From Formivibrio citricus (GTDB lineage Bacteria; Pseudomonadota; Gammaproteobacteria; Burkholderiales; Chitinibacteraceae): a stretch of 64,000 bases of DNA. Shown here piece by piece: positions 1-64,000 of the stretch (within the stretch, counting starts at the first letter, position 1; each line of letters begins with the position of its first letter). A program made the position numbers and the translations under genes. Under the pieces are notes generated by a model, which searched no databases, was not told where the DNA came from, and saw only the letters and a list, made by a program, of their open reading frames with translations. The stretch covers positions 1 to 64,000 of the forward strand of contig NZ_FOVE01000018.1 in assembly GCF_900115065.1 (NCBI RefSeq), given 5' to 3'.

Positions 1-28
1 TTCCTGCAATATTTTCGAAACAAACCCG

Positions 29-1207
29 CTAAGCCTTTGAATTATCAGTAACTGGTTTTTCGCGCTCCCGCATACTGCCTGCTTGCATCACATATTCAAA
101 CAGCCGGCATTCCAGCGCACCATTGAACAGAACAGTACGTTTACTGGCTTTGAGGCCAATTTTTTTGGCCAGATCGAGATCGCCGGTAAAGAAATAGGCA
201 CGCCATCCTGCGAAACGCTGCTTCAGCACATCACCCCATTGCGGATAGAAAGCAGCCAGTTTTTCTTTTTCATCCAGACGCACGCCATACGGCGGGTTGC
301 ACAGCCAGATGCCGGATTCCGCCACTGGCTTGGCGTCGAGTACGTTTAGCTGCTTGAGCAATACCGTATCAATTACTCCCGCCGCCTCCAGATTCGCTTC
401 GGCATGCTTGAGCACCGTGCTCGATACATCACTGCCGTGAATGGCGAAGCACTCCTTGTTTTCCTGCGCGCGCGCGTCGGTGCGCAGCTTGTCCCACTCC
501 GCCGCGTTGTGCATGCGGAATTGCTGGAAAGCAAACGAGCGGCGCATTCCCGGTGCAATGCCGCGCGCCTTGAGTGCAGCCTCGATCAGGAAAGTGCCCG
601 ATCCACACATCGGGTCATACAAGGACTGCCCCGGTTGCCAGCCCGTCAGCGCCAGAATACCGGCGGCCAAGTTTTCGCGCAGCGGCGCTTCGCCAGCATC
701 CAGCCGGTAACCGCGCTTGAACAGCGCTTCGCCCGATGTATCCAGATACATCGCCGCCATACGATCCGTCAGGAACAGATGAATACGCATATCCGGCTCG
801 CGCGTATCGACACTGGGGCGAGACCCGGTCTTCAGGCGGAAGCGGTCGCAAATGCCGTCCTTGGTCTTGAGGCCGGCGAATTCCGGACTGCGCAGCGGCG
901 ACTTCACCGCCGTGACATTGACCTTGATGGTGTTCTCGACCGCAAAGAGATCGGGCCACTCGATATCGCGCGCCAAGCGATAGATGTCTTCCTCGCTGCG
1001 GTACGGTTTTTCTGCGAGTTTCCACAGGATACGGCTAGCGATGCGTGAATGCAGGTTGGCGCGCATCATCGTCCGCATGCCGCCAGAAAATCCGACGCCC
1101 CCATCGGTGGGCTGGACATTCTCGGCCTTGAGTTCGGTCAGTTCCTGCGCAAGCACGTTTTCCAAACCGCGCGGGCAAGGGGCGAAGAAATGGAAGAGTT
1201 GTTTCAT
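29..1207 (-). CDS. rlmL: THUMP-domain class I SAM-dependent rRNA methyltransferase (RlmL-like)
   Basis: A 392-residue protein with an N-terminal THUMP-type RNA-binding region (about residues 50-160) and a C-terminal Rossmann methyltransferase. The SAM-binding motif YDPMCGSGTF and the N6/N2-guanine type catalytic motif NPPYG are both visible. This matches the family of the N-terminal half of E. coli RlmL (23S rRNA m2G2445), expected to act in the cytoplasm on 23S rRNA. The fused RlmK half found in gammaproteobacteria is absent, which is usual for stand-alone family members. The start codon overlaps the stop of the upstream SMC-like gene by 4 bases (ATGA), so it looks translationally coupled to that operon. 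The exact rRNA target is inferred from the family. Confidence 0.85.
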   Translation of the reverse strand: MKQLFHFFAPCPRGLENVLAQELTELKAENVQPTDGGVGFSGGMRTMMRANLHSRIASRILWKLAEKPYRSEEDIYRLARDIEWPDLFAVENTIKVNVTAVKSPLRSPEFAGLKTKDGICDRFRLKTGSRPSVDTREPDMRIHLFLTDRMAAMYLDTSGEALFKRGYRLDAGEAPLRENLAAGILALTGWQPGQSLYDPMCGSGTFLIEAALKARGIAPGMRRSFAFQQFRMHNAAEWDKLRTDARAQENKECFAIHGSDVSSTVLKHAEANLEAAGVIDTVLLKQLNVLDAKPVAESGIWLCNPPYGVRLDEKEKLAAFYPQWGDVLKQRFAGWRAYFFTGDLDLAKKIGLKASKRTVLFNGALECRLFEYVMQAGSMREREKPVTDNSKA

Positions 1208-4035
1208 ACGGGCTCGCTTATGGGTTGTGGGGCCGGGGCATCGCAGCGCCGACGGGTTTGCAGGATCAACGGCGCCCAGGTTTCGCCGGGACGCTTCTTG
1301 CGCGTGGTGAGCGTCAGTTCGGACGGCGCGTAGACGTTGGTATTGTGCGTCAGCGGCGTCGTGATCAGGTACTGCGCCTGCGTGGCTTTCAGGAACGCGC
1401 CGACACGGTCGATATTGAAAATGTCCAGATGCGCGAACGGTTCGTCGATGAAGACGAAGCCGGACGGATTGCTTTCATCCATCATCAATCCGATCAGCAG
1501 GATCAGCGACTTCATGACCTGCTGGCCGCCGGAGGCTTCGCCGTCGTTCATGCCCATCATGCCCTTCTGGTCGAAGTCGAAGCGCGCGACCAAACCAGCC
1601 TGCGCCAGCGTCGTGTCGTCGTTTTCCAGATGCGGCATGTCGGTTTCGACACCGATGCCGGCAAGCTCCCCGAGATGCTTGAGGTTCTTGCCGTAGGCGC
1701 GCACGGTCGCCTTGAGTTTGTTGATGTAGGCGGAGCGCGCATCATCGGTCAGCTCGGCGGTGCGCTCGACCTCGATGCGGTGACTCTGCACATCGCGCTC
1801 CAGCCCTGCGTAATCGGCGATCAATTTGTCGCGCCGCAGGATGATCGTCGAGTCGGTTTCCCAATCACCGCTCTCCAGCGTCGCGCTCTGGCGCTCGATC
1901 ATGTGCTGCACTTCTCGCACCGTACCATATTGCTCGCGCAGCGCGCGCAACCCGGCCGGATCGGCTTGCGCGGCAGGCAGGCTGCGCTTCATATCGCGCA
2001 GTTCGCGGATGCGGCGACTCTGCTCGGCGCGCTGCTCGGTCAACTGTGCGATCAGCCCGGAGACTTCCTGATCGAGGCGGCGGCGTTCGGCTTCGACCAG
2101 CACGAACGCTTCGCGCGCCTGCATGTATGCGCGGCTGGCTTCGTCGCGCGCGGTTTGCGCCGCGGCCAGTGCCGCGCCGGTTTCCTGCGCCAGCCGTTTC
2201 TCTTCCGGGAAACGTTCTGCGGCCGCGGTGAATTCTTCCTGGCGCGAGGCAAGCTGCACCACCGCCTGCATGCCCATCAGTTGCTGCTGGATGCCTGCGA
2301 TTTCGCGCATCAGATTTTGCTGCTCGGTCTCGCGCTCCAGGATATCCGAGTTCAACTCGCGCAAGCGACGGGCAATCTCGTTCAGGCGCGATTTGCGCGC
2401 GGCTTCGCCGAACGCAAAGTCTCCGGCCTTGACCGAAATATCGCGCCCGCCGCGCCGCTCCTTGTGGAAACCTTCCGGCGTAATCCAGTCCGAATCGAGT
2501 TTCGACCCGGCTTCGATCGACTTAACCCGCTGCGTGCGGTTGAGCAGCGCAATCAGCCATCCCGGCGCATCGCCCTTGAAGTCGACAACTTCCAGTACGC
2601 TTCCTTTTGCGGCCTTTTCCACCGGTTCACGATCCGGAACGATGAAGTGGCGATATTTCAAGCGCTGGCCGATTTCCCAGGCACGGCGCTTGTCGGTCAC
2701 GCGCGCCAGCAAAACGATATGACGGAACGGCGCGAGCAGCGCTTCGACCGCCTCCTGCCAAGCCGGATCACGTACTTCTACGATTTCGGTCAACAGTTGA
2801 TGCGGGATGCCGGCTTCGTCGAGCGCGGCACGCATCTGGCTGACGAAAACCGGGTTGGGTTGCTGGCCGGATTGCAGTACAAATTGCGCTTCGGCCAGTT
2901 GCTGACGCTCGTCCTTGTCGGCCTTGATGGCTTCGCGCAGCGCGGTTTCCTTGCCGCGCAGCGCGCCCATGCGGTCGGACAAGGCCACGGCATCGGCGCC
3001 GTGTTCGCTCGCAGCGAGTTCGCGCAAGCGCTCGGCGTCCTTGAGGGTTTTCTCGGTATCGCCCGCAGCACGATTGGCATCGACAAACAGCCGATAAGCG
3101 GCGTCGCAATCGATCCGCGTCTGTTCCTCGTTCTGGCGCGCAGCCTGCTGGGCAGCTTCCTGTGCGCGGTAACGCGCATCGAGCGCATCAAGTTCATCCT
3201 GTTTCAGGCGCAACGATTTGCGTGCGCCGCGAAACTGGTTGATATAGCCCGCGAGACTGCCCCACTGATCGACGTATTTCAGTGCCGGAACGATCTCGTT
3301 CGCGAGCCGATCGGTATCCGCCTTCAGCGCCTGCCATTCCAGATAGCGGTTGGCGCGTGCGCGCAATGCCTCGACATCGTGACCGAGCTGCGACAGCTGC
3401 GCGGTCATGCGCTCCAGTTCGCCTTCGGCTTCTTTCAGCCGAAGCTTGGCTTCGGCGTAGTTGTCGAGCACCTGTTTGTCGCCGAAGACCTGAAACACCA
3501 GATCGAGCAGCGCTTTCGGACTGTATTCGCACAGCTTGTCGGTATCGCCCTGCTCCAGCGCCAGCACTTCGGCAATCGCCGGCGTCAGCCCGGCCTGCTC
3601 CAGCCGGCGCTTGTATTCGTTCACGCCAAGCCACTGCACGGCGTTTTCGGTTTCCTCGGTCAGCGCCACATTGCCTTCAGCAATCGCATACTGGCGCATC
3701 CAATCGCCGCCCTGGCGGCGAATGCGGCAGAACAGCGTGATTTCCGGCGTGGTCGCCGGGAAGAACAGGTAAGGGAACAGCCCGCCGCCCGGCCGCTTCG
3801 GGTTGCTGACCACACCGCGCAGCCAGGCGAAGTTCTCGCGGTTGTTGCGCACATAGCGCTTGTAATCGCGTCGGCCGGAACACTTGAGTGCCAGCAGCGT
3901 ACGCAACGCGTCAAGCAGCGTGGTTTTGCCCGAGCCGTTCGGCCCGACAATGGTGACGATCTGGGCATCAAGCGGCGTCTTGATCGCCTGCCAGAAATCC
4001 CAGTGGATCATTTCCAGTTCACGGATTTGGAACAT
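1204..4035 (-). CDS. SMC-like condensin ATPase of MksB/JetC type
   Basis: A 943-residue ABC-type SMC protein. The Walker A motif GPNGSGKTT is at residues 31-39 and is followed by a Q-loop-like stretch around 160-200 typical of SMC proteins. Two heptad-rich coiled-coil arms (about 195-390 and 550-790) flank a hinge-like globular segment (about 395-540, containing LTEIVEVRDPAWQEAVEALL). The signature ASGGQQ (about 834) and Walker B FVFIDEP (about 860) lie near the C-terminus. The length fits MksB and is much shorter than MukB. Gene order after an MksF/JetA-like and an MksE/JetB-like gene supports a condensin-like DNA loop-extruding complex. No JetD/MksG nuclease gene is visible here, so a chromosome-organisation role is as likely as plasmid defence. 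Assignment is from architecture and context. Confidence 0.72.
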   Translation of the reverse strand: MFQIRELEMIHWDFWQAIKTPLDAQIVTIVGPNGSGKTTLLDALRTLLALKCSGRRDYKRYVRNNRENFAWLRGVVSNPKRPGGGLFPYLFFPATTPEITLFCRIRRQGGDWMRQYAIAEGNVALTEETENAVQWLGVNEYKRRLEQAGLTPAIAEVLALEQGDTDKLCEYSPKALLDLVFQVFGDKQVLDNYAEAKLRLKEAEGELERMTAQLSQLGHDVEALRARANRYLEWQALKADTDRLANEIVPALKYVDQWGSLAGYINQFRGARKSLRLKQDELDALDARYRAQEAAQQAARQNEEQTRIDCDAAYRLFVDANRAAGDTEKTLKDAERLRELAASEHGADAVALSDRMGALRGKETALREAIKADKDERQQLAEAQFVLQSGQQPNPVFVSQMRAALDEAGIPHQLLTEIVEVRDPAWQEAVEALLAPFRHIVLLARVTDKRRAWEIGQRLKYRHFIVPDREPVEKAAKGSVLEVVDFKGDAPGWLIALLNRTQRVKSIEAGSKLDSDWITPEGFHKERRGGRDISVKAGDFAFGEAARKSRLNEIARRLRELNSDILERETEQQNLMREIAGIQQQLMGMQAVVQLASRQEEFTAAAERFPEEKRLAQETGAALAAAQTARDEASRAYMQAREAFVLVEAERRRLDQEVSGLIAQLTEQRAEQSRRIRELRDMKRSLPAAQADPAGLRALREQYGTVREVQHMIERQSATLESGDWETDSTIILRRDKLIADYAGLERDVQSHRIEVERTAELTDDARSAYINKLKATVRAYGKNLKHLGELAGIGVETDMPHLENDDTTLAQAGLVARFDFDQKGMMGMNDGEASGGQQVMKSLILLIGLMMDESNPSGFVFIDEPFAHLDIFNIDRVGAFLKATQAQYLITTPLTHNTNVYAPSELTLTTRKKRPGETWAPLILQTRRRCDAPAPQPISEPV

Positions 4036-4049
4036 TCACTAACCCTTTA

Positions 4050-4090
4050 CCACAGAGACACAGAGGCACAGAGGCACAGAGTAAAAACGG
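4050..4090. repeat. Short tandem repeat between mksE-like and mksB-like genes
   Basis: Direct repetition of a CACAGAGG/ACAGAGGCAC unit occupies most of the 66-base gap between the two genes, ending in taaaaacgg. It resembles the dispersed caccacgaag/cacaaag elements at 7290 and 27278 in composition and in the trailing aaaaacgg. No start or stop codon depends on it. Confidence 0.6.
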
Positions 4091-4101
4091 AAAGGCCACA
4101 G

Positions 4102-4764
4102 TTATTCATTGTCGGCCTCCTCATCCTGCACCACCTCGACATTCAGCTTCAACACTTCGGCCAACGCGCCGTCGATGATGCGCGGCGCGAGTTTGCCGTA
4201 GTCGAGCATCAGATCCAGCAGCGGGCCCTCATGAATCATCTTGTTTTTGCGCACGACAAAGCCAAGCCGGGCGAGCTGCCCCAGATTCGCACCGAAGCGC
4301 ATCTTGCCGCCCAGCTTCTTGCCGAAATCGGCGTAAACCGCATCCTCCGGTACGCCAGGCGCAACTTCCTCGCCATGCGCGATCGGCTTGGCGGCGCCGA
4401 ACATGTCGCCTTGCGAATCGCCGACCGTTTCCGAACGCGCAATCTGGCGTTCACGCTTGGGCAGGATGATGAGCGCCCACAGCACGACCAGCAACGCGAT
4501 GGCATCGCGCGGCAAGCCCATATTGTTCGACAGCCAGTTCTCGCCTTCGCCGAACACCCAGTCGTTCAGCTCGGGCTGCAGGCCGATGGCAATGTATTCG
4601 GCGTAAGGGTTCTCGAGCAGCACCAGCCCCATTTCGTCGAGCTTGGTTTCGAGCGTTTCACGGAACGATTCATCGACCAGCGCGCGCCGGGCGAGCGGGT
4701 CGCTGCGCGGGATAAAGCGATGCGCCAGCAGGCGCGCCAGCAGGATTTGTTGGGATTGATTCAT
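4102..4764 (-). CDS. MksE/JetB-like KITE subunit of SMC complex
   Basis: A 220-residue acidic protein between the kleisin-like and SMC-like genes. Its size and position match MukE/MksE/JetB (KITE) subunits, which are tandem winged-helix dimers that bind the kleisin. A helical segment LLVVLWALIILPKRER (about 92-107) and a C-terminal winged-helix-like region (LGQLARLGFVVRKNKMIHEGP) can be seen. It starts 14 bases after the stop of the upstream gene. There is no enzymatic motif. The call rests on operon position, size and general fold impression, since I could not run a profile search. Confidence 0.6.
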   Translation of the reverse strand: MNQSQQILLARLLAHRFIPRSDPLARRALVDESFRETLETKLDEMGLVLLENPYAEYIAIGLQPELNDWVFGEGENWLSNNMGLPRDAIALLVVLWALIILPKRERQIARSETVGDSQGDMFGAAKPIAHGEEVAPGVPEDAVYADFGKKLGGKMRFGANLGQLARLGFVVRKNKMIHEGPLLDLMLDYGKLAPRIIDGALAEVLKLNVEVVQDEEADNE

Positions 4765-4778
4765 GCCAACCTCTTCGT

Positions 4779-6032
4779 TCAGTTCTTTTGCAATCGGCCA
4801 CGGGTGATCGCGGCGACTTCCGGGTGATCGGGATAATCGAGCGCATCCTCGGTTTCCAGGCGCAGCGGCAAGCGCACCAGATCGGCAACGACACTGGTTT
4901 CGGTGGCCGCATCGGCATCGCCGAGCAGCGCCAGCAGCGACAATCGGTAGGCGGTCTGGTTATAGGTATCGGCCAGTACCACATCGGTCAGCGCCGTTTC
5001 GCCGACGAGTTGCGCAAGCTCTTCATGCAGCGCTTCGGCCTCAAGCAAGCGCTCGACCTCAAGTTCGCTCGTCACAGGCGCGGCATCGCTCGCCGGCAAG
5101 GTCGAAGCATGCTGCTCTGGCCGGTCGCGCTCGACCAGCTCGAATTCGGCGACATCGAGCATTTCATCAGAAGTCACGAACAGCGGCTCGGGGTGGAAGC
5201 TCAGCAGGTCGCGGCCGAGATCGGACAAGGCCTCCTGCGTCAGCCCGCGCAACCAGTCAGCGACATTGGTGGAGGTCAGCCCGGACTGCCCGAGGTGCAC
5301 GCGCTGCGCAGCCAGCTCGGACAGACGGCGCTGGAATACGCCCGTCAGGCGCAACATCCGGCTCTGGGCATAGGCAATCGCTTGTGCCTGATTCAGCGTA
5401 ACCAGATCGAGCGAATCGTCCTCCAGGATCATGCGCATGACATCGGTACCTTTTTGCACCCACAGCCAGACACTTTCGAGCTTTTGCTGCGCACCGCGAA
5501 TCTGGAATTCGGACTGCGATTCGAGAGCATCCTCGAACGTGCGGTGCAGTTCGTTCAGCCGCGCCAACAGGTGTTGCAGCGTTTCGGCCGAAACGCGCCC
5601 CATTGCCTGTCCGGCAGCCACCTGCGCGGTCAGGTAGCCAAGCTCGGCATCGCCCTCGGCGAACTGGATCAGGGTCGAGAGCGCGGCCAGCGCCACGCGC
5701 CCGCTTTCGGCCAGATCGTAGAGCTGTTCGTCGCTGTCCCAAACCAGCAAACCATTGTCGCGAAGGCGCTTCAATACCGTGTCGAGCTTGACCGGATTGA
5801 TGTAAGCAAAGTGTGTCTGCAATTCCTGCGGCGACCAGCGCGGCGCTTCGGCGCGTGCGCCGATTTCCCGCAGGATCAGGAGGCGAACCAGTACCTCGTC
5901 CTCGCCGCCGCGGAACAGCGTGATAAAGGCGTCGAGGAACGGCCGGGCGCGCAGCAGACTGGCTACGCCGCCAAGTTCAAGCGGGTTGAAACCGGGCCGG
6001 AAAAAATCGTCAAGAAACGAGTCGTTTTGCAT
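4779..6032 (-). CDS. MksF/JetA-like kleisin subunit of SMC complex
   Basis: A 417-residue first gene of the SMC-like operon. The N-terminal part (about 60-125) looks like a winged helix (VLKRLRDNGLLVWDSDEQLYDLAESGR), followed by a long helical region and an acidic C-terminal third with another helical domain. This is the layout of MukF/MksF/JetA kleisins, which bridge the SMC heads. Its ATG lies only about 8 bases after the U-tract of the obg terminator, with no evident Shine-Dalgarno sequence, so expression probably depends on read-through from obg. Function is inferred from architecture and from the three-gene order kleisin-KITE-SMC. Confidence 0.62.
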   Translation of the reverse strand: MQNDSFLDDFFRPGFNPLELGGVASLLRARPFLDAFITLFRGGEDEVLVRLLILREIGARAEAPRWSPQELQTHFAYINPVKLDTVLKRLRDNGLLVWDSDEQLYDLAESGRVALAALSTLIQFAEGDAELGYLTAQVAAGQAMGRVSAETLQHLLARLNELHRTFEDALESQSEFQIRGAQQKLESVWLWVQKGTDVMRMILEDDSLDLVTLNQAQAIAYAQSRMLRLTGVFQRRLSELAAQRVHLGQSGLTSTNVADWLRGLTQEALSDLGRDLLSFHPEPLFVTSDEMLDVAEFELVERDRPEQHASTLPASDAAPVTSELEVERLLEAEALHEELAQLVGETALTDVVLADTYNQTAYRLSLLALLGDADAATETSVVADLVRLPLRLETEDALDYPDHPEVAAITRGRLQKN

Positions 6033-6040
6033 CGGTTCAA

Positions 6041-6079
6041 AAAGAAAAAAGCCAAGCCCGGATTATCGCAGGACTTGGC
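6041..6079 (-). terminator. Intrinsic terminator after obg
   Basis: On the minus strand GCCAAGTCC pairs with GGGCTTGGC around an 11-base loop and is followed by TTTTTTCTTTTT. It ends just upstream of the first condensin-like gene. Confidence 0.85.
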
Positions 6080-6106
6080 ATGTCACAGGAAAGCCGGACT
6101 GACTGC

Positions 6107-7288
<1,182 letters not shown>

Positions 7289-7289
7289 T

Positions 7290-7393
7290 CACCACGAAGA
7301 ACACCAAGGACACAAAGAAAAACGGAAGATTCCGACAGTATTCCCGATTCCAGGAATATCTTCCCGAAATATGCTCTTTGGTTTTTCTTTGTG
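7290..7393. repeat. Dispersed caccacgaag/cacaaag inverted-repeat element
   Basis: Between obg and the rpmA terminator lies accacgaagaacaccaag..cacaaagaaaaac (left), with gtttttctttgtg as a perfect 13-base inverted partner at 7381-7393. The left arm is related to the element at 27278-27361. No coding sequence is supported here. Confidence 0.65.
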
Positions 7394-7419
7394 AACTTCT
7401 TTGATTTGAATTCAACAAG

Positions 7420-7452
7420 AAAAAAAGCCCCATCCGCAAGGACAGGGCTTGA
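7420..7452 (-). terminator. Intrinsic terminator after rpmA
   Basis: On the minus strand AAGCCCTGTCC and GGATGGGGCTT form an 11-bp stem (one G-T pair) with a TTGC loop, followed by a run of T. It closes the rplU-rpmA unit. Confidence 0.85.
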
Positions 7453-7469
7453 ACAAAGCTTCGCTCAGC

Positions 7470-7751
7470 TTACGCCGGAACGATCACTTCGCCTTCGTAC
7501 GGCAGAACCACCACGGTACGACGCTTTTGCGCGCCCTTCACTGTGTATTGCACGTAGCCATCGACCAGCGCGAACAGGGTGTGGTCCTTGCCCATGCCGA
7601 CGTTGTTGCCCGGATGGAATTCGGTGCCGCGCTGACGCACGATGATGGAACCGGCGTTGATCAGTTCGCCGCCGTAAACCTTGATACCAAGACGTTTCGA
7701 GTGGGAGTCGCGACCGTTACGGGAACTACCACCAGCTTTTTTGTGTGCCAT
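7470..7751 (-). CDS. rpmA: 50S ribosomal protein L27
   Basis: A 93-residue bL27 with the conserved N-terminus [16 protein letters not shown] and the [14 protein letters not shown] motif. The N-terminal tail reaches toward the peptidyl-transferase centre. A strong Shine-Dalgarno (GAGGAG) precedes the ATG. It lies 18 bases after rplU in the standard operon. Confidence 0.99.
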
Positions 7752-7769
7752 GTCAAAAGCTCCTCGTGA

Positions 7770-8081
7770 TTACTTGACGATTTCGTCAATACGGATTTCG
7801 GTGTAGTTCTGGCGATGGCCTTGACGCTTTTGATAGTGCTTGCGACGACGCATCTTGAAGATGCGAACCTTTTCGCCACGACCGTGGGAAACCACGGTTG
7901 CCTTGATGGAGGCGCCAGCCACCAAAGGGGCACCAATTGCCACAGCGTCACCATCTGCCACCATCAATACTTCATTCAGTACGATCTGGCTGTCGACGTC
8001 TGCAGTAATCTGTTCTACTTTAAGTTTTTCGCCGACGACAACTTTGTACTGCTTGCCACCGGTTTTTACGACTGCATACAT
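7770..8081 (-). CDS. rplU: 50S ribosomal protein L21
   Basis: A 103-residue bL21 starting [14 protein letters not shown], with the C-terminal [14 protein letters not shown] motif. A longer reading frame adds MELV upstream, but family alignment and the TTGGAGCTTGTT leader (GGAG spaced correctly for the inner ATG) support the start at 8081. It is the first gene of the rplU-rpmA operon and has its own promoter at 8172-8200. Confidence 0.98.
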
Positions 8082-8171
8082 AACAAGCTCCAATTAAATT
8101 CAGAGTCACCCGATGCGCCTGCGCACGCAGCGCAAACGCTCAAACCCCGCAAAAAATGCGGAGAGCCCGCG

Positions 8172-8200
8172 ATGCTACGCCCAACACCCAGTCGAGTCAA
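8172..8200 (-). promoter_or_regulatory. Sigma70 promoter of rplU-rpmA
   Basis: On the minus strand TTGACT, a 17-base spacer, then TAGCAT. The predicted start lies near 8165, giving a leader of about 84 bases that begins with a CCGCA/TGCGG hairpin (8147-8161). Confidence 0.7.
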
Positions 8201-8248
8201 GCACTTATCCGTCAACGCCCGCCATCCGGGCGACGGAATGAGATTTTC

Positions 8249-8257
8249 TGCTAATAT
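8249..8257 (+). promoter_or_regulatory. Extended -10 promoter of ispB
   Basis: TGCTAATAT fits an extended -10 element about 29 bases before the ispB ATG; no good -35 is visible. It is divergent from the rplU promoter. Confidence 0.5.
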
Positions 8258-8285
8258 GCCGCAACATCGGATGGTTAACTGAATA

Positions 8286-9275
8286 ATGAATCTGGGGCAA
8301 AAACCCGTGTCGGCCGAGTTTGTCAGAACGCTTCTCGCAACAGAAATGCAGGCTGTGGACGGCCTGATCCGCAGCAGCCTGCACTCCACCGTACCGCTGG
8401 TCGATCAGATCGCCGAGTACATCATCAGCGCCGGCGGCAAACGCCTGCGCCCGCAAGTGGTCCTGCTTTCCGCTCTCGCGCTGGGCTACCGCGGCAACCA
8501 GCACCGTGAGCTGGCAGCCGTGATCGAATTCATCCATACCGCCACACTGCTGCACGACGACGTCGTCGACGAATCGGAATTGCGCCGCGGCCGCAAAACT
8601 GCCAACGCCCTGTTCGGCAACGCCGCAAGCGTGCTGGTCGGCGACTTCCTCTACAGCCGCGCCTTCCAGATGATGGCCGCCTGCAACTCGATGCGCGTCA
8701 TGCAGGCGCTGGCCGACGCCACCAACGTCATCGCCGAGGGCGAAGTCCTGCAGCTGATGAACATCGGCAATACCGACATCGATGAAGCGGGCTACCTCAA
8801 GGTCATCCGCTACAAAACCGCCAAGCTGTTCGAAGCCGCTGCCCGCCTGGGCGCCATCCTGTGCGATGCGCCACAGGAAACGGAAACCGGCCTGGCCAAT
8901 TACGGCTTGCACCTTGGCGCTGCCTTCCAGATCATCGACGATGTTCTCGACTACAACGGCAACATCGACGAAACAGGAAAAAACGTCGGCGACGACCTGG
9001 CGGAAGGCAAAGCCACCCTGCCGCTGATTCACGTCATGCGCGAAGGAACGCCGGAACAGGCCGCCGTGGTTCGCGCCGCACTGGAGCAGGCCGACCGCTC
9101 GCTTCTGCCTCAGGTTCTTGCTGCTGTCGGCCAATCGGGGGCCTTGGACTACGCGCGAGGGGTTGCCCGCGGCGAGGCGGCGCTGGCCATCCGCAGCCTG
9201 GAGAGCCTGCCCGACTCCCCGTTCAGCCAAGCGCTGCGCGCCTTGCCAGAACTGGCAATCAAGCGCACCGGTTAG
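8286..9275 (+). CDS. ispB: Octaprenyl/polyprenyl diphosphate synthase
   Basis: A 329-residue trans-polyprenyl diphosphate synthase that makes the long side chain of ubiquinone from farnesyl-PP and IPP. Both aspartate-rich motifs are present, LLHDDVVDE (first) and IIDDVLDY (second), with GGKRLRP near the N-terminus. It is divergent from rplU, the normal beta/gammaproteobacterial arrangement. No strong Shine-Dalgarno is seen before the ATG; a second in-frame ATG about 20 codons in is possible but would remove conserved N-terminal sequence. Confidence 0.95.
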   Translation: MNLGQKPVSAEFVRTLLATEMQAVDGLIRSSLHSTVPLVDQIAEYIISAGGKRLRPQVVLLSALALGYRGNQHRELAAVIEFIHTATLLHDDVVDESELRRGRKTANALFGNAASVLVGDFLYSRAFQMMAACNSMRVMQALADATNVIAEGEVLQLMNIGNTDIDEAGYLKVIRYKTAKLFEAAARLGAILCDAPQETETGLANYGLHLGAAFQIIDDVLDYNGNIDETGKNVGDDLAEGKATLPLIHVMREGTPEQAAVVRAALEQADRSLLPQVLAAVGQSGALDYARGVARGEAALAIRSLESLPDSPFSQALRALPELAIKRTG

Positions 9276-9277
9276 AC

Positions 9278-9306
9278 TTGACAGGCCATACAACAGTGTG
9301 GATAAT
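9278..9306 (+). promoter_or_regulatory. Sigma70 promoter of tRNA-Pro
   Basis: TTGACA, a 17-base spacer, then GATAAT, immediately after the ispB stop. The predicted start is about 10 bases before the tRNA, typical of a strong stable-RNA promoter. Confidence 0.85.
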
Positions 9307-9322
9307 CCGCGCTTCACTTCGA

Positions 9323-9399
9323 CGGGGTGTAGCTTAGCCTGGTAGAGCGCTACGTTCGGGACGTAGAGGCCGGAGGTTCGAATCCTCTCACCCCGACCA
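9323..9399 (+). tRNA. tRNA-Pro (anticodon CGG)
   Basis: A 77-base cloverleaf. The acceptor stem is CGGGGTG/CACCCCG, the anticodon arm is CTACG-TTCGGGA-CGTAG with CGG at positions 34-36, the T loop is TTCGAAT, and the CCA end is encoded. It reads the CCG proline codon. Confidence 0.97.
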
Positions 9400-9408
9400 G
9401 GATTACGA

Positions 9409-9438
9409 AAAGCCAAGAGCGTTGCTCTTGGCTTTTTT
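9409..9438 (+). terminator. Intrinsic terminator of tRNA-Pro
   Basis: AAGCCAAGAGC and GCTCTTGGCTT form a perfect stem with a tiny loop followed by TTTT. It is close to symmetric, so it may also end the minus-strand operon that stops at 9472. Confidence 0.93.
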
Positions 9439-9471
9439 CATTTCCGTCCGGGACAACCTTGATTCTCCGCT

Positions 9472-11049
9472 TTACGGCCCCGCCAGAAGGTCGAGTTCAC
9501 GCCGGAGCGCGGGATAATCCGTTTTGGCATTGTGGCGCCGGTCTACCGGAATACGTGACAGGATCACAATCCGGTCAATGCCGGCCCATGACAGGGTTTT
9601 CTCCAACGGCCCCGGCTCCACCCCCTGCTTCAGCTCCAGCACCAAAAGCCGTTTGCCTCGATGGCTGACGAATGCCGCGCGGGCGATATCGGGATCATTG
9701 GCCAATGCCGCCTCGACACTGAGCGGATAGAGGGTCTGTTCGCCCTCACCGAGGCGGGCACTACAACGCCCCGTCAGCCACAAGCGCCCGGCCTCGTCGA
9801 GCCAGCCGGAATCACCGGTGCGGTGCCAAATCTTGTTCCCGATCCGGAATTTGGTTTCCATATCGCCCAGCCCCCCCAGATAGCCTTGCGAAACGTGTGG
9901 GCCGCTCACGACAACTTCGCCGATCTTCCCCGCGGGCAAAACAAGTGTGGCCATGTCTGTTTCGGAAAACGGCCCCAACGGTTGTCCCCACCTGTCTTGC
10001 AGGATCGCCAGTCCAATCTCCTGAAGTGGCTGGCCGGCTGGCAGTCCTGCGCCTTGGGCAATCGCTCGACGGTCTGTTTCGCAAATTTCGTCGAGATGGA
10101 TCAACGCAATGGGTTCTGCCTCGGTCGAGCCATAGAGCGCGGCCACGCGGGCCTGCGGGGCAATTTGCGCCGCTTTCTGCATGACAGGCAGGAATACTGG
10201 CGCACCACCCATGAAGATGACCTGCAAGGAATCCAGTGTCTGGTGGCCAGACAAGCAATGCTCGGCCAGTCTTTCGACCAATGCCGGCGAAGCCAGCAGG
10301 CTTTCCGCCTTCCAGTGGCGGATGACGGAGGCAATGTGCGCCGGGTCCAGCGCGGCCGGATGGCGCAGGTCGCCTTCCGGGATCAGGCTGGTGACGCCAT
10401 GAGCCAGGTTGGCCATGACCAACGCGGGCATGGTCGCCAGATTGATGTTGCCGGGGCGCAGCGCCAAATGGCGGATCAGGATTTGCTGGGTTTCCAGCAG
10501 CAGGCGGTGGCTGCGCAACAGCCCCTTGGGGGCGCCGGTGCTGCCGCTGGTGAACGTGAGCATCGCCGGTTCATCTTCCAGCCCGCTCTCGGCGTGGGCG
10601 ATGGGCGGCAAACTGCCGGCATGCTCAAGAGAAATCGCTCCAGGAAACCAGCCCTGCGCGACAAACACGGTCTTGATGGTGCGCAGCGTTGGCTGCAGCC
10701 AGCGGAACAGGCAGGCTTTTGGGGTGCCCACCAATGCTTTCAGCGGCAATACCCCGCGGCAACGTTCGAGTTGCGCGGCCGCCTGTTCCGGATCAATAAA
10801 AACCGGAACGGCTCCCAACCGGAGCGCGGCAGCGATAACGGCATACAATTCTGCCGACATGGGGATGAGAATCACGACACCATCGCCACGCCCGATCCCG
10901 GCTTGGGCAAACAAGGTGGCGATTTGCGCGGAGTGGCCGCACAAATCGGCAAACGAGGTGATGTGTTCAGCGCCCAAACGTCCGTCGATGATCGCGGCTG
11001 CGTCGGGAGTGCGTTGGGCGGCCTCATCGAGCAGCGAGACAAGATTCAC
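9472..11049 (-). CDS. AMP-forming acyl ligase (OleC/fatty acyl-CoA ligase type)
   Basis: A 525-residue adenylate-forming enzyme. The ATP-binding P-loop LTFTSGSTGAPKG is at 164-176, the A5 motif YGSTEAEP near 300, the A7 motif HRTGDSGW near 420, and a C-terminal DRRHNAK with the likely catalytic lysine near 511. The DRRHNAK-type ending resembles OleC-like beta-lactone synthetases and related fatty-acyl ligases, so the substrate is probably a fatty or hydroxy acid. It is the last gene of the HMG-CoA-reductase operon. Its GTG start overlaps the GNAT stop by 4 bases (GTGA). No oleA, oleB or oleD is nearby, so olefin synthesis itself is not supported. Confidence 0.8.
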   Translation of the reverse strand: MNLVSLLDEAAQRTPDAAAIIDGRLGAEHITSFADLCGHSAQIATLFAQAGIGRGDGVVILIPMSAELYAVIAAALRLGAVPVFIDPEQAAAQLERCRGVLPLKALVGTPKACLFRWLQPTLRTIKTVFVAQGWFPGAISLEHAGSLPPIAHAESGLEDEPAMLTFTSGSTGAPKGLLRSHRLLLETQQILIRHLALRPGNINLATMPALVMANLAHGVTSLIPEGDLRHPAALDPAHIASVIRHWKAESLLASPALVERLAEHCLSGHQTLDSLQVIFMGGAPVFLPVMQKAAQIAPQARVAALYGSTEAEPIALIHLDEICETDRRAIAQGAGLPAGQPLQEIGLAILQDRWGQPLGPFSETDMATLVLPAGKIGEVVVSGPHVSQGYLGGLGDMETKFRIGNKIWHRTGDSGWLDEAGRLWLTGRCSARLGEGEQTLYPLSVEAALANDPDIARAAFVSHRGKRLLVLELKQGVEPGPLEKTLSWAGIDRIVILSRIPVDRRHNAKTDYPALRRELDLLAGP

Positions 11050-12029
11050 AGGTGCCTCGCATACAGCGCATAGCGGCGAAAATCGCGCATCAGGCCACGA
11101 TTGATCTGGCGCGACGGGTTGTCCTCATGCATCAGGGCATGGATGGTGCGCCGCATACCCTGGCTCTGCGCGATGCGATTGATCCGCGCCAGCATCACCG
11201 CGGCCAAGCCCTTGCCACGATGCGCCTCCAGCGTCGCCAGGCTTTTGATGATGACCGTATCCACGGGCTGGCCACGTTGCGCCTGCAACAGATTGGGCAG
11301 CGCCATGCAGAAGCCCACCGGTGTGCCTTGCCATTCGGCGATCTGGATCAATTCCGGGCGGATCCGGGATAAAAGCGGGGCATACATTCCCAGAAATTCC
11401 GCTTTGCCAATCGGGCTGTAAAGAAAATTGTCCTTGAAGCTTTCACAGGAAAGCTGCCAAAGCCGATCCAGTTCAGCATCGATTTCGCCATTTGCAAATG
11501 CGCGGAAAACATACCCTTCCTGCTCAAGCCGCATCTGCAAGGCGCTGCAATCCTGGCAACGGGCGTTGTCTTCGCTGATCGAGGAGTAATAATGGGCCAG
11601 CGGCTGAAAACCTGCGGACTCGAAATACTGCGGCCAGTCATCCGGGTTATCCGGCTCAAGCAGGAAAGGCGGCTCATCGCCACGCTCAGTCAGCAGCCGA
11701 TAGCGGCGCCAAGTGCTGCCATCCATGGGGCCGACAGCAAGGCTGCAACCGCATTCCGCCAGCACGCGGCAGGCTTCTTCCAGAAGCGCCGATCCGGCAA
11801 TACTGTCTTGCGCGGCATAATGCCCGACCAGCCCCAAGCGCTCGGAACCGTGTTCGGGCACTTGGCACCACCATACCGAGGCTCGCGCTCGCAATCCGCC
11901 TTGTTCCTGGCACATCAACAGGCGGTCCGGCGCATGCAGCCGCACGCTGGCAGGAGTCAGTTCCGACAGCCCCTTCAGACTGCAAAACAGTTCGAGATCG
12001 GCCTGCTCAGGAGAAAAAATAGCCATCAT
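11046..12029 (-). CDS. GNAT-family acyltransferase-like protein
   Basis: A 327-residue protein with a C-terminal GNAT acetyltransferase fold. The acyl-CoA pyrophosphate-binding region (SLATLEAHRGKGLAAVMLAR, about 265-284) is clear, and the N-terminal half shows a second, degenerate GNAT-like segment with GPMDGSTW. The start is placed at the ATG that overlaps the upstream stop (ATGATGG); the next codon is also ATG. It could N- or O-acylate a lipid or amino-acid headgroup made by the operon, but the substrate cannot be read from sequence. Confidence 0.72.
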   Translation of the reverse strand: MMAIFSPEQADLELFCSLKGLSELTPASVRLHAPDRLLMCQEQGGLRARASVWWCQVPEHGSERLGLVGHYAAQDSIAGSALLEEACRVLAECGCSLAVGPMDGSTWRRYRLLTERGDEPPFLLEPDNPDDWPQYFESAGFQPLAHYYSSISEDNARCQDCSALQMRLEQEGYVFRAFANGEIDAELDRLWQLSCESFKDNFLYSPIGKAEFLGMYAPLLSRIRPELIQIAEWQGTPVGFCMALPNLLQAQRGQPVDTVIIKSLATLEAHRGKGLAAVMLARINRIAQSQGMRRTIHALMHEDNPSRQINRGLMRDFRRYALYARHL

Positions 12030-13387
12030 GATGCCCCTCCTGTTATCGGGATGAGGGCCGGCGCAAAAGCCAGCAATGAACACAGTGTGGTGATGAGGGC
12101 CTGACGCAGCCAGCGGACACCGTCCACCGGATACAGCTCAATATTCGGCTGAAGAAGCGCGAACAGGATCGTGGAAGCCACCACCGCCAGCGTCGCAGCA
12201 GCAAGGCTGCCCAATGCCGCCAAGGTCACCCCCTGAAACAGCAAAATGGACGGCACCAGAAGCAAAGCGCCCTTGAGGCAACTCCAGGCCATGCTGGCCT
12301 GCATCGGGGATTGCGGCCGCGCATTGCGCTGGCGCACCAGCGCAATGATGGCCAAATCCGAGCCGTAAATGGCGGCATAGGCGGCGAAAATCATGGGGTT
12401 CTGGTAATGCCAGAACAGCAGCAGCCAGATGATGCTGCCAAACAGATTCGCCAGCGCTACCGGAAAATTCAAGCGCCGCACGAGATTCACCGGCGTATAG
12501 CGCGTGACGCTGGTATAGACGGTGATCAGGATGAGCGCGGGCACCACCCATTGCCACCCGGCAATGGCCCAGGCGACATAGCCCCACAGGGAAACGCCGA
12601 ACAGGCCGTCGTCGGCCAAGGTAGTTCGTTTGCGCCAGAAGCGGATGAACAGCGACAAACCGATCAGAAACCCCAGATGCAGGAGCAACTCCGGCGCATC
12701 CAGATTCCGGAACGAACGCAGCAGAACGTAGCTGAACAACGGGATGATCAGGTTATCCAGCCCCCACCAAGCCGCCGCTTCGGCCATCATGACCATGAGC
12801 CCGATATTGACGCCGATCAGCAGGCACGCCAGGCGAGGCGTATCGGTAAACAGCAGCACCGGCACATGCACGCAGAAAAAGGCTGCCACAAAAAACGCCA
12901 GCGAGCCCTCTATGCTCTTGCGCCCCCCGCTCACGCTGTAGAACAACTTGCCATATTCCTTGCCAATCAACGCGGCAAAGGCATCGGCAACCGCCAGAAC
13001 CAGCAACGGCACGCCGTAGAGCAAGGGGGTATGGCGGGCCAGAAAGAACAGCAGCAACAAACTCAGGATGAAGCAGAATTCACCGACCGTATTGCGCTGC
13101 ACCGCGGCCAGCACCTGCCCGGGGCCGTCCCTCAGAATGGGCACGGTCCGCAACAGGGAGAACAAAACAATATTGGCGCCTCCCAGAATCATGACCGGAA
13201 CCAGATCGGAAAACAGCCAGGGAAGCGGAAGGGCAAGCAAGCCTCCACCCAGGTGAAACATCTTGCGAACCAGTTCCGGATGCGGATTGAACCGCACCTG
13301 CCAGGTACGCAAGGCAGCGAACATCAACAGGACGCCGGCCAGCATGGCGGGAATCGCAAACCATGGATCAAGGTTAACGGCCGTCAT
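12026..13387 (-). CDS. Polytopic membrane protein: dolichol/phytol-kinase-like domain with DUF92-like C-terminal half
   Basis: A 453-residue protein with roughly twelve hydrophobic segments. The N-terminal half has features of CTP-dependent prenol kinases (SEC59/VTE5 family): RKMFHLGGG at 41-49, ADAFAALIGKEYGK at 134-147 and GGRKSIEGS at 154-162. The second half (from about 258, TTLADDGLFG onward) recalls DUF92 proteins, the family of the phytyl-phosphate kinase VTE6. If both halves are active, one protein could convert a prenol to its diphosphate, supplying the UbiA enzyme of the same operon. The first-half assignment is reasonably supported; the DUF92 resemblance is tentative. Start and stop both overlap neighbours by 4 bases. 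Confidence 0.65.
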   Translation of the reverse strand: MTAVNLDPWFAIPAMLAGVLLMFAALRTWQVRFNPHPELVRKMFHLGGGLLALPLPWLFSDLVPVMILGGANIVLFSLLRTVPILRDGPGQVLAAVQRNTVGEFCFILSLLLLFFLARHTPLLYGVPLLVLAVADAFAALIGKEYGKLFYSVSGGRKSIEGSLAFFVAAFFCVHVPVLLFTDTPRLACLLIGVNIGLMVMMAEAAAWWGLDNLIIPLFSYVLLRSFRNLDAPELLLHLGFLIGLSLFIRFWRKRTTLADDGLFGVSLWGYVAWAIAGWQWVVPALILITVYTSVTRYTPVNLVRRLNFPVALANLFGSIIWLLLFWHYQNPMIFAAYAAIYGSDLAIIALVRQRNARPQSPMQASMAWSCLKGALLLVPSILLFQGVTLAALGSLAAATLAVVASTILFALLQPNIELYPVDGVRWLRQALITTLCSLLAFAPALIPITGGAS

Positions 13388-14487
13388 GACAAGGCCTCGA
13401 CATGCAGTGTGCGATAGAACGCAGCCCGGTTTTGCGCGAGCAATTCCGCGGCAAGGCCGTCAAGCGGACGAAACCGCTGGCGCAGGCATTCCGGCGCGGT
13501 GCGCGGCACCATCATGTTCCAGTAGGCCAGACGCCCTCCGCTTCGCCCGGCGCGTGCGATTTGTGCGAAAGCGGCTTCAGTTGCAGACGAAGACAAGTAT
13601 TCGAAAATGTCCGAGAGATTGAAGCGATCGATGCTGGCTTCTCCTAGCTCGGCAACCGTGGATTCCAGCGAGGCCACGCGCCATTCCAGTTTGTCGAGCT
13701 GGCTGCGGATCAGTTCGAAATTCTCCGGTCGCAAGGCATGCGGCAGCGCATCGGTGTAGCGGCCGAACACGACCCATTGAAAGTAGGGATTCTGCACCGG
13801 GTCGAGGTCGGTCAGGGCATGCCTGATCCGCTCCATCGTTTCCCCGGCGAGATCGCCCTGCGCGTAGCGGAAAAATTCCGGATCCCGCCCCAGCCGGCCC
13901 ATGACCGGGCGGGAGAGAAAGACGCGCAACAGCCAGCGCCACCGCCGGTTGGCCCACACGTCGCGATAAAACTGCTCCCGCGCGGCTTGGCTCCTGGGCT
14001 GAAACAGGGCGGCGATTTCGCTGGGGCTGTGGATCAACGGCAGCACGTAGCGACGAAACAGGGCGAAATAGCGTTCGAACTTGCCCGCCGAGCCGATCCC
14101 CGCTGCGATAACGGCTGGACGCCGATCCCAGAACTCGCAAGTTTGCGGCCCGAGCTGCGGGCGCAGGGCCTGATAGAGCCGCAGACGGCGCTCGCTTGGG
14201 AGCGCGCCAATCAATTCCAGTAACTCCGGATGATCGAGCTGGCGAAACGCAGCGCACTTGAGCTCCACGCAGGCAATCTGTGCCGGGGAAAGATCAACCG
14301 CAACGACCCGCGCAGGCCGGCACGTGAGCAGCGACAGGCTGTTTTCACCACCCGAGGCAATCGACAGACAGACATCACCCGGTTGCACGTCGAGCGCGGC
14401 CAGCAACACATCCGCATCTTCCCAGCACATCGCGTAGCGGATGATGGACAAGTCCACTCTTTCGGTTTCGCTGCGCACCGTACTCAT
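13384..14487 (-). CDS. BtaA-like (DUF3419) SAM-dependent 3-amino-3-carboxypropyl transferase
   Basis: A 367-residue DUF3419 protein. The SAM-binding motif SIASGGENSLSLL (42-54) and VVAVDLSPAQ (61-70) match BtaA of Rhodobacter, which moves the 3-amino-3-carboxypropyl group of SAM to diacylglycerol in betaine-lipid synthesis. The N-terminal RYAMCWEDADVLL is also characteristic. BtaB, the N-methyltransferase that completes betaine lipid, is not in the window. The product here may therefore be an unmethylated homoserine ether or a different acceptor. The ATG at 14487 is chosen because it overlaps the upstream stop (ATGA); the open frame extends further upstream only as out-of-family sequence. Confidence 0.82.
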   Translation of the reverse strand: MSTVRSETERVDLSIIRYAMCWEDADVLLAALDVQPGDVCLSIASGGENSLSLLTCRPARVVAVDLSPAQIACVELKCAAFRQLDHPELLELIGALPSERRLRLYQALRPQLGPQTCEFWDRRPAVIAAGIGSAGKFERYFALFRRYVLPLIHSPSEIAALFQPRSQAAREQFYRDVWANRRWRWLLRVFLSRPVMGRLGRDPEFFRYAQGDLAGETMERIRHALTDLDPVQNPYFQWVVFGRYTDALPHALRPENFELIRSQLDKLEWRVASLESTVAELGEASIDRFNLSDIFEYLSSSATEAAFAQIARAGRSGGRLAYWNMMVPRTAPECLRQRFRPLDGLAAELLAQNRAAFYRTLHVEALS

Positions 14488-17162
14488 GGCCCACCCTCCG
14501 GAGCGGGAATGCGCACCACCGTACCCCGGCTGCCATCCATCTCGACCCAGTCGCCATCCCGCAACCAGCGGGTCACGCCGGGAATGGCAACAATGGTAGG
14601 CAGCCCGAGCTCGCGGGCGACAATGGCGGAATGGGAAAGCAGGCTGCCCCGCTCCACGAGCAGGCCGGACGCGGAGGGGAAGACCATCACCCAGCCCGGA
14701 TCGGTTCGTTCGGCAACGATGATCTCGCCAAGCTTGACCGTGGACTGGCGCGGATCGCGAATCACGCGCACCGGGCCGCGCACGATCCCCGGACAGCAAC
14801 CGGTTCCGCTGCAACGATCACCTTCCGGCAAGACGGCCGCCTGCTGTTCCGGACTGAAGCTGTGACCACGATAGAGAATGCCGCGGGTTTCGAAGCGCTC
14901 GGACGGGGCGGCCGCTTGCGCATGGGCATCGAATTCGCGCTGCCGCACGGCCACCAATCCGGCCAGATCGGCGGTGGTGGCGCGCCCTTCGACAAAGCCG
15001 AGCAATTCGTCCCATTCCAGGTAGAACACATCCCGGGCTTGCGCGAGACAGCCAAGCGCAGCCAACCGCTTGCCGAGCTCCACGGTAATCATGCGCGCCC
15101 GGCCGAATACCCGCGTGCGCTCGAAACGCAGGTTTTCCCGTGTTCGCACCCGCAAGCGGGTATGGGCAAGCACCCAATTGAAAACCAGACGGCGCAACGG
15201 ATGTCCGGCCAAGGCGGCATTGACCTGCGCTTCGGCCTGTTGGCGCAAGCCTGTTTCGACGTCTGGCGCGGCTGTCGGCCGCCCCGCCTGAATGCCGAGA
15301 GCATACTGGCCAATTGAGCGCAGCAGCGGCGAGGGATCGTCATGCAGGGTCGGGCTTTCAAGCTTGAGTTCTTCCATGCAGCGCTCGCCAAAGCGCGCCA
15401 GGTAACCATCCAATTCACGCGCGAATTCCGGGTATTTCGCGACCACTGAAGGCAAAGCACCACTAGCCTCGCTCAGGGTTTCGACCAGTCCAGGCTCTGT
15501 TGCAGCCATTTCCGCCATGCGCCGAACCAGCCGCGCGGGCTCGGCGCTGATCATGGCCTGATCTGCGCAGAGCAGGTTGTTCTGCAATGTGCCAGTCGTA
15601 TCGCCCACCCAGCTGCTGACCAGACGACGCAACACGCCGTAAAAAATCATCGTGGCAAAGTCGTTGATGATCGGGGCGTCCCAGTGCGTCAGAAGTTGCT
15701 GCTCCAGACGCCGGCAATAGGCGACCAGCTCGTCCGGGCGCAGGCGCGAGAGATCGGGCCGCTCATGACCCAGCGCCGACTCCAGTCGCAGATAAAACCG
15801 CTGGATGCGACCCCCGAGCCCGGCATAGGCCAACAGCAAGTTCAATAAAGCCCCGGCCAAGCGCAAGGCATCGACCAGGCGGTTACCCTGCTCGGCCTTG
15901 GCTACCTCGGCAGCCAATTCATCGCCCAGACTTTCGCGCACGCCCATCATCTGTTCCATGAAACGGCGATTGAAGCGGTAACCGGGCAGGATGGCGACCA
16001 GGCGGTACCAGTTGAACAGGTTGTAGTACACCCGCCCGCGGATCAGCCCCAGCATGCAACCGAACATGTCGCTGCGTTCCTCGATCCGGGATTGCGGCAC
16101 CCCCATCAGGCGACAGAATTCACGGTAGACGTATTCGTAAGCGCGGCGAGCAAAAGAAAAGGTCAGCGGCGTGGTCATGCCGCTATAACTCTCGATGATG
16201 TTCGAGTTGTCCCAGATCGCGCGTCGGCCGTCCGGATCGGGAAGCTGCTCCAGCCCGGTAATCGGCCGGCTCTGCAGCAGGTATAGCCGTTCGCCGTCCA
16301 TGGTCCACTCGATATCCTGTGGCCGGCCGAAGTGGCGTTCGGCAGCCATGGCGAGGCGGGCGACCTGCAAGATCCCCGCATCCTCAAGACAAGGCTCGCG
16401 CGCCTGGCTGGCAGGTAACGACACGCGGCGGAAGCCGGCCGGATCGCTTGCATCGGCTTGCTGGATGATGTCCTTGGCTGCGATTGCGCGCTCAATAATG
16501 GTATCGCCAGCGCCTACCCGCCACGTGTCGCCCGTGGCCTCACCGGAAACCAGCGCATTGCCCAAGCCTGGCAGGGCCCCGACCACGACCACACCGCGTC
16601 GGCCGCTGACCGGGTCGGCACTGAACGCCACGCCGGAAACCTCTCCCGTCACCATGCGCTGCACCAGCACGGCCGGCACATCGGGCAAGGCCGTCAATCC
16701 GGCTTGCCGGCGGTAGGCAACGATGCGCTCGCTGAACCCCGAGCGCCACACGGCGACAACCTGTTCGGCAACGGATTCGGCGTCAACATTGATGAAGCTT
16801 TCCAGTTGTCCTGCAAAGGAATGCGCCGCGCTGTCTTCTTCCTGCGCGGAGGAACGTACCGCGAACCGGGCATTCGCGCCCCCCAGCAGGGCGCATGCCT
16901 GATCGATCGCATCGCGTACTTCGTCCGAAAATGTGAATGCAGCCAAAACCGTCCGCATTGTTTCTGCAGTGGGGACGCTCGCCAGGGTTTCGGCCTGTTC
17001 GACAGAGAGGCAGGATTTGAAGCTGTGCGGCAATACTGCGAACCAGTCCGGAATCGGCAACCCGGCCCGCATCAGCTCGGCCAGTGCGCGCCCCTTGCCG
17101 CCGAGCGGGGTATCGACCTGCACTTGTACAGGCCACAGCACACATGTTTTGCCGGTTGTCAC
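14484..17162 (-). CDS. PEP synthase-like / rifampicin phosphotransferase-like dikinase
   Basis: An 892-residue three-part dikinase. The N-terminal ATP-grasp module (about 1-320) contains GGKGRALAELMRAGLPIP, AVRSSAQEED and VLVQRMV. A long helical middle follows, then a C-terminal phosphohistidine swivel with the histidine in SLLSHSAIVAREL (about His844). The length and order fit the rifampicin-phosphotransferase/PEP-synthase-like group, which lacks the PEP-binding TIM barrel of true PpsA. It probably phosphorylates a small molecule or lipid intermediate through phosphohistidine; antibiotic modification is not suggested by context. The GTG at 17162, 11 bases after the ubiA-like stop, is chosen because the conserved N-terminus begins there and an AAAGGG ribosome site precedes it. 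Confidence 0.78.
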   Translation of the reverse strand: MTTGKTCVLWPVQVQVDTPLGGKGRALAELMRAGLPIPDWFAVLPHSFKSCLSVEQAETLASVPTAETMRTVLAAFTFSDEVRDAIDQACALLGGANARFAVRSSAQEEDSAAHSFAGQLESFINVDAESVAEQVVAVWRSGFSERIVAYRRQAGLTALPDVPAVLVQRMVTGEVSGVAFSADPVSGRRGVVVVGALPGLGNALVSGEATGDTWRVGAGDTIIERAIAAKDIIQQADASDPAGFRRVSLPASQAREPCLEDAGILQVARLAMAAERHFGRPQDIEWTMDGERLYLLQSRPITGLEQLPDPDGRRAIWDNSNIIESYSGMTTPLTFSFARRAYEYVYREFCRLMGVPQSRIEERSDMFGCMLGLIRGRVYYNLFNWYRLVAILPGYRFNRRFMEQMMGVRESLGDELAAEVAKAEQGNRLVDALRLAGALLNLLLAYAGLGGRIQRFYLRLESALGHERPDLSRLRPDELVAYCRRLEQQLLTHWDAPIINDFATMIFYGVLRRLVSSWVGDTTGTLQNNLLCADQAMISAEPARLVRRMAEMAATEPGLVETLSEASGALPSVVAKYPEFARELDGYLARFGERCMEELKLESPTLHDDPSPLLRSIGQYALGIQAGRPTAAPDVETGLRQQAEAQVNAALAGHPLRRLVFNWVLAHTRLRVRTRENLRFERTRVFGRARMITVELGKRLAALGCLAQARDVFYLEWDELLGFVEGRATTADLAGLVAVRQREFDAHAQAAAPSERFETRGILYRGHSFSPEQQAAVLPEGDRCSGTGCCPGIVRGPVRVIRDPRQSTVKLGEIIVAERTDPGWVMVFPSASGLLVERGSLLSHSAIVARELGLPTIVAIPGVTRWLRDGDWVEMDGSRGTVVRIPAPEGGP

Positions 17163-17173
17163 GTACCGCCCTT

Positions 17174-18103
17174 TCAGTAGAAAGACCCCAAGCCCAGGCC
17201 CAGAAACAGGATCAGCGTCCACAGCCCGGAGAGGCGATTGAAACGTGTGCCGCCCCCCTGCCCCGAACTGCGCAAAAATGCGACTGCGCCCAACATGGCA
17301 AACAGCAGCACCGCTCCCAACAAGGTGGCGACGAATGTTGCCGACTGGATGCGCAAAGCAGCGAGCACGGCAAACGCGCTGCCCGTGATCATGAAGCCCA
17401 GCCATGCGGCCAGCGCCCGGTGCGCGCCCCAGAGGGCCGTGTAGGTTTCTACGCCTTCTTCTTCGTCAACCGGCGCACGGATCTTGCGCCCCACCTCGAT
17501 CACACAGAACGCGAAATAGCTCGCGGCCAGCAGGCCGGCCAGATCTGGCATCTTCATCCCCTGAGGCAGCCAGTGGCAAGCGGCAACATAGGTGGCAATC
17601 ATCGGCACGATGAGGATGTGACTCAGCATGTAGACCAGCGGATGGGCCTTGAGCCAGTCGCGGATAAAAAATTCCACCCCCATCAGCCCGGAATAAAGCC
17701 AAACGGCCAGCAACCCCGCCAACAAGCGCGCATCCAGCAGCAGGGCTACGCCCACCTGTACGGCAGCCGCCATGAACCACAGGCGGCGCAACGAAGCCAG
17801 CGAGATCAGCCCGCGCGGAACGGGGCGGTAGGGGCGCCAGCGGGCGTCTTCTTCGAAATCCTTGAATTCGTCGAGAATGCGCAACTGCAAGATCATCAGA
17901 AAGGCGGTAACGAAGGCGACGACAAAAACCATTGCGCCCGGCTTTTGGGCAGGCATCGCCACCCTAGCGGCATAGCTCAAGACTCCGAAACAAAAGGCTG
18001 CGATCAAGAGGCCATGCTGCAGCGGCGGAAAACGCTCGGAGAAATACGTGTGCCAGCGCCAGAAAAAACCATCCGGATTGGCGGGTGTCGTGGCAGGCTT
18101 CAT
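17174..18103 (-). CDS. UbiA-superfamily prenyltransferase
   Basis: A 309-residue integral membrane protein with eight or nine hydrophobic helices. The first Asp-rich motif is DEFKDFEED, followed by RPYRPVPRG. The second conserved region reads GRKIRAPVDEEEGVETY, typical of a non-UbiA-proper branch of the superfamily. Such enzymes attach a prenyl diphosphate to an aromatic or glycerol-type acceptor in the membrane. It is coupled to the HMG-CoA reductase by an ATGA overlap. The canonical ubiA of ubiquinone synthesis is not expected in this setting, so this is likely a specialised paralogue. Confidence 0.85.
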   Translation of the reverse strand: MKPATTPANPDGFFWRWHTYFSERFPPLQHGLLIAAFCFGVLSYAARVAMPAQKPGAMVFVVAFVTAFLMILQLRILDEFKDFEEDARWRPYRPVPRGLISLASLRRLWFMAAAVQVGVALLLDARLLAGLLAVWLYSGLMGVEFFIRDWLKAHPLVYMLSHILIVPMIATYVAACHWLPQGMKMPDLAGLLAASYFAFCVIEVGRKIRAPVDEEEGVETYTALWGAHRALAAWLGFMITGSAFAVLAALRIQSATFVATLLGAVLLFAMLGAVAFLRSSGQGGGTRFNRLSGLWTLILFLGLGLGSFY

Positions 18104-19374
18104 GGCTGCTTGCCCCGGGCAAGCTTGGCATGGGCGCGCGTGAATTCACCGGCACAGATAGCGCCGATGATCGAGATCTCGCCTGCCAGACACAAACTCG
18201 CGGCGACTTCTGCCAGCGCCTGGGCATGACTTGGCCCCGCCAAACCGAGTATTTCCAGACAGGCCCGCTGGCTGGGCAGGCTGGTGCCGCCCCCCACGCT
18301 ACCGACGATCAGGTTCGGCAGCGTGACCGCCACATACAGGGCCCCTTCCGGGGTCGCTTCCATCCGGGTCGTGCCAATCGCGGCCTCTGCCACGCAGGCC
18401 GCATCCTGGCCGCAGGCGATGAACAGCCCCGCCAGACCATTGGCAAAGTGCCCCTGAATACCCACAGTTCCCGACATGATCCCGCCCATTGTGGCAAGCC
18501 GCCCGTACTCGACCATGCGCTCGACCGAGGTGTGCAAGCCCTCGCGCACCAGTTCGGCCGGCAAAACCACTTCGGCCGTGACTTTCTTGCCGCGCACCCC
18601 TTGCAGCGATTGGGCGCTCGCTTTTTTGTCACCTGAGAAGTTGGCCTCGATAAAGGCCGAGAGAGGTTTGACCGGTGCCTGTTCCAGCACCCAGCGCATG
18701 GCCGCATCCGTCGCGATGGTGGCCATGTTTTGCCCGGAAGCATCGCCGGTGGAATAGCTCAGGATAAGGTAGAGGTGATTGCCTTCGACACTGACCTGCA
18801 AGTCGATCAATTTGCCGAAACGGGTGGTGCTTTCTGCGATGCGCTTGATGTCATCCTGACGGGAAAGCACCCAGCCCAGAAATTGCCCCAGTTCTTCAAA
18901 GCTGGTGAACGTGAATGCGGGGGCGCGCGAAACGCCTTCGTTGAGCAAGGCTGCCGTAGCACCGCCAGCCCTGGAAATCAGTATCGAGCCGCGATTGTAG
19001 GAGGCGACCAATGCCGCCTCGCTCGTTGCCAGCGGCACGTAAAAATCGCCCTGCGCATACAGGCCATTGACGCGCAGCGGGCCGGCAATGCCCACCGGCA
19101 GTTTGACGGTACCGATGAAATTTTCGATGTGCTGGAGATAGCGCCCGATCTGCTGCCTGGTGTGCGAATCGAGCAGTTCGGCGCACGTAGCCTCCGGCAG
19201 GCCAAGCACTTGCCAGCGGCGCTCCAGTACTTCTTGGGAAATGAGGGTTCCGCCGGGGATGTGGGGTGGCAGGCCGTCAGGCTTGGGCTTCAGGCGTTGC
19301 GCCCATTTCTCCATCCCGCCTTCTGTCAGCAGGGCGGCAAACCGCTCGGAAGCGTGACGGCTGCCAACGGTCAT
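18100..19374 (-). CDS. Hydroxymethylglutaryl-CoA reductase, class I-like
   Basis: A 424-residue HMG-CoA reductase. The ENxxG segment ENFIGTVKLPVGIAGPL is of class I type (archaeal/eukaryotic). All four catalytic residues are visible: Glu84, Lys250 in SGDKK, Asp324 in GQDAA and His415 in RAHAKL. The GTVGIQGHF and GSVGGGTSLPSQ regions are also conserved. The normal reaction is NADPH-dependent reduction of HMG-CoA to mevalonate. No other mevalonate-pathway gene is in the window, and the group normally uses the MEP pathway. The gene opens a seven-gene operon and has a clear ribosome site (AAAGGGAG). It may make mevalonate for a dedicated product or reduce a related acyl-CoA. Confidence 0.92.
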   Translation of the reverse strand: MTVGSRHASERFAALLTEGGMEKWAQRLKPKPDGLPPHIPGGTLISQEVLERRWQVLGLPEATCAELLDSHTRQQIGRYLQHIENFIGTVKLPVGIAGPLRVNGLYAQGDFYVPLATSEAALVASYNRGSILISRAGGATAALLNEGVSRAPAFTFTSFEELGQFLGWVLSRQDDIKRIAESTTRFGKLIDLQVSVEGNHLYLILSYSTGDASGQNMATIATDAAMRWVLEQAPVKPLSAFIEANFSGDKKASAQSLQGVRGKKVTAEVVLPAELVREGLHTSVERMVEYGRLATMGGIMSGTVGIQGHFANGLAGLFIACGQDAACVAEAAIGTTRMEATPEGALYVAVTLPNLIVGSVGGGTSLPSQRACLEILGLAGPSHAQALAEVAASLCLAGEISIIGAICAGEFTRAHAKLARGKQP

Positions 19375-19497
19375 GGCGACTCCCTTTCCGGATTGATTGG
19401 GTTTAGGCTCCCAATCTCGGGGGTTAACCCGTCCTTTCAGGCTAGATCATGCCGACCGTTTGGCAACCTGGGCAGGTGCCTTGGAACCAGTTCTCGC

Positions 19498-19612
19498 TCT
19501 GTTGCGAGAAGCCGTCAGCGGGGTGAAGCGCTGCGCAAAAACCGGAGTGTACAAGCAGTACATGAGGATTTTGAGCAGCGCATGAGCCCCGATCACGGTT
19601 TCGCAGCAAGAG
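19498..19612. repeat. Long imperfect palindromic element, copy 1
   Basis: Arms beginning ctctgttgcgagaagccg and ending cggtttcgcagcaagag fold back on each other around the core gtgtacaagcagtacatg. The core segment ggagtgtacaagcagtacat and the following gaggatttt recur in inverted orientation in the element at 55027-55168. It sits in the 250-base gap upstream of the HMG-CoA reductase operon, beyond the argH 3' end. No gene is seen in it. Confidence 0.65.
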
Positions 19613-19624
19613 CGCGAAAGGTTC

Positions 19625-21010
19625 TTAAATCCCCAGCTTTTCCTTCCAGCGCGCGATCTGCAGCTTCACTTGGCGCGGAGCCGTGCCACCGACATGGTCA
19701 CGGCTGGCCAGCGAGCCTTGCGGCGTCAGCACGGGCAATACATCGGCTTCGATCAAAGGCGAGAAGGTGGCCAGCTCCACGAGTTGCAGCTCGGCCAAGT
19801 CCTTCTTTTCTTCCTCGGCATAGCGCACGGCGCGGGCGACGATTTCGTGGGCGTCGCGGAACGGCAGGCCCTTCTTCACCAGATAATCGGCGAGATCGGT
19901 GGCTGTGGCGAAGCCCTGGCGCACGGCGCGGGCCATGGCATCGGGCTTGACCGTCACGCCACGCATCATGTCGGCGTAGATGCGCAGGGTGTCGGTGAGC
20001 GTGTCGACGGTGTCGAACAGCGGCTCCTTGTCTTCCTGGTTGTCCTTGTTGTAGGCCAGCGGCTGGCTCTTCATCAGTGTGAGCAAACTGATCAGCGCAC
20101 CATTGACGCGGCCGGTCTTGCCGCGCACCAACTCGGGTACGTCCGGGTTCTTCTTTTGCGGCATGATCGACGAGCCGGTGCAGAAGCGGTCGGCAATGTC
20201 GATGAAGCCGAAGCGCGGACTCATCCACAACACCAGCTCTTCAGACAGGCGCGAGAGGTGCGTCATGGCCAGCGCGCTGGCGGCGGTGAATTCGATGGCA
20301 AAATCGCGGTCGGACACGGCATCGAGCGAGTTTTCGCAGACGCCGTCGAAGCCCAGCAATTCGGCGGTCAAATGACGGTCGATCGGGTAGGTGGTCCCGG
20401 CCAGCGCAGCGGCACCCAGCGGCAGGCGGTTGACGCGCTTGCGGGCATCGGCCAGACGCTCGGCATCGCGGCCGAGCATCTCGACATAGGCCAGCATGTG
20501 GTGGCCGAAGGTGATCGGCTGCGCGACCTGCAGGTGGGTGAAGCCCGGCATCACGGTTTCGGCGTGCTTTTCCGCGAGTTGCAACAGGCTGGCTTGCAGT
20601 TCGCGCACGAGGCCCAGAATCACGTCGATGGCGCCGCGCAGATAGAGGCGGATGTCGGTCGCAACCTGGTCGTTGCGGCTGCGCCCGGTATGCAGGCGCT
20701 TGCCGGCGTCGCCAACCTTTTCGGTCAGTCGACGCTCGATGTTCATGTGCACGTCTTCGAGATCGATACTCCATTCGAAGCTGCCGTTGCGGATGTCGTC
20801 GAGAATCTCCGCCATGCCGCGCTGGATGGCGGCCAAGTCTTCGGCGGACAGCACGCCCACCTTGTTGAGCATGGCGGCATGAGCCAGCGAGCCCTGAATG
20901 TCGACCTCGGCCATGCGGCAATCGAACGTCACCGAGGCCGTATAGCGTTTGACGAGCTCACTCACCGGCTCGCTGAAGCGGCCAGACCAGGTTTTGTTGT
21001 CGGAATTCAT
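19625..21010 (-). CDS. argH: Argininosuccinate lyase
   Basis: A 461-residue lyase for the last step of arginine synthesis (argininosuccinate to arginine and fumarate). The family signature [12 protein letters not shown], with the catalytic serine loop, and [13 protein letters not shown] are intact. It is divergent from argS with back-to-back promoters. Confidence 0.98.
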
Positions 21011-21048
21011 CGAGAATCACCCGGGGAAATTAGATAATAAATCGCGCG

Positions 21049-21054
21049 ATTATA
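21049..21054 (-). promoter_or_regulatory. -10 element of argH promoter
   Basis: A perfect TATAAT on the minus strand about 39 bases before the argH ATG. The -35 region is weak by eye. Confidence 0.5.
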
Positions 21055-21142
21055 CGCAGCGCACCAACACCTGTGTTGCTGTTCCTTACTGCTTGAGCGC
21101 CGAGCGGCGACCATTCAGGCTGCAACATAGCCATAAGCACCG

Positions 21143-21148
21143 TATAAT
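21143..21148 (+). promoter_or_regulatory. -10 element of argS promoter
   Basis: A perfect TATAAT on the plus strand about 35 bases before the chosen argS ATG, divergent from the argH element. No good -35 is seen. Confidence 0.5.
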
Positions 21149-21183
21149 TCGCCGATTATCCAATGTGCAAGCCAAGCCGCAAC

Positions 21184-22920
21184 ATGCCGCAACTCGATTT
21201 CAGACAATACCTTTCCGATCTTCTCGCCGACGCGCTCAAGGCCGTTGCGCCGGACTCCACCGACACCGCATTCGTGGTCGAGCGTCCGAAGGATGCCCGC
21301 CACGGCGATTACGCGACCAACCTCGCGATGCAGCTCGCTCGCCCGCTGCGCCAGCCGCCGCGCGCGCTTGCGGAAAAAATCATCAAGGAACTGCCGCTGT
21401 CGGAATGGGTGGAGAAAGCCGAGATCGCCGGCGCCGGCTTCATCAATTTCACGCTGACGCACGCCGCGCGCCAGCGCATCGTGCGCGATGCGCTGCAAGC
21501 CGGGGCGAACTTCGGCCGCACCCGTTACGGCAAGGGGCAGAAGATCCAGGTGGAATTCGTTTCCGCCAATCCGACCGGCCCCCTGCACGTCGGCCACGGT
21601 CGCGGCGCGGCCTACGGCGCCAGTCTCTCGACTCTGCTCGACTTCGCCGGCTTCAACGTACAGCGCGAATACTATGTCAACGATGCCGGCCGCCAGATGG
21701 ACATCCTCGCCGTCTCGACCTGGCTGCGTTATCTCGACCTGCACAAGGTCAGTATCCCGTTCCCGCCCAACGGCTATCAGGGTGACTACGTGCGCGACAT
21801 GGCGATCCAGATCCAGGCGCTGCACGGCGATGCTTACGTGCGCGCCGCTGCGGACGTGGTCAAGAATGCGCCCAATGTCGAAGAGGACAAGGAAGCGCAT
21901 CTCGATGCGCTGATCGCCAATGCCAAAGCCCTGCTCGGCGATGCCTGGCATTACATCCACAACCATGCGCTGACCGAACAGCTCAACGACGGTCGCGACG
22001 ACCTGACCGAGTTCGGCGTGACTTTCGACTGCTGGTTCTCGGAAAAATCGTTGTTCGAGACCGGACTCGTCGCGCGCGTGGTCGAGAAGCTCGAAACCGC
22101 CGGCCACATCTACGTGCAGGACGGCGCCAAGTGGTTCCGCTCCACGACCTTCGGCGACGAGAAGGACCGCGTCGTGCAGCGCGACAACGGCCTGTACACC
22201 TATTTCGCCTCCGACATCGCCTACCACCTCAACAAGTTCGAGCGCGGCTTCGACAAGGTGATCAACATCTGGGGCGCCGACCACCACGGTTACATCGCCC
22301 GCGTGAAGGGCGCGCTGGCTGCGCTCGGCCTTGACCCGGCCAAGCTCGACATCGCGCTGGTGCAGTTCGCCAACCTGATCCGCGACGGCCAGCAGGTAGC
22401 CATGTCCACGCGCTCCGGCTCGTTCGTCACCCTGCGCGATCTGCGCAGCGACGTAGGCAACGATGCTGCGCGCCTGTTCTACGTGCTGCGCAAATCCGAC
22501 CAGCATCTGGATTTCGACCTCGATCTGGCCAAGTCGCAAAGCAACGACAACCCGGTGTACTACATCCAGTACGCCCATGCGCGCATCTGCCGCGTGCTCG
22601 AAGAATGGGGCGGCTGCAAAAAAGACCTGCCGGGCGCGCAAATCGGCCTACTGACCTCCGAGCATGAAGCCGCCCTGCTGCGCAAGCTGGCCGATTTCCC
22701 GGCCGCGATCGACGCGGCTGCGGTCGATTATGCGCCGCACACTATTGCCTTCTACCTGAAGGATCTGGCCGCCGATTTCCACAGCTATTACAACGTCAGC
22801 CGTTTCCTGACCGACGACGAGGAACTGACCTACGCCCGCCTGGCACTGGTTTCCTCCGTGCAGCAGGTCCTGGCCAACGGCTTGGCCATTCTGGGCGTAT
22901 CCGCCCCGGAGAAAATGTAA
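21184..22920 (+). CDS. argS: Arginyl-tRNA synthetase
   Basis: A 578-residue class I synthetase. The HIGH-type motif is VEFVSANPTGPLHVGHGRGA, and the N-terminal additional domain and C-terminal DALR anticodon-binding domain (YNVSRFL region) are present. The KMSKS-equivalent region reads AMSTRSGSFVTL. The ATG at 21184 (MPQLDF) is preferred to one seven codons upstream because family members begin near here. The SPOR-domain gene follows 3 bases after the stop. Confidence 0.97.
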   Translation: MPQLDFRQYLSDLLADALKAVAPDSTDTAFVVERPKDARHGDYATNLAMQLARPLRQPPRALAEKIIKELPLSEWVEKAEIAGAGFINFTLTHAARQRIVRDALQAGANFGRTRYGKGQKIQVEFVSANPTGPLHVGHGRGAAYGASLSTLLDFAGFNVQREYYVNDAGRQMDILAVSTWLRYLDLHKVSIPFPPNGYQGDYVRDMAIQIQALHGDAYVRAAADVVKNAPNVEEDKEAHLDALIANAKALLGDAWHYIHNHALTEQLNDGRDDLTEFGVTFDCWFSEKSLFETGLVARVVEKLETAGHIYVQDGAKWFRSTTFGDEKDRVVQRDNGLYTYFASDIAYHLNKFERGFDKVINIWGADHHGYIARVKGALAALGLDPAKLDIALVQFANLIRDGQQVAMSTRSGSFVTLRDLRSDVGNDAARLFYVLRKSDQHLDFDLDLAKSQSNDNPVYYIQYAHARICRVLEEWGGCKKDLPGAQIGLLTSEHEAALLRKLADFPAAIDAAAVDYAPHTIAFYLKDLAADFHSYYNVSRFLTDDEELTYARLALVSSVQQVLANGLAILGVSAPEKM

Positions 22921-22923
22921 ATC

Positions 22924-23553
22924 ATGGCAAAGAACACGGGCAGGACTCGCAACGGAAACGGCGGCAAGGGCAGCTCGCTGCTGACCGGACTGGTGATCGG
23001 CCTTCTGATCGGCGCAGTTGTCGCCGTTGGCGCGGCGCTGTACATCAACCGCCAGGCACTGCCCTTCTTCGGATCCAAGCAGGACAAGGTTCCCGCTTCC
23101 AGCAGCAAGGCTACCGACGCCCCGCCCAAGACCGAGGTTCTGCGCCCCGCAGGCAGCAGCTCAACGCCACAAACGGCCTCCGCCGTCGCCAGCCAGACCG
23201 TCGCAAGAAAAGCCAGCGAAGCCGACCGTTTCGATTTCTACACGGTCCTGCCCGGTCTCGCCGAAAAGGGCGGCAAGGAAGCCAAGAAACCCGAAGCCAG
23301 CCAGCCGGCCAAAACCGAGGCAAGCAAGGCTGCCTGGTTGCAGGTCGGGGCCTTCCAGAGCGAGCGCGACGCCGACAACCTCAAGGCCAAGCTGGCACTG
23401 ATCGGCATCGAAGCACGCATCCAGACCGTGCAGATCGCTGACAAGGGAACGTGGCACCGCGTTCGCGTCGGCCCGTACAACACCCCGGCCGACATCGACA
23501 AGGCGCGCGCGCAATTGCAGGCGAACGGAATCGAGAGTTCCGTTGTCAAATAA
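22924..23553 (+). CDS. SPOR-domain membrane protein (FtsN-like)
   Basis: A 209-residue protein with a short basic cytoplasmic N-terminus, one transmembrane helix (about 18-43), a Pro/Ala/Lys-rich periplasmic linker, and a C-terminal SPOR domain (about 137-209, WLQVGAFQSERDADNLKAKL). SPOR domains bind denuded peptidoglycan at division sites. Its place directly after argS is common in betaproteobacteria, where such proteins are annotated FtsN-like; the divisome role is inferred. Confidence 0.88.
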   Translation: MAKNTGRTRNGNGGKGSSLLTGLVIGLLIGAVVAVGAALYINRQALPFFGSKQDKVPASSSKATDAPPKTEVLRPAGSSSTPQTASAVASQTVARKASEADRFDFYTVLPGLAEKGGKEAKKPEASQPAKTEASKAAWLQVGAFQSERDADNLKAKLALIGIEARIQTVQIADKGTWHRVRVGPYNTPADIDKARAQLQANGIESSVVK

Positions 23554-23592
23554 GTCCGCGAGCTTTTTGGCAACGATTTTTTGGAGGAATTC

Positions 23593-24252
23593 ATGCGCTA
23601 CAAATGGTTGAAAGGCATTGTGTTCGGACTGGGCCTGCTGGCTGCCAGCGTTACCCAAGCTGAGGTCAAGGAAGGCAAGGATTACAAACTGCTCAGTCCG
23701 GCCCGCCAGGTCGAGGTGCCGGGCAAGATCGAGGTCATCGAATTCTTCTGGTACGGCTGCCCGCACTGCAAGACCATCGAGCCTTTCGTCGACACCTGGG
23801 CCAAGAAGCTGCCCAAGGACGTGAATTTCCGCCGCGTGCACGTGGTCTGGCAGGGGCGCAACGACATCGAAGCCCACGCCAAGCTATTTGCCGCGCTGCA
23901 GGCCATGGGCCAGGATGCCCGCTTGCAGAACGCCATCTTCAAGGCCGTTCAGCAGGACCGGATCGAATTGCGCCGTGAATCCACGCTGTTCGACTGGCTC
24001 AAGAAACAGGGCGTGGACGTGAACCAGTTCAAGTCCCATTACGGCAGCTTCACCGGCAACATCGCACTGAAAAAAATGGAGCAGACCACCCAGAACTACG
24101 GCATCGACGGTGTGCCGGTGTTCGTCGTCAACGGAAAATACATGACTTCTCCAGCCATCCTTGGCAAGGAGGATGCCACCCTCACCCGAGTGCTGGACGA
24201 GTTGATCGCCAAGGAACGCCCTGCTGCCGCGGGCAAGAAAAAGAAGAAATAA
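23593..24252 (+). CDS. dsbA: Periplasmic thiol:disulfide interchange protein DsbA
   Basis: A 219-residue DsbA oxidase that introduces disulfides into exported proteins. The signal peptide ends near AASVTQA (about 23), the active site is CPHC (Cys56, Cys59), and the cis-proline loop is GVPVF. The ATG at 23593 has GGAGG five bases upstream; an earlier in-frame TTG lies inside that ribosome site and is rejected. The C-terminus ends in five lysines after an Ala-rich stretch, an unusual basic tail. A terminator follows. Confidence 0.95.
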   Translation: MRYKWLKGIVFGLGLLAASVTQAEVKEGKDYKLLSPARQVEVPGKIEVIEFFWYGCPHCKTIEPFVDTWAKKLPKDVNFRRVHVVWQGRNDIEAHAKLFAALQAMGQDARLQNAIFKAVQQDRIELRRESTLFDWLKKQGVDVNQFKSHYGSFTGNIALKKMEQTTQNYGIDGVPVFVVNGKYMTSPAILGKEDATLTRVLDELIAKERPAAAGKKKKK

Positions 24253-24272
24253 CTCTGTGCATTGCATACAAC

Positions 24273-24299
24273 AAGGCCGGCGAATTGCCGGCCTTTTGC
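24273..24299. terminator. Bidirectional intrinsic terminator between dsbA and a convergent gene
   Basis: AAGGCCGGC and GCCGGCCTT form a stem with loop GAATT and T-runs on both strands. It serves dsbA (plus) and the small exported-protein gene (minus). Confidence 0.93.
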
Positions 24300-24318
24300 T
24301 TTTAATTTGCAGCGCGGA

Positions 24319-24714
24319 TCAGCTGCAATTCAACACCTGAGCCGAGAAGCCCCCGCCATTGTATTGGCCCTTCTGGTAACCCCATTTCCCGACAATCGCC
24401 TCATTGCCCGCCTTGCCGGCATAGTAGAACGTCACGCCCTGGCTTTGGCCAGAGACATATTGCTTGGCGAAGGTACAAATATCGGTTTCCTTGTCACAGC
24501 GTCCGTTCACATTGGCCACTCCGTAGCGGTCAGATGTCCGGCCTTGTAATGCAAACCCGCCGTGATGCCGGGTCACTTCGACATTCCAGGTGAATTTTGT
24601 CGTGGTCGCGCCTTGAGTGAATTTGCCCACCAAGGCACAGTTTTCTTTGGCAAAGGCTTGGGAAGAAAGAGCAAGAGCCAGAATCGCAGCCCCTGTCGTG
24701 AGGATTTTATTCAT
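24319..24714 (-). CDS. Small exported protein of unknown function
   Basis: A 131-residue protein with a clear Sec signal peptide (MNKILTTGAAILALALSSQAFA). The mature part has four cysteines (ENC, GRC, DIC and the penultimate NCS), suggesting two disulfides, and many Gly/Thr/aromatic residues consistent with a small beta-rich domain. I do not recognise the family. The start is fixed by an AGGAG ribosome site before the inner ATG. It lies next to dsbA, which would oxidise it. Confidence 0.7.
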   Translation of the reverse strand: MNKILTTGAAILALALSSQAFAKENCALVGKFTQGATTTKFTWNVEVTRHHGGFALQGRTSDRYGVANVNGRCDKETDICTFAKQYVSGQSQGVTFYYAGKAGNEAIVGKWGYQKGQYNGGGFSAQVLNCS

Positions 24715-24757
24715 GAACGGCTCCTGAATCATTTTGGTAATGACCGTGCCATCATAA

Positions 24758-24790
24758 CAAACGGGGTAGCCAATGCCACCCCGTTTGTTT
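24758..24790 (-). terminator. Intrinsic terminator after metY
   Basis: CAAACGGGGT and ACCCCGTTTG form a 10-bp stem with a T-rich flank on each side, between the metY stop and the next gene's promoter region. Confidence 0.7.
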
Positions 24791-24804
24791 TCAGAGAAAC
24801 CGCA

Positions 24805-26076
24805 TCAAGCCGCCTTCAATGCCTGATCCAGGTCTTCCAGAATGTCGTCGATATGCTCGATGCCGATGGAGAGGCGCACCATGTCTTCCGATACGCCGGC
24901 TTTCTTGAGCTCTTCCGGCGACAGCTGGCGGTGCGTGGTGCTGGCCGGGTGACAGGCGAGCGACTTGGCATCGCCGATATTGACCAGGCGCGTGATGAGT
25001 TTCAGCGCGTCCTGGAAGCGCGCGCCGGCTTCGCGACCGCCCTTCACGCCGAAGGTCAGCAGGCCCGAGGCCTTGCCGCCGAAGTACTGGTCGACCAGCG
25101 GTTTGCTCGGGTGATCGGGCAGGCCGGCGTAGTTGACCCATTCGGCCTTCGGATGCGCCTTGAGAAATTCGGCAACCTTGAGCGCGTTTTCGCAGTGGCG
25201 GTCCATGCGCAGCGGCAACGTTTCCAGCCCCTGCAGGATCAGGAAGGCGTTGAACGGCGAGATGCACGCGCCCATGTTGCGCAGCGGCACGGTACGCGCA
25301 CGGCCGATGAAAGCTGCCGCGCCGAGCGCTTCGGTGTAGACCACGCCGTGGTAGCTCACTTCCGGTTCGTTCAGGCGTTTGAAGCGCGCCTTGTGCTCGG
25401 CCCACGGGAACTTGCCGCTGTCGACGATGATGCCGCCGATGCTGGTGCCGTGGCCGGCCATGTACTTGGTCAGCGAATGCACGACGATGTCCGCGCCGTG
25501 CTCGAACGGGCGGGTGAGGTAGGGCGAGGGCACGGTGTTGTCGACGATCAGCGGCACACCGTAGGAGTGCGCGACCGTGGCAAAGGCGGCGAAATCGACC
25601 ACGTTGCCGAGCGGGTTGCCGATGGATTCGCAGTACACGGCCTTGGTGCGGTCGTCGATCAGCCTGGCCGCGCCCGCCGGGTCGTTGGCGTCGCAGAAGC
25701 GTACTTCGATGCCGTATTGCGGCAGGGTGTGCGCAAACAGGTTGTAGGTGCCGCCGTAGAGTGCGCTGGTGGCGACGATGTTGTCGCCGGCTTCGGCAAT
25801 CGTGAGGATCGCGTAGGTGATCGCCGCTTGCCCGGACGCCAGCGCCAGGGCGCCGATGCCGCCTTCGAGCGCGGCAACGCGCTGCTCGAGTACGTCGGTG
25901 GTCGGGTTCATGATGCGCGTGTAGATGTTGCCCTTCACCTTGAGGTCGAACAGGTCGGCACCGTGCTGGGTGTCGTCGAAAGCGTAGCTCGTGGTCTGAT
26001 AAATCGGTACTGCCACGGCCTTGGTCGTGGGATCGGGGCTGTAACCGCCGTGAATGGCAAGCGTTTCCGGGCGCAT
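24805..26076 (-). CDS. metY: O-acetylhomoserine aminocarboxypropyltransferase
   Basis: A 423-residue PLP enzyme of the Cys/Met metabolism family. It is expected to make homocysteine directly from O-acetylhomoserine and sulfide. The PLP lysine is in [10 protein letters not shown], and the N-terminal [20 protein letters not shown] and C-terminal [15 protein letters not shown] motifs are typical of MetY rather than MetB. An AGAGG ribosome site precedes the ATG, and a candidate promoter lies at 26112-26140. Confidence 0.93.
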
Positions 26077-26111
26077 GGGGGTGAACCTCTTGGCAATGAT
26101 GCAAAAAAGCT

Positions 26112-26140
26112 AATGTACCCTTCCCGATTCACGTCCGCAA
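26112..26140 (-). promoter_or_regulatory. Candidate sigma70 promoter of metY
   Basis: On the minus strand TTGCGG, a 17-base spacer, then TACATT, about 36 bases before the ATG. Confidence 0.45.
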
Positions 26141-26170
26141 AGCACCGACAGCACATTGCTTATAACCGGT

Positions 26171-26182
26171 GTGCATATGCAC
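26171..26182. promoter_or_regulatory. Perfect 12-base palindrome upstream of ubiU
   Basis: GTGCATATGCAC is a perfect dyad 85 bases before the ubiU start. It could be an operator, but no regulator match is claimed. Confidence 0.25.
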
Positions 26183-26266
26183 GCATGGCGGCCCCTGCCC
26201 GGCGGCTTGACCTCGCCCAACCCCTGCCCTAAGCTCGCGCATGGATTTTCTATTCTGGTTGCCTGC

Positions 26267-27268
26267 ATGACCCGCCTCCCGCAACTCATCTGCCCCGCCG
26301 GCAGCCTGCCGGCGCTGAAAACCGCCGTCGACAACGGCGCCGATGCCGTCTACACCGGCTTCAAGAATGCGACCAACGCCCGCAATTTCGCCGGGCTGAA
26401 CTTCACCGACACCCAGCTCGCCGAGGGCATCCGCTACGCCCAGTCCCGTGGGAGGGAAGTGCTGATTGCCATCAACACCTTTGCCCAGGCCGGACGCTTG
26501 GCAGAATGGCGCGCCAGCATCGACCGCGCTGCCGATCTGGGCGCGGATGCGATCATCCTCGCCGACATGGGCCTGCTCGCCTACGCGCACAAGACGCATC
26601 CGCAACTCAAGCTGCATCTCTCTGTGCAGGGCTCGGCGACCAATTTCGAGGCCATCAACCTCGCCCACGAATGCTTCGGCATCCGCCGCGCCGTGCTGCC
26701 GCGCGTACTAACGCTGCCGCAGGTGGAATACGTGATCAAGAACACGCCGGTCGAGATCGAGACCTTCGGTTTCGGTAGTCTGTGCGTGATGGCGGAAGGC
26801 CGCTGCATTCTGTCCTCCTACGCCACCGGCCAGTCGCCCAATACCCATGGCGTTTGCTCCCCGGCTGCGTTTGTGCGCTGGGACAACCAGGGCAAGATCA
26901 TGAACGCGCGCCTCAACGGCATCCTGATCGACCGTTTCGACGAAGGCGAGCCGGCGGGCTACCCGACGCTGTGCAAGGGCCGCTTCGCGGTACAGGGCGA
27001 AACCTATTACGCCCTCGAAGAGCCGGTGAGCCTGAACGTGCTGTCGATCCTGCCGGAACTGATCCGCATCGGCGTGACGGCGATCAAGGTCGAAGGCCGC
27101 CAGCGCAGCCCGGCATATGTATCGGAAGTCACCAAGACGCTGCGCGCCGCGCTCGATACGGCCGGCGATGAAGGCTACGCCGTCAAGCCGGAATGGTCGA
27201 CGGCACTGGATAAAGTGAGCGAAGGCCACCAACAAACACTGGGCGCTTATTCGCGTCCGTGGAAGTAA
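26267..27268 (+). CDS. ubiU: O2-independent ubiquinone hydroxylation protein UbiU (U32 family)
   Basis: A 333-residue U32-peptidase-family protein. The four cysteines that hold the 4Fe-4S cluster in E. coli UbiU are present at 173, 180, 197 and 236, with the same spacing. With UbiV it performs the anaerobic hydroxylations of the ubiquinone ring, using prephenate as oxygen donor in the known system. The start MTRLPQLICPAG is chosen by family alignment; longer upstream frames have no support and the ribosome site is weak. ubiV and ubiT follow. Confidence 0.93.
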   Translation: MTRLPQLICPAGSLPALKTAVDNGADAVYTGFKNATNARNFAGLNFTDTQLAEGIRYAQSRGREVLIAINTFAQAGRLAEWRASIDRAADLGADAIILADMGLLAYAHKTHPQLKLHLSVQGSATNFEAINLAHECFGIRRAVLPRVLTLPQVEYVIKNTPVEIETFGFGSLCVMAEGRCILSSYATGQSPNTHGVCSPAAFVRWDNQGKIMNARLNGILIDRFDEGEPAGYPTLCKGRFAVQGETYYALEEPVSLNVLSILPELIRIGVTAIKVEGRQRSPAYVSEVTKTLRAALDTAGDEGYAVKPEWSTALDKVSEGHQQTLGAYSRPWK

Positions 27269-27277
27269 AGCCATCTC

Positions 27278-27361
27278 ACCACGACGTACACAAAGAGCAC
27301 CAAGAAATTCGAAGAGAACCCATGGTTTTGTATTCTTGGTGGTCTTTGTGTGCTTCGTGGT
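27278..27361. repeat. Inverted-repeat element between ubiU and ubiV
   Basis: Two 29-base arms (27278-27306 and 27333-27361) match at 26 of 29 positions when one is reverse-complemented, around a 26-base loop. The arms carry the accacga..cacaaag..caccaag motif also seen near 7290. The folded RNA would sit between the two coding regions. Confidence 0.8.
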
Positions 27362-27387
27362 AAACCGTTTTTGATTTTGAGACAACG

Positions 27388-28266
27388 ATGAAACTCTCCC
27401 TCGGCCCCTTGCTGTACTACTGGCCCCGCCAGCAAACGCTGGATTTCTACGCTGCTGCCGCAAACTGGCCGGTCGATGTCATCTACCTCGGCGAGGTGGT
27501 CTGCGGACGTCGCCACGAATTGCGCGATGCGGACTGGCTGGCGCTGGCCGCCGATCTGGCCTCAGCCGGCAAGGAAGTGGTGATTTCCAGCCAGGCACTG
27601 CTGGAATCGTCGAGCGATCTGGCCGGGCTCAAGAAGCTGGCGGAGAAAGGCGGGCGGGTGGAGGCCAACGATCTGGGCGCGGTCAAGGTCGCACGCGATT
27701 TGGGTATCCCGTTCGTGGCCGGCCCGCATCTGAATGTCTACAACGGCGCGACGCTCGACTGGCTGGCGGACCAGGGCGCGGTGCGCTGGCTGCCGCCGCT
27801 GGAAATGGGAGCTGCCGCGCTGACCACATTGCTGACCGAAAAGACCTGTGCCATCGAAACCGAAGTGTTCGCCCACGGCCGCCTGCCGCTGGCGTTTTCC
27901 GCGCGCTGCTTTACGGCGCGGCATTACAACCTGAAGAAAGACAGTTGCGAATTCCGCTGCCTGCAGCATCCGGACGGCCTGATGGTGCGTACCCGCGAAG
28001 ACGCCGATTTCCTGCGCATCAACGGCATCCAGACCCAGTCCGGCGCCTGCCATTCGCTCTGGCACGACCTCTGCGCACTGCCGGCAGTCGACCTGCTGCG
28101 CATCAGCCCGCAGGCGGAATATACTGGCGAGATCGTTGCTGCTTTCGCGCAGCGGCTGGCCGGAAACACGCCTGAAACCGATTTCGCCCGCTGGAACCCG
28201 GAAGGACTGGTCAACGGCTACTGGCGCAGCCAGCCCGGCATCGCACTGGAAAAGGAAACCGCATGA
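27388..28266 (+). CDS. ubiV: O2-independent ubiquinone hydroxylation protein UbiV (U32 family)
   Basis: A 292-residue U32-family partner of UbiU. Cluster-binding cysteines are at 39, 174, 187 and 191, keeping the spacing of the E. coli protein. It starts [12 protein letters not shown] as in the family, 119 bases after ubiU with the inverted-repeat element between. The stop overlaps ubiT by 4 bases (ATGA). Confidence 0.93.
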
Positions 28267-28694
28267 AGCTCCCCGCCCCGCTCGCCTTCATCGCCCGCCG
28301 CCTGCCGGAAGCGCCGCCGTCTTTCGCGCTGGCCACTGCGCTCAACCTGGCCCGCCCCAAATTCTGGCCGGAAGAAGACTTCGCCTGGCTCACCGGCAAG
28401 ACCGTGCGCCTCCTGGTCAGTGATCTGGATCGCGGCGTGAACCTGACTTTCGACGGCCAACGTTTCCGCAGTGCGAGCCTGCCCGCGGATGTGACCTTCG
28501 GCGCCAGCCTTGAGGACTACCTGATCCTGGCTCGCCGCCAGGAAGACCCGGATACGCTGTTCTTCCAGCGCCGCCTCACCATTGAGGGTGATACCGAAAT
28601 CGGCCTTGCGCTCAAGAACCTGCTCGATTCGACCGATCTCGCGCCGCTTTTTGCGTTGCTGCCTAGGCCGCTGGCTGCACGATTCGGCCTCTGA
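28263..28694 (+). CDS. ubiT: Ubiquinone biosynthesis accessory factor UbiT (SCP2 domain)
   Basis: A 143-residue SCP2-type sterol-carrier domain protein. The [12 protein letters not shown] and [15 protein letters not shown] segments fit UbiT, the lipid-binding accessory protein that replaces UbiJ in anaerobic ubiquinone synthesis. Translational coupling to ubiV supports this. It completes the ubiUVT set. Confidence 0.92.
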
Positions 28695-28752
28695 ATCTAT
28701 TCTTCAGCAGGCGGTCGCGCCTGCTGAACGGCATCAAGCGGGAATACTGCGT

Positions 28753-30123
28753 TTATTGCAGCATGAACGTCTCGTATTCCAGCTTTTCCAGCTTTTCGCT
28801 GAGCATGTTCATGCCGACGCAAACGACCATCAGCAGGGACAGAGCGAATCCATAGCCATACCATGACGGCCCCGCGGCAATCGAAATGGCCGTGAAAATT
28901 CCGTTGCTGGCGGCAAAAAGCCCGGTCAGCAACAGCACCAGTCGCCGCTTGTCCAGATAGAAAAAGACGTTGAGGATGGCCAGGAAAAGCACCTGCAGAC
29001 TGGCTGCGATCAGGTCGATATAAAGCAGTTGCTGGTACAGCGGGGAGATTCCCAGCCATTCAAGCAGCGTTCGCCCCAGCATGAAAACCACCAGGATCGT
29101 GATGCCCTGGATCTTCATGATTTCGCCCAGCCCCTGGCGGATCGCAAACACCATTTCGTTGCGGTGGCTTTCGATCTGCTCCAGCGAGCCGCCGTCCCGC
29201 ACCGAATCGTAGAATTTTTCGTAGTACTCGACAAAATCGGTTTCGATGCGCACCAGGAAGACGGCCATGCCAGGAATGATGGAAAGGTATGCCAGAAAAA
29301 TGGGCAGGTCGTAAATCGCGGAAGCCCGCAGCGGCCCGATCACCTGCTGGCTGGTTTCATCCGTGTACCAGAACAGCAGCTTGTCCAGCCAGATGGCGAG
29401 GTTGTACATCAGGCCGGTTCCGATCAGGGCGCCAAACATGCGCCCGCGACGCAGGAAATCGAAATCGACGAAAGCGCGGATCGGATAATGGCGCAGGACC
29501 AGGAACCACAGCCCGCAAAGCATCAGGAAATGCCCCAGCATGAACCCCGACAAGAGCCCGTTGAGCCCCCAGGGCCGCCACGACAGCGAGGCGCAGACGG
29601 TCGTCCCGTAGCCGATGGCAAAAATCCAGACGATGGCAGAATACTGTTTCAGGCCGGACAGAAAGATTGCCGCCACCCAGATCAGGCAGAGCAGCACGAA
29701 GCAGACCAGCATCAGCAACCGATAGGCCAGCTCCAGTTCCTGAAACAGGGTAAGGCAAAGCCCCCCTCCCAGCGTACCCGCAACAAGCGCCGTCAGGAAC
29801 TGGGCGCCCATGAAGTTGGGAACGATCAGGTCATCCTTGTCTTCGAACAGGCGGTCGGCGATATAGCGGGTGAAGGCCAGTTGCAGGGGGCCGGTCAAAA
29901 TGAGGCTGAATGCCAGCAGGTAAGTCACGGAAACCTGGAATTGCTGGACGTTGGCCTGCGGAACGACCACGGACAGGCTGAACAAGCCGATCAACTGCAC
30001 GCCGATGATCGACAGGATCCAGGGGCCGGAGCTGATCACGCCAGCGTAGGCATAAGCCTGCAAAAGCCCCAGATAACTTTCCTTGCGCAGCAGCTTGCGC
30101 AGCTCAAACCCAATCCCCGCCAT
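28753..30123 (-). CDS. pelG: Pel exopolysaccharide inner-membrane transporter PelG
   Basis: A 456-residue polytopic protein with about twelve membrane segments and the family start MAGIGFELRKLL. PelG is a MATE/MOP-like transporter that, with PelD and PelE, forms the inner-membrane complex secreting Pel polysaccharide. It is the last gene of the operon; its start overlaps the pelF stop (TAATG). Confidence 0.96.
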   Translation of the reverse strand: MAGIGFELRKLLRKESYLGLLQAYAYAGVISSGPWILSIIGVQLIGLFSLSVVVPQANVQQFQVSVTYLLAFSLILTGPLQLAFTRYIADRLFEDKDDLIVPNFMGAQFLTALVAGTLGGGLCLTLFQELELAYRLLMLVCFVLLCLIWVAAIFLSGLKQYSAIVWIFAIGYGTTVCASLSWRPWGLNGLLSGFMLGHFLMLCGLWFLVLRHYPIRAFVDFDFLRRGRMFGALIGTGLMYNLAIWLDKLLFWYTDETSQQVIGPLRASAIYDLPIFLAYLSIIPGMAVFLVRIETDFVEYYEKFYDSVRDGGSLEQIESHRNEMVFAIRQGLGEIMKIQGITILVVFMLGRTLLEWLGISPLYQQLLYIDLIAASLQVLFLAILNVFFYLDKRRLVLLLTGLFAASNGIFTAISIAAGPSWYGYGFALSLLMVVCVGMNMLSEKLEKLEYETFMLQ

Positions 30124-31655
30124 TAGCTGGCTTCCTGTTGTCGCGGTGTTTCATCCATGGCCTGGCGATACACGTTGCGGTACGCATCGAACATGTGGCC
30201 GTGCGTGTAATAGCGCTGCACCCGGGCGATGCCAGCGGCCTGCGCGGAATGCCATTTTGCCTCGTCGCCGAGCAGCTCCAGCGCCGCAGCAGCCAGCGCC
30301 TGCGGATCGGCCAGGCCGACCACGCTGCCGGCAGACCCCAGCGCCCGGTCCTCTTCGTCCAGCCCATGGATCAACTGGCTACAGGAGCCGACGTCGGTAC
30401 TGACCGCCGGCACGCCGGCCGCAAAGCCTTCCAGCAGCACCAGCGGCAACGCCTCGGAGATCGAACTGAGCACCACGAGGCCGATCTTGGGCAACAGCGC
30501 GTCCACTTTCTGGAACCCCAGGAATTTGACGTGCGCGGAAAGCCCCAGGCTCGAAACCAGGTTGCGGCATTCCTCGGCATATTCCGGCGCCTCGTCTTCC
30601 GGCCCGGCGATCCACGCCTCCACATCCGGCATCTGGTTCACGACCGTACGCATCGCCCGGATATAGGTTTTGACATCCTTGATCGGCACGACGCGGCCGA
30701 TCAGGCACAGCACGCGGGGCGGGGAGGCCGGGCGCAATTCGCGCAGCGCGGCAAAGCGCGGCAGATCGATGCCGTTGGGGATGTTGCAGGTCTTGGCCGC
30801 CGGTGCGCCATCGCGAATCTGGCGCAGCCTGTTGGCCTCGTACAGCGCCACGATCCTGTTCGAGGCGAGGTAGCAGGATTGTCCCAGCATTTCGAAAAAC
30901 CGGATCCAGAGCTGGCGAAAATAGCTGATCTGGGTTGATTCGCGCTGGAACACAGTGCGGTTATCCTTGATCCATTCGCTCTGGTAGAGGTCGATTTTCC
31001 TCTCCTTGGTGTAGATCCCGTGTTCGGACAACAGCAGCGGAGTTCCCGTACGGTGCTTGAGCAGGACGCCCAGAAAGCCCGCATAGCCCGTGGAAACCGT
31101 GTGATAAAGCCGGGCAGGCGGCGCTTTGGCTGCAATGTCGTTCAGCAGCCAGATCGGCGAATGCATGGCGCGGATGGTCCAGAAATAATCGACGAACGAG
31201 GGGTCGGTGGAACGGCTGCGATACTGGTCGCAAATCTGGCTCCACGCCTCTTCGCTGTAGAGGAGCATTTCCCGCGACAATTCGCCCTTTGTCAGATGTT
31301 CCAGCATTTTCCGGTACGCACCGTCGCCGGCCGGGCAAGTCGATTCGTGCTGGTAGTAGGCATGGGCCTGTTTAACCGCATCCAGGATTTCGGGGGGCAT
31401 CTTGCATTCGCGGACGGGAATCTCGGACTGGGGTTCATAGAGGTAATGTGCCTCGAAATGAACGACGTTGTCCGGCAGCGCGTATTTCATCTCGCCGTAG
31501 TCTTCGCGCCGGCTGCCCATGAAAATGATGCCGAACGAGAACTCCGGAAAGCCGCGGATAATCTGGTTGACCCAACTGGAAACCCCGCCGCTGACGTAGG
31601 GGAAAGTGCCTTCCAGCAGCAGAAGGATATCAATGACGGGGGTGCCGGTTTTCAT
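30123..31655 (-). CDS. pelF: Pel polysaccharide glycosyltransferase PelF
   Basis: A 510-residue GT4-type cytoplasmic glycosyltransferase that uses UDP-GalNAc/GlcNAc-type donors. The N-terminal LLLEGTFPYVSGGVSSW is diagnostic of PelF, and the EX7E motif (SEALPLVLLEG) is in the C-terminal Rossmann domain. The start at 31655 is chosen at the family N-terminus; upstream sequence belongs to pelE in another frame, giving a 26-base overlap. Confidence 0.95.
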   Translation of the reverse strand: MKTGTPVIDILLLLEGTFPYVSGGVSSWVNQIIRGFPEFSFGIIFMGSRREDYGEMKYALPDNVVHFEAHYLYEPQSEIPVRECKMPPEILDAVKQAHAYYQHESTCPAGDGAYRKMLEHLTKGELSREMLLYSEEAWSQICDQYRSRSTDPSFVDYFWTIRAMHSPIWLLNDIAAKAPPARLYHTVSTGYAGFLGVLLKHRTGTPLLLSEHGIYTKERKIDLYQSEWIKDNRTVFQRESTQISYFRQLWIRFFEMLGQSCYLASNRIVALYEANRLRQIRDGAPAAKTCNIPNGIDLPRFAALRELRPASPPRVLCLIGRVVPIKDVKTYIRAMRTVVNQMPDVEAWIAGPEDEAPEYAEECRNLVSSLGLSAHVKFLGFQKVDALLPKIGLVVLSSISEALPLVLLEGFAAGVPAVSTDVGSCSQLIHGLDEEDRALGSAGSVVGLADPQALAAAALELLGDEAKWHSAQAAGIARVQRYYTHGHMFDAYRNVYRQAMDETPRQQEAS

Positions 31656-32772
31656 CTTTGGTCCAGAAATCGAAAATGGGCTGCATGACATCGCCAACGG
31701 CAATGGTTTCCATGGACTGCAGCAGGGTTTTGACCTCGTCAAAGCGGCGTTGGCGAAAAGCATGCTCGGCGAGATAAGGGATGAGGCGCGTTGCCGGGAA
31801 CCCCAGCGACCGCCCTTGCATCAACGCGTCATGCGCTGCCTCCCACTCCCCGCTGCTGCCCCGGATCTTGCCCAGCAAGACCCAGACCCCGGCATCCGAG
31901 GGGGTCACATCCAATACTTCGCGGGCAAACCGGCCAGCTTCCTGCAAGGCGTATAGCTTTACATCCCCCTGGACCAGATTCTGGTAAACCAGCTCCCAAT
32001 ACAGGAAGGCCAATCTGCGGGAGATATCCGTCTTGGGCTCGGTTGCACGGCGATACTCGTCAAGCGCCTGATTGATCCGCTCGTTGATGTTCTTTTCTTC
32101 GCTGTCCAGCATGCCGTAGGCCAGCAATCGCAAATCCTCTTCCGGATCGTTCAGGAGCGTCCGCAACAAGGGACTGGAAAGCCGCTGCGGCATGGACTTG
32201 ATGGCCAGCAGCGCTTCCAGGCGGTTTTCTGCCGACGCATCCCGGTCGGAAAGACGGGCCCGGACTCCGCCGACGCCGAAACGCACGGCGACATGATCGC
32301 CCTGCAGCGTGAACTCCGGGGGAGTGACTTCGCCGAACCAGCCTTGTTCATCTGTTTCGGGCCAGAGCTGGACAGCCAGCAGAACCAGCCTCAACCCGAA
32401 ACATCCGACTTGGGGAATGAAAAACGCCAGCACAAACAACAATCCAAGGATTGTGCGGCGGGGGTGTCGGCAAGCGTCAGGCAAGGACAGGAAGATTGCC
32501 TGTGCGCAGCCCAGGCTCAACAGGGCATGCAGGGCCAGCAGCACCACGCCGTTCGTGAAAGTGACAGGCTGCTGAAGCGCCCGGGTTATCAAGACGGCAT
32601 CCAGAGCAAGAATGATGGGCGCCAGGCCAAGCCACATGAGGCTTGCATCAAAAATGGCTGCACGTCCCGGATTCCGGGCGAACCCGTGCATGGAATTCTC
32701 GCGGGAATCCGCATGCATTCCGGTTTCTGCACTCTGAAACTCGCCTGTTTTCCGGGACAGGTTCTCAGTCAC
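31630..32772 (-). CDS. pelE: Pel polysaccharide inner-membrane protein PelE
   Basis: A 380-residue protein with two hydrophobic segments (about 45-100 and 108-135) followed by a soluble region with TPR-like helices. This is the layout of PelE, which bridges PelD/PelG and PelF. The longest frame uses a GTG start overlapping pelD by 8 bases; internal ATGs at codons 19 and 28 are possible starts. Synteny fixes the identity. Confidence 0.88.
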   Translation of the reverse strand: MTENLSRKTGEFQSAETGMHADSRENSMHGFARNPGRAAIFDASLMWLGLAPIILALDAVLITRALQQPVTFTNGVVLLALHALLSLGCAQAIFLSLPDACRHPRRTILGLLFVLAFFIPQVGCFGLRLVLLAVQLWPETDEQGWFGEVTPPEFTLQGDHVAVRFGVGGVRARLSDRDASAENRLEALLAIKSMPQRLSSPLLRTLLNDPEEDLRLLAYGMLDSEEKNINERINQALDEYRRATEPKTDISRRLAFLYWELVYQNLVQGDVKLYALQEAGRFAREVLDVTPSDAGVWVLLGKIRGSSGEWEAAHDALMQGRSLGFPATRLIPYLAEHAFRQRRFDEVKTLLQSMETIAVGDVMQPIFDFWTKDENRHPRH

Positions 32773-34090
32773 GATGCCGCCTCAGTACATCCTGCAATAG
32801 CAACAATCCGCCGGGGTTGGCCAAGTCCACCTGGAAGTATTTGATTCCCGCCCCGTCGAAATCCAGTTCGTGCCGGGAATTCAGCAGGTTTTCGATCCGT
32901 GCCAGGTAGCCCTCCACCGCAGCCAGGGAATTCAGCGGCATCAGTGTGGCCAGAATGCGCGTGCGCCCCTGCTGGATCGTCCAGATCATGTCCTGGCTAC
33001 GCTGCTGCTTGCGCACCAGGTCGAACATTTCCTGCTGCTGATTGCCGGGTTTGAAGACCAGCACCACGATGACGCTGGTAATGCCGGTTTCGCGCTGGAC
33101 ACGCTGCAACTTGAAGGTTTCGTAAGCAAAATCGGGCGGACAATCCGGCATGATTTCCAGGATCGGTTCGGCAACGTCCCTGACCACGATCCGTTCCACA
33201 TAGTAAATGCCGAGCGCGCCAAGCATTTGCAGCGAGTCGTCGTTGAACGCAAAAAACGGCATCTGCCGGACCGCGAGCAAACCGCGTACTTCGCCGGTAC
33301 TGGTGGTCAGCGGCAACGCCAACAACAGCTTGCTTTCGTGGTTGTCCCCCCAATCCTGCCGGACATGACACAAGCGTCGGCGCTTGAGCGCATAAACTAT
33401 CAGCGGGTCCTCAATGCTGTAGCCATCTGCTTTGCCGACCTTGGCAACAGGACTGGCAAGCAGCTTCCCGTCCCGGCACTCAAAAATGACCGCTTCTTCA
33501 AACTGGCAAATCTGGGCCAGAAAAGTGAGGAACGGTTGCGCCACGGGCAAGTGTGCGTGTTCCTTGTTGTTCTTGAGCAAGGTACTGAGTTGGGCCAAGG
33601 CATCCCGCAAGGTGATGGGCTTGCTGATCAGGCTCTGCTCAAGCCGTTCGTGGGAAAGCCGTAACAGATGGTGGTGACGCGCCAGTTGTGCGATGCGTTC
33701 TTCCAGATAGAAGTTCAGTTCATTGACACGACGGATGCGGGTGCGCCACTGGCTACCGTATTCACCTGCCAGCATGGTCAGGATGAACCCGCCCAGGAAA
33801 TAAACGTACGGAAATTTTTCTGCTCCACCCAGCACCGGCCAGCCCAGGATCAATACGCCCCCCGATGCCATTCCAGCCAGCGTTCCATAGCGCAGCGCCA
33901 CCAGCAATGGCGCGAGCCAAGGCCAGTGGAACCCTTCCTGCAGGAAGAACGGGTTGGCCGGCTGCACCAGTTTGGCAATACCCAGCGCCAGAGCGGGGAT
34001 CAGCAATGCCTCGGACCATTGCCAGAAGAGGCGGCTGTCGACGTCCGGCGCGGAAACGAGGCGGTGCCAGAGTTTATTGATTGGTTTCAC
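32765..34090 (-). CDS. pelD: c-di-GMP receptor PelD
   Basis: A 441-residue inner-membrane protein with four N-terminal helices, a GAF domain (about 175-310) and a degenerate GGDEF domain (about 320-440). The c-di-GMP inhibitory-site motif RxxD is present as RSQD at 364-367, near the position used in Pseudomonas PelD, so post-translational activation by c-di-GMP is predicted. The GTG start overlaps the end of pelC by 17 bases. Confidence 0.94.
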   Translation of the reverse strand: MKPINKLWHRLVSAPDVDSRLFWQWSEALLIPALALGIAKLVQPANPFFLQEGFHWPWLAPLLVALRYGTLAGMASGGVLILGWPVLGGAEKFPYVYFLGGFILTMLAGEYGSQWRTRIRRVNELNFYLEERIAQLARHHHLLRLSHERLEQSLISKPITLRDALAQLSTLLKNNKEHAHLPVAQPFLTFLAQICQFEEAVIFECRDGKLLASPVAKVGKADGYSIEDPLIVYALKRRRLCHVRQDWGDNHESKLLLALPLTTSTGEVRGLLAVRQMPFFAFNDDSLQMLGALGIYYVERIVVRDVAEPILEIMPDCPPDFAYETFKLQRVQRETGITSVIVVLVFKPGNQQQEMFDLVRKQQRSQDMIWTIQQGRTRILATLMPLNSLAAVEGYLARIENLLNSRHELDFDGAGIKYFQVDLANPGGLLLLQDVLRRHRD

Positions 34091-34631
34091 TGGAACTGTC
34101 TACCAAAGGCAAACGACGGAGCAGATCCCTGGCCAATTTCTGTGCGACGGCGGAAACGGCTTCCCGGCTGTAGCCGGACTTGCCGCCTACCGCACTCCAG
34201 ACGATCTTGTCGCTGTTCAGATCCCACACCAGAAGGTTCATTCCTACAGCGGGTTCGCCATCCACGCCGACCTTGTAGCGCCACTCGTCCACACTGCCAG
34301 TCACGGCATAACGGAACCCCTGCTCCTTGGCCCAACGGCGCGCCTCTTCCTGCGAGGCTTGTTCATTGCCGAGCAACAAGCTTTCGCGCCCCATGCTGGC
34401 CGGATAGGTTGCCAGTTTTTCAAGCCCTTGCTGATGCAGAAGCGGCACGAGGATGGTCTCTGCGCGCAAGCCTGCCTGCGGAGTCTCGGTATGGTTGAGT
34501 ACCGGCAACATGACCCAGCGGGCGTTGCGCGAGAGGGAGGTTTTGCCCGAATCGGAAATATTGACGACGGCGCAAGCACTGAGCCAGAGGCAAAGGACGA
34601 GTACACACAGGCGTTGTAATGGATGAATCAT
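34074..34631 (-). CDS. pelC: Pel polysaccharide periplasmic lipoprotein PelC
   Basis: A 185-residue lipoprotein with lipobox LSAC (Cys20). PelC forms a dodecameric electronegative ring under the outer-membrane channel PelB. The length and the C-terminal SDKIVWSAVGGKSGYS region fit. A GGAG ribosome site precedes the ATG. Confidence 0.93.
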   Translation of the reverse strand: MIHPLQRLCVLVLCLWLSACAVVNISDSGKTSLSRNARWVMLPVLNHTETPQAGLRAETILVPLLHQQGLEKLATYPASMGRESLLLGNEQASQEEARRWAKEQGFRYAVTGSVDEWRYKVGVDGEPAVGMNLLVWDLNSDKIVWSAVGGKSGYSREAVSAVAQKLARDLLRRLPLVDSSSETNQ

Positions 34632-34664
34632 GGGAAAACTCCGTGTTGAGTGATTTTTTGTGTT

Positions 34665-37600
34665 TCAGTAATACCATCGGTAGGTCACACCGCCAAAACT
34701 GTTGCTTCCCCCGCTTCTCAGCAAGGAGCGTCCGCCGTATATCGAAAGGTGGTCATTGCCCAGCACGCTGCCCGCCTGCCCCAACTGCCACGCGGACTCC
34801 AGCCCGTTCAGGGAGTGGTGCCCCACCGTTCCACTCATAAAGGGGCGCCATGCCCGGGTATAGCCTTCCTGATAGGCCATTCCGTAACCCAGCGTCAGAC
34901 CGACCCGGCCGAAGCTCTTGGGCAGCATTTCGTCGGTCGTCGGAGTCTGCCCTTCCTGCACAAGCAGGGCATAGCCGGGCAATGTCTTGCTGTAGGCGCT
35001 GTAATTGGCACGCTGTCCGTAAAGCGATGCGGAGAATCCGCCCTTGTACTGGCTCGTCCAGTCCAGGCTGAGATCCGCCTGGTTGCGGGTTCCCAGCGTT
35101 TCTCCATCCTGCCCCCGCAGCCATGCCCGCGACAGGCGCAGTCGTGCTATCAGGTTCTGGCGCAAGTAATAGGCGGCACCAAGCATACCCTGCCGTTGCA
35201 TGCCTGCCAGCGTCAATAGCGCATTGTCGTTGACCGGCGTATCCCAGCCGGCTTTCCAGTCAAACTGCCAGCGACCGCTGCGCGTCTCACCTGCCAGCGA
35301 CAAGCTGTTGTAGGGCTCCTTGCCCAGATGGTGCCCGGCCGAAAGCGACAGGGCATCGCCATTCTGCTTGCGGTTTTCCAGCGTCAGAACGATTTCGCGC
35401 GTGTCCTGGAATTGCTGGGCATATTTCTGATGAGGCGCAGCAGAAAGATTCAGCGTCAGGCTCGTCGAAGGGGTAAGCATCAATCTGTCCGAGAAGGTAT
35501 GCCGCCACCCCTGCAGCTCGCCGGTTGTGTAATCGCTGCGCAGGCTGACACTGGAAGGCGAATTCGCCAGCGTCAACTCGCTCATCTGCAGATGCAATGC
35601 GTCATTGGCAGGAGCTCCGTCCAGCGAGAACCACGCCTGCTCTTCGGCGACCTTGGCATCTCCGGTCTCTGCGGCGGCAACGGTATGGTCAGACGGCTGG
35701 ATCGCTGCAACATTGCGCTCCAGCAAACGCTGCTGCGTGGTACTGTCTTCGTTCATCGAAGCGGCGCGCAATGCCAGGTAATTTGGATCGGCGAGTTTTT
35801 TCACATAACGCCGCCAATGCCAGAAACGCGCCCGGTTGTCGTCTTCCTGCCCCATCAGCCACGCATAGGCAAGCTCATCGACCAGAGCGGCATCGCGCTC
35901 CGGCGCAGCCGATCCCGGCAACAGGCTCTGCCCGGCCACTACAGCCTGAAGCAGGCGTTTTTCCGCTTGATCGACGGGATCGAGCAACAAGGACAAACGC
36001 AACTGGCGTTGCAGCACGTCCATGTTGGCAGGCGGCTGTTTCTTCAGCGCCAGCCAGGCATGTCGCCTGATGCGCCAAGCCATGTCAGGCTGGCCGGATT
36101 GTTCGATCAAATCGGCATAATCCACCAGCCAGGCCGGATCGTTCTCATGCGCGGGCAGCAATTGCCTGGACCAGAACAGCGCACGCTGCGTATTCCCCAG
36201 CGCATGCCAGCCGGCGGCAACCGCTTCAGCGAGAGGCTTGTTGGCCGAAGCCTGTTGCTCCCACTGCGGCAGCGCGCCTTGCAGCGTCGCCGCTTCGCGG
36301 CTGTCGATCAGAAACCAGAGGAGACTGGCCTTGAGTTCGGGCGAAGGAGACAACTCGTGCGCTTTTGCCAGATCCGCCCTGGCTCGCGGCATATCGCGGA
36401 TCATCTGGTGGTAACGGGAACGCAGGATCAGGAAGTCAGGATTCCGGACAGCTTCCTGCAATTTCTCCGCTTTCATGCCGGACAGCAATGCCTGGGCTGC
36501 CACTGTTTGTTCTCGATCCAGCATCAGGCCCAACGCAATGTTGAGATAGCTCAAGACCCCCGATTTTTGCCAGGCCAGCCGACTAATGGCCAGACGCTCT
36601 TCTGTCTGCGCTGGCTCCAGCATCGCCAGCAGCCGATCTGCATCGGACCGCTGCCAATCGGGAGCCTGCTGGCGCTGGCGATATGCCTCGCGGGCGACGT
36701 CGCGTTTGTCCATATTCCAGGCCAGGTCGCCGATGATGCGCCAGAACGAAGCATCCTGCTCCGTAGCATGCGCTTTGGCTGCATTCAGAACGTCAAAGGC
36801 TTTTTCCTTCTCGTCACGGCCATACAACAGCGAGGCTTCGACCATCGCCCATTTTGGATAAGCTCCGTATTGGCTTGCGAGCTGGCGATAGTCGGCAATC
36901 GCGCCATCTATATCGCCCATGCTGTGGCGCAGATAGGCGGCCTGTTCGAGCAACTGCGGACGCGGGTTGCGGGCATGGGCGTTTTCGAAGAACGCCGCGC
37001 CCTCCAGCGGACGGGCAAGCCGTTCATAGACGGCCTGGATCTCGCGCCATTCGCGGTCTTCGAGGGCACGACGCGCGGCCTGCCTGTGCCAGAGCAGCAG
37101 CAGATCCTCGTCGGCAAACAGGCTGGGGGCCAGTCTGGCCATCCCCTGCCAGCCTTCTTCGCTGTTGAACCGGGTTGCCAGTTGCCGCCACGCTGCCAGC
37201 GCGGCCTCCGGGTGCCCGGCCCATTCTGCCGCCTGGGCCAGCCTTTTGATCCAGTCCGTCTGGCCGGGAACCTGCCGTAATGCTGCAGCGGCCACTGCCA
37301 TGGCATCGCCCGGCTTGCCGTTGCCCAGAAACACTTCGTAGGCCAGCTTGTACACTTCTTCGTCGTAGGGTGTTGCCGGCACGTTTGCCGCGCGCTGGAT
37401 CGTTACCCTGCCAAAGGCAGCCGGTTGCGCAAATTGCCAGCGGGCCTGCTGCAACGAAAACGGCATCTGCTCAAGCAACGCCATTTGCAACAGCAACCGA
37501 ACGTAACGCTCGGCACTGGCGTTGTCTCCTGCTGCCCGCGACAAACGTGTCAGATAGAGCAGAACATCCCGGTCTGCCAGCCAGGGGGCTTCCATGCTCC

Positions 37601-38351
37601 TTGCTGCGGCCAGGGCCTCCTTGAGCAGCTGCCCACTTTGCAGGGTTTTCAACCCTTCCAGGAAATAGCGTTTTTGATTCTCCGGATCACGACTGGCAGC
37701 TTGAGCCTGGAAATAGGCTTCCGCAGCATCGCGGTAACGACCAGAAGCCAGCGCTGTTCCTGCTGCGCGTTCCAGCCAGTACGGCGCCCGTCCTTGCTCG
37801 ATTTGCGCAAAGTTGCGGAAAAGCCCGGCCTGTCGATCAGGCATGTACTGCCCGATCTTGTTCAGGAGCCATTCAGGAGACTGCTGCAATGCGGCAGGCG
37901 TAGCCAACAGAAACTCAAGCGTTGCACGCAGGTCGGTCAACGTCTTGCTACGGTCTGTTTCGGAAAGCTTGGGCTGACGAAGCCGGTTTTCCAGAATGTC
38001 CGCGATCAGGATCGCGGCCCGAACCTGCTGTTCGGGGCCATCCGTGCGCAATGGCTCAAGCAGCGTCAGCGCCATGGCTTCTTCGCCCTGCGACAAGGCG
38101 CGCTGGATGAGTTCGGAGCGCACCTCAACATCGCCGGGGTTCTGTTTGAGAATGCCACGCAGATAATCGGTCGCTACCGGGTCATGCTTTTGCTCCAGCG
38201 CCATTGAGCGCATGACGCTCTCGCGCGGATAGAGCCAAAGCATTCCTACCGCCACTCCCAGAATGATGAGAGGAACGATCCAGCGAACGGCCAAGCTGGC
38301 GCGCTGGCGCGGCTTAACGCTGGCAAACGAGCTTGATCTCGGACGCGGCAT
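34665..38351 (-). CDS. pelB: Pel polysaccharide outer-membrane channel PelB
   Basis: A 1228-residue protein with an N-terminal transmembrane helix (about 22-40), a long TPR superhelix (about 60-900) and a C-terminal beta-barrel ending in an aromatic residue (VTYRWYY). PelB exports Pel and binds PelA through its TPRs. The ATG at 38351 (MPRPRSSS) is preferred; it overlaps the end of pelA by 38 bases, and 15 extra upstream codons are possible. Confidence 0.93.
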   Translation of the reverse strand: MPRPRSSSFASVKPRQRASLAVRWIVPLIILGVAVGMLWLYPRESVMRSMALEQKHDPVATDYLRGILKQNPGDVEVRSELIQRALSQGEEAMALTLLEPLRTDGPEQQVRAAILIADILENRLRQPKLSETDRSKTLTDLRATLEFLLATPAALQQSPEWLLNKIGQYMPDRQAGLFRNFAQIEQGRAPYWLERAAGTALASGRYRDAAEAYFQAQAASRDPENQKRYFLEGLKTLQSGQLLKEALAAARSMEAPWLADRDVLLYLTRLSRAAGDNASAERYVRLLLQMALLEQMPFSLQQARWQFAQPAAFGRVTIQRAANVPATPYDEEVYKLAYEVFLGNGKPGDAMAVAAAALRQVPGQTDWIKRLAQAAEWAGHPEAALAAWRQLATRFNSEEGWQGMARLAPSLFADEDLLLLWHRQAARRALEDREWREIQAVYERLARPLEGAAFFENAHARNPRPQLLEQAAYLRHSMGDIDGAIADYRQLASQYGAYPKWAMVEASLLYGRDEKEKAFDVLNAAKAHATEQDASFWRIIGDLAWNMDKRDVAREAYRQRQQAPDWQRSDADRLLAMLEPAQTEERLAISRLAWQKSGVLSYLNIALGLMLDREQTVAAQALLSGMKAEKLQEAVRNPDFLILRSRYHQMIRDMPRARADLAKAHELSPSPELKASLLWFLIDSREAATLQGALPQWEQQASANKPLAEAVAAGWHALGNTQRALFWSRQLLPAHENDPAWLVDYADLIEQSGQPDMAWRIRRHAWLALKKQPPANMDVLQRQLRLSLLLDPVDQAEKRLLQAVVAGQSLLPGSAAPERDAALVDELAYAWLMGQEDDNRARFWHWRRYVKKLADPNYLALRAASMNEDSTTQQRLLERNVAAIQPSDHTVAAAETGDAKVAEEQAWFSLDGAPANDALHLQMSELTLANSPSSVSLRSDYTTGELQGWRHTFSDRLMLTPSTSLTLNLSAAPHQKYAQQFQDTREIVLTLENRKQNGDALSLSAGHHLGKEPYNSLSLAGETRSGRWQFDWKAGWDTPVNDNALLTLAGMQRQGMLGAAYYLRQNLIARLRLSRAWLRGQDGETLGTRNQADLSLDWTSQYKGGFSASLYGQRANYSAYSKTLPGYALLVQEGQTPTTDEMLPKSFGRVGLTLGYGMAYQEGYTRAWRPFMSGTVGHHSLNGLESAWQLGQAGSVLGNDHLSIYGGRSLLRSGGSNSFGGVTYRWYY

Positions 38352-41130
38352 TCTGAGGCAATTGGTAGTGGACAAGTTCACCGTCGAAACGGCCATTCAC
38401 GGGTTTGCCCGCCACCGTAAGGCGGCAAGCCTGAGCCTTCCCAAGCGCAAATCGCAGGGGTACCCATCCTTGCAACTTGAATTTCAGCCCTTTGGGCAAC
38501 ACCGTCCAGTCATCCAGTTTGGCATTGGCATAGGCAAGATAAGGACTGGACGGCTTGTCCGGGCGCAATGCCAGTTCGGCGTTGTCCGTACTGAGATGGA
38601 TGTAGCGCACGCCTTGCGAATCGTGAAAACCGGCGACGTTCCGGCTGGCAGTCATGTCGGGATAGCCTGCGGAAACCGGCAGCCTGAGCGTACGCAGCGC
38701 CCCTGTATTGCTGATCAGGTACCGGCCATCGAAAGTGCGCGACAGGTTCATGCCAAAGAAGCCTTGGGCGCGCTCAATGTATTCGGAGGCGAACATGGGT
38801 GTGACCGGTTGTGCCACAGCCCAGTCGTAAACCCGCTTCAGCGCATTGAGCGATGCCTTCTTGCTGGCGCTGTAGACATGATAATAGATGTCGATCGGCT
38901 TGAGCCGGCGAGGCGATTCAGTCATCTGGAAAGTTTCGATGACTCGCTGGTAGCCATAGAACGGGCCAGTCCAGTTGTTCGTGTAGACATTTTCGTTCTG
39001 GTTGGGTGCAAAGATTTGCAGCTCATTACCCTTGTACATGCCAATGGGAGCAACCGCAGTTAAAGTTGGCAGTGTTTTGGAAATAACCGTATCCCCCGCG
39101 TTCATGTTGAGAAGGCGGGCCTGTCGGGCTTTGCGCACAGCCACTTCCGGAGGGTCGCAGTCACCCGTCCACAACAGCACACGAGTCTTCTTGCCCGTCG
39201 GGGCAAGACGGGTATTGATATATTTGGCGGTTCCGGCGATTTCCCGATCGAGGTCGAAACTGTAGCCGGGAATGCTCAGATGGTAGTCCTCGCTTGTTTC
39301 GCCTGTGGCTGCAGGCTGCCATTTAAAGGGATGCGAATAGGAGTGACTGGCAATTTCCACATTCGGCAACGCAAAAATCTGCCGGGCAATTTTTTCATGC
39401 AACTGCGACTTGGCCGGATAAAGCCCCTCGGCACCGATCTCCCCTTCGATCACGGAAACGGTAATGGGTAGATTCGAATATTTCTGCAGGATTTCCTTTA
39501 ACATGACTTCGCCGGCAGGCGGGCTTCCCGGCATTTCGGCCTGACTCACGAAACCGTCCCCGTCGATATGGGAGATCAGGATGCGTCGGCCGTTTTCCGT
39601 GGTGACATCGGGCACAGGGAGCGCCGGCAAACGCAATGCCCGCGCCAAAAACTGGAACGGATCAATAACCCAGCGGTTGGTTTCATCAGGCAAGGTTCGA
39701 AATACGAATGGAGCCATGGCATAACCGCCCCAATCCGTGATAGCGACGGGTTGATAGCGAACCCCCTGGTTATTTTGCAGTTCCAGCAAGACTTCAGCAT
39801 TCGCAGCGGTCAAGCCGGAAAAACTGCTTTTGATATCGCCAGACGCCTGGAGCGAGGTTTCAAAACCTAGCGCAGCACTTTGTTTCACAATAGTGACTTG
39901 TTTTGTACCCAGTACCCTGCTGCTGGAAGTCAAGCCGAGCCGCTTGAGCCAAGCTGGCGTCAAGGGGAATCCGAAATCGTTCAGCACCACCCATGGAATT
40001 TTTCTATCTATCTGCTTTTTCAACCATATCTGCAAGGGAACATCGGCTTTATTTTCGGCAAATGAACTGATAATACCGGCTGTATCGTCCAAGTTTTCAG
40101 GCAGTGAAGACAAATCCGTGACATCGATCAGCCTGTGACGATAGCCAAGATAATTCAGGATGGTAGCCACATACTGCATATTGCTGTCGAGAGGCGTATC
40201 CCCTTTATTGCCTGAATAAAGCAGCAGAACTGTCCGGGGCAATTCTTCCAAGGCGCCTGCGCCCATACTTCCCAGCAGCGGATCGGCCACCCAGGGAACA
40301 AAACCGGCCTGCCGCAGCTTGCGGGCAGTGGCGAGGGCGAGCGCTTTATCGGCCGGAGGCACGTAGTCGATGGCTATGACAGGCAAGCGATACTGTTCGC
40401 GGATCGGTTTTAACTGCCCATCCAGCCAGCGCCGATCTTCTTCGGACACCGGCTGATAGCGCCTCTTTTCCGCATTCCATCCCTGGAAATAGGATTCGAA
40501 AGCAACTGCAGACAGCCAGGGATGGATCTTGTCCATGACCTCGAAACCCCGGTTGGCAATCAGACGAGCCTCTGGATAGCGCGCCTTGATGGCTGCGATG
40601 GTTCGCATCAGGCCCGCTATCTGTTTCTGCCGCTCTGCATCGGTCTTGGCAATCATCTGCCAGGAGTCGAGCGTATCCAGAAAGAACCCCCGGTAACCCG
40701 CTTTCCACAAGGGGTCAACCATGCGATTAACCACGAACGCAGGCCATTCATCACTCGTCTGATCGATAACCCAACTCCCCCACGCAATGTTTCTGGAAGC
40801 CTTCCAGGCAGCAGGAACATCCTTGGCGTAGGGGCGATCAGCTGTAATCTCGCCAAGGCTCAGATAAGCGAACCATTGCGTGTTGCCCCCCTTGGGTGGG
40901 CTCGGCAAATGCGCCGGCTCGACAACAGCCCAATCGTATGCCTGCAAACGGTCCACAGGTACAGGGTTCCCGTAGTAAAAAGCAACGGAAGGAGAAGCAT
41001 GCAACAAGGGACTTGCCATCAGGCAAAGCCACAGTAGAAGCATTCTCCCCGCATTGACAAGCAGGCCAATCATGGCGGCATGAATCTGCTGATTAAGCAT
41101 AGGCATAGAATATGAAATGCTGATTTTCAC
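38314..41130 (-). CDS. pelA: Pel polysaccharide deacetylase/hydrolase PelA
   Basis: A 938-residue bifunctional periplasmic enzyme. After a signal sequence (LLLWLCLMASPLLHA), residues about 50-290 form the GH114-like glycoside hydrolase and about 510-800 the deacetylase, with metal/catalytic motifs HIDGDGF and SHSYSHP. It deacetylates and trims the polymer during export. The longest frame starts at GTG 41130; ATGs at codons 9, 11, 20 and 30 are alternatives, the last having GGGGAG too close. First gene of a full pelABCDEFG operon. Confidence 0.93.
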   Translation of the reverse strand: MKISISYSMPMLNQQIHAAMIGLLVNAGRMLLLWLCLMASPLLHASPSVAFYYGNPVPVDRLQAYDWAVVEPAHLPSPPKGGNTQWFAYLSLGEITADRPYAKDVPAAWKASRNIAWGSWVIDQTSDEWPAFVVNRMVDPLWKAGYRGFFLDTLDSWQMIAKTDAERQKQIAGLMRTIAAIKARYPEARLIANRGFEVMDKIHPWLSAVAFESYFQGWNAEKRRYQPVSEEDRRWLDGQLKPIREQYRLPVIAIDYVPPADKALALATARKLRQAGFVPWVADPLLGSMGAGALEELPRTVLLLYSGNKGDTPLDSNMQYVATILNYLGYRHRLIDVTDLSSLPENLDDTAGIISSFAENKADVPLQIWLKKQIDRKIPWVVLNDFGFPLTPAWLKRLGLTSSSRVLGTKQVTIVKQSAALGFETSLQASGDIKSSFSGLTAANAEVLLELQNNQGVRYQPVAITDWGGYAMAPFVFRTLPDETNRWVIDPFQFLARALRLPALPVPDVTTENGRRILISHIDGDGFVSQAEMPGSPPAGEVMLKEILQKYSNLPITVSVIEGEIGAEGLYPAKSQLHEKIARQIFALPNVEIASHSYSHPFKWQPAATGETSEDYHLSIPGYSFDLDREIAGTAKYINTRLAPTGKKTRVLLWTGDCDPPEVAVRKARQARLLNMNAGDTVISKTLPTLTAVAPIGMYKGNELQIFAPNQNENVYTNNWTGPFYGYQRVIETFQMTESPRRLKPIDIYYHVYSASKKASLNALKRVYDWAVAQPVTPMFASEYIERAQGFFGMNLSRTFDGRYLISNTGALRTLRLPVSAGYPDMTASRNVAGFHDSQGVRYIHLSTDNAELALRPDKPSSPYLAYANAKLDDWTVLPKGLKFKLQGWVPLRFALGKAQACRLTVAGKPVNGRFDGELVHYQLPQNAASEIKLVCQR

Positions 41131-41423
41131 TTGTGAGCATTAACGGATTTTCATACTAACGACAGACAAATTGACCTATTTTTACCAGCAATTATTGACA
41201 AACAGCGTCAGAATATTTTTGCAACAATGTCATCAATTAACACACTGCAAGACAACGCTGCTGCAAATCAACCCCCGGTTCAAATCATATATCGGCAAAC
41301 CACGGAATTTAAGCCGCTCTCGACATAACCGCACGCAATATAAGCAATCGCTTATAAATCAAAAGGTTGTCAATCAAACGGGATAATAGCTTATCCGGGA
41401 TGGAATGTAAGCATTAGTCCTGC
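41131..41423. other. AT-rich regulatory gap upstream of pelA
   Basis: About 290 bases, visibly richer in A and T than the surrounding genes. No gene is supported. No convincing sigma70 pair was found for pelA. A GG-N10-GC spaced element (CGGGGGTTGATTTGCAG on the minus strand, about 41262-41278) has only partial likeness to a sigma54 promoter. Confidence 0.4.
41379..41399 (-). terminator. Candidate terminator after the FAD-oxidase gene
   Basis: On the minus strand CCGGATAA and TTATCCCG form a stem with loop GCTA, followed by TTTGATTG. The T-run is short. Confidence 0.45.
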
Positions 41424-42821
41424 TTAAAATCGCAGCACCTTGCCCGGATTCATCAGGTTTTGCGGGTCCAGAAGCTGCTTGATGCCGCGCATCAGGTCGA
41501 GCTCCAGCTTGCTGCGGTATTGTGTCAGCGCATCAACCTTGAGCTGGCCGATGCCGTGTTCGGCGCTGATGCTGCCGCCCAGTTGCGTCACGCAGCCATA
41601 GACGATGGCATTGATCGCTGCTTCGGCTTGGTAGGCGGCCTGGCTCTTGTCGGCACGGAAGACGTTGTAGTGCAGGTTGCCGTCGCCCAGATGGCCGAAG
41701 GCGACAATTTGCGCGTCGGGGAATTCCGCCTGCAGCTTGGGGCCGCACTCGGCAAGAAAGGCGGGGACGCGGCTCACCGGCAGGCTGATGTCGTGCTTGA
41801 TGCTCACGCCCTCGCGGCGCTGCGCTTCGGCGATCTCCTCGCGCAGCCGCCACAGTGCCTCGCTTTCCGCCGCATTGCGCGCCAGCACGGCATCTTCGAT
41901 TTCCGATTCGGCCAAGGCTTCGATCAGCTTGTCGGACAGCTCTGCGCTGTCGCCGCAATCGGACAATTCGATCAGCGCCAGCCATTGCGGCGCGGGTGAG
42001 AACGGTTGCGGCAGTTGCGGGAAATGTTTGGCCAGCAACTCAAGGCAGGGCTGGCCGATCAGTTCGAACGATGTCACCCGGTCGCCGACCCGTCCCTGGA
42101 GATCGCGCAGCAGGGCCAGCGCCGCATCCGGATCGGGGAATGCCACGAGTGCGAGCGCCTGCGCCGTGGGCAAAGGGAAGAGACGCAGCACGGCGCGGGT
42201 GATGATGCCGAGCGTACCTTCCGCGCCGATGAAAAGCTGTTTCAGGTCATAGCCGGTGTTGTCCTTGCGCAGCGCACGCAGCCCGCCCCAGATTTCGCCG
42301 CTGGCCAGCACTACTTCCAGGCCGAGCGTTTGTTCACGCATGTTGCCGTAACGCAGGACATTGACCCCACCCGCATTGACCGCCAGCGCGCCGCCGATCT
42401 GGCACGAAGCCGCAGCGGCCCAGTCCGCGGCCAGCAGACGCCCTGCCGCGCGCGCGGCGGCTTGGGCATCCGCCAGAATCACGCCGGTTTCGACCGTGAT
42501 CGTGTTGTTGTCCGCATCGACTTCCAGAATCCGGTTCATGCGCTCCAGCGACAGGATCAGCGCCGAGCCGCTCTCGTCCGGCGTGGCCGCACCGCAATTA
42601 CCGGTATTGCCACCCTGCGGCACGATCGGTACGCCATGTTCGGCGCAAAGCCGCACCACGGCGGCGACCTCTTCGCAGGAGCGTGGACGAGCCACCGCCA
42701 ACGCCTGGCCGCGGTAGCGGCGCCGCTGATCCAGACAGTATCCGGCCAACGCGGTTTCGTCGGTCAGGATTCCTGCGGGATCGAGCAATGCCTGCAAGGC
42801 GGCCAGGAACGAAGTGGTCAT
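41424..42821 (-). CDS. FAD-binding oxidoreductase (D-2-hydroxyacid dehydrogenase type)
   Basis: A 465-residue member of the GlcD/D-lactate/D-2-hydroxyglutarate dehydrogenase family. The FAD-binding PCMH domain has PQGGNTGNCGAA and GALAVNAGG. The C-terminal FAD-oxidase domain has FGHLGDGNLHYNV and ends SAEHGIGQLK, typical of the D-2-hydroxyglutarate branch. It probably oxidises a D-2-hydroxyacid and passes electrons to an ETF or quinone. It overlaps thrB by 4 bases; D-2-hydroxyglutarate from the serine pathway is a reasonable but unproved substrate. Confidence 0.87.
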   Translation of the reverse strand: MTTSFLAALQALLDPAGILTDETALAGYCLDQRRRYRGQALAVARPRSCEEVAAVVRLCAEHGVPIVPQGGNTGNCGAATPDESGSALILSLERMNRILEVDADNNTITVETGVILADAQAAARAAGRLLAADWAAAASCQIGGALAVNAGGVNVLRYGNMREQTLGLEVVLASGEIWGGLRALRKDNTGYDLKQLFIGAEGTLGIITRAVLRLFPLPTAQALALVAFPDPDAALALLRDLQGRVGDRVTSFELIGQPCLELLAKHFPQLPQPFSPAPQWLALIELSDCGDSAELSDKLIEALAESEIEDAVLARNAAESEALWRLREEIAEAQRREGVSIKHDISLPVSRVPAFLAECGPKLQAEFPDAQIVAFGHLGDGNLHYNVFRADKSQAAYQAEAAINAIVYGCVTQLGGSISAEHGIGQLKVDALTQYRSKLELDLMRGIKQLLDPQNLMNPGKVLRF

Positions 42822-43741
42822 AACCAGAAATCCTCGCGTTGGGCATGGTGAGCGATGATGAGCCGGAACCAGTCCGGATCCTTGACCAGCACCATCTCAC
42901 CCTCACTCGGCCGGTGGTAATCCAGCAAACGGGAAACCCAGAAGCGCAGGGCAGCGGCGCGCAGCATCACCGGCCAATCGTTTTTTTCCTGCGCCGTCAG
43001 TGCGCGGATCGATTGGTAGCCAGCCAGCATGGCACGCACGCGCCCGGCATCGATATCGCCGTCCGGCAGCGGGCACCAGTCGTTGACGGCAATCGCCAGA
43101 TCGAAGAGCAGCGCATCGTTGCAGGCGTAGAAGAAATCGATGAAGCCGCCGACCCGCTCGCCGTCCATCAGCACGTTGTCGCGGAACAGGTCGGCATGGA
43201 CAACCCCGGCGGGCAGGTCGTCGAAGCGGTGTGCCTGCTGCAACGCCACCTCCGCACGCAGCATTTCGGCCTCTTCCGCCGACACTTGGGGCAGCAACGC
43301 CCGGACGGTGCGCGTCCACCACGCAGGGCCGCGGGGGTTGGGCATGCGCGCCGGATAATCGGCGGCTGCCAGATGCATGCGCGCCAGCATGACGCCCACC
43401 GCATGGCATTGCTGCGGCGAAGGCTGTTCGACCACGGTGCCGCTCAGCCTTTCGGCCAGCAGCGCCGGTTTGCCGCACAGGGTTTCAACCGCCCCGATCG
43501 GTCGCGCAACGGCTACACCACGATGCGCCAGGTGGCTCATGAGATCGACGTAGAACGGCAATTCATCCGCGCGCAGCGTTTCGAACAGGGTCAGCACATA
43601 GCGTCCCTGCGTCGTCGTCACGAAGTAATTGGTGTTGGTGACACCGGCGGAAATGCCCTTGAGTTCGAGGAGATCGCCAACCGCGCGGAGTTGAAGAAAA
43701 GGCGCCAGATCGTCGGGCGTCACGACAGTAAAAACAGACAT
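42818..43741 (-). CDS. thrB: Homoserine kinase (APH-like type)
   Basis: A 307-residue kinase of the aminoglycoside-phosphotransferase fold, the ThrB form used in many beta- and gammaproteobacteria. The catalytic loop HADLFRDNVL and metal-binding GFIDFFYA are intact, and the N-terminal GVTNTNYFV is typical. It phosphorylates homoserine for threonine synthesis. Association with DUF2782 and polA is a conserved neighbourhood. Confidence 0.95.
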   Translation of the reverse strand: MSVFTVVTPDDLAPFLQLRAVGDLLELKGISAGVTNTNYFVTTTQGRYVLTLFETLRADELPFYVDLMSHLAHRGVAVARPIGAVETLCGKPALLAERLSGTVVEQPSPQQCHAVGVMLARMHLAAADYPARMPNPRGPAWWTRTVRALLPQVSAEEAEMLRAEVALQQAHRFDDLPAGVVHADLFRDNVLMDGERVGGFIDFFYACNDALLFDLAIAVNDWCPLPDGDIDAGRVRAMLAGYQSIRALTAQEKNDWPVMLRAAALRFWVSRLLDYHRPSEGEMVLVKDPDWFRLIIAHHAQREDFWL

Positions 43742-43827
43742 TGCAGATACAGGCTTCAGATGAGGTAAAAAGCAAAAACCGCCCCCGTGCCGGAAAACCG
43801 CACACGGAAGCGGTCAAACAACAAAAA

Positions 43828-44145
43828 TCAGAACTCGAACAGCACCCAGTGCGGAACGGCAATCCGTCCGTTGGCCGGCAGATCCGCACGGTCGAAGCGC
43901 CCCTTGCCTTCGTTGTCGATCAGGTAATAGGGCACGCCTCCTTTCGGCGTCACCTTCATCATGTACAGCTTGCCGTGGCGGCGGTATTCGGTGACGGTAC
44001 CATCCTTGCTTTCGACGATCCGGACTTCCGGTTCATCGGTCGCACCGGGTTGCGGCACGAGCGGCGGTTCGGCCGGAGCGGGCACGGGGGCCGGAGCGGC
44101 CAGAACCATGACGGGAAAAAGGGCAAGCAGCAAGAAGCGGCGCAT
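43828..44145 (-). CDS. DUF2782 periplasmic protein
   Basis: A 105-residue protein with a signal peptide (MRRFLLLALFPVMVLAAPAP), a Pro-rich linker, and a DUF2782 domain (EVRIVESKDGTVTEYRRHGKLYMMKVTPKGG). The function is unknown. It occupies its usual place between polA-adjacent genes and thrB. Confidence 0.87.
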   Translation of the reverse strand: MRRFLLLALFPVMVLAAPAPVPAPAEPPLVPQPGATDEPEVRIVESKDGTVTEYRRHGKLYMMKVTPKGGVPYYLIDNEGKGRFDRADLPANGRIAVPHWVLFEF

Positions 44146-44171
44146 GATGGTTTCCTTTCCTGACCCGGCGG

Positions 44172-44906
44172 TCAGAGGCTGAACTGCATTTCGCGTTCGG
44201 CAGCGGAAGGTTCGAAACCGCGCCGTTCGTAGAATTTGAAAATCGCATCGACGATCAGTTTGGGCTCGTCGATCACCTGCAAGAGGTTCATGTCTTCCGG
44301 GCTGATCATGCCTTCGCCGACCAGCGTCTGGTGGAACCAGTCCACCAGCCCGCCCCAGAAAGGCTGGCCGACGAGAATGATCGGAATCTTGCGCGACTTG
44401 CCGGTCTGGATCAGCGTCAGCGCTTCGGACAACTCGTCGAGCGTGCCGAACCCGCCCGGCATGACCACGTAGGCACTGGCATGGCGCACGAACATGACCT
44501 TGCGCGCAAAGAAATGGCGGAACGTCTGCGAGATATCCTGATACGGGTTGCCATGCTGTTCGTGCGGCAACTGGATGTTCAGACCCACCGACGGCGACTT
44601 GCCGTGATAGGCGCCCTTGTTCGCCGCTTCCATGATGCCGGGGCCACCGCCCGAGATCACCGCGAAACCGGAATCCGAAAGCAGGCGGGCAATTTCCTCG
44701 GTGAGCTTATAATAGGCGTGGTCTTTCGGTGTTCGCGCAGAGCCGAAAATCGACACCGCGGGCCGGATCGACTGCAAACGCTCGGTTGCTTCGACGAATT
44801 CGGCCATGATGCCGAATACACGCCACGCTTCGCGCGCCAGAATTCCGGTCGTATCGTTGGGCTTGGCGGTTTCAATGCTTTCGGGCAGCTTGTCCTTGAG
44901 GCTCAT
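44172..44906 (-). CDS. TIGR00730/LOG-family Rossmann protein
   Basis: A 244-residue lysine-decarboxylase-like (LOG) protein. The motifs SGGGPGIMEAANKGA and PGGFGTLDE are those of nucleoside-5'-monophosphate phosphoribohydrolases (cytokinin-activating LOG / PpnN group). The start MSLKDKLPES at 44906 is favoured; upstream codons lack family support. It is divergent from polA with only 43 bases between starts. Confidence 0.88.
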   Translation of the reverse strand: MSLKDKLPESIETAKPNDTTGILAREAWRVFGIMAEFVEATERLQSIRPAVSIFGSARTPKDHAYYKLTEEIARLLSDSGFAVISGGGPGIMEAANKGAYHGKSPSVGLNIQLPHEQHGNPYQDISQTFRHFFARKVMFVRHASAYVVMPGGFGTLDELSEALTLIQTGKSRKIPIILVGQPFWGGLVDWFHQTLVGEGMISPEDMNLLQVIDEPKLIVDAIFKFYERRGFEPSAAEREMQFSL

Positions 44907-44949
44907 GACATATCCGTTTTTTGACCTGTTTTTAGTATAGAGGCTTTCC

Positions 44950-47712
44950 GTGCCCACTTTGTTGCTGATTGATGGTTCTTCCTACCTCTACCGCGCCTTC
45001 CATGCGATCCAGTCGCTTTCGGCACCCGACGGCACGCCGAGCAATGCCCTGTACGGCTTCGTCAACATGCTCAAGAAACTGCGCGAAAAAACGCCGGCGG
45101 ATTATATCGCTTGCGTATTCGACGCCAAAGGTAAAACCTTCCGCGACGAGCTTTATCCCGAATACAAGGCGCAGCGCCCGCCGATGCCCGACGAGTTGCG
45201 CGTGCAGATCGAACCGATCCACACCGCCGTGCGCGCCTTCGGCATCCCGATCCTGATGGTCGATGGCGTGGAAGCCGACGATGTGATCGGCACGCTCGCC
45301 GCTTGGGGCACGCAACACGGCATCGAAACCATCATGTCGACCGGCGACAAGGACATGGCGCAGCTCGTCAACGCCCATGTCCGCATCGAAAATTCGATGT
45401 CCGGCGAAGTGCTCGACGAAGCCGGCGTACTGGAAAAATTCGGCGTACGCCCGGATCAAATCGTCGATTATCTGGCGCTCGTGGGCGATACCTCGGACAA
45501 CGTGCCCGGCGTGCCCAAGTGCGGGCCAAAAACCGCCGCAAAATGGTTAGGCGAATACGGCTCGCTCGATCAGTTGGTCGCCAACGCCGACGGCATCAAG
45601 GGGGTGGTTGGCCAGAACCTGCGCGATACGCTCGCCTGGCTGCCGATGGCCAAAACGCTCGTCACGATCAAATGCGATGTCGACCTGCAAGCCGAGCTGC
45701 CGCACGGCGTCGAAAGCCTCAAGCCGCAAGCCACCGACTGGGCCACGCTGCACAGCCTGTTCAACCGCTACGCCTTCAAGACCTGGACCAAAGAGGCCGA
45801 AGCTCACCTGCAAAGCAAGCCTGCCACAACGGACCTGTTCGCTACCGACCTGTTCGCCGAACAGCCAGTGCCCGCAACCATAGAAGCCACAACGCCTGCC
45901 AAGGTGGAGCGCCACTACGAGTGCATCCTGACCGAAGCCCGGCTCGATGACTGGCTGGTGAAATTGCTCGCCGCACCCATCGTTGCGGTCGATACCGAAA
46001 CCACCAGCCTCGACCCGTTCGCCGCGCGCATCGTCGGCCTGTCGTTCTCGTGCGAACCGGGCGTGGCGGCCTACCTGCCGCTCGCACACCGCGGCCCGGA
46101 TGCGCCGGAGCAACTCCCGTTCGATGGGGCGCTCGCCAAGCTCAAACCGTGGCTGGAATCTGCCACTCACAAAAAACTCGGCCAGAACCTGAAATACGAC
46201 CAGCACGTGTTCGCCAACCATGGCATCGCGCTCGCCGGCATTGTCGACGACACCATGCTGATGTCCTACGTGCTCGCGAGCCACGAAAAGCACAACATGG
46301 ACGACCTCGCCGCGCGCGAACTCGGCGAAACGACGATCCACTACGAGGACATCTGCGGCAAGGGCGCCAAGGCCATCGGTTTCGACGAGGTCGCCGTTCC
46401 CGATGCCACCGCCTACGCGGCCGAGGATGCCGACATCACCTTCCGGCTGGCGCAATCGCTCGGAGCCAAACTCGCCACCGAACCGGCGCTGGAAAAACTC
46501 TACCGCGACATCGAACTGCCCGCGCGCGAAGTGCTGTTCCGCATGGAGCGCACCGGCATCCTGCTCGATCCGCACAAGCTTGCACGCCAGAGCCACGAAC
46601 TGGGCCTGCGCCTGATCGCACTGGAACGCCAAGCCTATGAATTAGCCGGCCAGCCGTTCAATCTCGCCAGCCCGAAGCAGATCGGCGAAATCTTCTTCGA
46701 CCAGCTCAAGCTGCCGGTCATCAAGAAAACCCCGAAAGGCGCACCCTCGACCGACGAAGAAGTGTTGCAGGAGCTGGCGCGCGATTTCCCGCTGCCCAAG
46801 GTGCTGCTCGAACACCGCTCGCTGTCGAAACTGAAATCCACCTACACCGACAAGCTGCCACTGATGATCAACCCGGCCACCGGGCGCGTGCACACGAGCT
46901 TCAGCCAAGCCGTAGCGGTCACGGGGCGACTGGCTTCCAGCGAGCCCAACCTGCAGAACATCCCGGCGCGCACCGAAGAAGGGCGCCGCATCCGCGAAGC
47001 CTTCATCGCCCCGGAAGGCTGCAAGATCGTCTCTGCCGACTATTCGCAGATCGAACTGCGCATCATGGCGCATCTTTCCGGCGATGCCGCACTGCTTAAA
47101 GCCTTTGCCGAAGGCCTCGACATCCACCGCGCCACCGCCGCCGAAGTATTCGGCTGCACGCCGGACGAAGTCAGCCACGAACAGCGCCGCTACGCCAAGA
47201 CCATCAACTTTGGCCTGATCTACGGCATGAGCGCGTTCGGCCTCGCGAGCCAGCTCGAAATCGAGCGTAGCGCGGCCCAGACCTACATCGACCGCTACTT
47301 CGGCCGCTTCCCCGGCGTCGCCGCCTACATGGAGCGCACCCGCGCCGAAGCCAAGTCGCACGGCTACGTCGAAACCGTCTACGGCCGTCGCCTGTGGCTG
47401 CCGGAAATCAACTCCCCCAACCCGATGCGCCGCGCCGGAGCCGAACGTGCCGCGATCAACGCGCCGATGCAAGGCACCGCCGCCGACCTGATCAAGCTGG
47501 CGATGATCGACGTCGCACGCTGGCTGGAAAGCGAAAAGCTGCAATCCAGGCTGGTTCTGCAAGTGCACGATGAACTGGTGCTCGAAGTACCGGACAGCGA
47601 AGTCGCACTGGTGCGCGCCGAACTGCCCAAGCGCATGGCCGGTATCGCCAACCTAGCCGTACCGTTGCTTGCAGAAGTGGGGGTGGGAATGAATTGGGAT
47701 GAGGCGCATTGA
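44950..47712 (+). CDS. polA: DNA polymerase I
   Basis: A 920-residue Pol I with all three domains: 5' nuclease (1-290), 3'-5' exonuclease (about 325-510) with the acidic motif AVDTETTSLD intact, and polymerase (about 520-920) with DYSQIELR, the O-helix RRYAKTINFGLIYG and VHDELVLE. It is therefore predicted to be proofreading-competent. It has a GTG start with an AGAGG ribosome site. Confidence 0.98.
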   Translation: MPTLLLIDGSSYLYRAFHAIQSLSAPDGTPSNALYGFVNMLKKLREKTPADYIACVFDAKGKTFRDELYPEYKAQRPPMPDELRVQIEPIHTAVRAFGIPILMVDGVEADDVIGTLAAWGTQHGIETIMSTGDKDMAQLVNAHVRIENSMSGEVLDEAGVLEKFGVRPDQIVDYLALVGDTSDNVPGVPKCGPKTAAKWLGEYGSLDQLVANADGIKGVVGQNLRDTLAWLPMAKTLVTIKCDVDLQAELPHGVESLKPQATDWATLHSLFNRYAFKTWTKEAEAHLQSKPATTDLFATDLFAEQPVPATIEATTPAKVERHYECILTEARLDDWLVKLLAAPIVAVDTETTSLDPFAARIVGLSFSCEPGVAAYLPLAHRGPDAPEQLPFDGALAKLKPWLESATHKKLGQNLKYDQHVFANHGIALAGIVDDTMLMSYVLASHEKHNMDDLAARELGETTIHYEDICGKGAKAIGFDEVAVPDATAYAAEDADITFRLAQSLGAKLATEPALEKLYRDIELPAREVLFRMERTGILLDPHKLARQSHELGLRLIALERQAYELAGQPFNLASPKQIGEIFFDQLKLPVIKKTPKGAPSTDEEVLQELARDFPLPKVLLEHRSLSKLKSTYTDKLPLMINPATGRVHTSFSQAVAVTGRLASSEPNLQNIPARTEEGRRIREAFIAPEGCKIVSADYSQIELRIMAHLSGDAALLKAFAEGLDIHRATAAEVFGCTPDEVSHEQRRYAKTINFGLIYGMSAFGLASQLEIERSAAQTYIDRYFGRFPGVAAYMERTRAEAKSHGYVETVYGRRLWLPEINSPNPMRRAGAERAAINAPMQGTAADLIKLAMIDVARWLESEKLQSRLVLQVHDELVLEVPDSEVALVRAELPKRMAGIANLAVPLLAEVGVGMNWDEAH

Positions 47713-47717
47713 GCCGT

Positions 47718-47751
47718 ATGGCGGAATCGGAGCGAAGCGACATTTCGCCAT
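47718..47751. repeat. REP-like palindrome after polA
   Basis: A 34-base imperfect palindrome beginning ATGGCGGAAT and ending ATTTCGCCAT around an AGCGAAGCG centre, six bases after the polA stop. It may also act as a transcript end. Confidence 0.6.
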
Positions 47752-47814
47752 TATTGGCTGCTTGAGCCATCGCGGGGCGGATTGCTTCGCGTATTCGCCC
47801 GATCAATGACGTGT

Positions 47815-47855
47815 GCGCAATCAACACCATGTGTGCGATTACGCTACGCACCTAC
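47815..47855. repeat. 41-base repeat, inverted copy of 48523-48563
   Basis: The reverse complement matches 48523-48563 at 36 of 41 positions (shared GCGTAGCGTAATCGC). Confidence 0.75.
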
Positions 47856-47874
47856 GACCCTACGGGCTTCCGCA

Positions 47875-48348
47875 TCAAAGCGGCCGGCCCAGCCGCTTTT
47901 CCACCTGCCGCCGTTCCCACTCCGCGCCAAGAAACCAGTCGGGTCTGAAAACACGGCTTGCATGCAGCAAAACGCCGAGCCCCCAGCCTCCCATTACCCA
48001 GAATACCCACATTTTGTGCGGGGTCAGGATCAGGTTGATGGCCAGTAAAGCCAGCGTAACAACGATGTAGCGAAAAAGATGCATGTAAAAGCGGCGCAAT
48101 CTGCGAACGAAGTCAAAAGCTTCGGTTTCCTGCTGCTCACAAAGTGAGTTGGTGTTCGTGTTCATGGCATGCTCCGGATCAAGGGTTAAAAAGTCGACTT
48201 GGAAAACTGCAGCCAGAGACTTGAGAGATTCTGTACTGGCCGGTTGCCCAGCCTCGATGCGCTGAATCGTGCGCACACTAAGACCGCTGATTTCTGCAAG
48301 TTGCTGCTGGGACCAACCATGTTTGAGACGCAATTTCTGAACCGACAT
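47875..48348 (-). CDS. XRE-type HTH protein with C-terminal 2TM domain
   Basis: A 157-residue protein. Residues about 1-55 are an XRE helix-turn-helix (LRLKHGWSQQQLAEISGLSVRTIQRIEAG). The C-terminal part (about 95-150) has two transmembrane helices in a 2TM-domain pattern (RRLRRFYMHLFRYIVVTLAL .. MWVFWVMGGWGLGVLLHA). It would be a membrane-tethered regulator. The ATG at 48348 has AGGAG upstream. It lies in a repeat-rich pocket between polA and a TRIC-family gene and may regulate the divergent hydrolase gene or itself. Confidence 0.83.
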   Translation of the reverse strand: MSVQKLRLKHGWSQQQLAEISGLSVRTIQRIEAGQPASTESLKSLAAVFQVDFLTLDPEHAMNTNTNSLCEQQETEAFDFVRRLRRFYMHLFRYIVVTLALLAINLILTPHKMWVFWVMGGWGLGVLLHASRVFRPDWFLGAEWERRQVEKRLGRPL

Positions 48349-48446
48349 TTTCAAGCTCCTGTGCTGCGGAGCACTCAATTTGACAGGGAGTAGACCATTT
48401 CACCACGACAGAGGGGCGACAACAACACGTCATGGCTGCCGCAAAA

Positions 48447-48505
48447 GCCAAGTAGTTCGGATTTCGTAGGGCGTGGTTCCTGACGGGAATCCGCGCGGAA
48501 TGGCG
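48447..48505. repeat. Left direct repeat flanking the hydrolase gene
   Basis: A 59-base unit beginning GCCAAGTAGTTCGG and ending GCGCGGAATGGCG. It matches 49533-49592 in the same orientation with 5 substitutions and one 1-base gap. Confidence 0.85.
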
Positions 48506-48522
48506 TCTAAAATCTGAGGGGT

Positions 48523-48563
48523 GTAGGCGCGTAGCGTAATCGCTCGCATGGCGTTGATTGGGC
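48523..48563. repeat. 41-base repeat, inverted partner of 47815-47855
   Basis: It lies between the left direct repeat and the hydrolase start; see the partner copy for the match. Confidence 0.75.
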
Positions 48564-48603
48564 TGCTCGCGAAAGTGGGGGTAATCGGAATGAGGTACAT
48601 TGT

Positions 48604-49458
48604 GTGATCAACAAAAACATTTCTTTGGCACTTGCCGCCCACTTGCTCGTATTCACCGCCACAACCGTCATGGCCCAATCCAGCGCCACTCCGCGAGCAT
48701 GCGGGGAAGTGATGACGATCAACACCCACGGCAACTCCACTACCCGCTATACGCTTTCCGCCCCGCAAAAGGTCGAGGCCAGTGTCGTGTTGCTTGCAGG
48801 GGGCGGCGGCGTACTCGACCTGGATGCGAATGGCTGTCCGCAGGCGCTGGAGGGTAACTCGCTGGTGCGCTCGGCCCCGCTGTTCAATGCCGAAAACCTG
48901 CTCACCGCCTTGGTTGATGCGCCTTCGGATTACTCCGATGGAGATGGATTGGCCGGGTTTCGCAATGCCCCGCAACATGCCGAGGATTTGGGCAAGATCA
49001 TTGCCGATCTCCGCGCCCGGACAAACAAGCCCGTCTGGGTAATCGGAACCAGCCGGGGCTCCATTTCCGCAGCCAATGCCGCGGCAAGACTGTCCGGAAA
49101 GAATGCCCCCGATGGTGTTATTTTGACGTCTGTCCTGACCGTGGGCAGTCGCGGGCAAAAAGACTGGGTAGCGCAAACGGTTTTTGATCTGCCGCTGGAG
49201 TCCATCGAAATCCCCCTGCTGATGGTGGGGCACGCCGCCGATCAATGCCTGCGCTCCCCCGCAAGCCTGATGAGCGATGTCGCCGCACGAACCCGCAGCA
49301 AACGGCTGCAGATCGTCACTGTCACCGGCGGGCCGGGCGCAACCAGTCGCCGTCCGACACTCAGTGCTTGCATGGGGCGCTCGCCGCATGGTTTCTTCGA
49401 ACAAGAAGCAGAAGTGACAGCGGGCATCGCTCGCTTTATTCGCGGCGCATCGTACTAA
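48604..49458 (+). CDS. Exported alpha/beta-hydrolase-like protein
   Basis: A 284-residue protein with a Sec signal peptide (ending near TTVMAQ, about 24). The nucleophile elbow is GTSRGS, a plausible acid is in GHAADQC, and the histidine in SPHGFF completes a likely Ser-Asp-His triad. Cys pairs suggest periplasmic disulfides. A GTG start is used and no strong ribosome site is visible. The gene is bracketed by about 60-base direct repeats, suggesting acquisition or recombination as a unit. The substrate is unknown. Confidence 0.8.
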   Translation: MINKNISLALAAHLLVFTATTVMAQSSATPRACGEVMTINTHGNSTTRYTLSAPQKVEASVVLLAGGGGVLDLDANGCPQALEGNSLVRSAPLFNAENLLTALVDAPSDYSDGDGLAGFRNAPQHAEDLGKIIADLRARTNKPVWVIGTSRGSISAANAAARLSGKNAPDGVILTSVLTVGSRGQKDWVAQTVFDLPLESIEIPLLMVGHAADQCLRSPASLMSDVAARTRSKRLQIVTVTGGPGATSRRPTLSACMGRSPHGFFEQEAEVTAGIARFIRGASY

Positions 49459-49532
49459 ACGCTACGCGTTCGCTTCTACCAACTGGGCGGTGTCTTTTCG
49501 CATGGCCCGCGGCGCTGTGTGCGGAATTCCCA

Positions 49533-49592
49533 GCCAAGTAGTTCGGGTTTCCGTAGGGCGAGGTTCCCGGCGGGAACCCGCGCGGAATGGCG
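49533..49592. repeat. Right direct repeat flanking the hydrolase gene
   Basis: A 60-base unit matching 48447-48505. It contains the perfect palindrome GGTTCCCGGCGGGAACC, which is degenerate in the left copy. Confidence 0.85.
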
Positions 49593-49645
49593 CGTCATGA
49601 ACCGCTGCCGGCCTTTCTTCCCCCGTCATCGAGCCCATGGCTTTT

Positions 49646-49671
49646 GCGGGTTACGCCTGCGGCTAACCCGC
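49646..49671. repeat. REP-like palindrome upstream of TRIC gene
   Basis: GCGGGTTA and TAACCCGC pair around CGCCTGCGGC. The 279-base gap 49459-49737 holds this and the right direct repeat; no gene is seen. Confidence 0.7.
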
Positions 49672-49737
49672 ACTACAATGGGGCCCCATCGCCCCCGCCT
49701 GCTAAAATAGCCTGATTCGCATCAACCGGCCCAAAGC

Positions 49738-50352
49738 ATGACGCTCTATCTCGTGGAAAACCTCGGCATTGCCGTTTTTGCCATCACCGGCGTGCTGGCC
49801 GTGCGCCAGCAGGGCGTCGACGTATTCGGCGCGGTGGTGCTCGGCGTGGTCACCGCCATCGGCGGGGGGACAATCCGCGATACGCTGCTGGGTATTCCGA
49901 TCTACTGGGTTCGCGATTTCACCTACGCCTGGTCGGCCATCGGCGCGGCGCTGCTGGCTTTTTTCCTCGTCAAGCGCTTGCAGCATACCTACCAGTGGCT
50001 GCTGTATCTCGATGGCTTGGGCGCGGCGCTCTTCGGCATCACGGCGGCGGAAAAATTGCTCAGCCTGCATTTCAGCGAGCCGGTCGCGGTGCTGATGGGG
50101 CTCTTGACCAGCATCGGCGGCGGCATCATGCGCGATACGCTGGCCGGGCGGCCTTCGCTGCTGATGTCGCGCGAGCTTTACGCCACGCCGATCCTGCTGG
50201 GCTGCACGGTCTACGTGGTCACCGGGCACTTCATGAACAATTTCCTGAGCGGACTGCTGGCGATGACTTGCGCTTTCGGCCTGCGCGCGACGGCCATTTA
50301 CCGGCACCTGGAAATGCCGGTCTGGCTTTCGACTCAAGCGGAATCGGAATAG
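49738..50352 (+). CDS. TRIC-family (UPF0126) cation-channel protein
   Basis: A 204-residue protein with seven membrane helices and two repeated glycine-rich motifs, VTAIGGGTIRDTLLG and LTSIGGGIMRDTLAGR, the mark of prokaryotic TRIC channels (YicG/YadS). It is predicted to conduct monovalent cations across the inner membrane as a trimer. The physiological role in bacteria is not settled. Confidence 0.9.
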   Translation: MTLYLVENLGIAVFAITGVLAVRQQGVDVFGAVVLGVVTAIGGGTIRDTLLGIPIYWVRDFTYAWSAIGAALLAFFLVKRLQHTYQWLLYLDGLGAALFGITAAEKLLSLHFSEPVAVLMGLLTSIGGGIMRDTLAGRPSLLMSRELYATPILLGCTVYVVTGHFMNNFLSGLLAMTCAFGLRATAIYRHLEMPVWLSTQAESE

Positions 50353-50386
50353 AAAAGGGGCGGATCGCCCACCCCTTCATTGAAAA

Positions 50387-50878
50387 CTACATGCCGCTCA
50401 AGTCCTGGACGGCATCCACGACCATGCTGGTTCCGACCGCGATCAGCAGAATATCCGCCGCGACGCGCACATAGCGGTGGCCCGCCGGCGGCGGCCCCAG
50501 CTTCACGACCAGCGCGGCCGGAACGCTGTAATAGACGACGTCCGCCGGCAACGGGCGGCCCACAACCCATTTCTTGGCTTGGCCGGGCGGCAGGCAGCCG
50601 TTGTTCTTCTTGGCCAATCCCGGCGGGCAGCGGCCGGCACGGTAACGATCCGCATAATATTCACGGACGACCAGACGGTGACGGTCTTCAAAATGGGCGC
50701 GACCACCGCTGCGATACTCCTTGTCGCGAGCCCCCTCCTTACCCTTGTGCTTTTCTGCGCCCTTACCCGGTTTTTCTCCCGCCCACGACGGCTTATCGGC
50801 CTGAGCGGCCCCTGCGGCAAAAAGGCCGGCCACCAGCAGAGCCAGGAATTTCCCATTACGCCAATTCGTTCGCTGCAT
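50387..50878 (-). CDS. RcnB-like periplasmic protein
   Basis: A 163-residue exported protein (signal peptide ends near AAGAAQA, about 27). It has a highly charged Lys/Glu/Gly region, then CPPGLAKKNNGCLPPGQAKK, a signature of RcnB/CigR-type proteins, and a final hydrophobic helix. RcnB in E. coli is linked to Ni/Co homeostasis, but only the motif is shared here. It is divergent from hemC. Confidence 0.68.
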   Translation of the reverse strand: MQRTNWRNGKFLALLVAGLFAAGAAQADKPSWAGEKPGKGAEKHKGKEGARDKEYRSGGRAHFEDRHRLVVREYYADRYRAGRCPPGLAKKNNGCLPPGQAKKWVVGRPLPADVVYYSVPAALVVKLGPPPAGHRYVRVAADILLIAVGTSMVVDAVQDLSGM

Positions 50879-51009
50879 GATTTTCTCCTGCCAGGTGATT
50901 GCGGCCCCATGGCCGAATACGTGTAATCACCATAGCCAAGTCTATGCGCGGCAACAAACCCTTCACCGCTTTACGCTGGATAAAAGACGGACGGGTGCCA
51001 ATGCTGCCT

Positions 51010-51039
51010 TTGATAAACCCTGCCGTTGCTGATTAAATA
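51010..51039 (+). promoter_or_regulatory. Candidate promoter of hemCDXY
   Basis: TTGATA followed after 17 or 18 bases by TTAAAT/TAAATA. The start would fall near 51046, giving a leader of about 23 bases. Confidence 0.45.
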
Positions 51040-51062
51040 GGCTCCAGCCCTCTACCGGAGCC
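51040..51062 (+). promoter_or_regulatory. Leader hairpin sequestering the hemC ribosome site
   Basis: GGCTCC (51040-51045) pairs with GGAGCC (51057-51062). The second arm contains the GGAG ribosome site of hemC. If transcription starts near 51046 the first arm would be partly absent, so this matters only for a longer transcript. Confidence 0.35.
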
Positions 51063-51068
51063 CGTCTT

Positions 51069-51998
51069 TTGAAACTTCCCGACCGCATCACGATCGCCAC
51101 CCGCGAAAGCCCGCTGGCCCTTTGGCAGGCGCACCATGTCCGGCAACGCTTGCAGGCGCTCTATCCCGGCCTGTGCGTCGAGTTGCTGGGGCTGACTACG
51201 CAGGGCGACCGGATTCTCGATGTCACGCTCAACAAGATCGGCGGCAAGGGTTTGTTCGTCAAGGAACTGGAGCAGGCACTGCTCGATGGCCGCGCCGATC
51301 TGGCCGTGCATTCCATGAAAGATGTACCGATGGCGCTTGCTTCGGGCCTGACGCTGGCAGCCGTCTGCGAGCGCGAAGACCCGCGTGACGCCTTCGTTTC
51401 CAACCGTTTCGAAAAACTTGCCGACCTGCCGCCGGGCAGCATCGTCGGCACCTCCAGCCTGCGCCGCGAAAGCCAGATCCGGGCGCGTTTTCCGCATCTC
51501 GTGATCCGTCCATTGCGCGGCAATGTTGGTACCCGGCTGGGCAAGCTGGATGCAGGCGAGTATCACGGCATCGTGCTCGCGGCGGCGGGGCTCAAGCGTC
51601 TCGGGCTGGAAAACCGCATCCGCGAATATCTGTCCCCGGCCGAGAGCCTGCCCGCGCCGGGGCAAGGCGCGCTGGCGCTGGAGATCCGCGCCGACCGCGC
51701 CGACCTCATGGCGCTGCTCGCCCCGCTCGACCATCCGCTGACTGCCGCCTGCGTCAACGCCGAACGCGCGCTCTCGCGCCGGCTCAACGGCTCGTGCCAG
51801 TTGCCGCTGGGCGCCTTCTGCGAGGCGGATGCGGGACAACTCGCGCTTACCGCTTTCGTCGCCCTGCCCGACGGCAGCCGCATGGTGCGCGCCGCCGTTC
51901 GCGGCCCTGTCGCCGAATCCGGGCCGCTCGGCCTGCAACTGGCCGAACGCCTTCTGGCAGACGGTGCGGCGGCAATCCTCGAACAGACCGGCGCATGA
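51069..51998 (+). CDS. hemC: Hydroxymethylbilane synthase (porphobilinogen deaminase)
   Basis: A 309-residue enzyme that joins four porphobilinogens in tetrapyrrole synthesis. The dipyrromethane-binding cysteine is in [12 protein letters not shown], and [10 protein letters not shown] and KDVPMAL are conserved. The start is TTG (TTGAAACTT), required because no in-frame ATG precedes the conserved N-terminus. It overlaps hemD by 4 bases. Confidence 0.97.
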
Positions 51999-52798
51999 GC
52001 TCCGCACTGGCCGGCCACCGCATCTGGATCACCCGTCCCCGGAACCAGTCGGCTGGTTTGCGCAGCCTGCTGGAACAGGTCGGGGCCATTCCCGTGCTGC
52101 TCCCCTTGCTGGAAATCGCCCCTCCGCTGGATACGGCCCCCCTGCAACAGGCGCTGCAGAACCTGGACAACTACGATCTGGCGGTTTTCGTCAGCCCCTC
52201 GGCGCTGGAAAAGGTTTTCGAACACTTGCCCTGCCCCTGGCCCGCCGGCCTTCCCGTCGCGGTCATGGGGCCGGGCAGTGCGGCACGGGCGCGGGAGTTG
52301 GGTATTCCTGCCGTCATCCAGCCAACCGGCCAGTTCGACAGCGCCGGGCTGCTGACCGAGCCTGCGCTGCAGGACTTGGCCGGCAAGCGGGTCGTGCTGT
52401 TCCGCGGCGAAAGCGGGCGCGAGGAATTGCCGCAAACGCTCAGGACACGAGGCGCCAGTGTCGATTGCATCGGCGCCTACCGGCGCCTGCCGCCCATCTT
52501 CGACGAAACCCGGCTGGTCGCCGAGCTCGCAGCGGGGTGCGACGGAATCGTCGTCAGCAGTTCGGAAGCCGCGCAACACCTTTTCCGCCTGGCTGGAGAC
52601 AAGACGCGGCAGCAGCTACAATCACAACTGTACTTTGCGCCGCACACGCGCATCGTCGAAACGCTGCGCGGACTGGGCGCAAGCTCGGTACGACTGACAG
52701 CCGCCGGCGATGCCGGGATAATGGCTTCTGTTTCCCACTATTTCGCTCCGGACTCCGGGCCGGGCAATCACCGCGAAGAACAGCAAAATGTCGGATAA
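51995..52798 (+). CDS. hemD: Uroporphyrinogen-III synthase
   Basis: A 267-residue HemD that cyclises and inverts ring D of hydroxymethylbilane. The start ATG overlaps the hemC stop (ATGA); longer upstream frames are hemC in another frame. Family features include the N-terminal [12 protein letters not shown] and the mid-protein [10 protein letters not shown] and [13 protein letters not shown]. The stop overlaps hemX by 11 bases. Confidence 0.95.
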
Positions 52799-53837
52799 CC
52801 CGCAAGATTCGCTCTCCGCCGCGCTCAAGCCGGCCCCGCAACCCAAGCGCAAGCTGACCATATCGCCGCCTCTGGCCATGTCCGTGGCGGCCCTGCTGGT
52901 CGCTTCGGGCTTCGGCGCCTACCAGTATTACGTGGCCGAGAGCCTGCGCCAGGAAGTCAGCCAGGTCCTGTCGCAGGGCAATAAATCGCAGCAGGAACTG
53001 CAATCCCTGCAGGGCAGCGCCACGCAGCACCAGCAGCAACTGGATGCCCGCCTCGCGGTCATCGAGGCGCGTCAGGCCGATGCCCGCAGCCAGCAGGCCG
53101 CGCTCGCCACGATGTACGACGCGCTGACCCGCAGCGATTCCGGCCGTACGCTGGCCGAGATCGAACAGACGCTGACCTTCGCCAGCCAGCAGTTGCAACT
53201 GACCGGCAACGTCGCCTCCGCGTTGGTCACCCTGGCCGGCATCGACCAGAAACTGGGCCAGCTCAACCGCCCGGAACTCCTCAGCGTGCGTCAGGCTGTG
53301 AGCAAAGACCTGGATACACTCAAGGCCCTGCCGCCTTCCGATCTCGCTGGCATTACCGTCAAGCTCGATTCGCTCGCTACCTCGCTCGACAAGCTGCCGC
53401 TCGCCATCGACGGCTTCCGCGAACCGGCAGCGCCGCTTCCCGCCCAGCAAGTCAAGACTGACCGGCTTACGCGCTTCGGCTCCGAGGTCTGGCACGCCAT
53501 GAAACAGCTGATTCAGATTCGCCGAATGGACAAGCCCGATGCCATGCTGCTTTCACCGGAACAGGCATTCTTCCTGCGCGAAAACATCAAGCTGCGCCTG
53601 ATGGATGCACGCACCGCCCTGCTGCTGCGAGACGAAACCACCTACCGTGCCGATCTGCGCGCGGTCAACGATTACCTGAACCAGTATTTCGACAAGCGCG
53701 CACCGCAAACCGCCAATAAAATCGGGCAAATCCAGGAGCTGATCGCTGCGCCGCTGGCGCTCAAGTTGCCGGATCTGGGCGGCAGCCTCGCCGCCGCACG
53801 CAACGCCCGCGCCACCGCGGAAAGGGTCAAGCCGTGA
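52788..53837 (+). CDS. hemX: HemX-type membrane protein
   Basis: A 349-residue protein with a short cytoplasmic tail, one transmembrane helix (about 27-47) and a long periplasmic coiled-coil region rich in Gln/Ala, as in HemX. It is often mislabelled uroporphyrinogen methyltransferase but lacks SAM-binding motifs. It is cotranscribed with hemC-hemD and hemY and probably acts as a membrane scaffold. Confidence 0.92.
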   Translation: MSDNPQDSLSAALKPAPQPKRKLTISPPLAMSVAALLVASGFGAYQYYVAESLRQEVSQVLSQGNKSQQELQSLQGSATQHQQQLDARLAVIEARQADARSQQAALATMYDALTRSDSGRTLAEIEQTLTFASQQLQLTGNVASALVTLAGIDQKLGQLNRPELLSVRQAVSKDLDTLKALPPSDLAGITVKLDSLATSLDKLPLAIDGFREPAAPLPAQQVKTDRLTRFGSEVWHAMKQLIQIRRMDKPDAMLLSPEQAFFLRENIKLRLMDARTALLLRDETTYRADLRAVNDYLNQYFDKRAPQTANKIGQIQELIAAPLALKLPDLGGSLAAARNARATAERVKP

Positions 53838-55027
53838 AAACGCTGTTCTGGATCATCGGTCTCTTTGCGCTGGCCGTCGGCCTGACCCTGTTCGCCCAAG
53901 TCAACACCGGCTATGCGCTGCTTTTCGTTCCGCCGTGGCGCATCGAGCTCTCGCTCAACGTCGCCATCATCGCGCTGGTCGTCTTCGTGGCTTTGCTCTA
54001 TGGCCTGTTGCGGATCGTGGCGGAAATCACCACGCTGCCGTTGCGCGTAAGCGCCTTCCGCAACCGCAAGCGCGCCGAGACCGCGCTGCGCGCCGAACGC
54101 GAAGCGCGCCTGGCCTTTTTCGAGGGCCGCTACCAGCGCGCCGAGCGACTGGCCGAAGAAGCCATGGCCGCCAGCGACAACAATGACGCCTTCGCGGTCA
54201 ATGCCATCCTGGCCGCGCGCGCAGCCCACCTGATGCGCGATTTCGAGCGCCGCGACCGCCGCTTCGAAGCCCTGCTCCAGCGTTTCGGCCCGACACACCT
54301 CGCCACGGCCATGACCAAGGCCGAACTGCTGCTCGACGAACGCCGCTTCCCCGAAGCCGGCAAGGCGCTGGAAGAAGCACGCGCTATCTCACCCAAGCTC
54401 ACCGCCGCCCTGCGTCTGGAATTGCGACTACGCCAACGCGAGGGCAACCCGGACGCCGTGCTCAAGCTGCTCGACCAACTGGCGCGCGCCGAGGCTCTCG
54501 ACCACGAACAGCTTCACCGCCTGCACCTGCATGCATGCCTGCAAAAGCTGCGCCAGCAAACACTTTCCGCCGAAGAACTCAAGGAATGGTGGCGCCGCCT
54601 GCCCGAAGAAGACCGCAGCCAACCGCAGCTCGTGCACGCGCTCGTGGACAGCTACGTCAACATCGGCGAACCGGAATTGGCCCGCAAGGCCATCGAAGCC
54701 GCGCTGGAAAAGAACTGGTCCAGCGAGCTGGCCGAATGCTATGGCACGCTGAAACTCGACAACGGGTCGCTGAAAGAACAGCTTGCCCATGCCGAGAACT
54801 GGCTGACCCTGCACAGCGACGACCACCGGCTGCTGCTGACGCTGGGCCGTCTCTGCCGCACCAAATCGCTGTGGGGCAAGGCCCAGAACTATCTGGAGGC
54901 CAGCATCGCCGTCCAGCCAACGGCGGCCGCGCATGCCGAACTGGGCCAACTCTGCGAGATGCTGGAGCGCACGGAAGAGGCCAACCACCATTACCGGGCA
55001 AGTCTGGATCTGGCACTGGCACGCTGA
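53834..55027 (+). CDS. hemY: HemY-type TPR membrane protein
   Basis: A 397-residue protein with two N-terminal transmembrane helices (about 1-65) and TPR repeats, the HemY_N plus TPR layout. This is the proteobacterial HemY of the hemCDXY operon, not the protoporphyrinogen oxidase of the same name. It overlaps hemX by 4 bases. Its stop codon touches the palindromic element at 55027. Confidence 0.93.
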   Translation: MKTLFWIIGLFALAVGLTLFAQVNTGYALLFVPPWRIELSLNVAIIALVVFVALLYGLLRIVAEITTLPLRVSAFRNRKRAETALRAEREARLAFFEGRYQRAERLAEEAMAASDNNDAFAVNAILAARAAHLMRDFERRDRRFEALLQRFGPTHLATAMTKAELLLDERRFPEAGKALEEARAISPKLTAALRLELRLRQREGNPDAVLKLLDQLARAEALDHEQLHRLHLHACLQKLRQQTLSAEELKEWWRRLPEEDRSQPQLVHALVDSYVNIGEPELARKAIEAALEKNWSSELAECYGTLKLDNGSLKEQLAHAENWLTLHSDDHRLLLTLGRLCRTKSLWGKAQNYLEASIAVQPTAAAHAELGQLCEMLERTEEANHHYRASLDLALAR

Positions 55028-55168
55028 GGAAACTCTGAACAATTGCTGCGAAGGCGCAGGCGGCGTCGCGCGGGGCTCGAAATCCTCATGTATTTGCACA
55101 TACATTGCGGTTTCTGCGCTCCGGGCTCCTTGCCCTGCGCCTTCTCGCCGGCTTGTTCAGAGCTTCCT
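55027..55168. repeat. Long palindromic MITE-like element, copy 2
   Basis: Outer arms AGGAAACTCTGAACAA (55027-55042) and TTGTTCAGAGCTTCCT (55153-55168) match at 15 of 16 bases as an inverted repeat. Inner arms GCGAAGGCGCAGG and CCTGCGCCTTC also pair. The centre (aaatcctcatgtat .. atacattgcggttt) is shared with the element at 19498-19612. It carries no gene. Confidence 0.75.
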
Positions 55169-55210
55169 GTAACAACCTGAACGGAAGCAAAAAAACCGGC
55201 ACAAACGCTA

Positions 55211-55245
55211 ATGCCGTTCACTTCAGCCAAGTGAACGGCATTTTT
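55211..55245 (+). terminator. Intrinsic terminator of hemCDXY
   Basis: ATGCCGTTCACTT and AAGTGAACGGCAT form a 13-bp stem followed by TTTTT. Confidence 0.92.
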
Positions 55246-55415
55246 CTTGACCAGCGCTGCATGCAGCACTCACCTGGGGCTGAAGGGGATTTGGCGAGAC
55301 AAATCCCTTTCCCGCCTGCCGGGCGGAACCGGCCCTAAACCCTGCGCCGCAGGCGCATAAGATAAGTGGATGGTATGGCGGCAGAACGCCGGTTTTTATT
55401 GGTGGATGATGCCGT
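55246..55415. other. Gene-free gap between hem terminator and sixA
   Basis: The gap holds one more hairpin (gggatttg/caaatccc near 55289-55309) but no supported gene or promoter. Confidence 0.5.
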
Positions 55416-55880
55416 TCACAGCATGTCCGGGGTCATCATCACCCGCAGATTGCATTCAACGTAACCCGCGCGTTCCCGGCGCTGGAACCACCAGATCGCG
55501 CCTTTCTTGACCGACCAGTCCTGTTCCCGCCCCGAAAGTAGCAGGCCCGCGAGCCGACCGATCTCCGGCTGGTGCCCGGCGATGATCACCGAGCCTTCTC
55601 CGTCGCCCGGCCAGCCGCAAACTTCCAGATAGCGCTCCGGGCGCGTGCCCGGATTGAGGCGCGGATCGACGACAAAATCGTGCGACAGCGCTGCCAGCGT
55701 TTCCTGCGCCCGCAAAGCACCGCTGGCAAAAAGCCGCGGCTTCTTGCCGTCGAGGCGGGCAGAAAGCCATTGCGCCATTTTCTCTGCCTGCTTGTGCCCC
55801 CTGGACGTCAGACGACGCTTGAGGTCGGAAGGGGCATCGTATTCGGCTTCGGCATGGCGCCAGAGAATCAGGTCCATCAT
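55416..55880 (-). CDS. sixA: Phosphohistidine phosphatase SixA
   Basis: A 154-residue histidine-phosphatase-fold protein. The catalytic motif RHAEAEYD is near the N-terminus, the second histidine is in IIAGHQPEI, and the family SDLKRRLTSRGHKQAEKMA region is present. SixA dephosphorylates phosphohistidine in phosphorelay or PTS proteins. It overlaps ppk by 4 bases, a common pairing. Confidence 0.9.
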   Translation of the reverse strand: MMDLILWRHAEAEYDAPSDLKRRLTSRGHKQAEKMAQWLSARLDGKKPRLFASGALRAQETLAALSHDFVVDPRLNPGTRPERYLEVCGWPGDGEGSVIIAGHQPEIGRLAGLLLSGREQDWSVKKGAIWWFQRRERAGYVECNLRVMMTPDML

Positions 55881-57970
55881 TTTTCTTTATCCTGCCGGCG
55901 GGATTTGGTGACAAGATCGGCGAACAGCAGATCCTGCGCGCAACGTTCCTTGCCGCCGCGCGGGCGTTTGCGCCGGTAACGTCCGTCGGAAAGCATTTCC
56001 CACGCCTGCACGTTGTCGATCAGGTAGGACTGCAAGCCTTCGCGCAACACGCGGCGCTTGAGCTTCGGGCTCTTGACCGGAAAGGCAATCTCGATACGGC
56101 GGTGCAGGTTGCGCTCCATCCAGTCGGCAGAGGACAGATACACGTCTTCCGCGCCATCGTTGTAGAAGTAGAAAACGCGGTGGTGCTCCAGGAAGCGGCC
56201 GATGATCGAGCGCACCTGGATGTTGTCCGAAATGCCGGGAATGCCGGGACGCAGCGCGCATACGCCGCGCACGATCAGGTGGATCGTCACACCGGCCTGC
56301 GAGGCTTCGTACAGCTTGGAAACGACGGATTCTTCGAGCAAGGCGTTCATCTTGGCGATGATCACCGCCTTGCGCCCCGCGCGGGCATGGGCGATTTCGC
56401 GATCGACCATGCGCAGCAGACTGGAAAGCATGGTGAACGGCGATTGCAGCAAAACGCGATGCTGGCCCGCTTGCCCGAGCCCCGTGAGTTGCATGAAGAC
56501 GTCGCTCACGTCGTCGGTAATGTCCTCGTCCGTGGTCATCAGGCCAAAATCAGTGTAGAGCCGCGCCGTGCGCGGGTGGTAATTGCCGGTTCCCAAATGG
56601 GCGTAGCGCCGCAAGATGCCGTTTTCGCGCCGCACGATCAGCAGCATCTTGGCATGGGTCTTGTAGCCGTAGACGCCATAAACCACGTGCGCACCGGCCC
56701 GCTCCAGCTTCGAAGCCCAGCCGATATTCGCCTCTTCGTCGAAACGCGCCATCAGTTCGACAACCACCGTCACCTGCTTGCCGTTGCGCGCCGCGGCCAG
56801 CAGGGCTTCCATCAGCACCGATTCCGCGCCGGTGCGGTAGACCGTCATCTTGATCGCCACGACATCGGGATCGACCGCGGCCTGCTGCAGCAGGTCGATC
56901 ACCGGCGTGAAGCACTGGTAGGGATGGTGCAGCAGAATGTCGCTCTTGCGGATGGCCGTGAAGATGTTCGATTTGTCCTTGAGTTCCGACGGAAAGCCGG
57001 GCAGGAAGGGCTCGAACTTCAGATCGGGGCGGTCGATCTGGTCCGGTGCCTGCATCAGGCGAACAAGGTTCACGGGGCCGTTGACGCGGTAGACATCCAT
57101 ATCGGACAGCCCGAACTGCGTCTGCAGGAATTCCTGCAAATGCACCGGGCAATTGTCCGCGACCTCCAGGCGCACCGCATCGCCAAACGGCCGCTGGGAC
57201 AGTTCGCCTTCCAGCGCCGCACGCAGATCCTTCACCTCCTCGTCGTCCACCGAAACATCGGAATCGCGTGTAACACGGAACTGGTAGCACCCCAGCACCG
57301 TCATGCCGGCGAACAATTCGTCGACATGCGCGTGCAGGATCGAGGACAGGAAGACAAATCCGTTCTCGACACCACTTACTTCGATTGGCAGCTTGACGAA
57401 TCGCGGCAACACGCGCGGAGCCTGGACAATGGCGATTCCGGAACTGCGGCCGAAGGCATCCTTGCCTTCGAGTTCAACGATGAAATTCAGTGATTTGTTG
57501 AGCACGCGCGGGAACGGATGCGCCGGATCGAGCCCGATCGGCGTGAGGATCGGCTTCAGCTCGCGGAAGAAGTAATCGCGCACCCATTCACGCTGGGCGA
57601 CATCCCAGGTCGAACGCCGAAAGAAATGGATCCGCGCAGCCTGCAGCGCTGGAAACATGACTTCGCGCAGCAGCAGATACTGCCGTTCGACCAGATCGTG
57701 CGCCTCGACCGACACCATGCGCATCGCCTCTTCCGCGGTCAGCCCTTCGGGCAACACCATTCCGGGATTGTGCGCGATTGATTCCTTGAGATACGCCACG
57801 CGCACCTCGAAGAACTCATCCAGGTTGGAAGAGACGATGCACAGGAATTTCAGGCGCTCCAGAAGCGGATTGCGCTCGTCTTCGGCTTGCGCCAATACTC
57901 GGCGGTTGAATTCCAGCAATCCCAGCTCTCGGTTGAGCAGCAATTGGTTTTCGGCGGGACGGAAAATCAT
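55877..57970 (-). CDS. ppk: Polyphosphate kinase 1
   Basis: A 697-residue PPK1 that polymerises the gamma-phosphate of ATP into polyphosphate. The N-terminal LLNRELGLLEFNRRVL and the catalytic histidine regions GYKTHAKMLLIVRR and GTGNYHPRTARLYTDF are intact. The ATG at 57970 is preferred; a GTG six codons upstream is the alternative. Confidence 0.96.
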   Translation of the reverse strand: MIFRPAENQLLLNRELGLLEFNRRVLAQAEDERNPLLERLKFLCIVSSNLDEFFEVRVAYLKESIAHNPGMVLPEGLTAEEAMRMVSVEAHDLVERQYLLLREVMFPALQAARIHFFRRSTWDVAQREWVRDYFFRELKPILTPIGLDPAHPFPRVLNKSLNFIVELEGKDAFGRSSGIAIVQAPRVLPRFVKLPIEVSGVENGFVFLSSILHAHVDELFAGMTVLGCYQFRVTRDSDVSVDDEEVKDLRAALEGELSQRPFGDAVRLEVADNCPVHLQEFLQTQFGLSDMDVYRVNGPVNLVRLMQAPDQIDRPDLKFEPFLPGFPSELKDKSNIFTAIRKSDILLHHPYQCFTPVIDLLQQAAVDPDVVAIKMTVYRTGAESVLMEALLAAARNGKQVTVVVELMARFDEEANIGWASKLERAGAHVVYGVYGYKTHAKMLLIVRRENGILRRYAHLGTGNYHPRTARLYTDFGLMTTDEDITDDVSDVFMQLTGLGQAGQHRVLLQSPFTMLSSLLRMVDREIAHARAGRKAVIIAKMNALLEESVVSKLYEASQAGVTIHLIVRGVCALRPGIPGISDNIQVRSIIGRFLEHHRVFYFYNDGAEDVYLSSADWMERNLHRRIEIAFPVKSPKLKRRVLREGLQSYLIDNVQAWEMLSDGRYRRKRPRGGKERCAQDLLFADLVTKSRRQDKEK

Positions 57971-58066
57971 GTTTCGGCATTCATCCACAGGACAAAACGG
58001 ACAAATCCTTGCGGACTCGCCCGGAAAAGCAAAGAAATCGGAGCAGGCGCGGTATCCGGGGAAAGC

Positions 58067-58339
58067 TTATTCCTTCGGCGCGACGTAGCCGGCAATTTTG
58101 TCTGCGCCATCGCCGAAGAAATACGCTTCGAGCTGTTGCGTCAGGTACTGGCGCGCATGCGGATCGGCCAGATTGAGGCGGTTTTCGTTGATCAGCATGG
58201 TCTGATGGCGCACCCACGCTGCCCATGCTTCCTTGGAAACGTTTTCGTAAATCTTCTTGCCCAGCTCGCCGGGCAGCGGCGCAAAATCCAGCCCTTCGGC
58301 TTCGCAACCCAGCTTTACGCATTTCACGGTACGGCTCAT
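58067..58339 (-). CDS. yggX: Fe(2+)-trafficking/oxidative damage protection protein YggX
   Basis: A 90-residue YggX protein with the conserved N-terminus [21 protein letters not shown] (single metal/thiol-related Cys at 7) and the helical C-terminal region [20 protein letters not shown]. It is proposed to limit oxidation of labile iron. A GGAG ribosome site precedes it. Confidence 0.95.
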
Positions 58340-58496
58340 GTTTTGTCTCCTGATTTTATGAAAAAAATATGACCGGACGATGACGAAATTGGTTCGGTAT
58401 CGTTTTGATTCTAGCAGTCTCCCGCATTGCGCCCCACAAGCACATTTGATTTTGTGTTTTCAGCTAGAATGAATTTTTCTTATTTGGGCGACAGCC

Positions 58497-59123
58497 ATGA
58501 ATACAACCCTCCCCGTGCAACTTAGCGACCAGGAAATCGACGAACTGGCCGAATTCCTCTACGCCAAAGCACCGACCGATGCCCTGAGCATTTCGGAGTT
58601 GCACGGATTCCTGTCGGCCGTCGTCATTGGCCCCGAGCTGGTCCTGCCCAACGAGTGGCTGCCATTGATCTGGGGCAACGGCGAAGAGGGCGAACCCGAA
58701 TTCGCCGATCAGGCGCATGCAGAACACATCCTGAGCCTGATCATGCGCATGTACAACAGCATCAACGATCAGGTCCGCGACCGGCCGGATGAGTATTTCC
58801 CGATCTACATGACCGCAGAAGAAGGCAACGAACCGGATATCGACGATTGGTGCTACGGTTTCATGATCGGCATCTCCCTGCGCCATGAGGCCTGGCAGCC
58901 ACTGCTGGAAGACGAGGAAATGGGCGATTTGCTGATGCCGCTCATAGCCTGCGCCATGGAATACTGCGGCGACATGCCGGAAGGGGAAGCCGTTCCCGCC
59001 GAGGTGCGCATCGAACTCGCCAAGGCCATTCCGTCGCTGGTTCCGGTCGTGTACGCCTGCTGGCACCAGGTCGAAGAAATGCAGCCCGTTTCACCGCGGC
59101 GAACCCCTGGCCGGAGACACTGA
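58497..59123 (+). CDS. UPF0149 (YecA/YgfB-like) protein
   Basis: A 208-residue acidic UPF0149-family protein with LSISELHGFLSAVVIGP and DWCYGFMIGISLRHEAW motifs. It lacks the C-terminal SEC-C zinc motif of YecA. The function is unknown in this group. A terminator lies 8 bases after the stop. Confidence 0.85.
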   Translation: MNTTLPVQLSDQEIDELAEFLYAKAPTDALSISELHGFLSAVVIGPELVLPNEWLPLIWGNGEEGEPEFADQAHAEHILSLIMRMYNSINDQVRDRPDEYFPIYMTAEEGNEPDIDDWCYGFMIGISLRHEAWQPLLEDEEMGDLLMPLIACAMEYCGDMPEGEAVPAEVRIELAKAIPSLVPVVYACWHQVEEMQPVSPRRTPGRRH

Positions 59124-59130
59124 CCGAATG

Positions 59131-59162
59131 AAAAAGCCCTGAGTTCAATCAGGGCTTTTTTT
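59131..59162. terminator. Bidirectional terminator between UPF0149 gene and the ligase gene
   Basis: AAGCCCTGA and TCAGGGCTT form a stem with A-run before and T-run after, serving both convergent genes. Confidence 0.93.
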
Positions 59163-59198
59163 GGGCACCAGTTCAAATGCCCTTTCGCATACAGGCAA

Positions 59199-61010
59199 TT
59201 ACAAGCCGTCCTCTTTCTTGGGGCGTTTCTTGCGCATCTTCCTGAACTTGCGGCGCGGAGCCTCTTCCGCTGCGGGCGGCGGTTTCAGGTTGAAGAAGGC
59301 ACTGGCCTCTTCCAGATCCTTGCGCAAGATCCGCACTTCTGGCTGGGAAAAACGCCCGACCACGTTGTAGAAGTAGTCGAAGCTTTCCGGATAGGCATAG
59401 GCCGCCTGGCGAATCAGTTGCCGTGCTTTCTCCGGCTGGTTTTTCAGGGCTTCCATGACCGCTTGGTCCGTCAACTGGCTGGGATAGGGACGCAGGCTGT
59501 TGAGCTTGCGCAGAATGGCCAGCTTCCAGTCGATATCCTTTTCGCTCGCGACGATATAGCTGGAAAGCGCATATTCCGCGTAGAAATCCAGCAGCGGGTG
59601 ATGCCGCAAGCTTTCCAGCTTCTGGATGTTTTCGGCATTGATCTGCTCGTCGTCGGAAGAATCCAGCAGCGGATAAATCTTCAGGTACAACACCCATCCC
59701 ATGATGCTGCCTGCCAGCAAAACACCCGCAACCGTCGCCAGGCCGAACAGTTGCGCTCGCGCGGGGACCGGCAGAACTGGCCCGCCATCGCGCATGAACA
59801 GCAGCATCAGAACGAACGGCCCGAACAGGTGGTAGTACCACAGCGGATATTCCACCAGGCTGTGCAGGATGGAAACCATGACCATGGCTGCGGCCACCAG
59901 CACAACCGGGTCTTTCCAGCGCCGCAGCAAGGCAAGGAATGCCCAAAGAATGCCGGCCACGACCACGAGAGTTCCTGCCAGCCCCACCTCGGCCATCAGG
60001 TTCAGCAGCGAATTGTGGGCGTGAGTAAACAGGACACTTTCCACAACCTTGGCGAAATCCGGCTGCACATGCAGCGCCACGCTATGCACGGAAAACGCGC
60101 CCCAGCCCGCGCCCATGATCGGGTAGTCCTTGAACACCAGCCAGGCCTTTTTCCACTCAACGAGGCGCCGCGAACCATTGGAGGCAATGCGGTCAACGCC
60201 CGTCGGCGCCTGATTGCCGGCCTTCAGCAGGGTCTGGATCGCATCGTTGATCAGCGGAGCGGCAAACTGCATCACGAGGATCAGAAGCGCAGCCGCGCCG
60301 AGGAACAAACCAAAACGGCGCGTACGGTCACGACCGCGCCAGATCAGGAACACCGCCATCGCTCCCCAGGCTGCGGCATAGAGAAACACGGAACGCGAGC
60401 TCGACCATGCGAGGGAAAGCGCCAGCCAGCTCGCTACCAGCCAGAACAGCCATTGCGGCAACTTGCGCTCGGTCGCCAGCCATGCGGCGGCCGCCAGGCC
60501 CCAGGCAAGGTAGTGCGCATACATGTTGCGCTGGCCGATGTTGCCGTAAATCAGGCGCCATCCGCTCTGGAACAGTTCGATCAGCTGCGAAAGCCCGACG
60601 CCTGAATTGAATACCGCGCCGACCATCAAGCCCCAGGCAAAAGCCTCCATCAACGGCTCGGCACCGAAGTGCTCTTTGGCTCGCGCCAGCCCCCAAACCG
60701 AGAAACCGGCGCCCAGCAAGTAAATCACCGGAATGGTGCGCTCGGTCAGGTAGGGGGTGTAAACCAGGAACGTTTGCAGGCCAATGACCGCGGCCAGGGC
60801 AAACCACGGCAAACTCATCGAAGGCAGGCGCATCCGTTCACCGTCGCGTACGGGAACGAAGGCGGCGCCCAGAACCAGCAATGCCGCCAGGGCAAAGGCC
60901 GCGATTTCAGACGGGAAGACCGGATTCGGCTGATAACGGAAAGGGATGCCACACGGAACGGCAGCCAGCAAAAACAGGATGGCCTGGAAGTAACGCAAAG
61001 GCTTGTTCAT
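59199..61010 (-). CDS. PglL/Wzy-family O-oligosaccharyltransferase-like membrane protein
   Basis: A 603-residue polytopic protein with about eleven membrane helices, a Wzy_C domain (about 185-350) and the motif HAHNSLLNLMAEVGLAG that contains the catalytic histidine of PglL/WaaL-type ligases. A soluble C-terminal region (about 435-603) follows, ending in a very basic tail RRKFRKMRKKRPKK. Such proteins transfer lipid-linked glycans to pilins or periplasmic proteins. No pilin or glycan-assembly gene is adjacent. The start MNKPLRYF is chosen over a longer frame. Confidence 0.85.
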   Translation of the reverse strand: MNKPLRYFQAILFLLAAVPCGIPFRYQPNPVFPSEIAAFALAALLVLGAAFVPVRDGERMRLPSMSLPWFALAAVIGLQTFLVYTPYLTERTIPVIYLLGAGFSVWGLARAKEHFGAEPLMEAFAWGLMVGAVFNSGVGLSQLIELFQSGWRLIYGNIGQRNMYAHYLAWGLAAAAWLATERKLPQWLFWLVASWLALSLAWSSSRSVFLYAAAWGAMAVFLIWRGRDRTRRFGLFLGAAALLILVMQFAAPLINDAIQTLLKAGNQAPTGVDRIASNGSRRLVEWKKAWLVFKDYPIMGAGWGAFSVHSVALHVQPDFAKVVESVLFTHAHNSLLNLMAEVGLAGTLVVVAGILWAFLALLRRWKDPVVLVAAAMVMVSILHSLVEYPLWYYHLFGPFVLMLLFMRDGGPVLPVPARAQLFGLATVAGVLLAGSIMGWVLYLKIYPLLDSSDDEQINAENIQKLESLRHHPLLDFYAEYALSSYIVASEKDIDWKLAILRKLNSLRPYPSQLTDQAVMEALKNQPEKARQLIRQAAYAYPESFDYFYNVVGRFSQPEVRILRKDLEEASAFFNLKPPPAAEEAPRRKFRKMRKKRPKKEDGL

Positions 61011-61166
61011 GGTGTAAAACCGGGTGAAATGCACGCAACCGGGTATTTTGCCCGAGAACACGAGATTTGGCGCGCCAATTACGGGTGCCGTTCATGGAAA
61101 AAATGCAACTGGAAGCGAAATCGAGCAGCTGAAGATCGGGGCTGGCCCGCCCCGAAGATCAGGCAC

Positions 61167-61913
61167 TTAAGCGGAAACTTCTTCCGGTTTTTCAACCGGT
61201 TGTACCCAACGCGCGGCCAGGAGCCCCACTTCGTACAACAGGCACAGCGGGATGGCCAGCAACAACTGGGACAGAATATCGGGCGGCGTGACCACGGCGG
61301 CAACCACAAAGGCGCCGACGATCACATACGAGCGGATCTCCACCAGTTTTTTCAGTGTCACCACGCCCATGCGCACCAGCAGCACGACAACGACGGGCGT
61401 TTCAAACGTTAAACCGAATGCAACAAACATGCTCAAGGCGAAATCGAAGTATTCGGCGGAATCCGGCAGCCACTGCATCGAGGCCGGCACCGTCTTGGCC
61501 ATGAAGCTGAACACCACGCCGAACACGAAGAAATAGGCAAACGACATGCCGATGAAGAACAGGATCGAGGAGCTGACCACGAGCGGAAGAACCAGTCTTT
61601 TCTCGTTGGCATAGAGGCCAGGGGCGACAAACGCCCACGCCTGATACAGGGTATGCGGCAAGGTCAGCAGAAAGCCGGCCAGCGCCGCAATTTTCAGCTG
61701 CAGGAAAAACGGCGAAACCACACCGATGGTGATGAGCTTGCCCCCCGGTGCCGCCTGGGCCAGCGGCGCAACCAGAAAATCGTAGAGCTGGCTTGAAAAG
61801 AAAAAGCTCGCGGCAAAGCCGACAAGGAACACCAGCGCCGAACGTACGAGCCGTGTACGCAACTCGACAAGGTGCGCCAGAAGGGGCTGGTGGGAATCCA
61901 GAAGTTCAGACAT
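61167..61913 (-). CDS. tatC: Twin-arginine translocase subunit TatC
   Basis: A 248-residue six-helix protein that binds twin-arginine signal peptides. The N-terminal HLVELRTRLVRS and the FELP-loop region (LTFETPVVVVLLVRMGVV) are conserved. The ATG at 61913 is preferred to a TTG two codons upstream. Last gene of hisE-HIT-tatABC. Confidence 0.96.
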   Translation of the reverse strand: MSELLDSHQPLLAHLVELRTRLVRSALVFLVGFAASFFFSSQLYDFLVAPLAQAAPGGKLITIGVVSPFFLQLKIAALAGFLLTLPHTLYQAWAFVAPGLYANEKRLVLPLVVSSSILFFIGMSFAYFFVFGVVFSFMAKTVPASMQWLPDSAEYFDFALSMFVAFGLTFETPVVVVLLVRMGVVTLKKLVEIRSYVIVGAFVVAAVVTPPDILSQLLLAIPLCLLYEVGLLAARWVQPVEKPEEVSA

Positions 61914-61924
61914 GGGCAAAAGAC

Positions 61925-62575
61925 TCAGCGACGATCGCGCCAGATATTTTCAGATACGGTCGGCGGCTCGGCAGCAAACAAATCCGGCTGCAAGGGAACA
62001 TGATGGGCCTCTGCCGCGCCCTCTCCCGGTTCGGCCCGAGCAATGGCCCCGGGCGCAACGCCGGTTTCTTGCTCATGACGGTTTGCCTCAGCGGACGGAG
62101 CGGGAGCCGTGGCAACAATTGCGGTTTCGAGCGGCGAAAAATCCTCGGCCGCACCGCCATAGCGCTGCAGATCCAGCGATTGCAGTTCCGGATCGACCTC
62201 TTCATGGTAGGGGTGGACCAAATCTTCGTGTTCGTCCCCGCCATGGCGCCGGTTTTCCAGCGCATCGAGCTCCGGATCGGAATCGCCATATTGCGTTTTT
62301 TCCAGTTCGGAGAAAGTCTCGTGGACCCCGGACGCCGCTGCGGCAAGCTCCTGTCGGACTTGTGCCTCTTCTTCGGCCATCTGCTTGCCCAGTTCGGCCA
62401 ACTCCGAATTGTGCAGATCGCGTTCGAGGTCGGCGCGAAAATCTGCCGCCATCCGCTGGGCGCGCCCGAGCATCAACCCGGCGGCGCGCGCCACTTTGGG
62501 CAGTTTTTCCGGGCCCAGCACCACCAGCGCCACCGCGCCGATGACGCTCAATTCGCCCAGGCTGATATCAAACAT
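61925..62575 (-). CDS. tatB: Twin-arginine translocase subunit TatB
   Basis: A 216-residue TatB with the N-terminal helix MFDISLGELSVIGAVALVVLGPEKLPKVAR and an amphipathic helix to about 80. It continues into a long acidic, Pro/Ala/Glu-rich tail with several His, longer than in many homologues. It forms the substrate-binding complex with TatC. Confidence 0.94.
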   Translation of the reverse strand: MFDISLGELSVIGAVALVVLGPEKLPKVARAAGLMLGRAQRMAADFRADLERDLHNSELAELGKQMAEEEAQVRQELAAAASGVHETFSELEKTQYGDSDPELDALENRRHGGDEHEDLVHPYHEEVDPELQSLDLQRYGGAAEDFSPLETAIVATAPAPSAEANRHEQETGVAPGAIARAEPGEGAAEAHHVPLQPDLFAAEPPTVSENIWRDRR

Positions 62576-62585
62576 GATTCAACAA

Positions 62586-62798
62586 TCAGCGACGATCGCG
62601 GTTGGCGCCATCGATCGGCGGATTGACTTCCTTTTCCGGCAGCTTCTTGGCCTCTTCCTCGCCGCCCTTGAGGCCTTCCTTGAAGCCATGCACCGCCGAG
62701 CCCAGATCCTTGCCCATTGAGCTGAGTTTCTTGGTGCCGAAAATCAGAATCACGATGGCCAATACGATCAGCCAGTGCCAAATGCTAAAAGAACCCAT
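62586..62798 (-). CDS. tatA: Twin-arginine translocase subunit TatA
   Basis: A 70-residue TatA with the transmembrane helix [16 protein letters not shown], the FGTKKL hinge, and an amphipathic helix [17 protein letters not shown]. It is the pore-forming subunit of the Tat system. GAGG precedes the ATG. Confidence 0.96.
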
Positions 62799-62834
62799 GG
62801 TGTTTTCCTCCAGAAAAAACGCTCGTTAACTGTT

Positions 62835-63158
62835 TCAGTTGGGATGTCCGTAGACATGGACATGCAGATGAAAGACTTCCTGTCCGCCAGCCTTGCCGGT
62901 GTTGATGGAAGTCTTGAACCCCGCGCCAAGCCCGTTTTCGCGCGCCAGTTTGGGGGCCAGCAGCAGGATCTTGCCCAGCAAAGCCTGATCGACCGGCTCG
63001 GCGGCCAGCAGGGATTCGACGTGCTTCTTGGGAACGATCATGAAATGCACAGGGGCCAAGGGGCGAATGTCGTTGAAAGCAACGACGTCGTCGTCTTCGT
63101 AAATTTTGGTCGCCGGAATCTCGCCAGCGACAATCTTGCAAAAAATGCAGTTGCTCAT
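62835..63158 (-). CDS. HIT-family nucleotide-binding protein
   Basis: A 107-residue HINT-type protein with the zinc-site CIFCKI at the N-terminus and the histidine triad HLHVHVYG at the C-terminus. It is expected to hydrolyse AMP-lysine or nucleoside phosphoramidates. Its place between hisE and tatA is conserved in betaproteobacteria. Confidence 0.94.
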   Translation of the reverse strand: MSNCIFCKIVAGEIPATKIYEDDDVVAFNDIRPLAPVHFMIVPKKHVESLLAAEPVDQALLGKILLLAPKLARENGLGAGFKTSINTGKAGGQEVFHLHVHVYGHPN

Positions 63159-63171
63159 GCCCCTCTCCTCC

Positions 63172-63498
63172 TCAATCCTGATTGCGGGCCGCTTTTTCGG
63201 CGATGCCGGACAGGCCCTCGCGCCGCGCCAGTTCGTTCAGTACATCCTCGTGCGACAAGCCTTCGTGTGCCAGCAGCACCAGGGAATGAAACCACAGGTC
63301 TGCGACCTCATAGACCAGATGCGTCTTGTCGCCATCCTTGGCGGCCATGATGGTTTCCACGGCTTCTTCGCCGACCTTCTTCAGGATGGCATCCTGCCCC
63401 TTGTGGAACAGCTTCGCCACGTACGAAGTGGACGGATCGGCTTCGCGGCGCGCGGCCAGGGTTGCGGACAGACGGTCAAGGATTTCTGCAGGATTCAT
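63172..63498 (-). CDS. hisE: Phosphoribosyl-ATP pyrophosphatase
   Basis: A 108-residue all-alpha MazG-related HisE for the second step of histidine synthesis. The motif [24 protein letters not shown], with the metal-binding Glu residues, is intact. It is the last his gene before HIT and tat; the rest of the his operon is not upstream here. Confidence 0.95.
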
Positions 63499-63625
63499 GG
63501 CCTTTTCGCCGATTCATTGATTTGAACGCGGATTATAGGCCGCCCGCATGGCTCTTGCACAAGCCATCCCTCTCCATTCGACAAACCGCTCCCAGGCTGG
63601 TTCAGTAATCGCGTGTTTCGATACC

Positions 63626-64000
63626 TCATACCACCCCCAACGCGCCCAGGATTGCGGCCATCGCCAGCCACCACAAGGGATTGTGGCGCAGGAAGTACGA
63701 GGCAACCGTGGTCGCCCCGGCAACGGCATAAAGCCCCCAGCCGGTCGCCGCCGTCGTCAGCAGCAAACAGCCGCTTCCCAACACCAACCCCACCGTGATC
63801 GGCGCCAGTCCGCGCTCGATCGCCTTGCGCCACGGAGAGCCCCGGAAACGATACCAGAGCTTGCCCACGCCAAAAGCGATGATCGAGGACGGCGTCACCA
63901 TGCCGATCATGCTGGCCAGTGCGCCGGGAACGCCCAGCAATTTCCAGCCGATAAGCGCAACGATCAATACGTTGGGGCCGGGAGCCGCCTGGGCGATGGC
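63626..64000 (-). CDS. Chromate transporter (ChrA family), partial
   Basis: The C-terminal 124 codons of a ChrA-type membrane protein whose N-terminal part lies beyond the right edge. The frame stays open to base 64000, reading AIAQAAPGPNVLIVALIGWK, the conserved PGP motif of the family, followed by three or four hydrophobic helices. It may export chromate or sulfate-like anions; short one-domain (CHR) versions act in pairs. The apparent internal start near 63967 is not used. Confidence 0.82.
   Translation of the reverse strand, partial: AIAQAAPGPNVLIVALIGWKLLGVPGALASMIGMVTPSSIIAFGVGKLWYRFRGSPWRKAIERGLAPITVGLVLGSGCLLLTTAATGWGLYAVAGATTVASYFLRHNPLWWLAMAAILGALGVV

Follow-up and report, generated by a model that had tools for sequence, protein, structure and literature searches.

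An MksBEF-type condensin operon next to obg with a probable origin by nuclease loss from a Wadjet-like system

The first 7.3 kb of the window, i.e., of the whole 64,000-nt stretch of DNA analysed here, contain the genes for Obg, a kleisin (F), a KITE (E), an SMC subunit and an RlmL-like protein, all on the minus strand (Table 1). We consider it probable that the three-gene operon encodes a divergent MksBEF-type condensin, which arose from a four-gene Wadjet-like ancestor when the nuclease gene was lost and is kept most likely as a chromosome organiser. That is, the best reading of the locus is not a functional Wadjet but a previously unannotated, divergent MksBEF subfamily. Beyond what a preliminary description had reported, we find that relatives have a jetD-like gene at the same place, which by sequence comparison appears to have been lost repeatedly.

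An origin of MksBEF from Wadjet through nuclease loss has already been proposed, with no comparative data given there (PMC10586767). Here, one clade presents all states at a single locus: in some genomes the nuclease looks active, in others its metal-binding residues are damaged, one has an orphan, broken nuclease, and elsewhere the gene is missing beside a strongly constrained motor. The useful part is this natural nuclease-loss series at one locus.

In the proposed mechanism, a dimer of the 943-aa SMC ATPase would be bridged by the MukF/MksF-like kleisin, which would in turn bear the JetB/MksE-like KITE (as KITE dimers). If it works like MukBEF, MksBEF and the anti-plasmid system Wadjet, this ring-shaped complex would load on or entrap DNA and presumably extrude loops with ATP. 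The ancestor would have been a four-gene operon like mksFEBG/jetABCD, from which the last gene, encoding a Toprim nuclease, has disappeared here. Without the cutter, plasmids would not be linearised by the known route, and the remaining complex would be maintained by selection, most likely because it serves the chromosome as a second condensin next to SMC-ScpAB, the situation found in P. aeruginosa.

Table 1. Genes of the locus and ATPase motifs of the SMC subunit, with positions in the window.
Feature	Position	Strand	Remark
rlmL-like 23S rRNA methyltransferase gene	29-1207	-	UPF0020 1.2e-51, THUMP, RlmL_1st
SMC-type ATPase gene (MksB/JetC-like)	1204-4035	-	943 aa, intact ORF
Walker B GFVFIDEPF, SMC residues 859-867	1435-1461	-	invariant in alignment A4
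ABC signature NDGEASGGQQ, SMC residues 830-839	1519-1548	-	invariant in alignment A4
Walker A GPNGSGKTT, SMC residues 31-39	3919-3945	-	read from sequence; invariant in alignment A4 of relatives
KITE subunit gene (MksE/JetB-like)	4102-4764	-	220 aa, intact ORF
kleisin subunit gene (MksF/JetA-like)	4779-6032	-	417 aa, intact ORF
obg GTPase gene, conserved upstream neighbour	6107-7270	-	GTP1_OBG 5.5e-59

Operon layout and subunits

The canonical kleisin-KITE-SMC order beside obg, noted earlier, is confirmed by the ORFs and by synteny in relatives: orthologues repeat the gene order in dozens of genomes, i.e., far above chance. The spacers measure 74 bp (obg-kleisin), 14 bp (kleisin-KITE) and 66 bp (KITE-SMC). 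The SMC stop and the rlmL-like gene overlap by 4 bp, such that there is no room for a nuclease gene between them; the rlmL-like gene fills the site where relatives have the jetD-like gene. Base 1 of the window is the first base of the contig (G000:C42), and the view ends at rlmL. Relatives have jetD between the SMC gene and rlmL, however, and this stretch is seen in full here. Contigs of the window genome and of several relatives stop within a few hundred bases past rlmL, which suggests a repeated element, e.g., an rRNA operon, just downstream. Promoter and terminator scans of the operon gave nothing exceeding shuffles.

The SMC protein shows heads, short coiled-coil arms and a hinge. It is matched by SMC_N (Pfam, 5.3e-16) and by the JetC1 models (6e-20), and its hinge region (residues 347-667) aligns with the DUF3375-linked JetC alignment at 99.4% probability (E 3.9e-21, hhalign). 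The PF13558 profile failed to detect it, and its MukB profile matches are marginal only. The earlier assignment as a short-armed, MksB-like SMC agrees with the intact ATP-binding and signature motifs, i.e., Walker A, ABC signature and Walker B, and with the JetC-type hinge.

One congener, the metagenome-assembled genome CTSoil_114 (L055:11469-14306, L071:8966-11803), deviates in this gene. Its F, E, Obg and RlmL share 86-91% identity with those of the window; within SMC, the heads are about 80-98%, the hinge about 65% and the arms only 18-42% identical. These arms are in frame, the protein has the same length as the window SMC, and similar arms were seen in no other relative. It looks like the arm-hinge segment was replaced through recombination, with breakpoints near SMC nucleotides 710 and 2162. 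A frameshift was rejected as the source of the arms (the frame is open, with no match in other frames), and so was an apparent giant fused SMC in L045, which is masked sequence (N) and not a fusion.

For the kleisin and the KITE, Pfam gave no match and PADLOC and NCBIfam trivial scores only; that is, among the Jet profiles, the SMC was recognised while neither of the two partners reached a useful score. Pipelines built on these libraries would overlook both subunits of the subfamily. We thus compared folds. The kleisin is laid out as an N-terminal winged helix, a helical neck-binding region, a linker and a C-terminal winged helix. The best five Foldseek PDB matches of its model, which was built from the family alignment at low confidence (mean pLDDT 62.7), are MukF chains. 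Over model residues 40-252, VIA-align gives Z 11.4-11.8 against MukF, tied with MarR-type single winged-helix proteins, and Z 10.4 against the Wadjet-II JetA 9qe0. The KITE shows tandem winged helices, and the best three Foldseek PDB matches of its model (mean pLDDT 57.8, i.e., low confidence, with the N-terminal domain as the reliable part) are JetB of P. aeruginosa PA14 and E. coli (E 1e-4 to 5e-4). VIA-align yields Z 9.0 against JetB (61 residues, 1.5 A), and MukE comes second with 6.6. These models support the predicted identities, already guessed in the preliminary description, of the 417-aa protein as a MukF/MksF-like kleisin and of the 220-aa protein as a JetB/MksE-like KITE with the tandem winged helices of MukE/JetB; a lack of such structural likeness would have spoken against them. 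Comparing both proteins by hhalign with the DUF3375 and DUF4194 families of typical Wadjet gave nothing significant, even with outgroups added, and homology to the typical Wadjet subunits is therefore based on fold comparison. Searching PDB sequences with kleisin, KITE and JetD profiles found no real match.

A JetD-like gene is absent both at the locus and genome-wide (JetD_C plus family-specific profiles; genome 99.5% complete), and an all-frame scan of the nuclease-less loci for a hidden jetD remnant returned chance-level scores only. The claim that no JetD/MksG nuclease gene lies on either side of the operon is thus upheld, with rlmL 3' of the SMC gene and obg 5' of the kleisin gene. The two places at which a jetD might have been overlooked, i.e., a distant site in the genome or the immediate outside of the window, can be answered likewise: the genome search found none, and the SMC-rlmL site used by relatives is fully seen and empty.

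The complex can be set against three known systems. P. aeruginosa MksBEF (PMC7485682) also consists of SMC, KITE and kleisin, is nuclease-free and coexists with SMC-ScpAB, a likeness in architecture. It belongs to another bacterial order, and its chromosome function has been demonstrated, whereas for the window complex we infer a role in chromosome organisation by analogy to it. With Wadjet (JetABCD / MksBEFG / EptABCD), the locus shares the JetB fold of the KITE, the JetC-type hinge of the SMC and the F-E-B order, and relatives have a JetD1-like Toprim gene after SMC. In contrast to Wadjet, it has no JetD/MksG nuclease subunit; the DUF3375, DUF4194 and PADLOC JetA/JetB models give no useful scores for its kleisin and KITE, and its SMC has 943 aa compared to about 1115-1160 aa in the canonical loci retrieved for comparison. 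Regarding E. coli MukBEF, the window kleisin fold is nearest to MukF and MukE is the second-best match of the KITE; on the other hand, MukB is much longer, with an NCBIfam model of 1486 positions, such that the window SMC lacks the very long MukB form, and the window genome has SMC-ScpAB components (SMC, ScpA) beside the complex.

Retention of the operon and its likely role

The kleisin gene or operon was found in 36/37 Chitinibacteraceae genomes searched, the window's own included. The single exception (G001) is a fragmented congener with 6% contamination, in which both kleisin and KITE are missing. Relatives with the operon comprise Iodobacter, Deefgea, Chitinibacter, Jeongeupia, Andreprevotia, Chitiniphilus, Silvimonas, Chitinimonas and others, which we take to be Chitinibacteraceae, as well as Chromobacterium, Aquitalea, Vogesella, Pseudogulbenkiania, Crenobacter and Paludibacterium, presumably Chromobacteriaceae; Leeia and one Dechloromonas also have it. 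Across the Chitinibacteraceae the usual order is the same as in the window, i.e., obg-F-E-SMC-rlmL, with extra genes in places. A search of plasmids for relatives of the kleisin found none.

The extra genes are of three kinds. Between kleisin and KITE, a ~219-aa gene without useful Pfam/PADLOC match is seen in Iodobacter, Andreprevotia, Chitinolyticbacter, Silvimonas terrae and Chitinilyticum aquatile (loci L039, L040, L041, L056, L062, L064); its product is possibly an accessory subunit. A ~170-aa ORF, judged by eye to be a GNAT-type acetyltransferase, lies between the KITE and SMC genes in L042, L043, L047, L049, L051, L052 and L066 and is missing in the close relatives L048 and L050. Finally, a Core-2/I-branching glycosyltransferase-like gene (PF02485, 6.5e-20) is found between obg and kleisin in L042, L043, L046, L063, L065 and L066.

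Between congeners, dN/dS of F, E and SMC is about 0.02-0.23 and mostly near that of obg, with jetD present or not, while JetD (0.11-0.28) is above F and SMC in every measured pair and above E in all pairs but Aquitalea (0.108 vs 0.155); all values are from NG86 with partly saturated sites and thus a rough guide only. On these sequence-based estimates, purifying selection acts on F, E and SMC as it does on obg. In addition, a search of the window genome for SMC and ScpA, from the smc-scpAB check proposed along with the preliminary description, found a 1188-aa SMC and ScpA. The F-E-B operon hence occurs alongside SMC-ScpAB components, as expected of MksBEF.

Descent from a Wadjet-like system and intact ATPase motifs and subunits would also suit a three-gene complex with a remaining, non-cutting defence role against plasmids or phages, i.e., one that senses small circular DNA by loop extrusion and then silences or compacts this DNA, such that the nuclease is dispensable. 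Silencing or compaction of small circular DNA has been proposed for Smc5/6, but we know of no such non-cutting mechanism for JetABC alone. Retention in 36/37 family genomes, the obg-like constraint and the fixed chromosomal site contrast with the patchy spread of defence systems, and in B. subtilis all four subunits are required (PMC10586767). Non-cutting defence is thus unlikely; if true, the repeated nuclease loss in Neisseriales would mark a change from destroying plasmids to keeping them in check. It is very unlikely that another effector, unlinked or unrecognised, replaces JetD and keeps the system defensive: relatives' operons do contain inserted genes (the ~219-aa gene between F and E, the GNAT genes between E and SMC) and our searches detect JetD-like nucleases only, but the window operon has no accessory gene, and the nuclease-less lineages do not share one.

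The preliminary description had left the choice between a housekeeping condensin and a defence complex with a different effector. Given the family-wide retention, the obg-like dN/dS, the absence on plasmids and the coexistence with SMC and ScpA, the operon is probably housekeeping, and its defence option is disfavoured.

The jetD-like gene in relatives

Most Neisseriales genomes having the operon are without jetD. In Silvimonas, one Chitinolyticbacter, Aquitalea, Pseudogulbenkiania and Crenobacter, a ~400-aa gene follows 3' of the SMC gene. It is matched by PADLOC JetD1 models (2e-13), with JetD_C or DUF2399 just below cut-off, and a wider search detected the same JetD-like gene in several other families of the order. 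The outgroup loci are from these other betaproteobacterial families, plus one from another order that was found through the kleisin. There, L183, L184, L186, L188, L190-L193 and the Dechloromonas locus L133 show F-E-SMC-JetD with mostly overlapping SMC and jetD, i.e., 9/9 outgroup loci that contain the three condensin genes also have jetD. Four genes are thus the condition of the outgroups. A sister-species pair provides a direct comparison of the motor with and without the cutter: in Chitinolyticbacter G013, jetD separates the SMC gene from a small gene, whereas in C. albus the same flanks are about 20 bp apart.

In C. glutamicum MksG, E236 and D279 are required for cleavage (PMC10123090); we assigned them by motif, i.e., without direct alignment to MksG, to the VEN glutamate and the CDxD aspartates of the JetD-like proteins. 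Silvimonas, Chitinolyticbacter, Aquitalea and the outgroups have kept the metal-binding motifs intact (with CDPH in outgroup L188). In Pseudogulbenkiania the VEN glutamate is changed from E to Q. Crenobacter has the same E to Q change and, in addition, D to S at the second CDxD aspartate and E to G at the first glutamate of EQE. In G432, from the Chromobacteriaceae group, an orphan jetD with both D lost lies beside obg (L189:3075-5779) with no F, E or SMC there, and the E (KITE) gene was found nowhere in the genome. By its gene content, G432 is the reverse outcome: the motor is gone and a dead nuclease is retained.

The JetD tree has a single Neisseriales clade (100/99), composed of a Chitinibacteraceae clade (100/98) and a Chromobacteriaceae clade (100/100). 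This split agrees with the F+E+SMC tree at family-clade level, and the JetD tree fits vertical descent. Dollo parsimony, which allows no regain, counts 17 jetD losses among 86 taxa (16 with weak branches collapsed). With gain and loss weighted equally, 6 changes suffice in unordered parsimony, a count that leaves room for some regain within Neisseriales. While this count and the many operon-bearing Neisseriales genomes without jetD would permit an ancestral nuclease-less state with several gains of jetD, such a history is highly improbable in view of the 9/9 outgroup loci with jetD, the JetD subtrees matching the F+E+SMC clades, and the decaying active sites and the orphan jetD beside obg, which are the intermediates expected under loss. 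We infer that jetD loss, and not repeated gain, explains the nuclease-less loci.

Distant relatives of the betaproteobacterial JetD-like protein are also encoded on Variovorax and Diaphorobacter plasmids (NZ_LR594663.1, NZ_LR594690.1, NZ_CP049912.1), where they are annotated as hypothetical.

Follow-up and report, generated by a model that had tools for sequence, protein, structure and literature searches.

HMG-CoA reductase (HMGR), an enzyme of the cholesterol pathway, is among the best-known enzymes in biology. Class I HMGRs (human, 1DQ8 and 2Q1L; Methanothermococcus, 6HR7) share a fold family, the catalytic Glu, Lys, Asp and His and an equivalent of Arg590 with the reductase described here, which differs from them in its pocket residues, in its branch of the HMGR tree and in having no mevalonate genes around it. 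Another gene at the locus has a described counterpart in the BtaA-BtaB system of betaine-lipid synthesis, with which it has the DUF3419 domain in common, including the WED and N49 positions. The BtaB partner is lacking at our locus, and 33 invariant DUF3419 positions differ. In fungal fusarinine-type siderophores, mevalonate is activated and then passed to an amine. No description of the gene set as a whole was found in the literature accessible without subscription.

The window is a 64,000-nt stretch of a Formivibrio citricus contig (NZ_FOVE01000018.1). Seven open reading frames run along its minus strand from 19374 to 9472, and the complete set was confirmed where a preliminary description, made from the sequence, had placed it (Table 1). 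That description had proposed a translationally coupled set, which the junctions bear out: five are 4-base overlaps of the ATGA/GTGA type, and the UbiA and PEP-synthase-like genes are separated by an 11-base gap. Pfam agrees with six of the seven enzyme identities proposed there; the seventh, a "prenol kinase", has no Pfam match.

Table 1. Genes of the seven-gene cassette in the window, in order of transcription.
Feature	Position	Strand	Basis
HMG-CoA-reductase-fold putative acyl-CoA reductase, 424 aa, first gene	18100..19374	-	Pfam, PDB alignment, conservation, tree
UbiA-family membrane prenyltransferase, 309 aa	17174..18103	-	Pfam, conservation
PEP-synthase/rifampin-phosphotransferase-like dikinase, 892 aa, GTG start	14484..17162	-	Pfam, NCBIfam, PDB, motifs
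DUF3419 (BtaA-like) protein, candidate SAM-dependent 3-amino-3-carboxypropyl transferase, 367 aa	13384..14487	-	Pfam, btaA-btaB comparison
Polytopic membrane kinase-like protein, 453 aa	12026..13387	-	Conservation, AlphaFold model, CDP-DAG synthetase match (Z 8.3)
Tandem-GNAT N-acyltransferase, 327 aa	11046..12029	-	Pfam, AlphaFold model, fold search
Acyl-adenylating (AMP-forming) ligase, 525 aa	9472..11049	-	Pfam, NCBIfam, motifs

The cassette is not a local curiosity of a single genome. Scanning about 85,000 species with a UbiA alignment yielded 80 loci, many of them from metagenome bins; the window and a Roseinatronobacter plasmid bring the total to 82. All seven genes are present at 59 of these, spanning at least seven phyla, and a further six phyla have partial sets, mostly truncated at contig ends. 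The order HMGR-UbiA-dikinase-DUF3419-kinase-GNAT-AMP ligase is identical at 51 loci, and complete but rearranged orders (GAHUPDK, PDKGAHU, HDKPUGA) occur at others. The start codon lies at most 20 bases from the upstream stop at 365 of 385 scored junctions, and the pairwise distances of the seven genes are correlated (Spearman 0.63–0.91), showing that the genes diverge together. Catalytic residues are conserved in the recognised families. The alphaproteobacterial plasmid carries the same set at 31–56% identity, and only 1 of 43 family members has the cassette, a rare and patchy occurrence. The co-occurrence at 59 loci is far beyond chance. The neighbourhood search that the preliminary description had called for thus found the neighbours conserved together, and its proposal of one dedicated gene set outside any mevalonate pathway is supported by this conservation across phyla.

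All genome-wide presence and absence calls rest on family searches. The genome of the window encodes a single HMGR and, for the MEP pathway, Dxr; searches for HMG-CoA synthase and mevalonate-PP decarboxylase gave no match, and no HMG-CoA lyase scored above the cut-off. This excludes the canonical mevalonate pathway and agrees with the expectation that no other mevalonate gene accompanies the cassette in an MEP-route organism. A complete mevalonate pathway elsewhere, with the cassette genes scattered in relatives, was likewise not what we found. Among 27 carriers, Dxr is present in 22, HMG-CoA synthase is absent from 26, and HMG-CoA lyase exceeds its curated cut-off in 11. The MEP route is therefore the source of IPP in most carriers, and almost all are without HMG-CoA synthase.

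The reductase itself (Pfam HMG-CoA_red, 5.5e-108) has Glu84, Lys250, Asp324 and His415, as reported from the sequence, and these are invariant across the cassette HMGRs, as is the Arg590 equivalent. The HMG pocket is changed in all 69 cassette HMGRs: Ser684 and Lys735, which bind HMG in the human Class I enzyme, are replaced by Glu and by Ser or Ala, respectively (Glu243 and Ala294 in the window, from PDB alignment), and one residue is deleted. Ser684 is kept in human, archaeal and Streptomyces mevalonate-cluster HMGRs, and Lys735 in the human and archaeal ones. The cassette enzyme stays below the TIGR00533 cut-off (313 vs 442 bits). In the phylogeny that had been suggested as a check, the cassette HMGRs form a branch of their own. 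Nested within it is a lone Vibrio HMGR, 55–60% identical, which had neither cassette neighbours nor a DUF3419 gene in the eight genomes searched. As so close a relative stands alone, the HMGR need not serve the cassette pathway only. Other proteobacterial lone HMGRs were rejected as members of hidden cassettes, the only cassette-type genes next to them being weak AMP-ligase matches.

Because the pocket is altered throughout and no source of HMG-CoA is detectable in the genome of the window, mevalonate is a doubtful product. The cassette HMGR probably makes something else; of the two activities proposed earlier, mevalonate formation or a related acyl reduction, we favor the latter, on a non-HMG acyl-CoA. 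Nor is the operon "built around" the reductase, as had been stated: HMGR is missing altogether from six genomes in which other genes of the cassette occur, and no stand-in gene was seen upstream of these HMGR-less cassettes. The HMGR is the usual but dispensable first gene, and the core of the cassette is therefore UbiA-dikinase-DUF3419-kinase-GNAT-ligase.

The UbiA protein is a prenyltransferase by its Pfam score (6.2e-10; 39.2 bits vs cut-off 34.2) and by the invariant first Asp motif (D78/D82/D86); the second motif reads E203-x-G-R-K. The dikinase has an ATP domain and a phosphohistidine domain with His844 (Pfam PPDK_N and PEP-utilizers), and no PEP/pyruvate-binding domain was detected with Pfam or NCBIfam. 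It thus resembles the rifampin phosphotransferase/PigC/RedH branch, with ATP-binding and His-bearing swivel domains and no detected C-terminal PEP-binding barrel, but misses all NCBIfam cut-offs (best PRK06241.2-2, 784 vs 883 bits). The DUF3419 domain is clear (6.8e-67; 226.7 bits vs cut-off 28.2). Compared with three btaA-type proteins, 26 of the cassette-invariant positions are common and 33 different, indicating a distinct group that has only part of the conserved residues of BtaA. There is no BtaB methyltransferase among the seven genes, whereas the Rhizobium locus used for comparison has a DUF3419-methyltransferase pair. The homoserine-type headgroup addition suggested earlier is plausible on these grounds, although the likeness to BtaA is partial.

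The N-terminal half of the kinase-like protein has the invariants RKxxH, DxxAxxxG, KSxEG and GxDN, which we take to be the motif pattern of the phytol/dolichol-kinase family; the C-terminal half consists of variable helices (about 225 residues). The window protein has no Pfam match even at E 1, and DUF92 is found in 2 of 33 members (best 2.6e-4), short of assignment to the phytol/dolichol kinase family model. Foldseek gave no significant match, and the best VIA match of the AlphaFold model was CDP-DAG synthetase 4q2g (Z 8.3, rmsd 5.9, 168 residues), with a Z below the trusted level for helical proteins. The protein thus shares the N-terminal motif pattern with the phytol kinase VTE5 and the dolichol kinase SEC59, together with a weak structural match to the CDP-DAG synthetase superfamily, but differs from these kinases in its missing Pfam match and additional C-terminal half. 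The GNAT protein (Pfam 39.3 bits; model pLDDT 95) has a GNAT fold, aligning with the tandem GNAT 7q3a (Z 22.8, rmsd 3.9, 285 residues), and two GNAT members matched an N-myristoyltransferase model. The ligase (Pfam AMP-binding) keeps the adenylation motifs and the catalytic Lys509. Its nearest NCBIfam models are PRK09274 and the beta-lactone synthetase OleC, with which it has the adenylation motifs in common, but it falls under their cut-offs (OleC equivalog, 239 vs 900 bits), and the cassette has no OleA, OleB or OleD.

Taken together, we read the locus as one copy of a horizontally dispersed, conserved biosynthetic cassette whose enzymes would form one membrane pathway to an undescribed, probably membrane-associated, isoprenoid-containing amphiphile (probability roughly 0.55); the product and step order are inferred, and every substrate is deduced from family membership. 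The HMGR-fold enzyme would reduce a small non-HMG acyl-CoA to an alcohol, and this alcohol, or a prenol, might be phosphorylated by the membrane CTP-kinase-like protein and the ATP dikinase. UbiA would join a prenyl group to an acceptor, and the DUF3419 protein would add a 3-amino-3-carboxypropyl (homoserine-ether) group from SAM. An acid activated by the AMP ligase could then be placed on the new amine by the tandem GNAT, and a P450 and a sulfotransferase may decorate the product in some lineages. The best reading of the product is a prenylated, aminocarboxypropylated, N-acylated amphiphile from an undescribed pathway. That this amounts to a new cross-phylum pathway and amphiphile class, with the HMGR fold re-targeted to a non-HMG acyl-CoA in MEP-route bacteria, we propose tentatively, at a little under even odds.

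The same genes could be read otherwise. A genuine HMGR might supply mevalonate that the AMP ligase activates and the GNAT passes to an amine; UbiA would then contribute the prenyl group and DUF3419 the aminocarboxypropyl group. The invariant catalytic tetrad and Arg590 equivalent fit this, and in the 11 carriers with HMG-CoA lyase above cut-off HMG-CoA would be available from leucine breakdown; the pocket substitutions in 69 of 69 enzymes, the missing synthase and lyase in the genome of the window and the cassettes without HMGR make it unlikely. Similarly improbable, it seems to us, is a membrane lipid akin to the betaine lipids that serves as an alternative under stress or when phosphate is limiting, and in which a prenyl or long-chain ether receives a homoserine-type headgroup and is then N-acylated. 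A BtaA-family protein, UbiA and a membrane kinase do share one operon, and carriers are free-living members of many phyla, but BtaB is absent, the acceptor-side residues of DUF3419 are unlike those of btaA, and the patchy spread fits a specialised metabolite equally well. That patchiness, the plasmid location, the P450 and sulfotransferase tailoring genes and the resemblance of the ligase to OleC/PRK09274 would suit a small secreted metabolite, meroterpenoid-like or siderophore-like, in place of a membrane lipid. We consider this quite unlikely, as the cassette has no constant transporter or regulator and three of its seven proteins are integral membrane proteins or belong to families with lipid-like substrates.

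Returning to the amphiphile pathway, a distinct HMGR branch with a changed substrate pocket heads an operon that spans at least seven phyla and whose carriers mostly lack a mevalonate pathway, which suggests an overlooked lipid or terpenoid pathway. HMGR alone is hence a poor basis for annotating mevalonate synthesis. The seven-gene set offers a gene-context signature for a product search by comparative lipidomics, and cultured carriers (Roseovarius nubinhibens ISM, Ruegeria, Haloferula, Luteolibacter and Desulfobulbus rhabdoformis) make the pathway accessible to study.

Around the window's cassette, promoter-like sites were no more frequent than chance in a promoter and terminator scan, with none upstream of HMGR. 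The polyprenyl synthase at 8286-9275 was rejected as an operon member; it lies on the opposite strand beside obgE and resembles housekeeping ispB, and the cassette has no polyprenyl synthase as a regular neighbour. ABC ATPases, found at 18 loci at scattered distances and orientations, were rejected as a cassette transporter, and no constant transporter or regulator was seen among the loci examined. Recent insertion beside tRNA-Pro could not be proved by an empty site in two congeners, whose contigs stop just past argH; both have tRNA-Pro on the opposite side of argH, separated from it by other genes. A P450 and sulfotransferase (Sulfotransfer_3) pair adjoins the cassette at 11 loci from three lineages.

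Re-reading of the window, together with Pfam, bore out the seven ORFs of the preliminary description in strand, coordinates and junctions. The dikinase starts with GTG, 11 bases past the UbiA stop, and the remaining five junctions are four-base overlaps. The genome (3.07 Mb, 44 contigs, completeness 99.5%) contains one HMGR copy, and HMGR was absent from the other 42 searched genomes of the family. The operon's 3′ end immediately adjoins a tRNA-Pro(CGG) gene. Two congeners have this tRNA on the opposite side of argH, and the region has therefore been rearranged.

Positions of the features discussed, with loci compared with the window locus (L-numbers)
Feature	Locus	Position
Seven-gene cassette, minus strand	window	19374 to 9472
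Dikinase start codon	window	17162
tRNA-Pro(CGG)	window	9323-9399
Alteromonas plasmid HMGR gene set	L007	4265-11026
Alteromonas plasmid HMGR gene set	L134	
Sinorhizobium plasmid HMGR	L008	8423-13132
P450 + Sulfotransfer_3 pair	L046, L049, L075, L080, L082-L084, L086, L087, L090, L091	

In a tblastn search of plasmids, adjacent DUF3419 and UbiA relatives were found in Roseinatronobacter sp. S2, whose plasmid carries all seven genes in the window order with 31-56% identity, the HMGR spanning the start of the record. A species scan was run with one genome per species and a two-sequence UbiA alignment as query. Profile searches with the seven families were used to score gene content in 82 loci, namely the best 80 of 101 relatives, the window and the plasmid. 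The set is kept together: 59 of these 82 loci are complete, and 51 show the exact order HMGR-UbiA-dikinase-DUF3419-kinase-GNAT-ligase without an extra copy. Complete sets occur in at least seven phyla as assigned by record titles (Pseudomonadota, Verrucomicrobiota, Nitrospirota, Desulfobacterota including Geobacter, Deinococcota, Bacteroidota and Fibrobacterota). Incomplete sets, most of them cut by the end of a contig, were seen in Planctomycetota, Elusimicrobiota, Bacillota, Armatimonadota, Cyanobacteriota and Kapaibacteria. Many of the carriers are metagenome bins; cultured ones include Haloferula, Luteolibacter, Desulfobulbus rhabdoformis, Neomegalonema, Portibacter, Roseovarius, Ruegeria and Shimia. 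The single Nitrospirae bin GWC2_56_14 holds two complete, diverged cassettes (L018 and L027).

The set stays intact when its order changes, as in two Desulfobulbus loci (GAHUPDK), one Bacteroidetes bin (PDKGAHU) and one Geobacteraceae bin (HDKPUGA), where H is HMGR, U UbiA, P dikinase, D DUF3419, K the kinase-like protein, G GNAT and A the ligase. Across loci, the seven genes are correlated in their pairwise identities (Spearman 0.63-0.91), which is what a cassette transferred or inherited as a single unit would show. A possible start lies at most 20 bases from the upstream stop in 365 of 385 scored junctions, and 232 junctions could overlap by 4 bases or by 1 base; both are upper bounds, because any in-frame ATG or GTG was accepted.

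The operon had been described as built around HMGR. However, three loci (L041, L028, L054) carry the six other genes without it and three more (L043, L061, L064) carry partial sets of the six, and no HMGR was found anywhere in these six genomes. No shared replacement gene was seen upstream. Incompleteness of the MAGs can explain some of these cases, but hardly L041, the single-contig chromosome of a Burkholderiales MAG that is among the window's closest relatives for five genes. Thus, the core consists of the six genes from UbiA onward, and HMGR is a usual, not universal, member.

At least 11 loci have an adjacent P450 and Sulfotransfer_3 pair beside the cassette, upstream and divergent in most and downstream in L049. 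The carriers are Rhodobacteraceae, one Ectothiorhodospiraceae bin and one Verrucomicrobiota bin. The pair independently supports the view that a single organic product is made and modified, and that it has a sulfatable hydroxyl. Six Bacteroidota cassettes (L058, L059, L062, L069, L071, L079) have a Polyketide_cyc2/SRPBCC-type gene between GNAT and ligase or nearby.

The cassette genes are linked and their active sites intact. The cassette HMGRs show no variation in the catalytic Glu, Lys, Asp and His. In an alignment with human and archaeal structures, all 69 cassette sequences have Glu (Glu243 in the window) for cis-loop Ser684 of the human enzyme. All 69 also have Ser or Ala for Lys735, which forms a salt bridge to the HMG carboxylate in human HMGR structures; this column is less sure than Ser684 because of an adjoining one-residue deletion. 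Nearby position 292 is unconserved (Arg/Gln/Lys).

Dxr was detected in 22 of 27 cassette genomes, and HMG-CoA synthase was missing from 26. Mevalonate-PP decarboxylase gave a strong match in three (two over the cut-off), and HMG-CoA lyase exceeded its cut-off in 11, with three more below. The window's genome has Dxr, and searches there found no HMG-CoA synthase, no mevalonate-PP decarboxylase and no HMG-CoA lyase over the cut-off. HMG-CoA is therefore not an obvious metabolite in this organism.

The dikinase has intact ATP-binding residues and catalytic His844, and the domain search gave no match to a PEP/pyruvate-binding barrel. Cassette DUF3419 proteins and three btaA-type rhizobial proteins have 26 invariant positions in common and differ at 33, most of which are C-terminal; a methyltransferase gene follows the Rhizobium gene but not the cassette gene. 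In the membrane kinase-like protein (model pLDDT 92, weak match to CDP-DAG synthetase) all invariant residues fall in the first half, a pattern typical of phytol and dolichol kinases. The GNAT model (pLDDT 95) shows a tandem GNAT, with MAB_4324 and mycothiol synthase as close matches. The AMP ligase keeps the adenylation motifs, and its nearest models are PRK09274 and OleC, with scores below both cut-offs. The evidence best supports a membrane-associated pathway that would join prenyl, aminocarboxypropyl and N-acyl groups on a small alcohol, where we infer substrates, order and product. It appears novel relative to searchable open-access papers and may be described in subscription literature.

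In a quick maximum-likelihood tree, whose outer part is unsure owing to long branches, the cassette HMGRs and a lone Vibrio HMGR fall into one supported group, separate from the human, archaeal and Streptomyces mevalonate-cluster sequences, with the Vibrio type nested inside. DUF3419 was not found in eight genomes with this lone HMGR. Vibrio and Photobacterium loci (L004, L005, L006, L132, L108-L116) have a lone cassette-type HMGR without cassette genes alongside; in this HMGR the Ser684 position is occupied by Asp or Glu. The Sinorhizobium plasmid HMGR, without the usual cis loop, lies within an acyl-CoA carboxylase gene group with indolepyruvate ferredoxin oxidoreductase. A different lone HMGR on an Alteromonas plasmid is downstream of T_hemolysin (PF12261), AMP-ligase, haem-oxygenase-like and SDR genes, possibly another HMGR-linked pathway in MEP bacteria.
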